Assembly: GCA_035236585.1 (NCBI GenBank)
Contig: CP141135.1
Coordinates: forward strand, 1,956,001-2,020,000
DNA length: 64,000 nt
Direction: 5' to 3'
From: Warburgia ugandensis
Taxonomy: Eukaryota > Streptophyta > Magnoliopsida > Canellales > Canellaceae
The notes under the pieces are model-generated. The model did not search any database. It was not told where the DNA came from and saw only the letters and a list, made by a program, of their open reading frames with translations. Position numbers and translations under genes: made by a program. This document shows positions 1-64,000 of this stretch, piece by piece (position 1 is the first letter of the stretch; each line of letters begins with the position of its first letter).

Positions 1-362
1 TCTGAGGTGCCCAGAGTTAGAAGTGGTTGTGGATTAGAAGTAACAAAACTACTTCTGAAAATGGCCAGTATAATGCCAATCTGAATTTGTATTTGATTGG
101 TTTCTTCAATTTGTGATATGTTAACCAGTTGACCATTCTTTAATGTTGGTGTTTCTGGTTTTTTTTTGCATTCCACTCTTTGAAAAATGGAACATTTTAC
201 TTATATTCTTTGGATAGTATAATATTTAGCTTATATACCTCATTATTCACCCTATTGAGTTCTCACATGCTCTTCCTATGCATTTTTCTATGCCATTACT
301 ATATAATACAGTCCTCTTGGCTGCAACTCTGAAAGTTGATTTCTCCTTGGTTAGACATGATT
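1..362. other. Left-edge spacer, no gene seen
   Basis: This stretch lies to the left of the first LINE. It has no open frame with recognisable protein similarity and no RNA gene that I can see. It could belong to an intron or UTR of a gene outside the window, but nothing here shows that. Confidence 0.4.
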
Positions 363-371
363 TAGGTATTC

Positions 372-373
<2 letters not shown>

Positions 374-420
<47 letters not shown>

Positions 421-1138
421 AGACCTTATCCCAATTAGGGGTCGGCCACATGAATCTTATTCCTCCATTCCACTCTATTAAATACCATGGCTTCATTTAG
501 TCCCAAAGTTTTTAAATCTTTCCTCACCACTTCTATCCATGTTCTTTTGGGCCTTCCCCTTGCCCTTTTAGAACCTTCAACTTGTATTGCCTCACTCCTT
601 CTAACTGGTGCCGTTGTTGGCCTCCTTTGAACATGTCCAAACCATCTAAGTCTAATCTCCCTCATCTTGTTACCTATTGGTGCTATCCCTAAATTTTATC
701 TAATATTTTCATTTCTAATTCTATCCTTTCTTGTCTTACCACTCATCCATCTCAACATCCTCATTTCTGCAGCACCTAGCCTATGAGTATTATGTTCCTT
801 AACTGCCCAACACTCTGATCCATAGAGCATGGCCGGCCTTATAGCCATCCTATAGATTTTTCCCTTTAGTTTAAGTGGCACCCGCCGATCACATAAAACA
901 CTCGATGCACATCTCCATTTGTTCCAACCCGCTTGGATTCTCTGGGTAACCTCGCTCTCAATCTCTCCACTCTCATGGATCAATGATCCTAAGTATCGGA
1001 AGTGGTCTCTCATGGGGACCTCTTGGTTATCAATCTTGACTGGTGCTCCACTCCTACTCTCCTTGCTAAAATTACATTCCATATATTCTGTCTTAGTTAG
1101 GCAGATTCTAATCCTTTCGATTCTAATGCTTCTCTCCA
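374..1138 (-). mobile_element. 5'-truncated RTE-type LINE, 3' end with (GAT)n tail
   Basis: This is the last ~0.77 kb of a non-LTR retrotransposon read on the minus strand. The translation carries the end of the reverse-transcriptase ORF: YMECNFSKESRSGAPVKID, then MRMLRWMSGKTRKDRIRNE and MREIRLRWFGHVQRRP. The frame breaks around position 690. The 3' end is the sequence GTGGCCGACCCCTAATTGGG followed by a (GAT)n tail, seen as (ATC)n at 377-420 on the plus strand. A triplet-repeat tail rather than poly(A) is typical of the RTE clade. An 11-bp direct repeat TAGGTATTCTT at 363-373 and 1139-1149 flanks the copy, which makes it an independent 5'-truncated insertion. Confidence 0.85.
377..420. repeat. 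(ATC)n microsatellite, LINE tail
   Basis: An uninterrupted ATC triplet run forms the 3' tail of the minus-strand LINE. In one frame it reads as poly-histidine, which has no biological meaning here. Confidence 0.9.
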
Positions 1139-1227
1139 TAGGTATTCTTGATTTGTGATAATTCCTCCATCTCAGGCAGAACCTAGAAGACTAGAACATG
1201 GCAAATTTTGCTAGAGTGGGGTTGAAG

Positions 1228-1272
1228 TCATCATCTTCTAGGCCTTATCCCAATTAGGGGTCAGCCAAGAGA
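1228..1272 (-). mobile_element. LINE 3'-end scrap
   Basis: The sequence TCATCATCTTCTAGGCCTTATCCCAATTAGGGGTC matches the terminal ~40 bp of the RTE LINE in minus orientation. Only the extreme 3' end is present, so this is either a very short 5'-truncated insertion or a remnant. Confidence 0.6.
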
Positions 1273-3240
1273 AGGGATGAAGTGAAACTCAAAAATGAAG
1301 ATTGATGACTAGTCTTTTCTTAAAATGAAGGAAAAGATGAAGAATGGATGATTGCATTTCGGATTGGGAAAAGCCAAATGCGATATGTTCTCTTTGTTAT
1401 ACCTCATCATCAAGACCTTACCTTGTTCCTCCATTCCCTTCTATTAAGTGTCATAGCTTCATTCAGTCACAAAGTTTTTAAATATTTTCTCATCACTTTT
1501 ATCCAAGTTCTTTTGGGCCTTCCCCTTGCCCTTTTAGAACTTTCAACTTGGATCGCCTCACGCCTTCTGACTAGTGTCTTTTTTGGTCTACGTTGAACAT
1601 ATCTAAATCATCTAAGTCTAATATCCCTGCTCTTGTTACCTATTGTGCTACACCTAAGTTTCCTCTAATGTTTTCATTTCTAATTATATCTTTTCTTATC
1701 TTGTCACTCATCCATCTCAACATTCGTATTTCAGCAACACTCATCCTATGTACATGTTGTTCCTTAACTGCTCAACACTAATATCCATAGAGCATGGCCA
1801 GCCTTGCAGCTATCTTAGAGAAATTTTCTTTTAGCTTGAGTGGCATCATCTGATTACACAAACTCCAGAGGCGCATTTCCATTTGTTCCAACCCGCTTGG
1901 ATTCTCTGGGTAACTTCTCTCTCAATCTCTCCACTCTCATGCATTATCGATCTCAAGTATTGAAAGTGTTGTCTTAGGGGGACTTCTTGGTTATCAACCT
2001 TTACTGGTGCTCTACTCCCACTCATCTCTTTACTAAAATTGCATTCCATATACTCTGTCTTAGTTTAACTAATTTTAAATCCTTTAGATTTTAATGCGTC
2101 TCTACATAACTCTAGCTTTGTGTTTACGCCCTCCCTATTCTCATTAATCAAAACTATATCATCTGCAAATAATATGCACCATGGAATCTCCTCATGCAGA
2201 TGTTTTGTTAACTCATCCATAACCAACGTAAAATGGTACAGGTTCAATGTCAATCCTTAGTACAATCCTATAGTCATAAGAAAATCACCGGTCTCTCCGC
2301 TAATGATCCGAACATTTGTTACCGCTCTCTCATACATATCCTTAATTATGTCTACATACTTTTTGTAAAACCCCTTTTTCGCTCAATACCCACCATATTA
2401 ACTCTCTAAGTTCCCTATCATAAGCTTTTTCTAAGTCAATAAAGGCCATGTGGAGGTTCTTCCTCATCTCACTATATTTCTCTATCAATTATCTAAGTAA
2501 GAAAATAGTTTCCATGGTAGACCTCTCAGGCATAAAACCAAACTGGTTCTTTAATACACTTCTCATATTGTAGCATCTTCTCCATCACTCTTTCAAAAAG
2601 TTTCATGATATGAATCATAGGTTTGATCCCCCGATAATGAGTGCAACTCTGTATGTCTCCTTTATTCTTGTAAATCGGTACAATAGAGCTCTTCCTCCAT
2701 TCATTTGGCATTTTCTTCGATTTCACAATCTTGTTGAACTATTTTGTCAGCCAAATCACTCCAGTATCTCCAATATACTTTCAAACCTCTATTAGTATAC
2801 CATCAAGCCCTAGAGCCTTTCCTAATTTCGTCTTTTTCAAGGCCTCTTTCACTTCATATATTCTAATCCTACAGTCATATCTATAATGCCTAACATTATT
2901 TGGGTTTACAATACTTTTAATCCCTATATTTTCACAATAATTGTCATTTAACAATTTTTGAAAGTAACTTTTCCATCTTCGTTTGATCTTGTCAGCTTTG
3001 ACTAATACGCTTTGTTCATCACTTCTAATACACTTAATGTGGTCTATGTCCTTACTCTTCCTCTGTCTTTCATATGCAAGTTTAAACACATCTTTCTCAC
3101 CTTCTCTTGTTCCTAATTTATTATAGAGATCATCATATGCCTTGAGCTTAGCCTCACTTGCTGCTCTCTCATCAACCTTTTTGGCATTCTTATATTGCTC
3201 AAAGTTTTCATTATTTTTTGTCATTTGTCATGCTTTAAAA

Positions 3241-3416
3241 CAGCCTTGATACAATGGTACAGTTGTCGTCATGTGGCCTTGAGGTCACGGGTTCATGGCG
3301 TGCAAACCACCTCTTGCAAAATGCAAGGTAAGGCTGCGTACTACTGACCGTTGTGGTCTGCCCCTTCCTCGGACCTCGCATACGGGGGAGCTTGGTGCAT
3401 CGGGACTGCCCTTTTT
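3241..3416 (+). mobile_element. Au-type SINE nested in LINE
   Basis: This copy has the tRNA-like head with a B-box-like GGTCACGGGTTCATGGC, then the Au family body: CCTCTTGCAAAATGCAAGG, TAAGGCTGCGTACTA, CCCCTTCCTCGGACC, GGGAGCTTGGTGCA and CTGCCCTTTTTTT. A 16-bp target duplication (TTGTCATG-C/T-TTTAAAA) lies at 3225-3240 and 3417-3432 with one mismatch. It interrupts the LINE, so it inserted after it. Confidence 0.92.
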
Positions 3417-4479
3417 TTGTCATGTTTTAAAACACACATTTCTCTTTAATAATTTTTTGCACTTTTTCACTCCACCACCAAGTTTCCTTTGTTGGTTGCC
3501 TTTTACCTTTAGATACTCTTAGGACATCTTTCATTACTTTCTTAATGGACATAACCATATTAGTCCACATGGTGTTTACGTTTTGTTTCATTGTTCAAGT
3601 TTCCTTCTACTATCAACTTATTTGTAAATGATATTTCTTCTCTCCTTTTAAGTTCCACCACTTAGTTTTTGGATGCATATTAAGTTCATTTCCTTTCTTC
3701 CGTACTTTAATCTATGTTATGAGGTTAGACTCTCACCGGGTATCACCTTACAATCCTTACACATTGATCTTTCGGCATTCCTAAGTAGGAAAAAGTCAAT
3801 TTGGCTTTTATGTTGTCCACTTTTAAAGGTTACTAAGTTATCATCCCTCTTCTTAAAGTATTTGTTTGCTATAGCTAGGTTATATGCTAAGGTAAAAAGT
3901 GAGTATAACTTCTCCCATCTCATTTCTTTCTCCATTACCATACCTCCTATGTACCTTATCATATCCTTCTTTTCCTAGATGACCATTAAAATCGGCTCCT
4001 ATAAAGATCCCCTCTGTGTTGGGAATGTCTTGCATGACTCCCTCTTTATCTTTCTATAGCTGTCTCTTGGTTTTATCCTTTAACCCTACTTTTGGTGCTT
4101 ATGCACTAATAACCTTTATGATATTCTCTCCTAGAACAAGTTTTATTAGTATAATTCTATCCCCGGTTCTTTAACATCTACAATTGTATCCTCTTATTTG
4201 TTATTTATCATTATCCCTACAACATTTCTATTATCGTCCTTTCCTATATATCAGAGCTTATACCTATCGATTTCTCTAATTTGAGCCCCTTTCTACTTAG
4301 TTTCTTGGATATAGGCAATATTGACTCTCCTACGTTTTATCGTATCCACTAACTCTATACTCTTACATATTAATATGCCTATATTCCATGTAGTGATATG
4401 AATCTTGTGCTCTTGACCTAGCCTATTTTCCCATGCACTTCCCGAACAATGCAGGAACCCATGCATACTTTCTACTGCA

Positions 4480-4640
4480 CCTAGGTTCTGATGTGGCACA
4501 TAGCTTTGGAGGAAACACTCTAATAGCCCTAGCCTATTTTTCAGTACACCTGGGATTCAATGCAGCGCGGCGCTTTTGGGGGAATAGCCTAACAGCCCTT
4601 GTCCATTTTCCACCATATCTAGGATCCGATGCAGCTAATC
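4480..4640 (-). repeat. Tandem ~66-70-bp repeats in LINE 5' region
   Basis: On the minus strand three diverged units each carry a CATCGGATCC-like start and GTGGAAAATGGRCAAGGGCT. The CATC-type starts lie near 4630, 4563 and 4493. The same arrangement occurs in the plus-strand LINE at 17535-17705. Confidence 0.7.
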
Positions 4641-4810
4641 GCTTACGAGGAATGCCATAACCTGAGCGAATGTCATAAATTGATTCATGTGGGGTCTGCC
4701 ATGGGTTTTCCTTGCCGGCTGGCACTTGACGGAGAACCCATGCTTGGCTTCAGCTGCGATAAAACCATATAGAACTAAAACCACACAGGTGGAGTTTCTC
4801 TTTGTTATAC

Positions 4811-6900
4811 TGTTGTTGCTATAATACTAGAGCTGTCTTATTGGGATTTCTTATCGTCATGGTAGAGCAGAGGATGTCTTGTGTCACTACGTAGTTCACT
4901 TCCAACTTAGTGAGGCATGGTGAAAATTGGTTCACTTGTCACCAAAAGGAGTAGAATGTACACTGTCCTTTAACTAAGACAACGTTGGAAACAAGATAAT
5001 TATCTCCTGAAGAATGTTTCCCTATCTGGAGAGTTCTGCCACCAATTTTAAAGTTGAAATCTGTGTCATTTGCTGGATCTAGGTTAGTGGCTCTGTTACA
5101 GCTGAATTTTCTTTTGGCTTATTAAGATACAAGACAGCTGCCGCTGCTGCAGTTCCTAATTTCTTTGGTGGGCATGGTCCTTGATTTACCGAGTGTTTTA
5201 TTCTCAAAAATACCTGCCATATATTCTTATTGCTTGAGCATTGAATTGCTATTTAGGCTTCCTTAGAAGGTTTGGTAAGATGATGATCCGTATCCACTTC
5301 TGTTAAAACTGGATGGCTTTTGTTTGGGGATCTCAAATCATGTAGGTGTCTTTTAGTTTCACAAACTGTTCCAGTAGAAGCTACAGAAGTGCATGTGAGC
5401 TCATTTCAAATTTATTTTGAGTTGGAGAATTATGTGTCTCATGTGCTTTGGTTGGTATTGGCATGAATCACACCGGATCATATTTTCAGCTTATGCCTCT
5501 CTCTGTTAATGTTCGTCAAATTTCAAGCTGGCCATTACTTGTGTCAACTGTCAGAATCTTTTGGTTTTATTGTCATAATTGTTTCACTGTAAAATAATGA
5601 CTTGTTCTGAGAAGAGTCTCTGTGCCAGTGCTTGAACTTCTAGAGTAAATGTTGCTTGTTGGGGATTCAGAGGTGTTGCTAGTGGGTTTCGTGTGAGCAT
5701 CTTTATCCTGAGCGCTTATTGAAGTGCATTTCTTTTCTATATTTTAGTTCTTTAGGGAGGCTTGGGGTTCAGGGTTAGGCAAGAGGTCTTGCAGCCTGCA
5801 GACTTTGGTTGGGGAGGTGCCATCTAAGCAGATTTCTATGCCAGCAGACGATTTGAAGCACATTTCTTAAAATCCCATTTTCTAAAATGTGATGATTGTT
5901 TTGCATCTCTGTGCTTAGCTAACTATTTATTCTTTAATTAATCTTATCTTATTGGTCAGGAAGAAAATACAAGTATTTGGAGCTGTAACTGATAAATGTT
6001 AAGGCATAACACTGATGGAAAAGCTAGAATCAAAGGTGCAGTATAATTTCTTTCATGGAGCGAAGGTTAATTCGGTATCAAATTGAAGGTCATTATGTTT
6101 CTTTTCCCATGTGAATAGATTTCTTAGTGCAAGAAATGCTAAATTATGTTCTGCAAGGCCATAAGGGATCTTCTACTAGCTGATGGCATCTAGGTTTCGA
6201 AGCTCCTTGATTGGAATATTGCATTGGGATCATTATTTTTGCAATGCACTGTTAGTACTTCAAAATTTTCAATTAATGACTTCGAAACAAGCTGACACTT
6301 GTCCTATTCAGAACTTGGAAATCTTACCATCGCCCAAGCATTTGCCGAGTATCAAAGCTTTCATCTTCTTCTTGGTGCTGTGGTTTTGGCATTCTCTATT
6401 TAGAGATTGAAGTCTAGCATCGTGAAGTCCTCTTAGGTGATCAATGATTCTCATTCTAGCACCAGAATACAAATATCCACTTCCATGCTTGAGTGCTTCG
6501 ATTTTCTGTCAATTTCTAGTCGCAGTTTTTCAGGATATTTTTGTTTGACTCTAATTCCTGTTGCCATGGGTTAACATTGTCATGACATACCAGCTCTATT
6601 CTCTGAGCTTTTGTATGCAGCGATACGAGTATTCCACTTTACTTGGATTCTAGGAAGACTTAAGGGATTTTGAAGAAAATAAAGAAACTTCATGATTGGC
6701 ATTATTTTTAGTTATGTGAATATGCACTGTGCAGGATTGTTACTGTTATAGTTTGGTATAATCTAAGTGTTTTACATCCCGTCCATTTTCTGTGCAAAGT
6801 AGATTTTCTTCTACCCTACAATAGTAGCTTTGGTAGAACTGTAAGTATTCTACAGCGTCCCGTCCATTTAAGCATAGCACCTGTTTAGTACTGTATTTTG
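4811..6900. other. Spacer, no confirmed gene
   Basis: I see no convincing coding exon here. A short frame near 5130-5185 (TAAAAAVPNFFGGHGP then stop) follows an AG. It might be an exon of the same unidentified gene as the candidate at 6923, but nothing ties the two together. Confidence 0.35.
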
Positions 6901-6922
6901 GAGATGAATTATCTTTTGCAGA

Positions 6923-6973
6923 AGGCTATATGCAGGGAGGTGATGGGCCAACCTCACCGAAGCGTTTTAGGTA
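6923..6973 (+). CDS. Possible terminal coding exon of an unidentified gene
   Basis: A pyrimidine-rich tract ending TTTTGCAG (to about 6922) is followed by a short open frame reading GYMQGGDGPTSPKRFR and then TAA. A Gly-rich stretch with an Arg-rich end would suit the C-terminus of an RNA-binding protein, but I do not recognise the family and cannot find upstream exons with confidence. It may be a chance frame. The sequence after the stop would be the 3' UTR. Confidence 0.22.
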
Positions 6974-8460
6974 AACCCGTCTTGTAAGTTGCATAGTATT
7001 TGTCCCACTTTATGTAACAATAATTAGTCAGTCAAGATCAAGTGACAATATAATTCATCCGTAGCTGGCTTTCTTGTACGTCTTCGTGGGATTTGATATC
7101 CGTTATCATCAGAGTATGTTTAAAGAAGGGAGAAACGCCAACCTCGAAAGCACTGAAACCACTGTACCCAACAAATGTTGTGGTGTCTGATGTACTTCAT
7201 CTGGGATTATGTATTCCAGATCAATCGGGGTGAATTGATTTGATTACCGCCAAGTCAGCAATTTGTTAGGTTTGGCTTTTTCCCGCAGTTATGTTATGCA
7301 TTTGAAGCCATCTCTGTACGTACGTAATTGTAACCGCGCATAAACGTGTATAAGATAATTGCATCTTCTAAATGTCTGTAGGTTGATATAAGGCTGTAGA
7401 ATTATGGCCGAATCACGGAGAATTGATCTTTTCACGCAATTTTGATCTTTTGCCTTTCAAATGTTAGTGGCATAACGTAATCAATGGTATATAATACATG
7501 TCTAATACTGTATATTGGACGGTTGTAATTTGTTTCATCGGTGCAAACTCTGGTTTATATTTTCATGTTCGTCATGATGATCATGCAACTCATTGTGGAG
7601 AATTATGAACGTCGGATCTGCGCAATTTATGATAGGTTTTGCTATGGATGGCCCTGCACTGATTTGAATATAATTCGACAACAGCCGCAAATTAGCAGAT
7701 GACAATCGTCAACCCATATAGAATAGCGGCTCTACCGCCCGGGAATGAATTCACTGCTGTATGGTTGACCGGTGATTACTAGCAATTCTGGCTTCATGCG
7801 GCCTACAATCTGAAGTGAGGAAAAGGTCTACAATTGTATGTATAGGTGCAGAATTTGGGGATTTTAGCTGCTGGTTGAGCTTGAATCAATAGGTGTTTTG
7901 TTTCGCGAAGGGCCTTTTCTTGCAGGTTCCCTCGTATGAGAGGAGGCTCTTTTTACAAATGGCCATTGCAAAACATTGTTGCACCGCCAAACTACAAATT
8001 ATGTGCCTCGTGTTTTAGTGTTTTGGATATAATAAATGGGTTAAACTATTAGTTTGATGGCCTTTCTTTCATGGGAAGGGTTTACACATTATTTTATTGG
8101 TTATGTAGGGACTTGAGAGGCATGCAATTGGTCCACTAAACTAACAAATGAGTATGGTCTGATTAATGGGGCTTTGTTTTACAGGACTGATCTTGCAATC
8201 ACTGGTCTTGTTCATGTGCTTATGCGATGGGGCTTATTAATCAGCATTGCCTGTAAATATGCCCACTAATTCAAGCCCCCACCTCACATGGTTGGGGCCT
8301 TGACTTCCGTCATGAACCTATTAAGCCTTTCGACGCTTTTCAACCAGTGGGTGTATTATAGGCTATTGATCTTCAAATAATAAACATGGTATTTTATGTT
8401 GGTTAATATGACATGTTAAGAAGTTCCCTTGCTAGATTTCTACACGAAGGCCGCAAAATT
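6974..8460. other. Spacer, no gene seen
   Basis: This is ordinary non-coding sequence between the possible exon at 6.95 kb and the 3' UTR of the COQ2-type gene. I see no repeat family shared with the rest of the window. Confidence 0.4.
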
Positions 8461-8977
8461 TTCCACTTTATTTTTATTTCTATATGGAGATTACCATTAA
8501 GCCACTAGAAAAAACGTAGTTCTAGTAGCTCAAGAAGAACTAAAAGATGTAATTGAGGGGCCAAACCTCAGATTTGAATCGACAAATGATTCAACCAAGT
8601 AAAGATCTGGAAATTTCCATATCAAGTGAAAATTTTTAGCCCAGAATCCAACTCGAGAAGACTCTGGGGCAAAACAAATTCAAACACCAAAATCGGGACT
8701 TTATGCCCTAAAGTGCTAAATATTTCAATTTTTAAGCAATAAAATTTACAACACTGAATTAACTTACTCCACCTGACGTCTCTTATACAAAACGAAATGA
8801 CAAGCAATGGGCATTCCAGATTGCCCCCTTGTGATAAATTCTCACCATCTCGTTCTGTTCATGTACGATTTTCAAATCTTTGTAGGACCTGGAACTTTGC
8901 GTTGAAGGATATAACGGCGTTTGGTGTATAGCATTCCATTTCTTGAGGCAAATGTGCATACATTCTGGTTGTGTCAC

Positions 8978-9066
8978 CTGCAAATCATACGAAACAGTTA
9001 ATTAAAAACTGCTACCTTTGTGATACAACAAGATAGGTCATTAAGTTAATATTAGATATGTATTAC
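8978..9066 (-). other. Probable 3'-UTR intron of the COQ2 gene
   Basis: On the minus strand the TGA stop is followed after 3 nt by a strong donor (TAG then GTAATAC). An acceptor TTTGCAG lies 89 nt downstream at 8978. The terminal UTR exon would run from 8977 towards about 8460, where AATAAA-like signals (TTTATT on the plus strand) occur. The junction is only a few nt past the stop, so it should not trigger nonsense-mediated decay. This is inferred from splice signals alone. Confidence 0.5.
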
Positions 9067-9069
9067 CTA

Positions 9070-12000
9070 TCATGAGGCAAGTCTTCCGAACAAGACCCCG
9101 CTGAAAATAATAGCTCCGAGCCACTTGTTTGACACAAATCTAGAAACCAAAAGATGAGTTCTACGGTCAGATAGTCTTTTGAGATGAATGAAAGTGCTGA
9201 TAATATGAACGCCGATGATTCTTCTTCAAGATTGAGTCCATTTAGAATGAATGTCAAAAGCAGTGTTTCAACCTGGTAAGAACTACAGAAGATTACAAGT
9301 TTACATGCAGATAATACAGTTTGGCAGCTGCACACACATAAACAGACACTGCCAGTATGAGGTGCATAACTTGGAAAATTGTATAACTTGCGTGTGCATC
9401 CAGTGGTAAATCCACAATAACTGGGAGGCCATGGATTTACTGATTCGAGATCTTATATTTACTGTAAGACAAACTAATCCATCAGTTAATCCCTATAAGC
9501 ATTTCGTTCTATTGCTTGATTAGCAGAAGCTTCAATTTGCCTCAGGTGCTAAAACCACCACACCTCACGAGACTGAAAAATGATAAACACCAAATAAGAT
9601 TCTACCATAAAAATGTAAGATGTGCCTCTGTTCCTCTCAATGACTAGAAACTGTAGTATGGCAACAATGACAGACAAGTGAGCTTGAATACCTATCCTAG
9701 TAAGGGAGGTGCATTATTCCCCAACCAGGTCCAAGTCTGCTAACCGCCCACCTTTACAAAAGGAAAAAAGCACAGACCTCGACCGATGTGTACCCAAAAT
9801 GTGCAGGAAACTTGTGAAGCAAAGGATACACTCTATAAGAAATTGAATAATTGATGGCTCAGTGGAAACGCCAACACAAGTATTGCTCATATAACATGTA
9901 AGGCCAGCACATCCTAAAGGACTAAAGAGAGCAAGACGCAGCAGAAAATGGAAAATAAGGAATTCTGAACTGCCAAACACTTGAGCTTAAACTGTACCAG
10001 AATAGTTCGCTCTTCTTTCCTGCTAAAGTTTCAGAGGTGCGAGGAATGTTTTACTTCATAACCTGTCTTCTGCATTTCTCTCCATTTGCCAATAGATTTT
10101 GTAGTTTATGAGTGTTTTATCTTCATTCACACTAAACAAATCACTCACATAATCCAAAACTACATTTGGTCTCTGCTTTAGGCACATAGACACAATTGCC
10201 CACTAATAGGACTGCATGAGAAGCCCCTCCTAAATAGACATGTGTCACTTGTTTGGAGACAGGTTAGGGCCACCAAGTCAAGTCCATAAGCAAAATAAAT
10301 CTTAGGGCTGGGGGAAGTCAAGACTAGCTCAATCCTTGTAGAATGAAGTTAAACAATTCTCAACAAACTTCGAGAAGTGATCCAAGGATGCTTTCAAATT
10401 TTAGCCAAGCTGATTTGGTAAGTATTGTCTATCAACAGGCAAAAGTCTCAAGATTTATCCTTTTAGTCAAATCCTTTAATGAGACTACTACTGATATTTC
10501 AATTAGGTTCAGTAATATTTATGGAAGTGCATTAGTTAGGCCGAATTCAGTGCAAAAAAAAGAAGCTGTAAAAGATTCTAGTGTAAGTTCAAATAACTTG
10601 ATGGAAGTTCTGTTCCCCGGATCTTGTAATCATGATGGAATTAGTATATATTCAAAGTAAGTCATCATCAACTCAAGCAGAAACACATCTAGGAAATGGC
10701 CTAAGGTTGCATAAATACTCACTTTCTATTGCAATCTGCACAGTTTGACAAGTCAACTGTCCAGATCTGCCACCCTAACTGTCCAGCTGCAACCATCAAA
10801 GACGCATAATATGGCCACCCTGTTCTACGTGGAAAGATATATGCAGTCAGCAGATTACCTGCAAGAGTGGTTGTTACAAGCCAGTTAAGCAATACATACC
10901 AATTTCTGCATTAAATCCGCTGAGAGCAAGGCTACTAATACATACAATCCCAAATCCAGTAATCCAAGTCTTTGTCTGAGCTCCAAACCTCAATGCTGTA
11001 GATTTAACCCCAACTTTCAGGTCATCTTCTTTATCCTGAAAGCACGATTGCAAGATGTTTTAGAGAACAGAGGTAAGGTCCTGCCATACCAAGGCGTAGA
11101 AACAGCCTCTTGCAAAAAATGCAAGGTAAGGCTGCCTACTATAGGCCCTTGTGGTCCGCCCCTTCCCTGGAGCCCGCATAGGCGGGAGCTTTGTGCACTA
11201 GGGCTGCCCTTATATAGGAAGCAGCAGAAGTTTGATAAATCAAACAATATACCTGATGTGCATATATTGTATCATAGACGAGTGTCCAGCATACTCCAGA
11301 GAGGTACAGGGGGAAGACAATGGCAGGATCCAGGCTTCCTTTAACTGCACTCCATCCTAGTAAAGCTCCCCAGTTAAACGTTAAACCTAAATATGCTTGA
11401 GGCTGAAATAAAAATACATCACAAGAACCACATCAGTTTAATTTTATGTATAGCATAAAAGCAGGGGTATTCACAAGCCATACCCAGAAAGTCAGCCTCT
11501 TCATGAGTGGATAGGAGAAAACAAGCAGCAAAGATGATGCCCCCAACACACGGCTGCAACAAGAAGAACAAAAGCAGTTAAACGGCTTTAGTGAAAGCAG
11601 TTAAACGGCTTTAGTGACAGCAGTTTGCTGATTTGCTCTAATGCCAATCCTCTTTGGTTTTATGTTCTTCTGAGCATGGAGACTAATGTGTACAAATGTT
11701 TGATTTCTCCTTGAGACATAGTGTGTTCTTTTCTCTCCTATTTCTTTGTTTTTGTGTATGTGTTGTGAACAAACTGAAATTACACATAATTTACGATGAA
11801 AGGTGATTTTTTTTTTCCTATTAACCTAACACACAGTGCAAGCGAAATACTGTTGATTATTCTTTCCTACATACTTCTATTTCATGAAGTTTGGGAAAGG
11901 TAATCTTGGTCATTGCAAGCTTAGTTCTGTCGAGCTCAGAAAGTTTGACCATACTGCTGACAGCAACCTTATTTAAACTTATATGAAATCAATCAAAACC

Positions 12001-13522
12001 AGTGATGATATATTGATGAATCTTAAACTTCGAAATGATTTGCATCAATTTTACAGCTCGAAGTTAAAGCCAAAAAATTAACCCTCCTACCACTGGTTGA
12101 TTGTGGTAGGAAGTGAAGCAAATAAAATCCTATAATTCTCCAACTTCCATAACAACCTTGACATGAGATGCATGAAAAATGAAAGTTACCTATAATTATT
12201 TAGCTGGAGGAGAATTCCAAGACCCAAAAGTAGCTGAACACCAAGAAAGCTAAGCCCCTGAAATGGAGTCAAAATGCCACTTGCAATTGGCCTTGACTTT
12301 GTGCGCTCCACCTGCAGCACATAGAGCATTACCATATAGTCATTCCATTACCTGCATTCATCCTAATAAATAAACAACCTATAACACTTCAGAGGGAAAA
12401 GGTCAAGAACAAATTAGAGAGCAGAAAGCATTAAAATACAGTTCACAAATTGATCGAACTACAAAACATTCATCCTGCAGCAGAACTAGCCAAGACAATT
12501 TTTGGCTTCAGTCTGCAAACAACATATCAGAAGTATATGTGAAGACAAACACATAGAAGTCGAGTTGTTTCTTGAGGAACAAAACAGAAAAAGAAAATCA
12601 GATATACCTTTGTATCGATATCACGATCAAGAAGATCATTAATTGTACAACCAGCTCCCCGTAAAAGCACTGCACCACAACCAAACAATGACAACATCTT
12701 CAAATCAGGTAAACTCCCTGGATCCGCTGCAAACGTGATTGACCTGAGTTCCAGACACGAAAAACATGAAAGAATCAACTTCATTTTACGAATCATCATC
12801 GAACATCGACATCAAAACTAATAAACGTCCACTAGATGTCTCACATTGACATACCACCAAACACTCAAGATTCAAAACACAATTTCCACACACGAAACAC
12901 TGAAACACCAACTTCCCTGTACGAATCTTAGGATATCAATACCAAAGCTAATCAAATTCCATTGATAAAAAATATCCACTTCATTTCCATACTCAAAAGA
13001 ACGAAAAACGTCGTCACAGATCGAAAACTCAAGAAACCCCGAAAAAAAAGCAATTCTTCTAAAAAATCCGAGATCTTACCACATACATGGCCAAGCAAGC
13101 AACCACGTCCCGATCGGTCGATCTAACCTCGCTAACCGCGCGTACGGCCGTGCAGATTCCGGCAAATACAAATCAATCCACGACGAAGAAGATATTTTCT
13201 CCGATCCCCGTCTTTCGTCGCCGTCGCCTCGTCGATTTCCACCTTTTTCCGTTCCATTTGTATGAATCGAAGTGGAGGAAATTCCGGCGACTGATAGAGT
13301 TGGACTGAAGCGGTGGATTTCTCTCGAAGGAAACTCAAAAAGTCCAGTGAAGAAGATATTTGAGGTCGAGGAAAGAGTTCCTAGGGTTTTGTAAGGGCTT
13401 AAACCAAAGGAGTTGGAGGTTGCAGGAGGGGAGATTGGAGAGTTCGAGGATTCGGAGATGAGAGAGAAGGAGAATGGAGGTGGTCGGAACCTTCTAGAAG
13501 CGCGGGAAAAGCAAAGCGCCAT
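9070..13522 (-). CDS. COQ2: 4-hydroxybenzoate polyprenyltransferase, mitochondrial (COQ2/PPT1 type)
   Basis: This enzyme prenylates 4-hydroxybenzoate in ubiquinone synthesis at the inner mitochondrial membrane. Eight exons join in frame on the minus strand: 13522-13080, 12743-12608, 12311-12190, 11553-11484, 11402-11253, 11035-10900, 10819-10723 and 9139-9070. All introns are GT-AG. The product is 407 aa, the size of plant PPT1. Residues 1 to about 115 are Ser/Arg-rich and look like a presequence. [20 protein letters not shown] opens the UbiA core. The first Asp-rich motif is NDLLDRDID at 183-191 and the second is DTIYAHQDKEDD at 301-312; both bind the prenyl diphosphate with Mg. The protein ends [22 protein letters not shown]-rich 5' UTR lies just before the ATG. 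Intron 5 (11036-11252) is largely an Au SINE. Nothing appears broken. Confidence 0.95.
11091..11211 (+). mobile_element. 5'-truncated Au SINE in COQ2 intron 5
   Basis: The Au body is clear: AAACAGCCTCTTGCAAAAAA, GGTAAGGCTGCCTACTATAG, CCCTTGTGGTCCGCCCCTTC, GCGGGAGCTTTGTGCA and GGGCTGCCCTT. The tRNA-like head is missing or unrecognisable. The copy is antisense to the host gene and fills more than half of a 217-bp intron. Confidence 0.88.
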
Positions 13523-13559
13523 TTCTCTCTCTCTCCTCCAACTTGAAATGCAGAGCAGC

Positions 13560-14410
13560 GAGATTTAACTACCACTAACTGGCTCGGTCATTTGACTAGT
13601 TTCCTTGAGGGAAGGGGAGGCCCCGTGCGATCAGGGGTGCAAATAGTCCAAAGCAAGTGCGAGGTTATCCAAAGAAGAAAGAGTGCTCGAGCCTTTTGTT
13701 GTAACTAGCCTATGTGAGTTCCTACTTTAGTTGATTGGACTTGCTCATTCGATTTCTCTGACTCTCATATCTTCGTTCAATTGCTCTAACCTTCATATCT
13801 TATAGATAAATATGGTTAAGGTTGGATGATTTTAAGATCTAAATAATTTTTAATAATTAAGATGAGATGATATAATATCTCCTTGTCTCACTGTTAGTAG
13901 CAATTGAGATGAGTTGAGATGAAAAACATCTCATATTAGCTCATGCTATTATCTTGCATCATCTCATGCCAAATTTGAGTTATCTCTAGCCAACTGCAGT
14001 CATGCATCTAAAGTTAGATCTCATCTCCTCTCATCTCAACCACGGCTAACACGACGTTCGTTCGATTTCTTGTGTGTTACTTCATTTCTGTTAAGTCGAA
14101 CACGATGAAAAAACTTAGATCTTAAAAAAGAAAAAAAGAGAGAGCTCTAAATCTGGTATTTAATCATCGATAAATCAACTAGCTTACTCTTAATTAGAGC
14201 CGAAACTAGAGTTTACCACCACATATAGTTAGAGGCATGAAGTTCCGGGGAGACAGAGATGGCTGCATTAATAGTAGGTGGATACAAAGCCATAGACATT
14301 GAAGGATCTATATTCTTAATGGAGTTTTGTAACATTGCTCTGATATGATAAAAAATCTTTCACGTCAATGGATCTTCTATCTCAGCACGAGAGACAAGAA
14401 AGGAATGAAT
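13560..14410. other. COQ2 upstream region and spacer
   Basis: This is the promoter side of the minus-strand COQ2 gene. A stretch at about 13850-14040 is rich in GAGATGAG and CATCTCAT and so is partly self-complementary, which may be the remains of a small foldback element. No gene is seen. Confidence 0.4.
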
Positions 14411-14420
14411 TGTTTATATA

Positions 14421-14573
14421 GTTGTCGTCATGTTATCTTAAGGTTACGGTTTAAAGACATGGAAACAGCCTTTTGCAAAATGCAAGGTAAGACTGCTTAC
14501 TATTAACCCTTGTAGTTTGCCCCTTTTCTAGGCCTTGCAAACACTGGAGCTTCACGCACTAAGGCTGCCCTTT
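14421..14573 (+). mobile_element. Au-type SINE, diverged
   Basis: The order of the Au family blocks is kept: GTTGTCGTCATG, GGAAACAGCCTTTTGCAAAA, TGCAAGGTAAGACTGC, CCCTTGTAGTTTGCCCCTTT, GGAGCTTCACGCACTAAGGC and TGCCCTTT. Many substitutions mark it as an older copy. Confidence 0.85.
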
Positions 14574-14717
14574 CAGTTGCATAGTATGCATTTGTTACTA
14601 GAGGAATGCTTGAGTCCTGCTGGCAGCACAAAGTTAATGGTGTTGCATCCCTACTTTCATGGTGGGCTTCACTTCTGGTTAAGCAGACTCATTCATCTGA
14701 CTTTTCTTAATGTGTAT

Positions 14718-14896
14718 AAAGGGCAGCCCCAATGCACGAAGCTCCCACGTATGAGGGGTCTAGGAAAGGGGAAGATTACAAGGGTTAATAGTATATGGCC
14801 TTATCTTGTATTTTGCAAGAGGCTGTTTACATGCCTTAAACCCATGACCTCAAAGTCACACGATGACAGCTCTATTATTGCACCAAGGCTCTCCTT
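14718..14896 (-). mobile_element. Au-type SINE, full length
   Basis: Read on the minus strand it begins AAGGAGAGCCTTGGTGCAAT and has the B-box region, the CCTCTTGCAAAATACAAG block and the GGGAGCTTCGTGCATTGGGG end with TGCCCTTT. It is head-to-tail inverted relative to the copy at 14421-14573, from which about 145 bp separate it. Confidence 0.9.
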
Positions 14897-15116
14897 CATT
14901 TTTGTTTAAACATGGATGGGTTTTTAAAATAGCAATGATCAGATGAGACTAGAAATTAAAAAGCGCACTTTCAATCACATGGATGGTCATAAGTATTGTT
15001 TTAAAAATAGTCCAAAGTGAGTGACAAAACGAATTTATAGATGTTAAAATTATCCAATCTTGTTATTTTTATTATATACAATATCAGGAGTCAGAGAAAT
15101 CATATTTACACATCTA

Positions 15117-15261
15117 TGCAGGTTTTGGAAAAGGAGCGGACCACAAGGGCCTAAAGTACATAACCTTACCTTGCATTTTGCAAGAGGCTATTTTTATCCC
15201 TTGAACCCATGACCTCAAGGTCACACGACAACAACTTTTACCATTGCACCAAGACTCCCTT
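15117..15261 (-). mobile_element. Au-type SINE, 3'-truncated
   Basis: On the minus strand the head (GGGAGTCTTGGTGCAATGGT, TTGTCGTGTGACCTTGAGGT) and the middle block are well kept. The last ~35 bp, with the GGAGCTTCGTGCA and TGCCCTTT blocks, is missing. Confidence 0.85.
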
Positions 15262-15265
15262 AATA

Positions 15266-16357
15266 TTTTCCAGGGTAGACACTTTAATTGTACTCCTAAA
15301 TCATCTCTACATGAAAATCCGTCATATTAGATTCCACATTTCATGGATTCTACCAGGAATCAGGATTGATTTCATTATGATGGTGGAATATTTGACGTGC
15401 CAATGAATAAAAAATACATTCCAATGGAGGTAAAATCAACCCTGGAATTCAATTTATGGCAGCTACTGAATGATAATGATTGAAATAAACTATAGGAGGA
15501 AAACTATGTCCCTGCAACTTCCTTTTTCCTTATCTCTTGGCAGATGAGGATGGTAATGGGAGACATGCCATATCATGATTTGTATTTAGTGTAGACTTGT
15601 CTCATTAAATAAAGGACGATGTAGTATGTCCCCATTGATTAGTCTCAGTTTGTGTGGTGGCTATCATTTTCTTAATAGTGTGTTTGTGGGAGTAGATTGT
15701 GTTAAGAAACATTTCTAAAACTAACAAAAAGAAAACACTAAAATGAGATAGTATTTTTCTTTTTAATACCTGTTCTTTTCAAATACTAGTACATTTTTTT
15801 TTATTAATCTAATTCATTTATTATGTTCTCTGTACAAGAAAATAGGTAACCCATTAGAAACCAATGCATTTAAATAATCCTAACTAATCTTGGGCCTTTG
15901 AAAAGTTTAACAAAAATGAATGGTCATTATTTTATGCTAATGAAAACATAGTTTAAAACATTTAATAAACATAAAATTTGATATCTAACCTATTTAAGTT
16001 ATTTTAAACATGACAAATGTCTTAAATCTAAAAATAAAAAAAAATATAAAAAAAAAAAAAAAATGTAGATCAGCTCCGGTGTCTTAGATCTTGGCAAGCA
16101 AAGATGGAATACTTTGTGCTCTCAAGGTGCCACAAAATCCAGCGGATACGGTTCAAGGTCATGGACAAGTTTGGCTTCAATTGCGCTCTTACAGGGCCTT
16201 TGTTTGATCACATGCTACGATGGTCCGGTCAAAAACAGTTGTAAAACTTTACAGACAAACATAAGGATGCATTTATTGAGAGAGACAAGAATAACTCCAA
16301 AGTCCTGCGCCTTGGGATCAGGAAGCATGATTGATAATATTTTTACGTGGATTACTA
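15266..16357. other. AT-rich spacer, no gene seen
   Basis: This is AT-rich DNA with an A-run at about 16037-16062. I find no coding frame with protein character and no further SINE. Confidence 0.45.
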
Positions 16358-16471
16358 GTGGGCTAAGTCGTCGCATGATCTTAAAATTACGGGTTAAAAG
16401 CGTGAAAATATTTTTTACAACATTTAAGATATAAGGCTGTATATTATTAACTCTTGTAGTCTCTCCCAATG
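16358..16471 (+). mobile_element. Highly diverged Au SINE remnant
   Basis: The order GGGCTAAGTCGTCGCATGAT, CTTAAAATTACGGGTT, AAGATATAAGGCTGTATATT and CTCTTGTAGTCTCTCCC follows the Au layout, with heavy substitution and no 3' end. Confidence 0.5.
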
Positions 16472-16592
16472 ATTTGGTCAATTCTCTGGCAAGAGAGGGA
16501 GTGGAGTTAGATGGCTTAGTGATTCTGCACACATTTAGCTTTGAATTTTTCAAGCATCTTGTATTTTCTAGTTATATGTGATCATCTCCATG

Positions 16593-16767
16593 AAGGGGAG
16601 TCTTGGTGTAATGGTAGAGTTGTTGTAATGGGACATTGAGGTAGCTAGTTCAAGGCATGAAAATAGCTTCTTGTAAAAAATGAAAGATAAAATTATATAC
16701 TATTGACCCTTGTGATTTGCCCCTTCCCCAAATCTTATATACGTAGGAGCTTCATGCACGGAACTAC
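16593..16767 (+). mobile_element. Au-type SINE with target duplication
   Basis: The element begins GGGGAGTCTTGGTGTAATGG and ends GGAGCTTCATGCACGGAACT. A 17-bp direct repeat ATGTGAYCATCTYCATG lies at 16576-16592 and 16768-16784 with two mismatches, which confirms retroposition. Confidence 0.9.
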
Positions 16768-17128
16768 ATGTGACCATCTTCATGTATTGTACAACCGTAG
16801 AAATGGGCGATTCTCTCCCTATCAAATAAAATTTATTCTTTTTTCAAAGAAAAAAAGAAGGCCCAATGAGCCCTGATACCATGAGTGAGTATGATTGACA
16901 GCCCATTGTTATCATAGTTAAAGTTGAATTTTTAGAAAAAGATGTAAAATTATGCAAAAAAAAAAAAAAAAGAAGCAATATATTTAAAATATTTTTGACA
17001 TAAGTTTCATTATTCCAGATAAATTAAAATATTATTATTTTAAATATTGTAGACAGAATTGTAAAAACTCCACAATCTGGGTCCCAGGATAAAAAGGAGG
17101 AGGGTCTTTCAGTGCACCGTGCTAAGAA

Positions 17129-17455
17129 GGAAGTTGAAGATGATTCTATTATTTCTTTCTTACAAATTAATATGCATTTGTATATTAGTTTGTGAGGAAG
17201 AAATGAGAATCATCTCCAGCTTCTTAAAAGATGGCAACCCTTGTATCGGTCAGTAAATTTGTGAGGAAGTTGAAGATGATTCTATTATTTCTTTCTTACA
17301 AATAAATATGCATTTGTATATTAGTTTGTGAGGAGAAATGAAAATCATCTTCGGCCTTAAAATATGTCTTGACCGCCGTCAGGGTAGCTTGACAAGAAGG
17401 GTGTGAAGATAATTTTAATGATTGTAATGATTTTAATGAAAATCATCTTCGGCTT
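17129..17455. repeat. Duplicated palindromic unit in the LINE 5' region
   Basis: Two copies (17129-17222 and 17265-17352) share GAAGTTGAAGATGATTCT, TTATTTCTTTCTTACAAAT, ATATGCATTTGTATATTAG and TTTGTGAGGA. Each copy folds back on itself, since GAAGATGATTCTATTATTTC pairs with GAAATGAGAATCATCTYC. A third, partial, motif TTTTAATGAAAATCATCTTC follows at about 17432-17453. Confidence 0.75.
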
Positions 17456-17534
17456 TACAACTATGGCAACCCCAACATGACATGAATCGAAATCGAAATT
17501 GGCTCAAGCTGGGCGTTCCTCATAGCGGCAGCAG

Positions 17535-17705
17535 CATCGGATCCGGATGCGGTGAAAAATAGGCAAGGGTTGCTGGGGCGTTCTCCCCGACGGCAGCTAC
17601 ATCGGATCCCGGGTGTAGTGAAAAATGGGCAAGGGCTGCTGGGCGTCCCCTCGGAAGCGACGGCCGTCATCAGAACCAGTGCGATGAAAAGTGGACATGG
17701 GTTCA
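17535..17705 (+). repeat. Three ~65-68-bp tandem repeats at LINE 5' end
   Basis: CATCGGATCC-type starts occur at 17535, 17600 and 17668 (CATCAGAACC), each followed by GTGAAAAATRGGCAAGGGYT or a variant. The periods are 65 and 68 bp. The repeats directly precede the endonuclease frame. Confidence 0.8.
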
Positions 17706-20634
17706 TACCATGGAGGTCGAGAAAGGCGATAGTAAATGAGGAATCTCCAAATCATAAGATTCGCATCGCTACATGGAATATAGGGACATTGACAGTAAGA
17801 GTTTGGAGTTAGTAGACACGATAAAACGTAGGAGAGTCAACATCGCTTGTATCCAAGAAACCAAGTGGAAAGGAGGCTAAAGCTAGAGAAATAGATGGGT
17901 ATAAATTATGGTCATGTAGGAAAGGAAAATAATAGAAATGGCGTGGGAATAATAGTGGATAAGGAATTAAAGGATAAAGTTGTGAACGTTAAAAGAATCA
18001 GTGATAGAATTATAATAATAAAAATGATTCTAGGAGAGCAGATTATAAATATTATAAGTGCATACGCATCTAGTAGGGCTCAAGATATAATTAAGAGACA
18101 GTTTTGGGAAGATATGGAGGGAGTCATGCAGAAAATTCCCAATCTTGAGGAATATTTATAGGAAGCAGACTTAAATGGCCATGTAGGAAAAGATAAGGAA
18201 GGATATGATAGAATACGGAGGGTATGGTATAGGTGAACGAAACGAGATGGGGAGAATATCCTCGATTTTGCTTTGTCATATAACCTATCCATTGCAAATA
18301 CACTCTTTAAGAAGAGGGATGAACACTTAATAACCTTTAAAAGTGGACTTCATAAAAGCCAAATAGACTTTTTTTCTACTTAGGAATAATGAGCAGTCTA
18401 TATGTAAGGATTGTAAGGTGATGCAGATGAGAGTTTAACCTCACAACATAAAGGTTAATGGTTATGATATTCATATCAAAAGATGGAGTAAAAAATCGAA
18501 CTTAATACACATCCAAAAACTAAGTGGTGGAACTTAAAAGGAAAGAAAATAACCTCATTCAAAAATAAGTTGATGGTAGAAGGAAATTGGAATTATGAAG
18601 CAGTAAATACCATGTGGACTAATATGGTGAGTCCATTAAGAAAGTGGCAAAAGATGTCTTAGAGTATCTAAAGGTAAAAGGCTATTAGCAAAGGAAACAT
18701 GGTGGTGGAATGACACAGATTAAAAAGCTATTAAAGAAAAACGAATGCATTTTAAAGCATGTGAGAAGATTAGAAATAATGAAAACTATGAACAATATAA
18801 GAATCTTAAAAACGTTCTTAAGAGAATAAATAAGTGAAATTTAAACTTAAAGCGTATGATGAGCCTACATAATGGTAAGAACAAGAGAAGGTGAGAAAGA
18901 TGTGTTTAAACTTGCAAAGGTAAGAGAAAACGAGGAAAATGGGACTTAGAGCATGTTAGGTGCATTAGAAGTGATGATCAAAGGGTATTAGTCAAAGGCG
19001 AGATCAAACAAAGGTGGAAAATATACTTCCAAAATTTGTTAAATAATGATGGCCCACAGAATATAGGAATTGAAAATCTATAAATCTAAATAACCTTGGA
19101 TATTATAGATATGAACGTAGGGATTAGAATGCTTGAAGTAAAGAGGCCTTGAGAAAGATGAAATCGGGAAAGGCCATGGGGCACGATAGTATACCGATAG
19201 AGGTTTGGAAGCATATGGGAGATATTGGGGTAGTTTGGTTGACCAAGTTGTTTAACAAGATTATAAAATCAAAGAAAATGCCGATGAGTGGAGGAAAAGC
19301 TCTATTGTACCAATCTATAAGAATAAAGGAGACATTCAGAGCGCACTAATTATCGAGGATCAAACTTATGAGCCACACCATGAAACTTTTTGAAAGAGTC
19401 ATTGAGAAGAGGCTACGACATGAAACAAGTGTATCGGAGAATCGGTTGGTTTCATGCCCAGGAGGTCTACCATAGAAGCTATTTTCTTCTTAAGACAATT
19501 AGTAGAAAATATAGGGAGAGGAGAAAAGACACACATGGTCTTTATTGACTTAGAAAAGGCTTATGATAGAGTCACTGAGAGTTAATATGGAGGATGTTAG
19601 GTGTTAAAGGGGTTTCTCGAGGGTATATGACATAATTAAAGATATGTATGAGGGAGCGATGTAATGTTAAGACCACAGTGGCGTGGCCCATTAGTGATTT
19701 TCCGTCATTGTCGGATTGCACCAAGGGTCGGCATTGAGTCCATACCTTTTCACATTAGTTATGGATGAGTTAACAAAACATCTGCATGAGGAGATACCCT
19801 GGTGCATGCTATTTGCAGACGATATAGTCCTACTTGATGAGACAATGGAGGGTGTCAACATAAAGCTAGAGCTATGGAGAGAAGCATTAGAATCGAAAGG
19901 ATTTAAAATTAGCCGAACTAAGACAGAATATATGGAATGTAATTTTAGCAAGGAGAGTAGGAGTGGAGCATCAGTCAAGATTGATAACCAAGAGGTCCCC
20001 ATGAGAGACCACTTCTGATACTTAGGATCATTGATCCATGAGAGTGGAGAGATTGAGAGGGAGGTTACCCAGAGAATCTAAGCGGGTTGGAACAAATGGA
20101 GATGTGCATCGAGGGTTTTATGTGATCGGCGGGTACCACTCAAACTAAAAGGAAAATTCTATAGGATGGCTATAAGGCCGGCCATGCTCTATGGATCAGA
20201 GTGTTGGGCAGTTAAGGAACATCATACTCATAGGCTGAGTGTTGCAGAAATGAGGATGTTGAGATGGATGAGTGGTAAGACAAGAAAGGATAGAATTAGA
20301 AATGAAAATATTAGAAGAAATTTAGGGATAGTACCAATAGGTAACAAGATGAGGGAGATTAGACTTAGATGGTTTGGACATGTTCAAAGGAGGCCAACAA
20401 CGGCACCAGTTAGAAGGAGTGAGGCAATACAAGTTGAAGGTTCTAAAAGGGCAAGGGGAAGGCCCAAAAGAACGTGGATAGAAGTGGTGAGGAAAGATTT
20501 AAAAACTTTGGGACTAAATGAAGCCATGGTATTTAATAGAGTGGAATGGAGGAATAAGATTCATGTGGCCGACCCCTAATTGGGATAAGGTCTTAATGAT
20601 GATGATGATGATGATGTAGACAGAATTGTAAAAA

Positions 20635-22790
20635 TGTAAAGATGGAAAGTCATAACAACCAGTATTTTCTTTATATAAAAAAAAGAACAACTCTAAAAAG
20701 ATAATAAAAAAGATGATTTTTTTTTTTTTAATTTAGAAGAAAAACGAAGCTTTTGTAACGATATTTGTTATGAGGCTGAGGTTCTCCCTTTAGTTTCCGT
20801 TGCTTTGCTAAGAGCGAATGGAAATTTATTAATGGGAGTAGATTCTGGAGATAAAGATTCCGAGAAACTTCACTATCAGCCAGAATCTTTTCTCCTATTT
20901 ATTTATTATTTTATGTGGTGGATATGACTTTTATGTTTGCGTTGATTTAGAGGTCAATCTAAGCAAGAGCCTTCTAATTTATAGTCCCGCAAGCGGTTAC
21001 GCGGCAGCAAAGCAGGGACCCACATTTGCACAATTTCTAGCCAAATTCGTGACCGAGATAGCCAACTTTTTCTTGGGGTGATCTCGGCCGTTGATTTAGT
21101 ATGCTCTGACTGATCTTTCAGAAGGAAATTACCTTTTAGTTCAAGAAAAAATAAAAAATCTTTCCAAAATGTGGTGGCCATCACACCATTAGCCTGATCA
21201 TCTAACACATGTGATTTTGGATCTTCTGAATCTTCTCTTTTTGCTAGTTGCAATGGGAAGTGGAATCTCCCGTGCTCGCAAGTGAGGCGGTGGATTTTTG
21301 TCCAATAGTCAATTAAGTGCATCCAGAAGATAAGGTGGTCCCAGGCACTAAGTTACTGGTGTGTTCATGACTACTAATTACATTAGAAATGCCACTGTAC
21401 CTCATTTTATTACATCCACCCCCTCTTTGGACATGTAGAAACACCAACGCTGGCTCCTTCCGGAAGAAGCGACCCCATATGCTGGATGATCCAATCCCTT
21501 TATCTGATTTCCCCTGTTTTCTATATCTCATAATAACATATTAGCGTTGGTCGAACAATTCTAGCATCATGGTAAAAAAAAAGAAAAGAAAAACTTTTGG
21601 GTGTTGAAATCAGACCGTTATTTGTGCAAAGTTCCTAATCGCAAACAAATGAACGTGGCTGATCATCCAAAATTCGGCGCTTCTTGGGACGCGCCACCAC
21701 TTAGCATTCCTCTCGATTTAAATGCTCAATCACAATGGATATCGTAGATCCAAATCATGATAGGCCCCCACGTTATATCAAGGGCTGCAACTGGTATATT
21801 TCACTTGATATGACGGGTAAATTAGCATGATATCAAGTTTAATTGATCAGGATTTACGGTTGATTGGATCGTCTTTGCTCTATAACGGCCCTCTTTTGAT
21901 GAAGGGTAAAGATCTAGGCTGGCGTAAGGACAAAGATATCGGCTAGATCGACGGTTATAAAATGTGTACCATGAAAATTGAGCTTCAGTGGGAACGTCCA
22001 CCTGTCAATATCAAGCGCTACAGCTTGCGTATGGAATTGACTTACGGTCGTTCACACAATAATCATGACCCGCGTAAGTTGGAAAAGAAAGTAGTGAGTC
22101 AAGGCAAAAGTCAATGGAATTGAACCCCGTCCCGTCGTGAGAGCTCAGCCGAGTGACCTCAGCCATACATTTAGTGGGCCCGACAAACGATGATTCAAGG
22201 TCCACAGTTAGCTACGAACCCAACACAATTTTCCAAAGTGGGCCATTGCGTGATTCGGTTTCTAGATTCGCTTTCATGTCATTTTTCAAGATTTTCATTT
22301 TAATGGGACCATATGGGTCCCATCGACAGACAATTTAGATTAATTAACAGTTATCAACGGCTCATTATGAAGATGGAGCAACTAAAAGTCTGTACTTCTG
22401 ACCAAGGATGAACAGTTAAAATTCAACTCTCAAAAGTACAGCATTTAAGTCTAGATTGGATAATCCTAGCAGTGACAATTTGTGCTTCCAATCACAATGG
22501 ACAAAGGATCTGATTTTAATTTTAGCAGAATTATAATTTCTTTAGCTTGTTAGAATCATCCAACCGTCCCAATTTTTGGTCTGCAAAGCTAGAGAATCAG
22601 ATAAATGGGTTCGATTATTCAAAGATGGGCCCTTCGTGCAGAAATAGGGCGCTTCTATAGCATTCACTGTTGATTAAATATCATAAATTCTTGTATGGAA
22701 TCTTGCCACCCTGATCCAATTTTAACGTCAGAAACAAGTGCAAATGCCATCATAATCATCAAACAGCAAACAGGAAGTCCAAGCAAGTCT
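20635..22790. other. Upstream region of the YSL gene
   Basis: This stretch lies between the LINE and the YSL gene. It holds A/T runs near 20670-20730 and no convincing coding frame. The proximal promoter of the YSL gene lies at its right end. Confidence 0.45.
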
Positions 22791-22799
22791 CCGAACCCT

Positions 22800-22805
22800 T
22801 ATAAA
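22800..22805 (+). promoter_or_regulatory. Possible TATA box of the YSL gene
   Basis: TATAAA lies 68 bp before the YSL ATG, which would put transcription start near 22832 with a UTR of about 40 nt. The call rests on motif and spacing alone. Confidence 0.4.
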
Positions 22806-22872
22806 CAGGCACGCAGAATCCAGCAGACCCAGTTTTCCCGCAGAATCAATCTCCAAACCCAAGTTTTCAGAC

Positions 22873-24360
22873 ATGGAGAATCGCCACAGAGGAGAAGGAA
22901 ACACCCAAAATGGCACCTACGATGAAGAGATTCCTGGAAGTAGTGAAGTTTTCCAGATCGAAAGCAAGAAAGAGAAGTTTGAAAAAAAAAGGGATGAGGC
23001 GGAGGACGAGGAAACTCTTTCAATCGAACAGATCTTTGAAAGGAAGAAGGTGCCGCCATGGCAAGAGCAACTGACGTTCAGAGCTTTCTTTGTAAGCTTT
23101 CTTCTCGGTGTGATGTTCTGTTTCATCGCGATGAAGCTGAATTTGACGGTTGGAATTATCCCATCGCTAAATGTATCGGCCGGGTTGTTGGGTTTTTTCT
23201 TCGTGAAGACATGGACGAAGCTTCTCGAGAAATCGAAGCTGTTGAAGCAGCCATTTACAAGGCAGGAGAATACTGTGATTCAGACTTGTGTGGTTGCTAC
23301 TTCCGGAATTGCCTACAGCGGTATGTGATCATTTCTTGTGATTTTTTAATTTTAATTTTTTTCTGGAAACGTTTTGATTTTTATGGATTTTGGTGAAGAA
23401 TTTAGGAGTACATGAATGTTTAGATGAAGGTTTGCAATTTTTTTGGATCAAAGTTGCGATCTTTATTGGACTTTCTTGATTTTTCATTTCTTTTCTCTGT
23501 GGAACCATTGATTTTTGTTGATTTGGTGGAGAATTTAGAATGCTTAGGTGAAGTTGCAGGTTTTTTATTTATTTAATTTTCTTTTTGTTGATTCTGGGAA
23601 ATGCTGATTTTGATTGATATTGAGGGAGAATTTGGGAGCATATGTATGTTTAGGTGAAGGTTGCAGGTTTTTTCTGATTAGTTCTGATTTTTTTCCTGTT
23701 CTGATTTTGGAAGAATTTTTGTTCAATTATTTAGTATTTATTGTGCTTTTCTGTTATACTTCTAACTCAGAGAGAGAGAGAGAGGATGTTCTTATTCTTC
23801 GTCGGATTAGTAAGGTCTATCACGATGGAAGGACATGAGACTGGATTGGATGACTGACAGTCCGTATATGGAGCTTCAGTAAATGCACGGAATTTCTTAG
23901 GGAAGAGAGAGGAAGAATATGCTTAGTCTGTATCAAACATGACTTTATCTGCTCACTAAGGTGTATCAAACGTAAATGGATGGTTAAGAGGATCTGGACT
24001 GATATTTAGGGGTAGTATATGCGAACAATTATATGATGCAATCAGACTCACTTTTTCTATTTTTTCTGGTGTCCAAATCGTTCATCTAATTTGCCTCATC
24101 TTAGATGTCCTGGATTATCTGTTGCATATATCTATATTCTTCAATTTAGACATTTTAAAACAAAAAAATGGATGATTAAACACAGAAAGGCCCCAAAAGA
24201 AGTATACTATCTATTTTTCTGCCATTAAAACATCCAAAATGAAGAACTTAGATATATACAATAGATAAAATTAAAAAAAAAGTTTAGAGCCCACCACCTA
24301 CTTTTAAGGATGTTTATTATCCAAACATACTAGGACCAATTGCATCGTATAATTTCTCAC

Positions 24361-24398
<38 letters not shown>

Positions 24399-27300
24399 CC
24401 TTTGTTCTCTGGCTTTACTGAATTACTAAGATGTATCAGTGAGGTAATTTGATGGTTCAGATGAACTTGACTAGGAGTGGATAACATATGGTTTACATAC
24501 AGAACTTCAGTGTATATTATAGACACGGAGTTTCAGTGTATAGTCATATACACCTAGTTACTAGATGCAAGGGAAGCTATTGGTATTAGCAGCCACTTGT
24601 TTGGGCTTCCCGCCCACAATCTTTTCTCCCTATCCAAATGGTACTCTCTCAATATAATACGGAAGTGGAATTGAAAGTCAGACTTGTAGAAATAGTCTCC
24701 ATTTCAGTTGCCTATTTTAAGGGGCATCTTCTCACAAAGCCGTTTTGGAATTCAATTCTCTGGTCAATGGCACCTTTCTAAATCCCTGCAGAATTCAATT
24801 CAGCTTGACTGACCTCATTGAAAATCTATTACAGAAAGGCGGCCAATGAAGGTTTTCTGTTTCAGGTAGAACTAATGATTGAGGGAACTCGATGTCATGG
24901 GTTTCACCTTGGTAGAAACTCTGGGATCCACACAATTCCATCGCATTTTCACTGGCCACCCAAGAAAGACGTTGACCAAAAACCATCTTTGATTTTTGGA
25001 CAACAGACTAAAGATGGAATTCACTTGAAATTGGTCATGAATGATGATAAAATGATAAATAAAGGGACTTGCCAGTACTAATATTATGTGCTTAATTTGT
25101 CAACTCATTCAGACTGCTCTAAATAGTTACTGAAGCTGTTAAAGCTACACGGTTCCTAGACTAAAGAGAAAATTACGGTTTTCTTGAAATTACATGTTGT
25201 TTGCAAGTGGCATAATCCAAACCATTCATCTGCTCACATGTTAATCCTTAGGTTTACCTGCAGAGCCATCACATAATTTCCTTTTATGTCACCAAAATCA
25301 TGCAGAGAACAGTTCATTAATTTTGGCCATGCTATTGTAGATTCACCTATTTCCAAAAAGTTGATTCCTGTGACTTGTTTTGGTGCCAATTTTATTCCAC
25401 CATCAATGATTGTCTTCAGACCATCATCGTTAAAGGAGGTGTAATTTGTTCTTGGACCTATGAATTCTCAAGTTGTCCTGCAATCAATTTGAATTAACAG
25501 GAGGATTTGGGAGTTACCTCCTTGCAATGGACGACGTAGTAGCAAAACAGGCAACTGAAGCAAATGATCCAAAGAACATTAAGAACCTATCACTTGGTTG
25601 GATGATTGGATTTCTCTTTGTTGTCAGCTTCCTTGGCCTCTTCTCTGTGGTGCCTCTCAGAAAGGTACCTACTAAAAGAACTTGATTTCCTTTTAATTCA
25701 ATTCAGTATATACAAAGAAATGATCGAAGGGGAGTCTTGGGGCAATGGTTGAGTTGTTACTATGTGACCTGGAGGTCAAGGGTTTGAGGTGTGGAAACAG
25801 CCTCTTGCAAATATGCAAGGTAAGGTTGTCTACTATAGATCCTTTGTAGTCCACCCTTACCCCGACCCTGCATACGTGGGAGCTTCGTGCACTGGGTTGC
25901 CTTTTTATATACAGATAAATGATCATTCTCATCCATGCTATTGAGCAAATAACTGGCAGAAGGAATGCAATGTACTAATAAATATGGGTCAACATTAACA
26001 TACAAAATAATGCATGCATTAGTTTGGCAAAATGGTTGAGTCTACAGACTCTTGTCAGAAGAATATCTACAAGCAGTCTAGCATTGCCAGAAGTTTCCCT
26101 TTTTCTGTTAATTTGCTTGTAAATTCATACTACAATTAGACAATTAGACAAACTGACCGAAGTTTACCTGCTACAGATCATGGTCATTGACTATAAGCTC
26201 ATCTACCCCAGTGGCACTGCAACTGCTCACCTTATCAACGGCTTCCATACGCCCCATGGAGCAAAGCTGGCTAAGTAATGCCAAGGTCCACAACATTGTT
26301 AGTCATTTACCAGTATCTAATCAACCAAACCAATAAAATTTCTGACATTTATGTTTTCTTCTTCCAGAAAACAGGTTCAAGCATTAGGCAAGTTCTTCTC
26401 TTTTAGCTTCCTGTGGGGTTTTTTCCAGTGGTTCTTCACTGCAGGTGATGATTGTGGATTCATAAGCTTTCCAACATTGGGTCTTAAAGCCTACAAGAAC
26501 AAGTAAGCATAACAGCTCACTTTTTTAAATCTCCTTCAAAGAAAATAAACCACCAAGTTAACAATGGATCCTGTAGCAGTTAATATGGTCTGTGAAGTCC
26601 ACACAAGTCAATGGCAAAACCTAACCAAAGTAGAGATCTACCTCTACCAGTCATACAAGTGTGAATTCCCATCAGGAGAGCAATGGGATCGTCGCACAAA
26701 CTCTGTTGCTACCTACTGCTTTTCAACTTTTGGTCTGATGCAATTTATTAGACTCTAATTCTGTTTTTTTCCTTGTTTTTTCATGAATTATTGAGCACAG
26801 ATTCTACTTTGATTTCTCGGCCACTTATGTTGGGGTCGGAATGATCTGCCCTCATATCGTTAATGTCTCAGTGCTTCTTGGGGCTATTCTTTCGTGGGGT
26901 ATTATGTGGCCTCTGATAGACGCTCAGAAGGGCAATTGGTATGATGCGAAGCTCAGTCCAACCAGTCTTCATGGCCTGCAAGGCTACAGGGTATTTAAGA
27001 TAACCAACATCTCATCCTCTACAACAAGGTTGATATACATTGGATCATAGGTTTAAGGAGCATGAGTTGCACCAAGCAAATTACAACCCTGGAATGGTAG
27101 TAACTAATGCTGTCGGGTAAAAATAATGAAATGATTTTAGCTATGGCTTTTCTGCTACAGTACAGTCTAGCATATATCACCCCACTTTGGTTACTCTCTA
27201 ATATTTGACAGAGCCATCAGCGAAAATGCAGAGCTCAGTTTGAAGGTAAATAGAGTTTGACCTGTTCCAGGAACATGCCTCATTGCTGGAAACTGCTGCA

Positions 27301-28563
27301 AACTCCATGTAGTTTCTACCAGTGAGTATTTGGCCGCGTGCAGGCCAAGCATGATCCCGAAAGACATGAAACGACGTTATGCTCCACGGATCAATTGACT
27401 GTGCATGATAATAACGGTTTGCTGTCTTGCAACCTTCTACATTTGCTAATCTGTTGTTACTGCAGGTATTCATTGCTATTGCATTGATCCTCGGTGATGG
27501 CCTCTACAACTTCTTCATGGTCATAAGCCGAACTCTAATTGCTCTTTATAAGCAAGTGCGGAACAAAGAAGCTAGCATAGATCCTATCAATCCTGCTGGT
27601 GCCACCCTCTCCTATGACAATCGAAAGAGGACCGAATTCTTCCTAAAAGACCAGATTCCGGTGCCATTTGCAGTTGGGGGTTACATTGCCATTGCCATCA
27701 TCTCCATCATCACCATCCCCCACATCTTTCCCCAGCTCAAATGGTATTACGTGTTAGTTTGTTATATCTTTGCACCTGTCCTAGCCTTCTGCAATGCCTA
27801 CGGTACTGGGCTAACCGATTGGTCTCTAGCTGCCACCTATGGGAAGCTAGCCATTTTTACAATTGGGGCATGGGCTGGTGCTTCAAATGGGGGCGTGGTT
27901 GCAGGACTTGCTGCCTGTGGAGCTATGATGAGCATCGTATCCACAGCGTCTGACCTCATGCAAGACTTTAAAACAGGCTACATGACACTGGCTTCCCCTC
28001 GGTCCATGTTTGTGAGCCAAGTGATTGGGACTGCAATGGGTTGTGTTATTGCTCCTTCGGTCTTTTGGCTTTTCTTCAAGGCTTTCGATAATGTTGGTGA
28101 ACCAGACTCGGAATACCCATCCCCTAATGGAATTGTGTTCCGTAATATGGCGATACTTGGGGTTGACGGATTCTCATCGCTGCCAAAGCACTGCCTCACT
28201 CTCTGTTATGTGTTCTTTGCCGGTGCTATTCTCGTCAACTTGATCAGAACTCTAGCTGGGAAGAAGGTGGCAAGGTTCATTCCACTTCCAATGGCTATGG
28301 CTATCCCATTTTATCTGGGCGCTTATTTTGCAATTGATATGTTTGTTGGCACGGTGATACTGTTTGTTTGGCAGAGGCTGAACCAGGCCAAGGCAGAGAA
28401 GTTTGCACCCGCAGTTGCTTCTGGTTTGATTTGCGGGGATGGAATATGGACACTCCCTGCATCTATACTTGCTTTGGCCCGAGTGAAGCCTCCTATATGC
28501 ATGAAATTTCTCTCCAGAGGAACAAACGCAAGAGTAGATGACTTCTTGGGAAAATCATCTTAG
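22873..28563 (+). CDS. YSL: Yellow Stripe-Like (OPT family) transporter
   Basis: This is a polytopic oligopeptide-transporter family protein. Most characterised YSL proteins move metal-nicotianamine complexes, and some move small peptides. Six exons join in frame: 22873-23320, 25501-25664, 26177-26274, 26368-26502, 26801-26990 and 27466-28563, all GT-AG. The product is 710 aa, normal for YSL. Residues 1 to about 60 are charged and cytosolic. Hallmarks are [92 protein letters not shown] and, near the C-terminus, [20 protein letters not shown] and ICMKFLSR. Every domain is present and there is no break. Intron 1 (2.2 kb) holds a GA microsatellite and intron 2 holds an Au SINE. The N-terminal motif and [10 protein letters not shown] suggest the YSL5/7/8 side of the family, but a tree is needed for the exact orthologue. 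Confidence 0.95.
24363..24396. repeat. (GA)n microsatellite in YSL intron 1
   Basis: A GA dinucleotide run of about 32 bp sits within the first intron. A shorter GAGAGA run lies at about 23770-23785. Confidence 0.85.
25727..25905 (+). mobile_element. Au-type SINE in YSL intron 2
   Basis: This is a full-length copy with GGGGAGTCTTGGGGCAATGG, the B-box GTCAAGGGTTTGAGG, GAAACAGCCTCTTGCAAAT and GGGAGCTTCGTGCACTGGGT. A 19-bp target duplication (TATATACA-AA/GAT-AATGATC type, two mismatches) lies at 25707-25725 and 25906-25924. It is in the sense orientation, 60 bp downstream of the exon 2 donor. Confidence 0.93.
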
Positions 28564-28824
28564 TTGTAACTAAATGACAGAATTTGTACTTTTACCCAAT
28601 GTATCCAAGTATATGTAGAAGTTAAACCCAACCCTTCTTTAGTCCCTAATTTTCATCAACACTCGAACTGATCTTCATTCCCAATCCAATCTGACTAATG
28701 AGCTTCCTTCCAATCTAATTTCTGAATGGAAAAGGCAGGGCTGACATGCAGAGAAATCCTCAAGGACACCTGCTAGCTTGTCGGCAAACATTATATTGCC
28801 TGCTGAGGAATATTAATGAGATTC
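28564..28824 (+). other. YSL 3' UTR and downstream region
   Basis: This stretch follows the YSL stop codon. I see no strong AATAAA signal and cannot place the cleavage site. Confidence 0.4.
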
Positions 28825-28837
28825 AAGCTCTTTTAGG

Positions 28838-28993
28838 TTCAACATCACGTGACTTTGAGGTCATGTGAGGATTAGAGGGGTGAAAACCGACTCTTGCAAT
28901 AAAAGCAAGTAAAACTGCATACTAGAGACCCTTGTGGTCTGCCCCTGCTCCAGATCTTGCGTCTGCAGGAGTTTTGTGCACTGGGCTACCCTT
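28838..28993 (+). mobile_element. Au-type SINE downstream of YSL
   Basis: The Au blocks are TGACTTTGAGGTCATGTGAG, CGACTCTTGCAATAAAAGCA, CCCTTGTGGTCTGCCCCTGC, GCAGGAGTTTTGTGCACTGG and GCTACCCTT. A 13-bp direct repeat AAGCTCYTTTRGG lies at 28825-28837 and 28994-29006. The first ~20 bp of the head is missing. Confidence 0.88.
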
Positions 28994-29006
28994 AAGCTCC
29001 TTTGGG

Positions 29007-30190
29007 CCTGCAGCTGCCAGTTCTCCAATTCCCTCTAAATTGTGGTCAGTTTTTTCTGCATGCTGGTTAAATTCAACAATTGTTTGCTCGATGTGCCCTC
29101 CAGGAGAAAAAAAAGCCTTAAAAGATGGGTGTTTGCTTCAGCTCAGAAAACCGACTTGAGGAGCAACTCAGCTGACTGGACCTATTCAGAGAATTAGAAT
29201 CAACGAAAAATGTAATCAAATTTTAACTTGCATTATACTCACATGAAGAACTATTGGAAGAGTGCTTGGAACTTGATTAACTGTTGACCATCGATTTGAA
29301 CAAATTTCTAGTTGTTGAATCTGTAACGAATTATCGTTTTTCTTTCCAGGCCCTTGATCAGATTATTGTAGTTCATTAGGTTTTAACCAGTTGGAAATAG
29401 GAAGTTGGCTCATTGGGTAGTATTGGTGCCACTCGAATGGTGACATTGCCAATTCTTTATCTGCAACATAACAACACATAAGAAGTGGGACCCGACAGAT
29501 TATATCAGTTAGATGATCCGGACAGTTGATTAGTTTGCGACTTTAATCTAACCAGATAGTCTCCTATGATCTTTGCCCCACGTGATCGATTTCAATTTAG
29601 GAAGAAGATTGAGGAGTTTTTCTACAGTGTTTGTGCACGTAAGTCAGCAGACATTTGTTCAGGCAAGGGGTACTTAATGAATCCAAACTATTTATCTGCT
29701 AGTCATGCCATAAAAGAGCCATTAAACGGCTTAGATATTGCCAAATGACGAAAATATTTGACTTATATTCCCATCGCTAGCATGGTCCAACAAATGAATG
29801 TTTCCGATCATTGAACAAGGGGGGCCCATTTGCAACTGTGGCAGCCAATGTATGGTATATCTTCTAACTACAGTATACCAACTTGTTGATCAAATGCCTT
29901 GTCATTCCGGATAGCTTTCTTCTTTACGTTGTTCCAAAGACAAGTAACCCCAAAAGCCGTTTTGTTATGGTACCTCGGGCTTAGAATGACTCTTCCAGCA
30001 CGGAGCCATCAATGACGAAAAATCTTGTGGTGGTCCATCAGTTGATCAAGATTCTATTCCCTGGTCAAGATGAGTAAGTATGACTTGTCTAAATTCTAAG
30101 AAAAGAGGTAAGTAAAGCGCACTTGGATTACGAAATTTTTTTAAAGAGGCAAGTAAAGTACACTTAGATTATGAAAAATCTTAGTGGGTC
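29007..30190. other. Spacer, no gene seen
   Basis: I see only short chance frames here, with no repeat shared with other parts of the window. Confidence 0.45.
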
Positions 30191-30325
30191 AAAGGGCAGC
30201 CTTGGAGCACAAAGCTCACGCCTATGCAGGGTCTTGGAAAGGGGCGGATCATGCCTATAGTATGCAGTCTTACCTTACATTTTGCAAGAGGCTGATTCCA
30301 CAGCTTAAAACCCATGACCTCAAAG
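30191..30325 (-). mobile_element. Au-type SINE, head-truncated
   Basis: On the plus strand it starts AAAGGGCAGCCTTGGAGCAC, the Au 3' end in reverse, and runs through CTTACCTTACATTTTGCAAG to CCCATGACCTCAAAG. The tRNA-like head is replaced by unrelated sequence. Confidence 0.85.
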
Positions 30326-30490
30326 TAAGGCTGCCTACCGTGGTTACTTGGATTTATCACGTTGAACGCACTTCTCTTATTATTAGACACTTTTACACGA
30401 TGGACCCTATTTTTGGTTAATCATATGTGTTTATCAAATTTCTCCAACTTCTGATGTCTTGTAATCCAATTATGATGATGGTCATATGAT

Positions 30491-30677
30491 TGCCAAAGAG
30501 TATCCCTGAAGCTTTTTCGTATATATGCAGGGTGCGAGAAAGGGGTAAACCACAAAAGATCTATAGTAAATAGTCTTACCTTGCATTTTTTAACAGGCTG
30601 TTTCCGCACCTCAAATTCATGAACTCTAAGTCCCACGATGGCAACTCAAACGTTGAGCCAAGCCTCTCCTTATATAG
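30491..30677 (-). mobile_element. Au-type SINE, diverged
   Basis: The reverse-orientation blocks are GGGTGCGAGAAAGGGGTAAA, CTTACCTTGCATTTTTTAAC, AGGCTGTTTCCGCACCTCAA and GAGCCAAGCCTCTCCTT. A 10-bp direct repeat GTCATATRAT lies at 30481-30490 and 30678-30687. Confidence 0.83.
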
Positions 30678-31041
30678 TCATATAATCGTAATGTCTACAA
30701 AATAGAGCTTTTTGTGGATTGCTCTTTAGACAATGTTTTTGATCATTCATGTCCTGTGATTGAAAGTGCATTTTTCAGATTCCAAACGCATCCAATTCAC
30801 ATTGTTTTTGGAATAGTTGTCATCCAAAGTAAGAGACATCAGATATAGAGGTCTAGTCCATCAAAGATGGGATCCATATTTTTCATTTAGTCACGCTGTA
30901 TTATAGCATGGCTCTCCTATCTTTAAGCAAGCGAAGATGTTAAAGGCTCCTCTCATGTATAGCAAAATATTTTTTTAGATCTAAACTGTTCATCATGTTC
31001 TGCCCAATAGAAATCAATGCATTTAGATGATATTAACTTTT

Positions 31042-31280
31042 GGGTTTTTTTGCTAAAATGTTATTACTTTTTGGCATTTTTGCAGAAAAATCCAACCATT
31101 TTCCAAATTTTCCATTACATAATTTGCGCCTTTGCAACTTTGCCATTCCGTTTGCATTTCACCCTCGTTCATCGTGTAAACTTTTAAATTTTCAATATTG
31201 CCGCCTACCTGATTTGTTGTGTTATTTCGAATTTCACACATTTCACTGTCTGATTTACCTATTACAGTAGTCGGAGACCA
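31042..31280 (+). repeat. 239-bp dispersed repeat, copy 1
   Basis: This copy runs from GGGTTTTTTTGCTAAAATG to GGAGACCA. It includes TTTTTGGCATTTTTGCAGAA, TCCAACCATTTTCCAAATTT, GCAACTTTGCCATTCCG and TTTCGAATTTCACACATTTC. It is colinear with the inverted copy at 34421-34659 over its whole length. No protein is encoded; the overlapping minus-strand frame is a chance reading. Confidence 0.85.
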
Positions 31281-32825
31281 ACGATGAATGACCGACAATG
31301 GCCGTTTTCTTCGGCCTCTTTCTTTGCCGAAGATCCGCCAGACGAAGATCGCACGACCCTCTTCCCTCAGCCCTCTTTCTTCAGCCGTGAAAGCTGTACA
31401 AAAGCGAATGCAGAACAGTAATGACGACGTACCAATGCCAATCGTATGAGCCTTTTCACCTCTTAACCAACATATCAGTGCGCACTTTCTGATGAATGAG
31501 AACTGCATGAAACATCTAATGAAAAGCTGTCCAGAGTCATGGGACCCAAATGCAGAATTTTCCGGCACTGTCGAAATTTTTTCCTAATCAATTTTCTCTT
31601 TTCTAAAATGATGATGCATTGATGGGTACCTGCTTGGAACCGCATTCAGTTTCTCAAGAAGATGGCTGATTGAGGAGCACGTAGGTTACTACTTCTGCAT
31701 CATGTATTATGTACATAAACAGCTGAGTGAGCAGTGTATGAATGGAGGAAACTGTTGGGGTGGACCCACTATGGTTTATACCCATGTGATAAAAATAGCC
31801 GACATCTAGAAGGTCGGCACCACACTGACTCGGGAAGATCAACAATGATGGCTGACAGTGCATAAAAGATTATTGTAATAGCCGTTAGCTTTGACGATCT
31901 AACAGTTGTAACTATTATAAATAGGATCTAAGAGAGGTGAGAGGTGAGAGATGAGAGAGAAGAGATGTAATGTTTGTATGAGTAGAGTTGAGAGAAGATC
32001 TGGTTTTTAAAGGAGCAATCAGATGAATGGGTCGGATCGTCCAAAGGTAGGTTCATTCATGCAACTGCAAAGTGTGGCCCTTCACAATAACATTCCTCTT
32101 TTGGACTTACTAGATTCAATGGTCAAATGAACAAGTGTGCAAGGAGGTAAGTATATTCGGCTTTCCCTGTACTTTGTATGGTCTGAGGTCTTCCCAGCAT
32201 TACCATTTGTTTGGGTATTTTGTTTGCCTAACTTTGACTGGCATGTGTGGATGGTGATGGGTACGGGGACGGCACTAGTCAAGCCAGCCCCATGTTTTGA
32301 ATTGAATTTCAGGATTTGGATTCCAACTTGAATAGACCCATGTCTCTTTGGGAATTGAATTTCATTGGCAGAATTTAATTTTGGTGAAAAATGATTAGCT
32401 TCGGGATTGCTTTTATAGCTTGAGATGGTGGGCCCCTTGCAATCTGGTGAAAGTGACAGAGCTGCTTCTAATTCCTTCCCTCCTGCAGATGAGATGGGAA
32501 TGCAAATTTTGAAAGTGGAAACGGTTTCGTAGTTGAACGGACCGTCTTAATTCAGTGAATATTAAGCCCATGTTCCATGTGAGTTACAAGTTCTTGATCC
32601 GGCAAACTTGACCAAGGAACTATCTTCTTCTATTTGTTGATCTAACGGTTCAATATCTCAGTGAGTTTCCTTTGCATCCGTTAGATCGTAAGCGAGGTTG
32701 ATGGAGATTCACGTGGGTCATGATCCACAAACCATGTTGAATAACCCCACGTCGGCATACACAGGTGGGCTGGCGTTTACATATTTTGAGTGGGGATGCT
32801 GCAGAGCCTAAAAAGCTAAGCTCCG
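31281..32825. other. Spacer between repeats, no gene seen
   Basis: This region is moderately GC-rich around 31290-31460 and has a GAGAGGTGAGAG-type purine tract at 31930-32000. I found no exon structure or known family. Confidence 0.4.
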
Positions 32826-32893
32826 GTGTATAAAGTTCCCACATATGCAAGATCTAAAAAAGGGACAGACCACAAAAGTCAATAGTGACAAGG
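32826..32893 (-). mobile_element. Au SINE fragment
   Basis: AAAGTTCCCACATATGCAAG followed by AAAAAGGGACAGACCACAAA and AGTCAATAGTGACAAGGTT matches the 3' half of an Au element in reverse. It ends abruptly at the small inverted-repeat element next to it. Confidence 0.65.
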
Positions 32894-32910
32894 TTATATA
32901 TAATACAGAA

Positions 32911-33010
32911 TTATGACGGATTATTCCAAAACCGGATTATATAAATCTACAAGGAATCATCCATCACGATACAGCAAACCGGATTATATGAGTTTTGCCG
33001 ATCAGGCCCG
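32911..33010. mobile_element. MITE-like AATCCGG inverted-repeat element, copy 1 (diverged)
   Basis: It contains TTATGACGGATTATTCCAAA, two AACCGGATTATATRA motifs and a terminal GAGTTTTGCCGATCAGGCCC, as in the next copy. The 5' arm is poorly kept. Confidence 0.55.
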
Positions 33011-33056
33011 AACTATTCAAAACTGTTGTCGAAGGGAAACTATTAAAAGTACCAGT

Positions 33057-33180
33057 AGCCCAATTGGCAAGCTTTATTGAACCGGTTTGCCGGATTGTGC
33101 CGGATTATTTTATATTAATCTATAGAATAATTCGTCATAATCCCAAAAAACCGGAATATATAAGCCTTGGCTTCGGGTCC
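33057..33180. mobile_element. MITE-like AATCCGG inverted-repeat element, copy 2
   Basis: Terminal inverted repeats of roughly 55 bp are visible. The left arm, GCCCAATTGGCAAGCTTTAT then GAACCGGTTTGCCGGATT, pairs with the right arm TCATAATCCCAAAAAACCGG then AATATATAAGCCTTGGCTTC. It is 124 bp with no coding potential, which is the shape of a MITE. No clean target duplication is seen. Confidence 0.7.
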
Positions 33181-33186
33181 TTGCAG

Positions 33187-33283
33187 TCCCCATTGGCAAG
33201 GCTCAGATAATTCAGTTTATTGGATTATGCATGATTGTTACATACAGATTCACAAGGCATAACCCAACGTAATCCAATAAGAG
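33187..33283. mobile_element. MITE-like AATCCGG inverted-repeat element, copy 3
   Basis: CCCCATTGGCAAGGCTCAGA, TTCAGTTTATTGGATTATGC and the inverted end CATAACCCAACGTAATCCAA place it in the same family. The right terminus is incomplete. Confidence 0.6.
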
Positions 33284-34420
33284 GAATGCTAAATTGATCG
33301 CATTCTACGTGCGGTCCAGTGACGACATTTTCTGAAGCCAGCTAGACAATATTTTTTGGAGCCTACCTTTGAATGATCTAACTCGTTCATCTCATTGTTC
33401 AAGATAATATGTTTTATAGATTAAAAAGCATATAATTTGAATGATTCTAGCATCTGAAAAGTATATTAAAATCTATCCTTAAAAATAGATAATTCAGAAA
33501 CTTTATAAACACCACAGTTTTGTGTGTGCTATTGCCTAATTCTCAGATCTAGAGATCCTGGTTGCCAGATCCGTGAAAGATCTGGCATCTTGGTAATTTT
33601 CGTGTGAGTTGTTGTTGTTGTAAGTGGTTCTGGTCGCGAGGGTAAACCTCAAGCCATTAATATGTTGTATGTGAAATGAGATTCTATATGTCACTTCAAG
33701 GGGGTTGTTGGGACTGTTGTTTGTTCTTTTCCTTGTGTTCTTTCAGAACTTGGGATCTCACTCCTTGTGAGCAGGGAACCTCTGTATGTGGGGGATAGCT
33801 TTCCTGCCCGCAGTTGGTTTTGGTTAGCCAAAATCGTCAGAAAAGCTAGTATATAGAAGCCTCCCCATGTGCAGGAATTTTGGTACGTTGAACGGTGGAC
33901 ATCACCCAAATTTAGGACCATTCCTTCTTAGCTTCCTGCTAAAAGAACTCTTTTGGTTTAGAGGGAAAAGATTGCTTATCAGCCTGCTTTGTAAGGTAAT
34001 TGACGATGAGGCCATTTGTTCATCCTTGTTTGTTTGGCAGGTGACGATCACTGCATCTGAATCTCCACTTGTTTCTGTCTGATACTCTTTGTTCTTTCCT
34101 AGTCATCTAATCCTGCACTAATTCGAAGTGTGTGGACCAAATGTGTAGATTTGGACGACTAAAAAAAATATAGAGTTTCAAACAAATAAAAGTGGAGATT
34201 CAGATGGGGTGATTGTATGCTTAAATGGCACTCCGGTGGCAAGGAAATAATTAGTTGATATTGGAGGAGACGACTACTGAGTGTTCCTGGATTACTACCT
34301 TCCTAGGCATTTGACATGATAGGCATACCCATAGAGAGAAGAATATGGTAGCAGAATGTTTGGGGTCGGTTAATTCTATATCTTATAGTACTCATTCTTT
34401 TTTCTTCGGGTCGGTTAATT
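33284..34420. other. Spacer, no gene seen
   Basis: The stretch contains TCACTCCTTGTGAGCAGGG and other mixed-composition sequence. It has no exon-like structure and no repeat shared elsewhere in the window. Confidence 0.4.
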
Positions 34421-34659
34421 TGGTCTCTAACGACGGTAATATGTAAATCAGACGGTGAAATGTGTGAAATTCGAAATAACACAGCAAATCAGGTGGGGGG
34501 CAATATTGGAATTTTAAAAGTTTAGACGGTGAGCGACAGTGAAATGCAAACGGAATGACAAAGTTGCAAAGGTGCAAAATATGTAATGGCAAATTTGGAA
34601 AATGGTTGGATTTTTCTGCAAAAATGCCAAAAAGTAATGGCATTTTAGCAAAAAAACCC
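34421..34659 (-). repeat. 239-bp dispersed repeat, copy 2 (inverted)
   Basis: This is the reverse complement of the repeat at 31042-31280, with exactly the same length and the same two ends (TGGTCTCTAACG to AAAAAAACCC on the plus strand). TTAA occurs next to both ends here, but the outer copy does not show it. Confidence 0.85.
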
Positions 34660-34996
34660 TTAACTTTTTGTGTTGGATATTTGAAAATTATTAATAAAAA
34701 TAGATAGGTTCTGATTTTAAACCCAAAGAAATATACTTTAAAAGCATCCAATAGGCATGGCATTTGATCTCTGGCCTATCTATAGTGCACTGAACATAAT
34801 GAAGAAGAGCCTAGATCTACTGTCGAATTTCTGAAGAAAACTTGATCAATAGCCAAAATTTACCAAAACAACAGCGATATTTATGGGAACATTAACCAGA
34901 ACGGAACATGGGATCTTGTTTTCTGTTTTTTCCAACCAGGATGGAATATTTTGCCAATTCAGTCAGGAATGGAATTCGAAAAGTATGGCAGAAACA

Positions 34997-36976
34997 TCAA
35001 ACAAGATGACAGTAAGAATTTCCCCTCTCCATCTCAATTGATAAATAATACAGCATCTCATGGATCAAATCACTTTGTGGGTGCATATTATCACCCACGC
35101 CAAACACACTCACCTCCATTCCGACCTCAATCCAACTATACCCACTCTCCTTCTTTAATCCCTTCTCCTTCATCAGGCCTCTTATTCTTCCCATCTCCTC
35201 CCACCTCTCTTGGGCAGCATACATGTTAGCCAACAATACATGATTAGAAGCTGATTTTGGTTCCAATCTGAATAGCTCTTCGGCACATTTCAATCCTAGC
35301 CTTAACTCTCCAGTAGCCCTGCACCCGCCCAGCAATGCACCCCAAGTACTAGCACTAGGTTCGAAAGGCATATCTTTGATGAACTCCTCAGCCTCCTTGA
35401 CCTGCCCTGCTCGCGCCAGAAGATCCACCATACAAGTGTAGTGCTCTTCCCTTGCTTTGATCCCGTATTCTCTATCCATTGATTCGAAATACCGAATTCC
35501 CTCCTCAACCATTCCTGATCGGCTACATGCAGACAGAAGAGAAACAAATGTGACAGAATTCGATTTGACATTTGCACCTTTCATGTGTTCGAAGATCTGC
35601 AATGCCTCTGCTCCAAGCCCATGTTGAGCGTAGCCTGCAATCAGTGATGTCCATGTAACCACATCTCGTTCGCTCATTGATTCGTGGGTTCTTCGTGCAT
35701 CTGACAGACACCCACATTTCGAATACATTCCTATCAGTGAATTACCTGCAAAAACTTGAGACGAGAAGCCAAATTTGACAATGAGGGCATGAACTTGCTT
35801 TCCCAATTCGAGTGCTGGCACATTTGCACATCCAGCTAGGATACTTGATAATGAAAAGGCGTCTGGTTTTATGCCTGCTCGAATCTGATACCGAAATAAG
35901 TCCAATGCTTCTTCTCCTTCATCGATTTGGACATAACCAGTGATCATTGAAGTCCAAGAAACAACATTAGGTTCAATCATTGAATCAAAGATTTTACGAG
36001 CACATATAATCATTCCAAATTTTGAATACATATCTAGGAGAGCACTTGCCACAAAGAGATGAAATTCAAACCCTGTTCTTATCACCAAGCAATGAAGTTC
36101 TTCCCCTGCTTTAGCTTGTTTGAGTTCAGCACACGCTTTTGCAGTAACGGAAAAGGCATAATGGCTAAAACCCATGCTTTGGCCGTTCATCAGTGCAAAA
36201 AACTCCCAAGCATTTTTACTCTGCCCACTTTGAGCATACCCAGAAAGCATCGAAGTCCATGAAACCAAATCCTTTTCAAGAATTTCATCAAATGCCCGTC
36301 GCGCTTCACTCAATTCGCCGCATTTCGAATAAAAATTAATTAATACATTGCCAAAGATGATATCACACGGTGAAATTCTCTTAACAATTTGTGAATGGAG
36401 TTGCTTTCCTTGGAGAATTTTGGATAATTCACCGCAAGAATTAAGGGCAGAGATCAAAGAAGACCTATTAGGATCGCATTGTTGCTGATGCATCGCGCGA
36501 AAGAATTGAAGGGCTTCCATTGCTTGTTTGTTTTTGGAGTAAGAACTGATGATTTGAGCCCAAGAGTTTGAGTTTCTATTAGGCATTTCTTCGAATGTCC
36601 GGCAAGCGAATTCAGGTTCATTGCATTTCAAGTAGAACTCAATGGTGAGATTGGCAAGATGGGTATCTGACAATAACGAGTTAACAAGAATCTGAGCATG
36701 GAATTGTTGGGTTTCTCTGAGAGATTTGGATTTGATGCAGTTCGGTTGGAGAGAAATGTAGTTGGTCTCCGAGAAATTTGCATGAAGATTTCTGGATTTT
36801 GGGGGAAAACAATAGATGGATTTTCGGATTTGGGATCGATTGGTGATACTCTTTGAATTTCTGAGCATAATATTTTCTCGGCTTTGATCTCTCGGCCGCC
36901 GAGGAGTTTCGTATGGTGATCCAGGAAAAGGAAAACTGGACCGTAGAGGTTGAATTTGAATGATTGCATTTACCAA
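34997..36976 (-). CDS. PLS-class pentatricopeptide repeat protein (E subgroup), organellar
   Basis: PPR proteins of this class bind organellar RNA, and many specify C-to-U editing sites. The gene is intronless with 659 residues. Residues 1 to about 70 are rich in Ser, Arg and Asn and lack repeats, which suits a mitochondrial or plastid presequence. Repeats from about residue 90 alternate P, L and S types, for example NVLINFYSKCGELSEARRAF, DLVSWTSMLSGYAQSG, NVVSWTSMITGYVQIDEGEE, NSLIGMYSKCGCLSDARRTH and DVVTWTSLIAGYAQHG. The E domain follows at about 545-640 (STWGALLGGCRATGELRLGL, NHVLLANMYAAQERWEEMGR, SGYSWIEVG). The protein ends soon after, without a DYW deaminase domain, so it would need a partner if it acts in editing. 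The start is the first Met; a second in-frame Met lies 36 codons in. The RNA target cannot be read from the sequence without applying the PPR code. Confidence 0.93.
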   Translation of the reverse strand: MVNAIIQIQPLRSSFPFPGSPYETPRRPRDQSRENIMLRNSKSITNRSQIRKSIYCFPPKSRNLHANFSETNYISLQPNCIKSKSLRETQQFHAQILVNSLLSDTHLANLTIEFYLKCNEPEFACRTFEEMPNRNSNSWAQIISSYSKNKQAMEALQFFRAMHQQQCDPNRSSLISALNSCGELSKILQGKQLHSQIVKRISPCDIIFGNVLINFYSKCGELSEARRAFDEILEKDLVSWTSMLSGYAQSGQSKNAWEFFALMNGQSMGFSHYAFSVTAKACAELKQAKAGEELHCLVIRTGFEFHLFVASALLDMYSKFGMIICARKIFDSMIEPNVVSWTSMITGYVQIDEGEEALDLFRYQIRAGIKPDAFSLSSILAGCANVPALELGKQVHALIVKFGFSSQVFAGNSLIGMYSKCGCLSDARRTHESMSERDVVTWTSLIAGYAQHGLGAEALQIFEHMKGANVKSNSVTFVSLLSACSRSGMVEEGIRYFESMDREYGIKAREEHYTCMVDLLARAGQVKEAEEFIKDMPFEPSASTWGALLGGCRATGELRLGLKCAEELFRLEPKSASNHVLLANMYAAQERWEEMGRIRGLMKEKGLKKESGYSWIEVGMEVSVFGVGDNMHPQSDLIHEMLYYLSIEMERGNSYCHLV

Positions 36977-37945
36977 AATGACCCTACATTAATTTTGCTA
37001 CATGACTCCATTGATTGATTGCCTAAGCACTCAGAATGCAAAGTATCTTCAGTCCTTAGTACAACTTCTAATTTGATTCTCTGTGAGACTGCCTAATCTA
37101 ATTCAAGACTCAGTCATAAATAAAGCTTTATTTATTCATATTGGTAACGGGTTGAGCCACACCCAAATTTTTTAAAAACAAATTTGAAGTGTGGGTAAAA
37201 TATAATAACTTTTGCATTATTTGAGAATAAATTGGGGTATTAAAAGTGTTGGGAGTACTTCTGAACAAAATTGTCAATTAGTTGGAGACTTTTGAAACCA
37301 CTTGGTGACACCAAGTGCATTTATTCTGAAGGAATTTAGGCCGGCAACTAAGTAGAAAACTAAAGTTGCAAAAAATAGTGATTCAATCTGAGGAGAAGAG
37401 GTTTTCCCCTTAAATGCCTGCATAACTTCCTTTAAAACCCAAACAAATGGTGCCACACCAGAATTACACTTTTCTGCCTGCATTGTAACAAGACCTCACT
37501 TTTCTTTTTGGTAGATAAGCTGGGCTTTTATGGATAACCTATAACCCATGAGTGCCTTGAACCCATCATCTAAGAAAAGGATGAAGGCTTAAACCACTGG
37601 TTCCTCGCAAGGTATAAGGTTACAACTTTGTTTTTGCTCCTTCGTTTCTTGATCATGCTTATAAGTGCTACCATAATACTCCAATAGTCTTCTTGGCACC
37701 ATGCTTACAAGAGTGTGAAGATATTATTTCCCTCTTTTTATTCAGTTTCTTATGTTTTGACGATTCCATAAACCACTTTGGAACAAATCCGGCATAACAC
37801 AAGAAAAAGGATTGTATAAACCTTGCCAACAAGGCTCTAAACACATCTAGAATTCCTTGGTAAATGACAATCTTTCTGACTGCAATCCCAAATGACAATC
37901 TTTCTCTAATTAATTTGCTCAAGCAGCTGTGTCAAAGGATCAAAA
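36977..37945. other. Upstream region of the PPR gene, spacer
   Basis: This is the promoter side of the PPR gene. I see no coding exon or known repeat. Confidence 0.4.
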
Positions 37946-38141
37946 GGGGATTCTTAGCATAATGGTTGAGTTGTCACCGTGAAAATCATGGACAGTTTCT
38001 TATAAAATGCATAGTAAAGCTAGATAGACCCTTTGTGCTTCTCCCCTTCCACAAATCATACATATGCAGGAGCTTCCCTTTGTGGTTCTCCCCTTCCAGG
38101 AATCATACATATGCAGGAGCTTCGTGCACCCAGCTGCTCTT
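37946..38141 (+). mobile_element. Au-type SINE with internal 47-bp duplication
   Basis: The element begins GGGGATTCTTAGCATAATGG and ends GGAGCTTCGTGCACCCAGCT. The block CCCTTTGTG-C/G-TTCTCCCC through CATACATATGCAGGAGCTT is present twice in tandem (38029-38075 and 38076-38122), so the copy is longer than the family norm. Confidence 0.88.
38029..38122 (+). repeat. Tandem 47-bp duplication inside a SINE
   Basis: The two 47-bp units differ at about four positions. They probably arose by slippage after insertion, because no other Au copy in the window has the doubled block. Confidence 0.85.
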
Positions 38142-39220
38142 GTAGTTGTATCTTAGAACCAAAGAAGAACAGCAGTCTAAAAGGCAGACAAAAAGTCCCA
38201 GATCATTAAAGTGAGTCGGTTGAAATTGGCTTCGTCATTATATTCTTTTTGTGCCTTGCACTATTTTATTCTCTTGTTACTTGTTATGTGCAAGGTATCT
38301 TAAATCCCCCATATCCCTTCCTGGCTCACGCCCACTGCTAGCTGATGTTAGAAAGTCACTTTAAAGCTGATATCTTGCAGCCTTGTCCCCATTAAATGAC
38401 AGCATAAATGGGTCCAGTCTTTCTAACTGATAAGAATATCTCCAATCCAGTGCCGTCGTACCTCCACCACCCCTCTCCTTATCTAAACTATCATTCCACA
38501 AACGGGCACACATTCTTTTGATTTGTACTTGCTAAATCAATTCTAAAAGCCTGGCTGTTAGAATTCCCAAGCAGCAATCAGAATCCAATCAGGAATTGTC
38601 TAAGACAAAGTGAGCAATGCCGTTGTCAATAAAATAAGAAAGGCAGTTAAATTTTTCATGCCATTGTCAATAATGCTGCTTATCGTGTGGTTCAAGAGAT
38701 TGATTTCAGGCAGTTGTTTCTAAACAAAGGTATTGCACAAATTCCCAGCTATTGTATTTCTGCCAGATTTCACTGGGACCTTCTGTTTTTGGAAAGAAAT
38801 TCAGCCCAAGTCTGCAAATTTTGAAAACAATAAAAATAAAAAAGAAGAGTAAGAGAGAATTTAGAGTTCCCGTGGGAAAGAAAACATGAAGTATTGGTAA
38901 AAAAAATTCTTCCTTCCAATGAATTCTTGCCTTTTTTATTCAAAAAAGAAAGTAAGAATACCCAGTTTCATGTAATGAGGGTTAAATTCTCCGCAAATCA
39001 AGATTTCATAAGATGTTAGTTTGATCTGATTTGGCAGAAGAAAGGAAGCTTTGGTGAAGAAAGTAGTCCATTTTTTTTAGTTGAGATCTGGCGTTACTTA
39101 TTTGTAACGGCAAAAGGAGAAATTTATGCAGAGATTAATGGAGCTGAAAACATTAAGTTAGGAAGAAGGTGAGTGCGTACCTTTTGCCGAATGGGAGTGA
39201 GAAAATTTCCATGGAATTTA
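38142..39220. other. Spacer downstream of MIR396
   Basis: This region may hold the 3' part of the minus-strand miRNA transcript. No protein gene is seen. Confidence 0.4.
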
Positions 39221-39224
39221 GAGA

Positions 39225-39356
39225 ATCTTGTCATGTTTTCCCACAGCTTTCTTGAGCTTCGTACCGAGATCTGCTTTATTTATAGGCAGAAAAAGCTGGT
39301 TCAGAAACCGACCTGAGTACCAAGTTCAAGAAAGCCGTGGAAAAGCATGCTCCGAT
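39225..39356 (-). ncRNA. MIR396: MIR396 precursor hairpin
   Basis: On the minus strand the 5' arm (39342-39322) reads TTCCACGGCTTTCTTGAACT plus T, one base different from canonical miR396-5p at position 7 (G for A). The 3' arm (39257-39237) reads GCTCAAGAAAGCTGTGGGAA plus A, which from memory equals Arabidopsis miR396b-3p. The arms pair almost perfectly. The stem extends outward through a GCATG/CATG helix and inward through GGTAC/GTACC, with a terminal loop region of about 64 nt. miR396 down-regulates GRF transcription factors and so limits cell proliferation in leaves and other organs. The plus-strand reading would give a less canonical pair, so minus is chosen. Confidence 0.93.
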
Positions 39357-39955
39357 CCTTTTTCAATACCTCTCTCTCTGTCTCTCTCTCCATTTCTAAG
39401 ATTTGGACCGTACATTTCTGAGATCTAAACCGGCAAAGAGGAAGAATGTAGTCTTTCAGAAGAAAGAAAAAGAAGAAAAACAGCAGAAAGAACTTACAAT
39501 TTCTCATGTTCCACTTTGAAAACTAGCAAGTAAAAGAGACAAAAATATGAAGTAAAAATTGCATACAATGGGAGATTAAGAAAAAAGAAGAAATAATGAA
39601 AACCGCAAAGAAATTACTTTGACGAAAAAACAAAGAATTTTTCTAAGGAGGTGAAGAACAAATTGAGAAGTAAATGAAGATCTAAAGCGAAATTGAAGAT
39701 GAGAAATCCCCTCTCTCCCTCTCTCTCTCAACAAAAGATGAAAATTGAAAGAGAATTGTGGGAAATCTGGTGATTATCTGGATCTCTTAGCACAAAATAT
39801 GATATCTCATTCTCCAAATCCGCAGCAGAAAGTTAAAAAAAAGAAGAAAGATCTGGAGATCAGAAACGGAAGCAGAAAAACAGTAAATATCGAGAAGAAG
39901 AAGAAGTAAGAAACTGTAATTTCCACACTTGTCCTTCAGAAGAAAGCAGACAGCG

Positions 39956-39967
39956 GTTTAAATAAAC
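39956..39967 (-). promoter_or_regulatory. Possible TATA box of the MIR396 transcript
   Basis: GTTTATTTAAAC on the minus strand lies about 610 nt upstream of the 5p strand. A GA/CT-rich stretch occurs on its upstream side (about 39989-40008). The position suits a plant pri-miRNA promoter with a start near 39930. The motif is palindromic, so its direction is inferred from the hairpin. Confidence 0.4.
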
Positions 39968-39988
39968 GGCGAGGGAGAGACTGAGGAG

Positions 39989-40008
39989 AGAGAGAGAGAG
40001 AGAGAAGA
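39989..40008. repeat. Short (GA)n tract upstream of MIR396
   Basis: GAGAGA repeats lie just upstream of the TATA-like motif when read on the minus strand. Such tracts are common in plant promoters and UTRs. Confidence 0.6.
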
Positions 40009-40209
40009 ATGCGCGCATTCCCACGCACGCACTGCTACTGCTAACCGAAATGATTCCTCGGGCGTCGGGTCCAATCTTTTGTCACACGTGCAAGCAGCCA
40101 ATGGGCAACTACCACGTTGCTGGTAAATGAAGATTTCCGAGGTTAGATCGGACGGCAGGTAGTACGTGGAAGGCGATCTGACGATCGTAGGTTTGCTATG
40201 AGCCACTTG

Positions 40210-43200
40210 CGCCTCCATTTCCCGATTCTCCGGCCAGCTCCGGATTGTACGCTGACGATTCCCTATCCCGCGGGTCCACCTCTGACTCGTGCTTTGACTC
40301 GTTAGTGACGGTTTCTGTTGTGAGGAATCGGATGGTAGACTGTAGTCCTCGCACTACTGCGGATGTGGAGGTCTATGTGCACATCTAAATTCTAATGTCT
40401 TGTACAAGTTCTAGCACCAAGTGGGGCCGGATCCGATCTGAGCCGCTCATAATCTTCTGAATGGCTTCATAGGTGGCGATGGCTGATAATCTCATCCATT
40501 GAATAGTCCGCCATTTCTGTGCGTCATACAATTTCACTTTCCTTTGACTTATATTTTATTTCAATCTTGGATCATCTCCGTCTAATTGTTTACTCACGGG
40601 AGTGCTTTTCTCTGCCTAATAAATAAAATTACTTTTTTTCTATAAAAAAATTCAACGTCTATCTTACAATAAAAAGAATCATATGGTAAGATTATCGAGT
40701 GAATATAATGTTTAGGCTCATCTTTTTTCAGTAATCTCCAAAAGTAAATAATTACAAAGCAAATTACTGGGACACACTCTTAAATTTAATGGTCAAAGAA
40801 AAGCAGCAATTAAATATATTTTAAGCGAGATGTCAAGTTGTTGACAACCATTGTATTGGAGTTAGTTTGATGAATATACTCGTCGCTGCGGCTTATAATA
40901 ATCTAGTTTTTGAGATCCTTAGGATCATCTAATGAATGAGATCTTAAGCACGTGAATTATCCATGTCATTGCCAACATTGTGAATGATTTATATCTTTCG
41001 TAACGAAGGATCACTAGTAACAACACAGCTTTCTCCCAGGGATATGTAGGATTATCGAACGGGAGAAATTTTTTTGGTACGAGCCATCTATATCCCAGCC
41101 AAGGGTATAAACGGTGCGGATCATTCTAAATCTGGGGCCACCTAGATTTATAGTCTGCCGTACTCCCCGGACTACTATATAATTTCTGATCTAGTGTACG
41201 CGGGCGACGTGCAATGCGCATCTCTGTTTCTCTGTCTGCCTTCCCATGCCTCTCGTGGCGCGTGGGGTGAGATCCGGGACCCGCGCGTGCCAGTGGTACT
41301 TTTGACGTATCCGATGCTTCTAAAGTATGTGGTGGGCTTGGTACGCACCAGTTGCATGTTCTAAAGTGCGCCGGATAGTACGCTGACACATCTTCCTCCT
41401 CGTCGACTACGGTGGGGCCCACGTTCTTTTGGCTTTTATCGTTTTAGATTTAACTTGCCCCGAAAATGATCCAGACACCCATTGAAATCGGAGTAGGCGC
41501 AATGCGCACCTGGCTCTCTTTGGCGCCCAGTGATGGTGGTTAATTCGAGGAATTCGAAGTTTGGTCAATTGCCCGGCTGGGGGCTCTAAAATACGCCGGG
41601 TTGCGTGATTGGAGATGTGGCTCATAGAGAAGGCAAGGACGGATACGTTGGTGAAGATTGAGGAAGGCTAAACGTCCATTGAGCATGGCCCTCTTTAGCA
41701 CGGGGCGATCCCACCTTTGAATGATCCACCGCGTTCATCCGACTTCCCAGCAAAAAATTTACGATGATCAGATGATTCTAGGATGCCATCTTTTTCTTAT
41801 GTCACAGGTACAACTTTTAGGACGCTAAGATCATCCGTTTCGTGCATATTTTAAGTCCGTTAGATCCAGCGCCTTGTATTACTAACCACTAATCTGGCAG
41901 GGTCCCACTTATGGAGCTTGATAGCAAATTCGTTAGCAGTTTGATTTTGTAACGTAATTCTCGCCAGGCGTAAGCTAGAACACGCTCTTTGTTTAGAAAA
42001 CAATGAAAAGCTTTGGACTTCAGTTATAGTCCACAGTTCCGCAGGCTAAAAGCCTCCAATCCAGTCTACTTCTGTACGATTCTGATCCATCTTTGGATGA
42101 CAAAAGATCAAAAGTATGTTGTTTTTCACGGCTGGATTTTCATTTTAATTTGGTAGATTTCGTTGCACTAAGAGATGAATCAATCAGCATTAGCCATTGT
42201 TAAGTGGTTTAAACACTTCCAGTAAGCTCTTAAACAGCTGCTTGCTTCCACCTTGCCCTGTCTGTGAGGAAGGGGACTCAAGCAAACTAAGAGAAACTTG
42301 AGGTTAGCTACAATTCCAAATTTAGGTGGGTGTGGTTATAAATTAATTCCTCAAAACTATGGCTATCTAGTAATGTACTAGAAAAATATAAATAAAAAAG
42401 GAATTAATTAAACATATAATTAGTTGTGAGTGTTGGAGATCATTAGTTATATATTATGAAAGAAAATTGGTTCCTCAAAAGTTTGGTTAATTTATATTCT
42501 AGTAGCAAAATACCCAGGGATATCATTAACTAAGATATTATATATTATTAATTAGCAATTAATCATGACTTCAAGTTTAATTATAATTCAAGATTTTGAT
42601 TAAATAAGCTTTACTTTAAATTTTGAGCAAATGCAATCTCTCTCCTACTGTACCTAGTATAAGGTCAGGGGTTCGAGGTGTTGATGAGTTTTTGAACAAT
42701 CAAGAAAAAATATATGTACAAATAAGTTCTTGCTTGTTTATAAGTTGTTTTATTAGAAGACTCTCTTATTGTAGTCACAAAGTTCAGGAGAAAAATGCTT
42801 TTAGAATTTTTTAATTTGAATTTTTAACTAAATTTACAAATAATATTTGAGATTTTAGAAAATTAATTACTTATGAAACTTTAGATGTCTTAGATAAATT
42901 ACTGTTAATTTCTTATAATTTGCTCTGAGTTTGAAAAATGTAAGAATGTTTGAATTATTTGAAAAAAAGTGGGAGCATCAAAAGATGGAGACTTTTTTGA
43001 AAATTTTTTAATTGTTTGAAGAATTTTATGACTATACTTTCAATTACCCATAGACTAGTGTGATTAGTAGGTAACTTGTGAATTCTGTCTCTTCTATTTA
43101 TGTGCCTGTAGGGCTAGCTCTAACTCACTATCGTTTGTACTAAGAGCTACCTTTGAACCTTATTCTTGTCTAAACCTGAGCGTAGACTTATTTGGATTTT

Positions 43201-43982
43201 GTTGATTAGATATAGACATTCCAACCACAACTACTATGACTAATGTGATGTTAAGATACACAGTGAGAGATTACCTTTCAGAAAGATATTTCTGACCTAT
43301 GGAATTCCACATATTGCACATCACCTAACTCCTTTTAGCTTGCCTAAAAGGAGGACCACTAAAGTTACTTTACAAGACCTCCTTTATGTTTAACACTTAG
43401 TTGAAGTAGATGATTTCAAGTCGAGTTTGCCATCAGAAATAAAGGAAGGCCATTTAAAATTGGTACACAATAATATAAAAGTAAGAGAGAGTTTGTGTGT
43501 GTGTGTGTGTGCGCGTGTGTTTTGACTAGTGAATGATGGTATTGAGAAAAGAAGGGATTGTAGAATTAACTACATAATCTCTCATTTGAATTTAATTTAT
43601 AGGTACTCTATTAATTAATAGAAAAATATTACATTATTTTTTTTCTTAAATTAGGTAAAGGTAGGGATTCTTCAGTTTTTCAATTTCTTAAATGTAAGAT
43701 GACAACATATAAATAGACTGATGTTCGTCTCCTTCACATGCTTTGTAACTTATCCAAACAAGATAATGGGTTAATATGTTTAATTAGTGTTAGGTTGGAA
43801 AGAAATAGATAGAAATTGATTTTTAGAAAAAGGAATTCTTTTTAAAGGTATTTTAAAAGTTGAAATAGAATTGCATAGTACTGCAAGAGCGAGATTTTCT
43901 GTGCCAGTGCTACTACTAGGTCACTGGTTCATATCGCTCGTGGCTTAGGGTTATTCATAAAAATCTGCTTGCTTATGTTATA
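40210..43982. other. Long intergenic stretch, no gene seen
   Basis: The interval has a GC-richer island at about 41150-41640, where the minus-strand frames look unlike protein, and AT-rich sequence from 42300. A GT run lies at about 43494-43520. I find no exon, RNA gene or shared repeat. Confidence 0.4.
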
Positions 43983-44168
43983 AAGGGCAGCCATGGTGCA
44001 AGAAACTCCTGTTTATGTGGGGTTCAGGTAAGGGACAGATTACAAGGGTCTATAGTACACAACCTTACATTGCATTTTATAAGAGGCTGTTTCCATACCT
44101 TAAACATGTGACCTCAAGGTCACATGACGACAACTTTGACAACTTTTACCATTGCGCCAAAGCTCCTC
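43983..44168 (-). mobile_element. Au-type SINE
   Basis: In plus-strand order it shows AAAGGGCAGCCATGGTGCAA, GGGACAGATTACAAGGGTCT, TTTATAAGAGGCTGTTTCCA, GTGACCTCAAGGTCACATGA and GCGCCAAAGCTCCTCTTTGG. The head carries a 10-bp tandem slip, ACAACTTTGACAACTTTT. Confidence 0.9.
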
Positions 44169-44170
44169 TT

Positions 44171-45084
44171 TGGTGTAATACAATTTCAAGCAATAAAAAC
44201 AATTCTACATAGAATTCCTTTATGTGGAAATCAATTTCCGTCATTTCCTATCTACCAAACAGGCCCTGCTGTTCTTTGTCTTATATGTAGCAAGAAAACA
44301 AGTTAATGTGTTATGGCCTTTTTTCTGAAACTTATAGGAGGAAGATCCTAAATGAACATGCCTCACTAATCAATATCCATTTGGCTTTACCTACCATGGC
44401 TTCTTTCACCTTGGTCAAACCCAAACAAGGGCGTGAAAGGGAGGGGAAAAGGTGACACGGTACCAAACAAGACTGTCATCCATGATGAATCCCAAGAAAG
44501 ATACCAAATACTAAACAAAAGATAATTGTCCAATTAAGAAGTTAATCAAAAGTACTTATGGATGACTCTGAATCATGGACTAGTGTTGGAAAGGCAACAG
44601 TGACCCCATTTTGCAACCTAAACAAGCAAGACCCGTGCTTCTACCGTTATCTCTTTGCCACATCGGCCTGCTCCGAAGAAAATACTTCTAGTCATGGTCC
44701 CATTGCGTGAAACATGGGTCTTAAGTTAATTGGTCTCTTTTTAAAAGGAGTGATCTTGTGAATAAGTAAGTGAGGTTTAGAGGCACGTAAATTTGCTTTA
44801 TAGTCATTAGAGAGGATTATCATTTTAAAAATAGGAACTCAAAACACAAAAAGTGTGCCATGATCATTAAAAAAAAGGTGTCTGGAACATAAAAAGTGTT
44901 GCAGGATTAAGGGTTGTTATCTTTTGGGACGTGGGGATGGAAAAGGAAAGAGGCAAAGGGACAAAGAGTCCTTAAGCATAGGGCAGACTGTTGGAATGTG
45001 GGGGCTCTTTGTTGATTTGTTTATTCAATGGTGAGTGCAATTATTTAATTTATATTTATTTTAATCCAACCTTGTAAGCATCAA
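44171..45084. other. Spacer, no gene seen
   Basis: No coding exon or repeat family was recognised between the SINE and the tRNA gene. Confidence 0.4.
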
Positions 45085-45158
45085 GGTGTCGTGGTGTAGT
45101 TGGTTATCACGTCAGTCTAACACACTGAAGGTCTCCGGTTCGAGTCCGGGCGACGCCA
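45085..45158 (+). tRNA. trnV-AAC: tRNA-Val (anticodon AAC)
   Basis: This is a 74-nt cloverleaf. The acceptor GGTGTCG pairs with CGACGCC, with one G-U pair. The anticodon stem TCAGT/ACTGA encloses the loop CTAACAC with AAC at 45119-45121. The T arm CCGG/CCGG carries TTCGAGT. The internal A box (TGGTGTAGTTGG) and B box (GGTTCGAGTCC) are intact, and a TTTT pol III terminator follows at 45162-45165. The final CCA is not encoded and there is no intron, as expected of a plant nuclear tRNA-Val. Confidence 0.97.
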
Positions 45159-45161
45159 TCC

Positions 45162-45165
45162 TTTT
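45162..45165 (+). terminator. Pol III terminator of tRNA-Val
   Basis: A T4 run begins four bases after the tRNA end. Confidence 0.8.
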
Positions 45166-45661
45166 CTTAAGTTTTTCAGCTGCATTGCTACTTTTGGAGA
45201 ATTTTTTTCATGCATATTTATTGTTTTCCTTTATTTCCATTTTTTTATTATCTAGATTGTTGCTGTTATCATTAGGTTGCATTTTGCGTTGAGATGGGAC
45301 CATCATTTGTCTCGCGCGGATCAACTGAATCAATGGACGGCATTTGATCTAGTGGTACAAGCTCTCACTTAGGGTGAACCTGAGCCCCTAGTCTAGTGGC
45401 TTGCACCCTAACCAAAGTTTACGGGCCCAAGTCTGTTCTACGTAAAATTTGCGGCCATTTAAATTTATGCACAGCTCAAAATATACTGGTAAATGTATAG
45501 CCAACATTGTCTAGTTCAGTCGGCTGCAGATAACTCGGCATCTTTTCTGAAATATGCTTATTAGCAAGTTTGAGTTGCAGATTTTTTTTTTTGAATTGTC
45601 ATTTCTTCTTTTCGCTAAGAATAATATTTAGGAGAGTGTGTGACAGTTTGAGTGATTTGCT
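45166..45661. other. Spacer, no gene seen
   Basis: No gene or shared repeat was recognised. Confidence 0.4.
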
Positions 45662-45680
45662 TTGTTATTATTCGCTTGTA

Positions 45681-45861
45681 AAAAAGGGCAGCCCCCATGC
45701 ACAAAGCTCCTGCCTATGCGGGATTCAGGAAAGGGGCAGACCACAAGGGCGTTTAGTATATAGCCTTACCTTGTATTTTTGCAAGAGGCTGTTTTCACAC
45801 TTTGAATCCATGACCTCAAGGTCACATGACGACAACTTTTACCATTGAGCCAAGGCTCCGA
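45681..45861 (-). mobile_element. Au-type SINE, youngest-looking copy
   Basis: The full-length copy reads, on the plus strand, AAAGGGCAGCCCCCATGCAC, GGGGCAGACCACAAGGGCGT, TTTTGCAAGAGGCTGTTTTC, CATGACCTCAAGGTCACATG and GAGCCAAGGCTCCG. A perfect 19-bp target duplication (TTGTTATTATTCGCTTGTA) lies at 45662-45680 and 45872-45890. Confidence 0.95.
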
Positions 45862-46182
45862 ATAATAATAATTGTTATTATTCGCTTGTACCAAAGAAAA
45901 AGTGGTACAAGAGTAACTTATATATAATATTGAGAGGGTCTTGGGTATTTGAAAAGGGAGACAATGAGATATATTCCTTTGGTCGGTCAAAATGGAATGA
46001 AATCGGTATAGAGATCAAATAGCAGGCGCATCTAATCCCCCTGATATGGTATTTTCATGCTTTACATGTAGAGATATATGTCTAGGCTGTGGTGCCGTGC
46101 CTCCCATGCATGTTCATGTGTTATGGCAATGCTCAATCCGGTTACTCGCGCTGATCTTGTCCCTTCAATCATTAACACAAAA

Positions 46183-46235
46183 ATGATGACAATATTGGCA
46201 TGGCTTATGTAATCTGGTTTATTGGATTACAAGGG
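46183..46235. mobile_element. Fragment of MITE-like AATCCGG element
   Basis: TTGGCATGGCTTATGTAATC followed by TGGTTTATTGGATTACAAGG matches one arm of the inverted-repeat elements at 33 and 53 kb. Confidence 0.5.
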
Positions 46236-46242
46236 ATTACTT

Positions 46243-46407
46243 GTTTAGTGGGTTCTATCGTGTGATCTTGAGGTCACAGATTTAAGGCATGGAAAAAGTC
46301 TCTTACAAAATATAAGATAAGGCTACATACAATTGACTCTTATAATCTGCCCCATCCCTGAACCACCTACATATGCAGGAGCTTTGTGCATTGGGACTGT
46401 CCTTTTA
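46243..46407 (+). mobile_element. Au-type SINE, diverged
   Basis: The Au order is kept: GTGATCTTGAGGTCACAGAT, GTCTCTTACAAAATATAAG, GATAAGGCTACATACAATTG, CCCCATCCCTGAACC, GCAGGAGCTTTGTGCATTGG and GACTGTCCTTTT. The start of the head is lost. Confidence 0.87.
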
Positions 46408-47404
46408 TTTATTTAGCAGGTTCTAAGAATACGAAAATCTAAACCGAAGCACTTATTAGATGATCCTACCCAACGACCGATTCATTTGATTGCTCCGGCA
46501 TTGGGTGGTTCCCACATCAGAAAAGTTGTACATCATGGGAACCAATGGATTAGAAAATTTTGTATAAACAACAATATAAGTTCAACTATGAAAACCCCCT
46601 TTTAGGTTGCTAGAATTGTCTCATCATCGTAATTTTTTATTTACCACACATCCAAAGTCAGAGTAATCAAATGAACGAACGAGTTGGACCATTCAAATCT
46701 TGATCGTGCAAGAAGTAAAAACTATACTGCAGGTACTGACCTCAGCACCCATGAACAATAAATATCGTTGACGTGAGCCTGTTGTGGAAAGTGAATGGTT
46801 GATTATACTGTAATGGAGCTTCGACGAAGCTTAAACCACCTTTTCTGTTGGACAAATCAATAACTTGATGGACCCAGCCAAAAAGGTTTCAAATTTTATA
46901 GACCCATGTTCCCATGAGTGCTAATGCCACTAAGTACTTAAAGTAATATAGTATGAGGCTAAGTGTATCACAAGATTCACAATAAAACAATTCCTTGAAG
47001 AAATGATATCCACACTCACTTTCCATAATGTCACTTCCCACTTTACTAAGTACTTTTCTAAGTGGCTCTCGATTGTGCTTGTACTTCAAAACTGTTAAGA
47101 ACAAAGGCATGGTGACTCACATCTTGGTAAAATTCTCGGCCCAAATATGCTTTGTTGGCATGATCAAATTCGTTAATCTAATAAATGGCTCTCTAAATAT
47201 TTTAATTTTTATAAAGAATTATTCAGGTATAATTGGTAATTATTTCTATTAACGTTTAAATTTGAATAATAAACTACGGACAGGTAGGAAAACAAGTTTC
47301 CACTTTGGACGAGAGTTTCAGAATGAATGGCCAAAACAAGTTTCTTCTTACCTATGTTCTAGATCTTTGATCTATGAAGGCTAATCCATCAATTTTTATG
47401 GATT
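46408..47404. other. Spacer, no gene seen
   Basis: No gene or shared repeat was recognised. Confidence 0.4.
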
Positions 47405-47527
47405 ATATATTGGAGGTCTTGGGTTTGATGTGTAGAAACAGCCTCTCATTAAATGTAAGTCAAGTCTGAATATTATAAGCCTTTGTACCCCTTCCTGTAG
47501 TAGCTTCATACACTGGGCTGCCCTTTA
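47405..47527 (+). mobile_element. Au-type SINE, head-truncated
   Basis: GGAGGTCTTGGGTTTGATGT, GAAACAGCCTCTCATTAAAT, CCTTTGTACCCCTTCC and CACTGGGCTGCCCTTTATAT identify it. There is a small internal deletion before the GTAGCTTCATAC block. Confidence 0.83.
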
Positions 47528-48240
47528 TATATATATAAAGATAAAGATAAGGTGAAATTTGATTAGTTAGGACTAATTTTGTTGGTTTTCTACTTTTCTC
47601 CTGCCAATCATATATCACTTGCTCCTTTTACCTGCATGAAATAGTTGAAATTAATGTTGTGTGTGTATGAGATGTGTTAATTTTAGCTATTTTGTGCAGG
47701 TGCAAAGAACAGATGATATTTGATTGGCTGAAAAAAGTTAAAAATTAAAAAAAATAACAGTTAAAAACTTTTTTCTACCCAGTTACCTGTACTTTACACC
47801 TGCAACCATTTGACACGGGACCAGCTATGAGTTTAACAGCATGATCAACACGTGTTGAGCCTCTCCATTGATCTTAATAATGACTTCTTAAGTGCTCATT
47901 GATTGTAATTGTACTTTAGGTACTCTTAATGGCTTTTAGTAGCTGATTTGACAAGTACAAATGACAGAGTGCCATAATCAAGACATCACAAACTTCTTTT
48001 GACTTGTTTACCAACTATAAATGTACCAGTTCACACTTCCTTAGCTACGAAGAGAAACAACAAACCGAAAGGAGGAAGAAAAAGAAAGAGAAAAGAATGG
48101 CAATGATGGTTGAAAGATGCGAAAATTCTTAGGTATTTATACGATTTTTCCTTTTATTCTTCATTTCTCTTTTTCAGCCCCTCCTCTTAAAGTCCATAAA
48201 AGCAGACCTTTAGATCATTGCAGAGTGTAAAATAAGCTTC
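47528..48240. other. Upstream region of the bHLH gene
   Basis: This is the promoter side of the bHLH gene. A CATAAAAG motif lies near 48195 and a CT run at about 48240-48256, which is a usual plant 5'-UTR feature. A start near 48225 is plausible but unproven. Confidence 0.4.
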
Positions 48241-48672
48241 TTCTCTCTCTCTCTCAAAGGGAAAGGCAAAGAAGAAAAGAAGAAAACGACGTAAAAAAAG
48301 CTTCAAAATTTAAAATCTTGGACACAAAGTATAGAATTTGCACAACTAAAGTCGAAGATTTTCGTAGATCTTGCTGTGCATCACGTTTCGATTTCCAAAC
48401 AAGATGTGAGTATATATGAGTGAAGTTCGTGAGATTTGATTAGTTTGTAGAGGGGAGAGGAGAATTTCAGTTCTTGATCGAGTTTGATGAAAAAGATTGG
48501 AAATTTTTCGGTCTTTAAAGTAGAACTAAAGCGTCGGATGTATTCGAAGTTCGTCGGATTCCTTATTTTTTTGTTAGAAATTCTATTGAAGTTCTTGAAA
48601 GGTACTAGGGCTAAAAAGAACAGAAAAGAAGAAGAACTTTGTGAAGGACTTGTTGAAGCGAGAATAGAAGGA

Positions 48673-51600
48673 ATGGGGGAAGACATAGAGAGTGGTGTCT
48701 ACAAAGGAGACTGGCTTTCCGAGATGAATCAATGGATTGGATGGTCGTCAGAGATTCCTCCGCCGGCGGCGAAACAGATTTCGGGTGACTCGCCCTCTGT
48801 TTCTTCCGATTCAAGTGTGTTTACAGATGGCAAACAAGTTTATTCTTCATTTCCGTTGCCCGAATTCACGGCTCCAACGCCAGTAAGGGGACATGAAGTT
48901 GTGTAAGTAGAGCTTCCTCCTTTTGTTTCTCTGGTTGTGTTTAAGGTTACTGGAGTTCTTGAAGTTTAATCATCAAAATAAGACAAACAATAGCAATTCC
49001 TTGTAGCTTTGCTCATGTATGTGCTATCATTTTTTGTAAATTTGCTTCTTCTTCTTTTTTGTTAATCATTTTTGTGCCACTAGTTCTGCTCACAAATCTT
49101 TTATAGTTTTTGTAATTTTTGCTTATATTTTTATTAATCATTTTTGTAGTCACGACTCATGAACCGATCATGATCGCTTCTTTGTTTATTATTATAGCTT
49201 TTTACGAATTAAACCAATTTATTTGTTCACAAAATTTCACATGAAATTATGGTGACATGTCACATGAAATTTAACTATAAAATGCAAAAAACGAAGAAGT
49301 AACAATCCTTTTCGTATATTCTTAATCATTCATGTAATCACAACTCATGAACCGTAAATGAAAATATAATAGGCAGCAATATGATTTATTTGAAATTTTT
49401 TTTTTTAAATATGAACTAATATAACAATCTCTGCTATTAATTTACTGTTGATTTTCCATTGATTATAATCTCTCTCTTTCTCTCTTTTTTAATTATGGTA
49501 AGCTTTTATAACTAAACCACTCCTTTTTCATCTTTCATGGCTAGTGGTGCAAGTAGTGGCCTCCGACATGATAATCGATTTACGGCCAACGGAATCGACA
49601 AGGCAATTAAACAAGAAAACCAGAGTTTCAATTTGGACCTTCCGCCGTCGACGACGGCGCTCAGACAAGAGATGTGTTCTTCCTTCATTAGCAAAACTCC
49701 TTCCATGTATAACAGTAACCAGCTTATGTTCTACAACAACAATTCTCCGTGTTGGAAGACGTCACCGGAGATATATGGAGTCCGGCAAGGCTCCGCCGTG
49801 CCTTTCTCACAAAAAGGCCTAGAAAGACCCCTTACCGGCTATATTCCCCTCAAGGTAAACCATTTTGCTTTGGTTACAGGGTTTAGTGGGGGAAATTACC
49901 CACATAATCCTTTTTTTCACCGAAATAAACTTTCGTAAACCTACTTTTAGAATGGGTTTTTAGTCATTTCCAGTTATCTGTAACACTGTTTGAAATTTGG
50001 AAAATGGTGCATGATTAGCTGCTTACTAATACATAGTGGGCCCGCCTATGATGGATCCAGATTGTTCATCTAATGGAAGTTATTTTGGATCTCTTATAGC
50101 CTACTAGCCAAGAATCATGCCAAGTGACAAGTCATGATATCCTTGGTCATTGAAATGTAACGATTGTTCTTCTTTTCCATTGTCGACATTCAACGATCGA
50201 GATCACACTTCATTGGATTAGAATGGTCCCATTGGCGTGATTTGTCAACCCCTAGGATCCAAGATAACTCCTATCAACTGCAATGGTGGACCCGGTGGAA
50301 GTTGGGGTCCACCACGTAGGAGCGATTGATCATTCGTTGCATAAATAATGCATTCCAAACTTTTATTTTGACCATTGCCGATGAATTCAATATATGTGGA
50401 GTGCCAAGCTCTTTGAGATCACAGCATGGAGGAATGCCCAAATGAGTGGTCCCAGCTATCCAATCAATAGAACTTGTATAAACCGTTGGATAATCGTCCT
50501 TAAGATCGGTATCGTTAGGCGATTGACGTTTTAGTGTGCAAATAAATTGTATTTCTGTACATTAAGATGTGCAAGGATTTGTTGGTTGATTATGGCCTGA
50601 TTTTGATTTGGGTTAATGCAGAGGATTACTCTTCTAATATTTATGATAATGACATTTATTTTGCAATGGGGTTAGGATTCAAGGATGGAAGTGAAGAAAA
50701 GAAACACTGAGCCTGCAGGCAAACGGCCCCGAACTGATTCGCCTGCTCCATTTACAACCTTTAAGGTGTGTGATTATAGCTTACTGTCTCAAGGATAAGG
50801 TATCCATGTATATATTTAGCTGGCTTTTCATTTATAATTATTAATTTTTAAATAATAGACACTCACAGAGCCATGCATAGCCTCAAACCCTGGTCAACAA
50901 GGTGAGAGGCTTTTTAATCAGCAAAAGAATGGAGAAAACTTTGATTTTGATATCATTATTTTTAATGATATGTTACCCAAAATTTTATTGAGAAATATAG
51001 GCAAAATTATTTTTTTATTTTTCAATGTGTTACGCCGAACTTCATTGAAGAATATACACATAAAAAAAAATTAGAAATTTTTTTAGAAGGTTAAGATATT
51101 AGAAAATTATCATTAAAAGAATTGCTAATGGTGAAATATAATTACATTTATTTTGTCTGTAAGGTTCGAAAAGAGAAACTCGGGGACAAAATCAGTGCTC
51201 TACAACAGCTAGTTTCACCATTTGGGAAGGTGAAAATTGATAACCAAATTTCATCATTTGAAGAAAAATGAATGGTTAAAGCAAGGTTCTATAACTTTTC
51301 CTCTCTTTTTTTTTTTGCCATTTTCAGACAGATACTGCTTCAGTCCTATTCGATGCAATTGAATACATCAAGTTTCTTCATGACCAAGTCACTGTAAGTT
51401 GGAACATGGCAATGCAATTTTTTCTTTTATTTTACAAGTTTGAAAGAAATGAATTATTCCCCCACAACTTTTGAGCTTGCCGTTGCTCTAATTTCATTTA
51501 TGGTTGATTCCAGGTGCTAAGCACTCCATATATGATGCTGGTTAGTACTTACACATCCTCTTTCTTCTTTCTAATGCAATTATTCTAGCTACAATAATAG

Positions 51601-52145
51601 CACGATAAACATCAAAGTCTGTTAAAAAAATTTCTTCTAATTTTTAATGAGAGAATTGCTTACCATATTCAGGTGAATGCACTAATGTGTTTCCATAAAT
51701 TGGCTGTAATTCCATTTAGGAAAAAATTATGAAGAGAGGAAAACAGTATTTGCAATTTTTCCAAGCAAAGCTGCATCTATTCATCATACATTAATATCTT
51801 GAAACGAGTTACTGTGGGTGTTCCCTGTGACACATCTGATCATTAGTTTTGTCAAGCGCTTAAGAAAAAATATCAACTAATTCAACAATAAGGAAAAAAG
51901 AGTCCTGTTAATATTTTTGCATGTATGTAATTTTATCAATTTTAATTGCCATTTATATGATTTTCATATAAGCACTCACCTTTCAGAGCCATGAAATATA
52001 CGACAGAAGGGAGGATAGAGAAGCAGCAGGATCAGGTTTGAGAAGTAGAGGGCTATGTTTAGTTCCAATCTCCACCACGTTGCATGTTGCCAAGGATAAT
52101 ACTTCAGAATTTTGGGCTCCTACCTTTGGAGGCAGCTACCGATAG
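48673..52145 (+). CDS. bHLH transcription factor, bHLH123/bHLH112/bHLH68-like
   Basis: This is a nuclear transcription factor of the plant bHLH group with an atypical basic region. Seven exons join in frame: 48673-48902, 49545-49854, 50676-50765, 51164-51229, 51328-51393, 51514-51540 and 51987-52145. The product is 315 aa. The N-terminus, MGEDIESGVYKGDWLSEMNQ, resembles the short acidic Trp-containing start of this group. Exon 3 gives KRPRTDSPAPFTTFK. Exons 4 and 5 encode the HLH (VRKEKLGDKISALQQLVSPF, then TDTASVLFDAIEYIKFLHDQ). Exon 6 is only 27 bp. The C-terminus has the group signature RSRGLCLVPIS and EFWAPTFGGSYR. The usual His-Glu-Arg DNA contacts are incomplete (KVRKEKLGDK), so canonical E-box binding is uncertain. 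The frame is open upstream to an ATG at 48484, which would add 63 aa without group similarity; I take that as 5' UTR. Confidence 0.92.
50036..50327. mobile_element. Possible foldback element in bHLH intron 2
   Basis: GTGGGCCCGCCTATGATGGA and, further in, AATGGAAGTTATTTTGGATC on the left resemble the reverse complement of GGATCCAAGATAACTCCTAT and GTGGACCCGGTGGAAGTTGG on the right. The arms are imperfect and I see no clear target duplication. Confidence 0.45.
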
Positions 52146-52796
52146 CCATGGGACGACGAAAGCATGGAAATCTAATCTTATGTACCAGCTAACGAAGATA
52201 ACCTCAGAAAAAAGGCCATCACCATGTTGGGCCACTTAAAGGGTAAGTGCTATAGTGTAAGCCATTATAACAAAATTTGGCATGGTGAACAGCATTTTTA
52301 TGAATGGAAGTAACTTCTTTATTATTTTCTTCCAACACCGATAAGGTTGAGTTATTTTATAGAGAGAGAGAGAGTTGTCTGAAGATTGAGCTAGTATGAA
52401 CGTGGAGGAAATCTTAACTTTAGATCAATTAGTCTCTAGATAATTTATGAGCATGAAATGCTCCTATTTTCTTAAATATAATAACTTTTGCACGTATTTT
52501 TTTCTTTTTTTGGTACAAATAAAGAATTACAAAGTAAATCACTCACACACACTCCTAAATCTAATCTTTAATTCTAGTGAGGTGTTCAGTTGTCTATGAC
52601 CAACTATGTTTGACATTTGTTGGCAAGTTCAGCAATATTTGCTTGAAACTATGGTAGCTAGCATGCAATAATGCAAATGACGCCTACATATTCAATAATT
52701 CAAACCATTCTGTTAGTCCTGCTATTTGATATATAGATCAAGGCAGAAACTAGATAATAGTTTCTCTTATATAGAAAATCATAAACGAACAGGGTT
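52146..52796. other. bHLH 3' UTR and spacer
   Basis: The bHLH 3' UTR starts here, and its end cannot be placed with confidence. No other feature is seen. Confidence 0.4.
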
Positions 52797-52842
52797 AGGG
52801 CTTGATTGGCAAGGCTTATATAATCTGGTTGATGGATCATGG
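52797..52842. mobile_element. Arm of MITE-like AATCCGG element
   Basis: TTGATTGGCAAGGCTTATAT followed by AATCTGGTTGATGGATCATG matches the left arm of the element at 53147. The flanking AGAAAATCATAAAC is also shared with the 53.1-kb copy, so a longer segment may have been duplicated locally. Confidence 0.5.
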
Positions 52843-53146
52843 TTAGAAACTAGGTTGCTTACCTTTTTTTCTAAGAAGAATATTAGATTGAGCTAAAAAA
52901 TTACTTTAGTCTAAGTACCCATGTGCCATTATAATCCATAAAAATATTATTGAAATATTACTAGTTAAAAATTCTAATTGTTGTTCAATCCAAACACTAT
53001 TGTCTTTCAATTTAATAGCTTAATTCGCCAATTTATCTGCTAGTGTGTTTTATCTCTCAAAAATTTGACTCTCCATTAAGTTGGTTTGGTTGCTACAGTT
53101 CTGGCACTCTCTGTATTACAGAAAATCATAAACAAATATGATTATG

Positions 53147-53268
53147 ACCCAACTGGCAAGGTTTATATAATCCAGTTTCTTGGATTATGCCCGATTATTT
53201 TGTGTAAATTTATATGGAAGATTCTGGCAATAACCTATTAACCAGATTATACAAGTCTTTCCAGGCCT
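53147..53268. mobile_element. MITE-like AATCCGG inverted-repeat element, copy 4
   Basis: The left arm, CCCAACTGGCAAGGTTTATA then TAATCCAGTTTCTTGGATTA, pairs with the right arm TAACCTATTAACCAGATTAT then ACAAGTCTTTCCAGG. It is about 122 bp and non-coding, the same family and size as the 33-kb copy. Confidence 0.7.
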
Positions 53269-54880
53269 TAGGAACCACTGTAGAGCTTTGGCGCAGGGAT
53301 GGTGGTATTTTCCCTTGTATTTGCAGTCTCGAAAACAACCAAAAAGATTAGTTGTCTTTATCCTTTTCTCAATAATCTTATCCAAAATCTAGGGCCACCG
53401 ATAGCTAACAACAAGATCAGTATATATGGTTGAGTTTATCCGTGCATGGTTTGTCAGCCCTGCCTAACAAGTAACAGCCCTTTATACAATATTTTGCCAG
53501 TCATGCAGTTGTAGTATACTCGTCAGCGTGTGTGCCAAGTATGAGAGGATCTAGAATTAGAATTTGGGAATATACATCCATGGTGCTTTTTATTTTTTTG
53601 TTGCAGTGGTTTAGTGGAAGTACAGGTGGATGGTTGGTCCAACATTCTCTTTCTAGGTTTCGAACAACAACAATATAATACTTAGGACAACATTCTGTCT
53701 TCTCTGTGCCAAGATGCTTGAGCATGGATTATTGCTAGAACAATCTTGAGAAGAAACACAGTGGAACTTGTCTAATTTAGTTCTGCCAGATTAATAACTT
53801 TCATATTTTAATACTAACCTGATTTATGCAAAAGAAATAAATTAACGAACTTCTATCCTTTAATAATTGATAATTTCTTCTAGTCCCATCATGAGTAATT
53901 CCATAATCCTTTAATGTCCTACATATAATATAATAAAAAGCCTATGAAAAGACCTAGTAATCTATTCAACTACTAAGGTAGACTAGATAGCGCAAAATAT
54001 AAAATTAAATAAAATCAAAGATTTACTTTTGCTTTTAGAATTGTGTTTTAATAAGCAAATAAACTAAGAGTCTTAGTAGGCATACAAGCCTTGACTGAGA
54101 AGAAGTCCACGCCTTTCTTTTTTTTTTTCTGCCTGATGAATTTTTTTGTAGATATAAGCCGTTCATTATGTTCTTCATACCAAACATAGACAACTCAATA
54201 TAAATTAATGCATTTGGATAATCTAGCTATTTGCTTTTTGTCTTTGAAAAGATTAATACAAATAGATGCTCACTACCTTTACAATGAAAACATAATGTAA
54301 AAATACACCAATGAATATGAAATTTTATCTCTAGTCTATCTAGACCATTCCAGTTAGGACGAATGGCTTAGATCTATAGAACACAGCTTCCCCGCCTTGA
54401 AAAAAAATGTTGTGGACTTCTCCTCTCTCAAAAGTGTGTGTGCTTATTGAGAGTCACACACATATGTAATAAAATACTTGGGATCTCTGATTTAAAATTT
54501 TTATTTTTAAAAGCTAAACAAAAACGACCCTTCAAAAGATGAAGCTCCTACCAAAACCCCAGGGGTCATACTACCCATAAAACACAAAATAGTCATGAGT
54601 ATACAACAAGTATTAAGGGACTTATATCACAAAATAAACCATGCTAATTGTCTAAACCTATATTTAATATATATAATGATAATAAGACAAAATTAAGAAT
54701 GACATGGCACAAGGTCTGTCCATCCCAACCATTGCATCCAACAACAATAATAATATGTCCACAATATCCAAGGTACATAAAAGTAACAACACATATATGT
54801 ACATATAGCCCATATAACAATGTACATCGATGCAATATCCTCTAAGATATGCTGAGGTCCCTATTACCCGTACTTGCTTT
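53269..54880. other. AT-rich spacer, no gene seen
   Basis: Only chance frames are present. Confidence 0.4.
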
Positions 54881-57800
54881 TTACTTGTTTGCCCTTTAAC
54901 TATCTCACTTTATATCTAAGGCATTATAAAACACCATAATGTCTCAGCAAGTTATTGCTTGTGTAGGTACATATACATTTAATATTAAGTTAAAAACATG
55001 CATCTGATAGATAAGTTGAATAACAAAATCTTGAGGATGTAAATAACAACTTTTACATGTAAATAGTATCAAAATGATTTCCAATATCAAGAGTGAATAT
55101 CAGCGAGATAAATCATGGAAACAAGTGAAATAAACAATGTGACATGTGCAATGATACAAAGTGTCAAGTCTCATGAATATGTCAATATATGTCATCAATG
55201 AGGGGCACCTTAATGCACGAGTCCATGAGTGTACCACACACTCCCATGTCTGGACATAAGTACTCATGTTGTCAGTACATAAGGATATGTCATTCTTAGT
55301 ATGCTCATAGTGTTATATACAAACAAGAAAAAATCATATGAACTGCCATGTTGTAGTGATAACCAACTCTCGGGTCTACTAACTAACGCTCCTGGTAGAC
55401 ATCAAAACGGGATAGTAAATGTCCTCCTTGCATGGTGAGAGGTCAAACATGTAATGTGCACTACCCATGATATTCCTCCCTACTAGGTTTGCCCATCTAT
55501 GGGACAGGTATTTAGCATCTCACAAAGTCAGAGAGTCGGTGGTCAATAGCATAGCGTCTACCGAGTAGAAATGTCTGTTGAAAATTTGCAAAATCATGAA
55601 ATAATTCAATATCTCTAAATTAAGAGATGAAGAAAAAACATTAGATGCACAAAACACAAGAGCACCTATGGCTCACCATCCCAGAGCAATGCCCCTATCA
55701 TAGGGTTAGTCTCTCAAAGACCAGTCACCAAGCCTCCTCGTAGGTCCATGAATAAATATAAGAAATAAAATAAATCATTTGATAGTGTCAATATACAATT
55801 AAATCATAAATTCATGGAAACATAAAAATCAAGGTGATCATCAATATATGAAAAGTATATATATTGGATAATAATCTCAACAAGGTCATGGCAAAACAAT
55901 AAGTGTGATTATATTCACTAATAACTATGGGATTTATATGATGATAATCCATATTTTTATTTAAAAAATATATTAATATTAAATGTCTTCACCTATCTCG
56001 ATATAAAGATAATTAATCCTCTACAATGTGCGACCTCTTTAATCTATACAATCTCATGAACTTGTCAAGTCACACGTACTACCCATCATCACTTACTACT
56101 CTTTGTTTATCATTTCTAACCTTCAGATCATCTCAAATCTAAGTAATTTGGTGTTTATTCATCACTAATCATAAATTTGTTCACTTTATTCTTTTGTCTA
56201 ATTTTCAATTTTGACTGTCGTTATGGATCGATGGCCTAGATCGCTTGGTTTTCCCCTACACATATTGATCGATGTCTTATAACTAGGCCTTCTATTATTT
56301 CAATATTTAATCTATCAATCTAATAGTTAAATCTAATTTTGATAAGCATGTTCAATGGTTCTAATCACTTCCAAGGTCTAATCATACTATATTTGATATT
56401 TTTTGGATGATCTAACCATTAGATCAGCTTAATTATCTATTTTGAGGATTAACTTGTCTTGATGTCATGTATTTTTTAGTTTTGCTTATGGTCCATATGT
56501 TTTTCACTAGCTCTTGCTTAGATCTGACGGTCATATCATACTCTTATCAATCAGATCCATGTTTCTTGACCACTTTGTAGTGTAATCTTATTAAATTCAG
56601 GGTTTTTGAGGCTATCAAACCATTAGATCATCTTATCTATTATGCTAGATCTCCTAATTAATCATTTTTTAGGGTCTAATCATTTTTTTTTATCAATGTA
56701 TCTAAGTCATTCCATGATTTGTGCTTTTTGATCAGTTCAAGGTGTGCTCTAATCTTAAATTTTATTTCATAATTAGGTTTGTTGTCATCAAGACGGTTCT
56801 AACAAATGTCTCAGAACAAATTTTGGAGTTTTATAGCCTCTTGAATTGAAATTTTTGGTTCATATTAAATTGGACTATTCAAATTAAATTTGGATTAAAT
56901 AAATAAGAAAAAGGCATTGCCAGGATGCACTTGGTAAGTGATGCGCTGTCCAAACATACCAGGAGTGCGTTACAGTCACCAAGATGCACCTGGGTGTGTC
57001 ATAGACACCTAGCTGCACGTGCTTCCTATGCCATCTCAAAATGGCACACATGATGTTCACATGTGCGCGGGCGTGCCATGCGCATGCATTCCACTGGTGT
57101 GTTTGCCATATGCAACTTGGGAGCAATAGTCTTATAAAAATGTTTGGACAGCAAGATTGCAACCATCCTTTCCATTTTTGTTTGGATTTGCAGTTAGGAT
57201 TATTCCAATCTTATCTATTTCAATGGTTTTTAGGTTTTTGGGGTCTATGCATTCATCAAATGAGTCAGATCACCCCATCCAAGTCCTCCTTGATGGATTT
57301 CTCATCTGAGTTGGTCAGATCCATTCATCGACGAATCGTTGGTCGAAAATTATAGTCAAATAGAGCCCAGAGGAGAACACTACCTAGCTTTCATGCACTA
57401 GGTGGCCGGAGGAGGAGAAATGAATAGTGGAGTCGCAAATCACCGTTCGTCAAGAAATGAAGGGTCACTAAATGTGATGTCTTAGGTTTTTATAAATAGA
57501 TTTTTTAAATATTTTTGAAAATTTGTCAGGATCAATCCGTGAAATTTTTTATTATTTATTTTTACATATAATAATAGATTTTAACTACTTCTAACCCAAG
57601 TACATCAAATAAATTTTCACAATATATTTCAAAGTAATATTTCATCTTTTGCAGCCAGTCAAAACCTACTAGTCATAACCCAAACAATACTAAGTTAAAT
57701 CACTATATAAAGTTCAAATATTATAATTTATTACAAATTCACTAAAGTCTATGAATAAAGTAAAACTTTTTTTTAGTTCTTTATACTTTGAAACTCCAAG

Positions 57801-58450
57801 TTTACTCAATCTCTTGGATGTCAATCTCAAGCTTTTCTTTCTGCCCTTCTCTTGTGGGGTGGTTTGGTGAGCAATATAAATTACTAAGTAGAGAATTTAA
57901 AACTAGCAAAAAACTCTGAAAATTGTGCTATGCAATTTTTTTTTAAATTTAAAAGTGTATACATGTATTATTAAACATGTCATTGTCACATCAAGACATC
58001 TCAATTCATATCAAACAGTTATATAACAATCAAAATAGCATAATGTTAGATAACACAATTTATATCCAAGGCATATAAAGATTTGAGTCAAATTCAATCT
58101 ATATTCATTGAATGATTAATTAGACAATCAATTCATTCAATGATTAATCAATAACTGAATGGTACTTGATGTCTTGTCACAGGCACTAGTCAATATTCTT
58201 GAGAACGACTGACATGTCAAACCATGTCTAAATAAAATAGCAGATTGATTATGCATGCAGTAAAATCTAAGTCTTGATCTGTGCTCATCAATGGGTACTA
58301 CACGGACTACATGGGATAGTAGGATCGATCATATACAAGGTAGTCCTCCCATGTAACTCACCCTTGTCAAATAAGCCTACCCTAGGCTAGTACCTATTCA
58401 GAAGTTAGTGGCCAACTAACTTCTTAGCATAGCGACCATGGAATTTTACA
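54880..58450. other. Degraded retrotransposon-like non-coding DNA
   Basis: Two sections (about 55200-55620 and 58150-58500) share short motifs in the same order: CGGGATAGTAAATGTCCTCC against GGGATAGTAGGATCG with GTAGTCCTCCCATG, then GTGGYCAA, then TAGCATAGCG. Such repeated non-coding modules are usual in old plant LTR elements, but no gag or pol remains are recognisable. The identity is inferred. Confidence 0.35.
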
Positions 58451-59067
58451 TAAAGTCTTGAGCTAGGGTCAACTCATAAGAATCTCTTAATTTCTTATTC
58501 AAATTCACATGCACAAGAGTGTGAAATCATATAAAATGCATACTAACAAGTAATACATATCTATTATTCTTGTTAATACCAAAACATATGTATAACCCTT
58601 AAGGTTAATATAAAAGGATGCCGATAGATCAATATATGGTACCAAAAATACTTCCAAATCAAACCAAAGTGTGAGTATGCACAATTTTCTTTGATAATTA
58701 AACAAAAGAATGGCATTACTATACATTTATAAAAGGAGAACAAAATAAATTCCAAAGTAATTCCATGTGCTCGTGTGTTTATCAAATGATACCACCTCTT
58801 AAACCAATCACAAAATCAAAGTATATTATTCACAATTATTTAGAAACATAAAGATTACTAATAATGAATATGTGAATTTTGTTGCATTTATCAAAATTAA
58901 CTCCATCTCAAATATCTACGAATATTAATTTCATATACTATCATATTCTATTTTAATTTCAAAGTATAATTTAGAAGGTCAGACTATAATATATAAATTA
59001 TTCTTTCATGATACAACACGGTCTTAATAAGTCAATAGCCTATGTATGGATGGTATCATCTATTGTT

Positions 59068-59092
59068 CAATATATATATATATATATATATA
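59068..59092. repeat. (AT)n microsatellite
   Basis: A TATATA run of about 22 bp. A second run lies at 59948-59980. Confidence 0.8.
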
Positions 59093-59938
59093 ACATGATA
59101 AAATTTACAAATTTAGATATAGGGTGTTTATTTACTATCGAACATGGTACACATAGTAATACTTAGTATGTGGGTGTTGAATTACAACATGGTACACCCA
59201 AATCATGTATTAGATTGAAGTTCCCCATTCATCTTATTTTCAACTAACGTTTTGTGCTCAAATGTCAATTCTCTGATTAATGCTTTGTACCATTTTCTTT
59301 TGATTTGCGATCAGCAATTTGCATTTATCTGTGTGGCTACTAGTCAATATTTGATTCATATTGCATCTATGTATAATTGGACACATTATGTGACTTAGTA
59401 TTTGTTAGCATGCCTTACGCTTGAGCCTTAATTGAGTAAATAGGGCAATTTTCTTAACCAAGGTGAAAGTCATTTAGCTTTATCTGAAGTGGAACGAAAT
59501 CACATGTTTAAGGTACCTTACACCTAGTTACTGATATGTTGCTTGGTATCATGTGCTTGGTCCATGTCAAGCAGCTCGTGCCATGTACCTAAACTAACAT
59601 TTATATATATTATTATTTTGTTTTAAAGTTATAACTAGGTATTTTTGTACTATGCGCTTAGTCACTTTTTGGTACTTCGATATTATATGCTTAAGTCTCA
59701 CTTGTACATGGTGCAATCATCTAGAGCAGATCGTTAGACACTTAATGTGGCTGGTTTGTGATAATTCCTCGTGCCTTTACAATTTTTTTCGGGGTGCATG
59801 ATACAACTACCAAGTCCAGGAACCACACCCAAGCGGACCATCAATTGCATGGTGCAGTTGGTTTGTGCTGGTGTACCCCAACCCAGCCAGCCCCTTATAG
59901 ATTTCTATTATCTAATATATATGTCAAGAGATATTTCG

Positions 59939-59947
<9 letters not shown>

Positions 59948-59980
<33 letters not shown>
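59948..59980. repeat. (AT)n microsatellite next to the tandem array
   Basis: A 30-bp or longer TATATA run immediately precedes the 135-bp tandem repeat. Confidence 0.85.
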
Positions 59981-59981
<1 letters not shown>

Positions 59982-59987
59982 CGGTTA

Positions 59988-60357
59988 TATAAAGTGTTGT
60001 AAATATGTTAGGAAGATAGGAATGTTAAATAAAATTCTTTTTGTTGCATGTCCTTATATCAACCTATGTATGCATGACTTGACACTTATTATGCATAACA
60101 TTTCCTTATACGTATAATTATTTTATTAAGTGTTTTAACTGTGTTAGGAAGATAGGAATGTTAAATAAAATTCTGTTTGTTGCATGTCCTTCTATCAACC
60201 TACGTATGCATGACTTGATACTTATCATGCATAACATTTCCTACACATATAATTGTTTTATTAAGAGTTTTAAATGGGTTAGGAAGATAAGAATATTAAG
60301 TATAATTTTGTTTGATGCATGTCTTAGTATCCAACCTATGTATGCATGACTAGACAC
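59988..60357. repeat. ~135-bp tandem repeat, about 2.8 copies
   Basis: GTTAGGAAGATAGGAATGTT recurs at 60007, 60143 and 60278 (the last as GTTAGGAAGATAAGAATATT), giving periods of 136 and 135 bp. Each unit continues with a TGTTTGTTGCATGTCCTT-like stretch and a TATGTATGCATGACTTGACA-like stretch. The frames through it are chance readings. Confidence 0.93.
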
Positions 60358-62070
60358 TTCATCAATCATGTCCCAAAGATTCCAAAAAACCTCCCATTAG
60401 TAGTAAACCACCTAATCACATTGAGTGAATCTTCCATTACCGCAGTTTTGTGCTTATGCATGATTAGGAGCTCATCGGCTTGTGCCCGGTATCAATTTTC
60501 CTGATTTCCAATAAAATCTCAATACACTTGCTCCTGAGTTTAGTCCAATATATTGCGCCTTCGAATATTGTCCACTTGCCCTTCATTTGAACCTCACTTG
60601 TTGTATGGAGTGGTTGGACTGTACAGAACGCTTTGTACCTGAGCCTCACTCAATGCACAATGTGTCTGATCACCACCTTATATGCTATACATTTGAGTAC
60701 TGCCTGGTATGCTATGCGCCTAACAGTATATTATGTAGCTAGTCACTGTCTAACATTCATGCGCCTAACCACCATTTTGCGCACAATGCCATTGGTAAAA
60801 TCCAACGTACCATGTTTTAAGCATGACTCGGCAAGCAGTGACTATACTAAAATCATATACCTATATAATTTTAATTATCATTTGAATGATTTTACCAATT
60901 TCAACTACCTTCTAAACATATTTGAAATAGTTAGAATCTACTCTAATTCATTCCACAACATGATCATATTAAACAAAAATTTCATACCATGATATACGTC
61001 ACCACCCAAAATAGGAATCATGAGAAAACTCCATCTTATAATATGAATGTATATTGAAAAACCCTTCACACTATAAATCATGCGTCAATACCCTTATCGT
61101 AAATCATGCTTAAATTTTCAATAATAATAAAAAAATCAATTAAAACATCTACAACATGGTATCTGTTAACAATTCTAACATGTATAATAACAAAGAAATA
61201 CGCATTTAGTTTCTAGGAAGATCAAAATGCAAAATTCATCCAAAATCAATCAACAAAACTTTTGTACATTTTGTTCTCAAAAGAAAAATATGATCAAATT
61301 GCAGATTCCTTACCTTAAGACGCAGTTTCCTTTAGCCCAATCCCTCTACTTCTAATTAATTTTGGAAAATCTAAGATTTTTCTCCTGTCTTCTCTTCCTT
61401 TTTCTCTTTTCTCCTTTGTCTCATGCACTTCTTTTCTCTCTATCTATTTCACGCCTAAAAAGGTTTAGTTTCTTATCTCAAGATCCCTTTTATAAAAGTT
61501 TCCCTTTGTAAAGCCATTAAAGTTGTTTACATTATGGATTCTTACCATGTATTCATTTTCCAATTGATTATAGATTTGTACCTCTCCTAACATTAAGTTT
61601 TTATTTATTCTCAACCATTGGATTGTCATCCAATGATTCAAATTTGTAACTCTTCTCTCTTGATCTATTTTATTTTATTACCTTTGAATTACCATCCAAT
61701 GGTTTACTTAAACTCATCATTTGATAATAATATCTTTACACATTTTATCCATATGAAAACCATCCTTCACCATACGGGTTTCCTTATATGACTTGTCAAC
61801 ATGTAAAATTTATAAGAATAATTAATTAATTAATTAAAATAACATAAAATGTGATTTTCTTCTTAAAACCGCTTAGCTACACTTAGCTTAGGTTGTCAAA
61901 TCTTATTAGATTAAAGTTTTATTATAACTTATATTCTAATTATACATAATTTATTTAATAAGTTATAATTTAAAAACTTTTTTAGGCATTATTTCAACTC
62001 GCTTTTATACTATAATAGTCAATAATTTACTTAAATTTTTTTCATAATTTATAATTATAAAATTTCTTTA
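60358..62070. other. AT-rich spacer, no gene seen
   Basis: No coding exon or shared repeat was recognised. The base composition is strongly AT. Confidence 0.4.
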
Positions 62071-62074
62071 TTTC

Positions 62075-62302
62075 TTAGAAATGTGGGCCATTAGGCTGTA
62101 GCAATGATGCCAAGGTAGAGAGGAGGTCGTCGAAGGTAGCAGTAGTGGCGGTAGGGGGGTCGACATCATCGAAGGGGAAGAAGGGATTGCCGCCAGAGGT
62201 TGTAGTGGCAGCGAGAGGAGGAGGAGAAAGGGGGTTGGGTGTCTTGATGGCTGTGTGGGTGCGTAGCGTGGTATGGCTATTGATTATTTTCTGCAAGTAC
62301 AT
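62075..62302 (-). pseudogene. Possible gene fragment, unidentified
   Basis: A GC-rich island in AT-rich DNA carries a minus-strand frame with Pro/Thr/Ala-rich sequence (NPLSPPPLAATTTSGGNPFF, TFDDLLSTLASLLQPNGPHF). I do not recognise it. It has no upstream exon or promoter that I can see, so it may be a captured gene piece or a chance frame. Confidence 0.2.
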
Positions 62303-63400
62303 GGGCTATTGCAATACAGTTTATGCAAGTACGAGTCGATCACACGGGAACTCAACTTAAAGTTTAAATAAAATTTAATCACCAATTAATTAAAATAAAA
62401 AAAATTAAATAACAATGAACTCAAAATTCAAATCTATTGGATTAATCAAAAGTACAAAATCTTTGAATTAAAAAGATAGAAAATAAAATAAAATAATTTT
62501 CCTAGAGTAATTATGTAAAAATTCTTCAAATTTATTCTCATCAAAGTCGATCAGCCTTCGTCAATCTCACACTTATATCTCTAATTAAGGATTCAATAGC
62601 TGAATTATTTAGATCTTCCAAAATTTTGATATTTTGGACCAAGGAAAGAATAAGAAGTTTGGATGGCTTAGATAGAATTTTTGAATGACATATTGAAGAT
62701 CAAGACTAATGGATTAGCTAGGAATTATCCTAACATAAAGATATAAGAATTGATTAGAAAATTGATGAGAAAAAAATCAAGAAATAAAATGATCTTATTG
62801 ATTAAAGCTCAACAGTTGATTCAGTTAAGCTTTAATCAACATGATTGGCTTAATTAATTCATGGACTAATACGAGAACAAAACAAAATAGAGATAAAATA
62901 AAATAGGAATAAGAATAAGACAAAACAAGAAAAATGATAAAATTGGCAAAGGATAGAAATGGAATTTTTTATTTTTTTTGGGTTTTTAACAAAAATGAGG
63001 AGAAAGTTGATGGGAGGAAGAAGATGACAACAAGGAGAGAAAAATTGATCAAAATAAGGAAGATTTGGGGAAATCTCAAGTTGGGTTTTCTCTATAATAG
63101 TGTAGGGAATGGAAAAGCAAGGATTTTTGGTGGAAAGTTGTCAAATGGTGGAGAATGATGGAGATAGTGCTGACTAGTTCTTGGTTTTCTTATGGTGGAG
63201 AGAGACAAGAGAAAGAGAGAGATAGAGAAATGGGGAGGAAGAGCTGGGTGTGGTTCAAGTCTTCTCGATAGTGAAGAGACCGAGGGAGAAAGAGAGACAA
63301 TGGAGCTCGATGAAACCCGAGAGAGAAAGGGATGGAAATAGAGGAATGGATTCTATTCTACTCTTCTACATAGAGAAAGGTCAAGAGAGAGAAAGAGAGA
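62303..63400. other. AT-rich to purine-rich spacer
   Basis: GCAAGTACGAGTCGATCACA followed by CGGGAACTC near 62325-62355 resembles the GTCGATCCACAGGGA motif common in plant LTR elements. The rest becomes GA-rich towards the microsatellite. No gene is seen. Confidence 0.35.
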
Positions 63401-63405
63401 AGTGC

Positions 63406-63408
<3 letters not shown>

Positions 63409-63485
<77 letters not shown>
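63409..63485. repeat. Long (GA)n microsatellite
   Basis: An almost pure GA run of about 75 bp lies inside a broader purine-rich stretch that starts near 63195. Confidence 0.95.
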
Positions 63486-63487
<2 letters not shown>

Positions 63488-63815
63488 TTCTCTTTTGAAT
63501 GTCTTCAACAGTAATTAGTTTCTCCTCCTTCAAGCTTTCTGCAAAAGTTTGCTTAAGTTCTACTTGGGTCTGGATATGCTATTTTCCCTCTATGATTTTC
63601 CTTCTTGTATTTATAATGAGCCTCCCCCTCTTGGTTTCCTATTTCTTTTTGGTCTTTCATTCCCTTGTTGTTAATTCTTTCTAATGTCTAATCTTAAAAT
63701 CTAAGCTTCATGAAAAGACATGCAATGCCTAATATGGTTGATCTGTACCATACAAAATTCAATTAGATTAACTTTGATTATAATTTAATCCTCTGATTAG
63801 CTTCTATTGATTATC

Positions 63816-64000
63816 TGTAACACCTCGGGATTTTATGACATTTTTTATAATAATAATAGCATTTGAGATCCAATGAGAAAAAGTTTTATTAATTTGTTTA
63901 CTAAAACATTTCTTAAAACCTTTGGGTGTTATTTTTCCTTTCCCAACATCACAATTTTTAACTTACAACATAATAAAAAAATTTATGATAATAGACTTAA
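63816..64000 (+). mobile_element. Probable LTR-retrotransposon edge, cut by window end
   Basis: TGTAACACCTCGGGATTTTA is very like the TGTAACACCCCG start of many Ty3/gypsy-type plant LTRs. The rest of the element lies beyond the window, so strand and identity are tentative. Confidence 0.4.

Follow-up and report, generated by a model that had tools for sequence, protein, structure and literature searches.

A MIR396 locus of Warburgia ugandensis with G at guide position 7, and its predicted pairing with GRF sites

The hairpin found at 39225-39356 of the analysed window (64,000 nucleotides, C10:1956001-2020000; positions are those of the window unless a contig is given) is, with little doubt, a functional MIR396 gene that belongs to a set of nine found in the genome and to a duplicated pair featuring G at guide position 7 (G7), and that acts on GRFs through a shifted bulge. 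As judged from its sequence, it very probably contributes to repressing those growth-regulating factor genes on which its sister copies also act. This reading draws on the Rfam match, the z-score of the fold, the duplex overhangs, the invariant arms, ten GRF sites and the pairing energies, all observed here together with the paralogues and the better model score of the minus strand. It draws also on the activity of a 7A>G variant in Arabidopsis (PMC3252272), on table values for G7 small RNAs and on an ash degradome study. Counting against it, plus-strand RNA folds nearly as well and has a slightly more extreme z.

The locus is an ordinary MIR396 gene. The mechanism that a first-pass annotation had proposed for it is right, and was already known, as was the G7 form of the miR396 family; the novelty implied there for the variant does not hold, as the variant, the stronger G-C pair and the activity in Arabidopsis were all published in 2012 (PMC3252272). 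New is the member pair hosted by W. ugandensis. The locus adds a well-formed MIR396 pair to the family, in a genome that combines a G7 guide with the standard GRF site.

Hairpin, strand and duplex

The first-pass annotation had placed a MIR396 hairpin on the minus strand at 39225-39356, and had suggested folding as a check. The Rfam model RF00648 matches the minus strand at that position with 81.6 bits, above the gathering score of 80 (Table 1). Folding is in agreement: the minus-strand RNA reaches -56.1 kcal/mol against a mean of -30.2 +/- 3.7 for shuffles (z -6.96), and 0/200 shuffles fold as well. RNA of the plus strand reaches -52.1 kcal/mol (z -7.39). Each z is relative to the shuffles of its own strand, and since the plus-strand value is a little more extreme, the strand of the hairpin is not decided from folding alone. 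The minus strand is favoured by fold energy and by the MIR396 model, which gives 58.5 bits to the plus strand. No open reading frame of at least 80 amino acids overlaps the hairpin. Besides MIR396, the sole Rfam match at gathering score in the window is a tRNA gene (45085-45158, plus strand, 60.9 bits).

Table 1. Features of the MIR396 locus (window positions)
Feature	Position	Strand	Remarks
MIR396 precursor hairpin (Rfam RF00648)	39228-39352	minus	cmscan 81.6 bits, E 2.3e-16
Predicted mature miR396-5p, G7 form, 21 nt, TTCCACGGCTTTCTTGAACTT	39342-39322	minus	20/21 bases paired; identical in the C4 copy
Guide position 7	39336	minus	G in this locus and in that of C4; A at the seven remaining loci found
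Predicted miR396-3p (star) GCTCAAGAAAGCTGTGGGAAA	39257-39237	minus	duplex with 2-nt 3' overhangs at either end
Terminal loop and upper stem	39258-39321	minus	differs from C4, unlike the two arms
TATA-like element TTTATTTAAACC, candidate core promoter	39966-39955	minus	identical in C4, within a conserved block

Plant microRNAs are usually annotated on a duplex with 2-nt 3' overhangs and no more than five mismatches, together with small-RNA reads that show precise processing of the two arms. The duplex formed by the 5p and 3p strands of the 39225-39356 hairpin has such overhangs at both ends, and a single mismatch, at position 18. The 5p arm fits the miR396 type UUCCAC[A/G]GCUUUCUUGAAC, and its G7 faces U39245. 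The 3p strand is identical to what we take to be the miRBase miR396b-3p sequence.

The G7 pair among nine MIR396 loci

The genome (1.12 Gb, 14 contigs) was searched with the Rfam model at E <= 0.01. The 18 matches correspond to nine loci, each detected on both strands; nine is a lower bound, because the search scores the best candidates only. Position 7 is A in seven loci, located on C2, C6 and C13, and G in two, the window locus on C10 and a copy on C4, so that the difference from miR396-5p noticed in the first-pass annotation is found in 2/9 loci. The A7 loci share arm type and predicted targets with the G7 locus, but differ in the base at position 7, in the loops and in the flanks. The star motif GCTGTGG is present in all nine. 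An exact 20-base pattern recovers 8/9 loci, the ninth, C13:9595750, starting with TCCCAC. The Rfam gathering score is exceeded by the C10 locus only; the remaining eight range from 60.7 to 78.6 bits on the better strand.

A tree built from the nine hairpins of this genome joins the two G7 loci (support 0.979). The placement of the pair among the A7 loci has a support of 0.439, and the direction of the A/G change is therefore not settled by this tree. Six loci are organized in two matching clusters of three (C2:7983735-8068522 and C13:9472085-9603175), whose members pair one to one in the tree, and which by sequence are a duplicated MIR396 cluster.

The two G7 loci are likewise, on sequence comparison, a duplicated, collinear pair. 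A blastn comparison of the window with about 40 kb of C4 gave collinear matches in inverted orientation for stretches between 25.9 and 52.3 kb, including 38144-38660, 38670-39558, 39785-40338, 40964-41580 and 42910-43467. The 5p strand (39322-39342, 21/21) and the 3p region (39235-39257, 23/23) are identical in the two copies. The loop (39258-39321) is conserved at 59/64 aligned bases, plus an 11-base gap. Upstream identity is 74/100 at 39343-39442, 66/100 at 39443-39542, 96/158 at 39543-39700 and 193/291 at 39701-40000; downstream it is 88/101 at 39134-39234 and 111/133 at 39000-39133. Invariant arms within a changed loop and changed flanks are the pattern expected, at the sequence level, for a hairpin retained for its arms. 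The TATA-like element, located some 600 bases upstream of the hairpin, may mark a promoter. A sigma-70 promoter scan was set aside, its model being unsuited to a plant gene.

The presence of seven A7 loci alongside the G7 pair would allow the C10 locus to be a decayed paralogue that lost expression, G7 being a neutral scar. This is very improbable, because 44/44 bases of the two arm stretches are unchanged between the G7 copies against 61-74% of the aligned bases in the four upstream stretches, the C10 hairpin still folds with the z reported above, and the upstream TATA-like block is conserved in the C4 copy. A functional gene could nevertheless be weakly expressed, as its targets would also be served by the A7 loci.

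Other sequences in the window were also compared. On the minus strand, 34997-36976 encodes a pentatricopeptide-repeat protein of 659 aa that has an E motif (Pfam), and the gene matches the 40 kb of C4 examined only over 36399-36984. A short repeat, some 100-200 bases long and probably a small transposable element, is found at 3242-3416, 11090-11211, 14417-14573, 14715-14897, 15114-15259, 25726-25896, 30191-30326, 43979-44170, 45679-45859 and 46257-46410, and its copies match much the same set of C4 stretches.

GRF sites and the shifted bulge

The pattern TTCAAGAAAGCNTGTGGAA occurs at 11 places in the genome, and a control pattern at none. Ten places carry GCCTGTGG, and are located at the ten top-scoring WRC-domain matches out of 41; these ten are full-length (profile positions 1-43, at least 77.6 bits), and the exact GRF site is thus present in 10/10. 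The other 31 WRC matches score at most 62.3 bits and lack the exact pattern. All ten sites are predicted to pair with the G7 guide with one bulge, so that GRF transcripts complementary to the guide are expected from the genome sequence.

The eleventh place, C7:10013284-10013302 (L016, minus strand), has the site GCATGTGG; it was tried as a target, and excluded from the ten. The surrounding GRF-like stretch is broken and has no long open frame, and the nearest intact WRC match mentioned here is some 0.95 Mb away. As the stretch is broken and none of the 41 WRC matches falls there, it is counted as a likely GRF pseudogene still bearing the site. Many WRC-domain matches, several within one open frame, are clustered at C11:24641267-24799082. 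The cluster looks like a set of genes for tandem multi-WRC proteins, and its matches score below the ten of GRF type.

On the GRF site the A7 guide pairs at -28.4 kcal/mol, whichever C is bulged. The G7 guide pairs at -29.9 kcal/mol when the U forms a bulge between positions 6 and 7 of the guide, and at -27.7 kcal/mol with the canonical C bulge. The U-bulge pairing is therefore better by 2.2 kcal/mol than the canonical one, and by 1.5 than that of A7. The bulge-shift argument of the first-pass annotation is correct in energy terms, and the computed energies predict that GRF recognition is kept by G7. The gain over A7 is small, and below the more than 2 kcal/mol given in the 2012 paper (PMC3252272).

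A G7 guide might alternatively be redirected to targets of its own, carrying an unbulged GCCGUGG site. On such a site G7 pairs at -33.8 kcal/mol and A7 only at -27.6, and targets of this kind would thus be G7-specific. This is exceedingly unlikely, as the unbulged pattern (GCCGTGG or GCTGTGG) occurs in the genome at nine places, all of them the nine MIR396 loci. When two mismatches are allowed, the GCCGTGG form is found at 17 places, the nine loci and eight others; the reversed control yields 10, and the eight are hence at chance level. The genome pattern search, with up to two mismatches, revealed no G7-specific targets without a bulge above chance.

Action on GRFs through the shifted bulge remains the preferred reading, and for W. 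ugandensis we infer transcription, processing, loading and cleavage along the following route. RNA polymerase II would transcribe the locus on the minus strand into a non-coding primary RNA, DCL1 would cut the hairpin to a 21-nt duplex, and AGO1 would load UUCCACGGCUUUCUUGAACUU. The loaded guide would direct cleavage of GRF mRNA at UUCAAGAAAGCCUGUGGAA, within the WRC-coding exon. G7 and G8 would pair with both C residues, the U rather than a C being bulged between positions 6 and 7; with this pairing GRF repression would be kept, and perhaps slightly strengthened.

G7 forms in other plants

G7 forms have been described in Selaginella, pine and poplar by Debernardi et al. 2012, and small-RNA libraries contained most of the miR396 sequences (PMC3252272). 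In Arabidopsis, miR396_7A>G caused slightly stronger developmental defects, possibly because a G-C pair replaces A-U, with a gain of more than 2 kcal/mol (PMC3252272). The change at position 7, the GRF target family and the G-C pairing argument are common to miR396b_7A>G and the C10 locus, but the former is an Arabidopsis construct (PMC3252272), the G7 of W. ugandensis a natural locus pair. The monocot osa-miR396e/f (7-8insG) similarly alter the GRF bulge region (PMC3252272). In these the inserted G abolishes the bulge, while the C10 guide retains one; their pairing is computed at -35.4 kcal/mol from the presumed rice sequence, on a site one base longer.

Within the literature collection searched, 6 papers contain the G7 21-mer in RNA letters, and 13 others contain its 19-base core in DNA letters. 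The 21-mer is tabulated as pab-miR396b in Chinese fir and as Vv-miR396e in grape, and is a novel candidate in cotton (table value 65). Small-RNA tables from persimmon, grape and cotton give expression values for it. The 21-nt mature sequences of pab-miR396b (pab presumably denoting spruce), Vv-miR396e and dka-miR396r are identical to the C10 guide, the comparison with these other species covering the mature sequence; ptc-miR396e is presumably also a G7 form. Persimmon dka-miR396r reaches 16.3 and 5.5 TPM in two fruit libraries, in the first of which the A7 form reaches 62326.7 TPM. Grape novel_mir_42 has table values of 0 and 2897. A form shifted by one base, UUUCCACGGC, with G at position 8, is listed for grape and Amur grape, in the latter with a table value of 16,273. 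Olive oeu_mir_31 is a 22-nt G7 form in a small-RNA table, and in an ash degradome study a G7 form ending in CTG is paired with a GRF. In Eugenia, the form ending in CTG has a table value of 217,485 against 23,061 for an A7 form.

Since the variant and its pairing logic are published, the locus raises no new question other than the frequency of switching at position 7 and a possible tuning of GRF repression by the A7:G7 ratio. A and G could interchange, because the U of the star pairs with either, and the GRF site accepts either by moving the bulge. Position 7 of miR396 might accordingly be viewed, tentatively and with somewhat less than even confidence, as a doubly buffered switch, at which A and G are swapped repeatedly without target loss and with a small change in strength. 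In Eugenia, the star of the G7 precursor, GTTCAATAAAGC, is of the type found in the A7 loci C13d and C2c, unlike those of the two W. ugandensis G7 loci. This single star sequence, taken outside any tree, hints at more than one A/G change.
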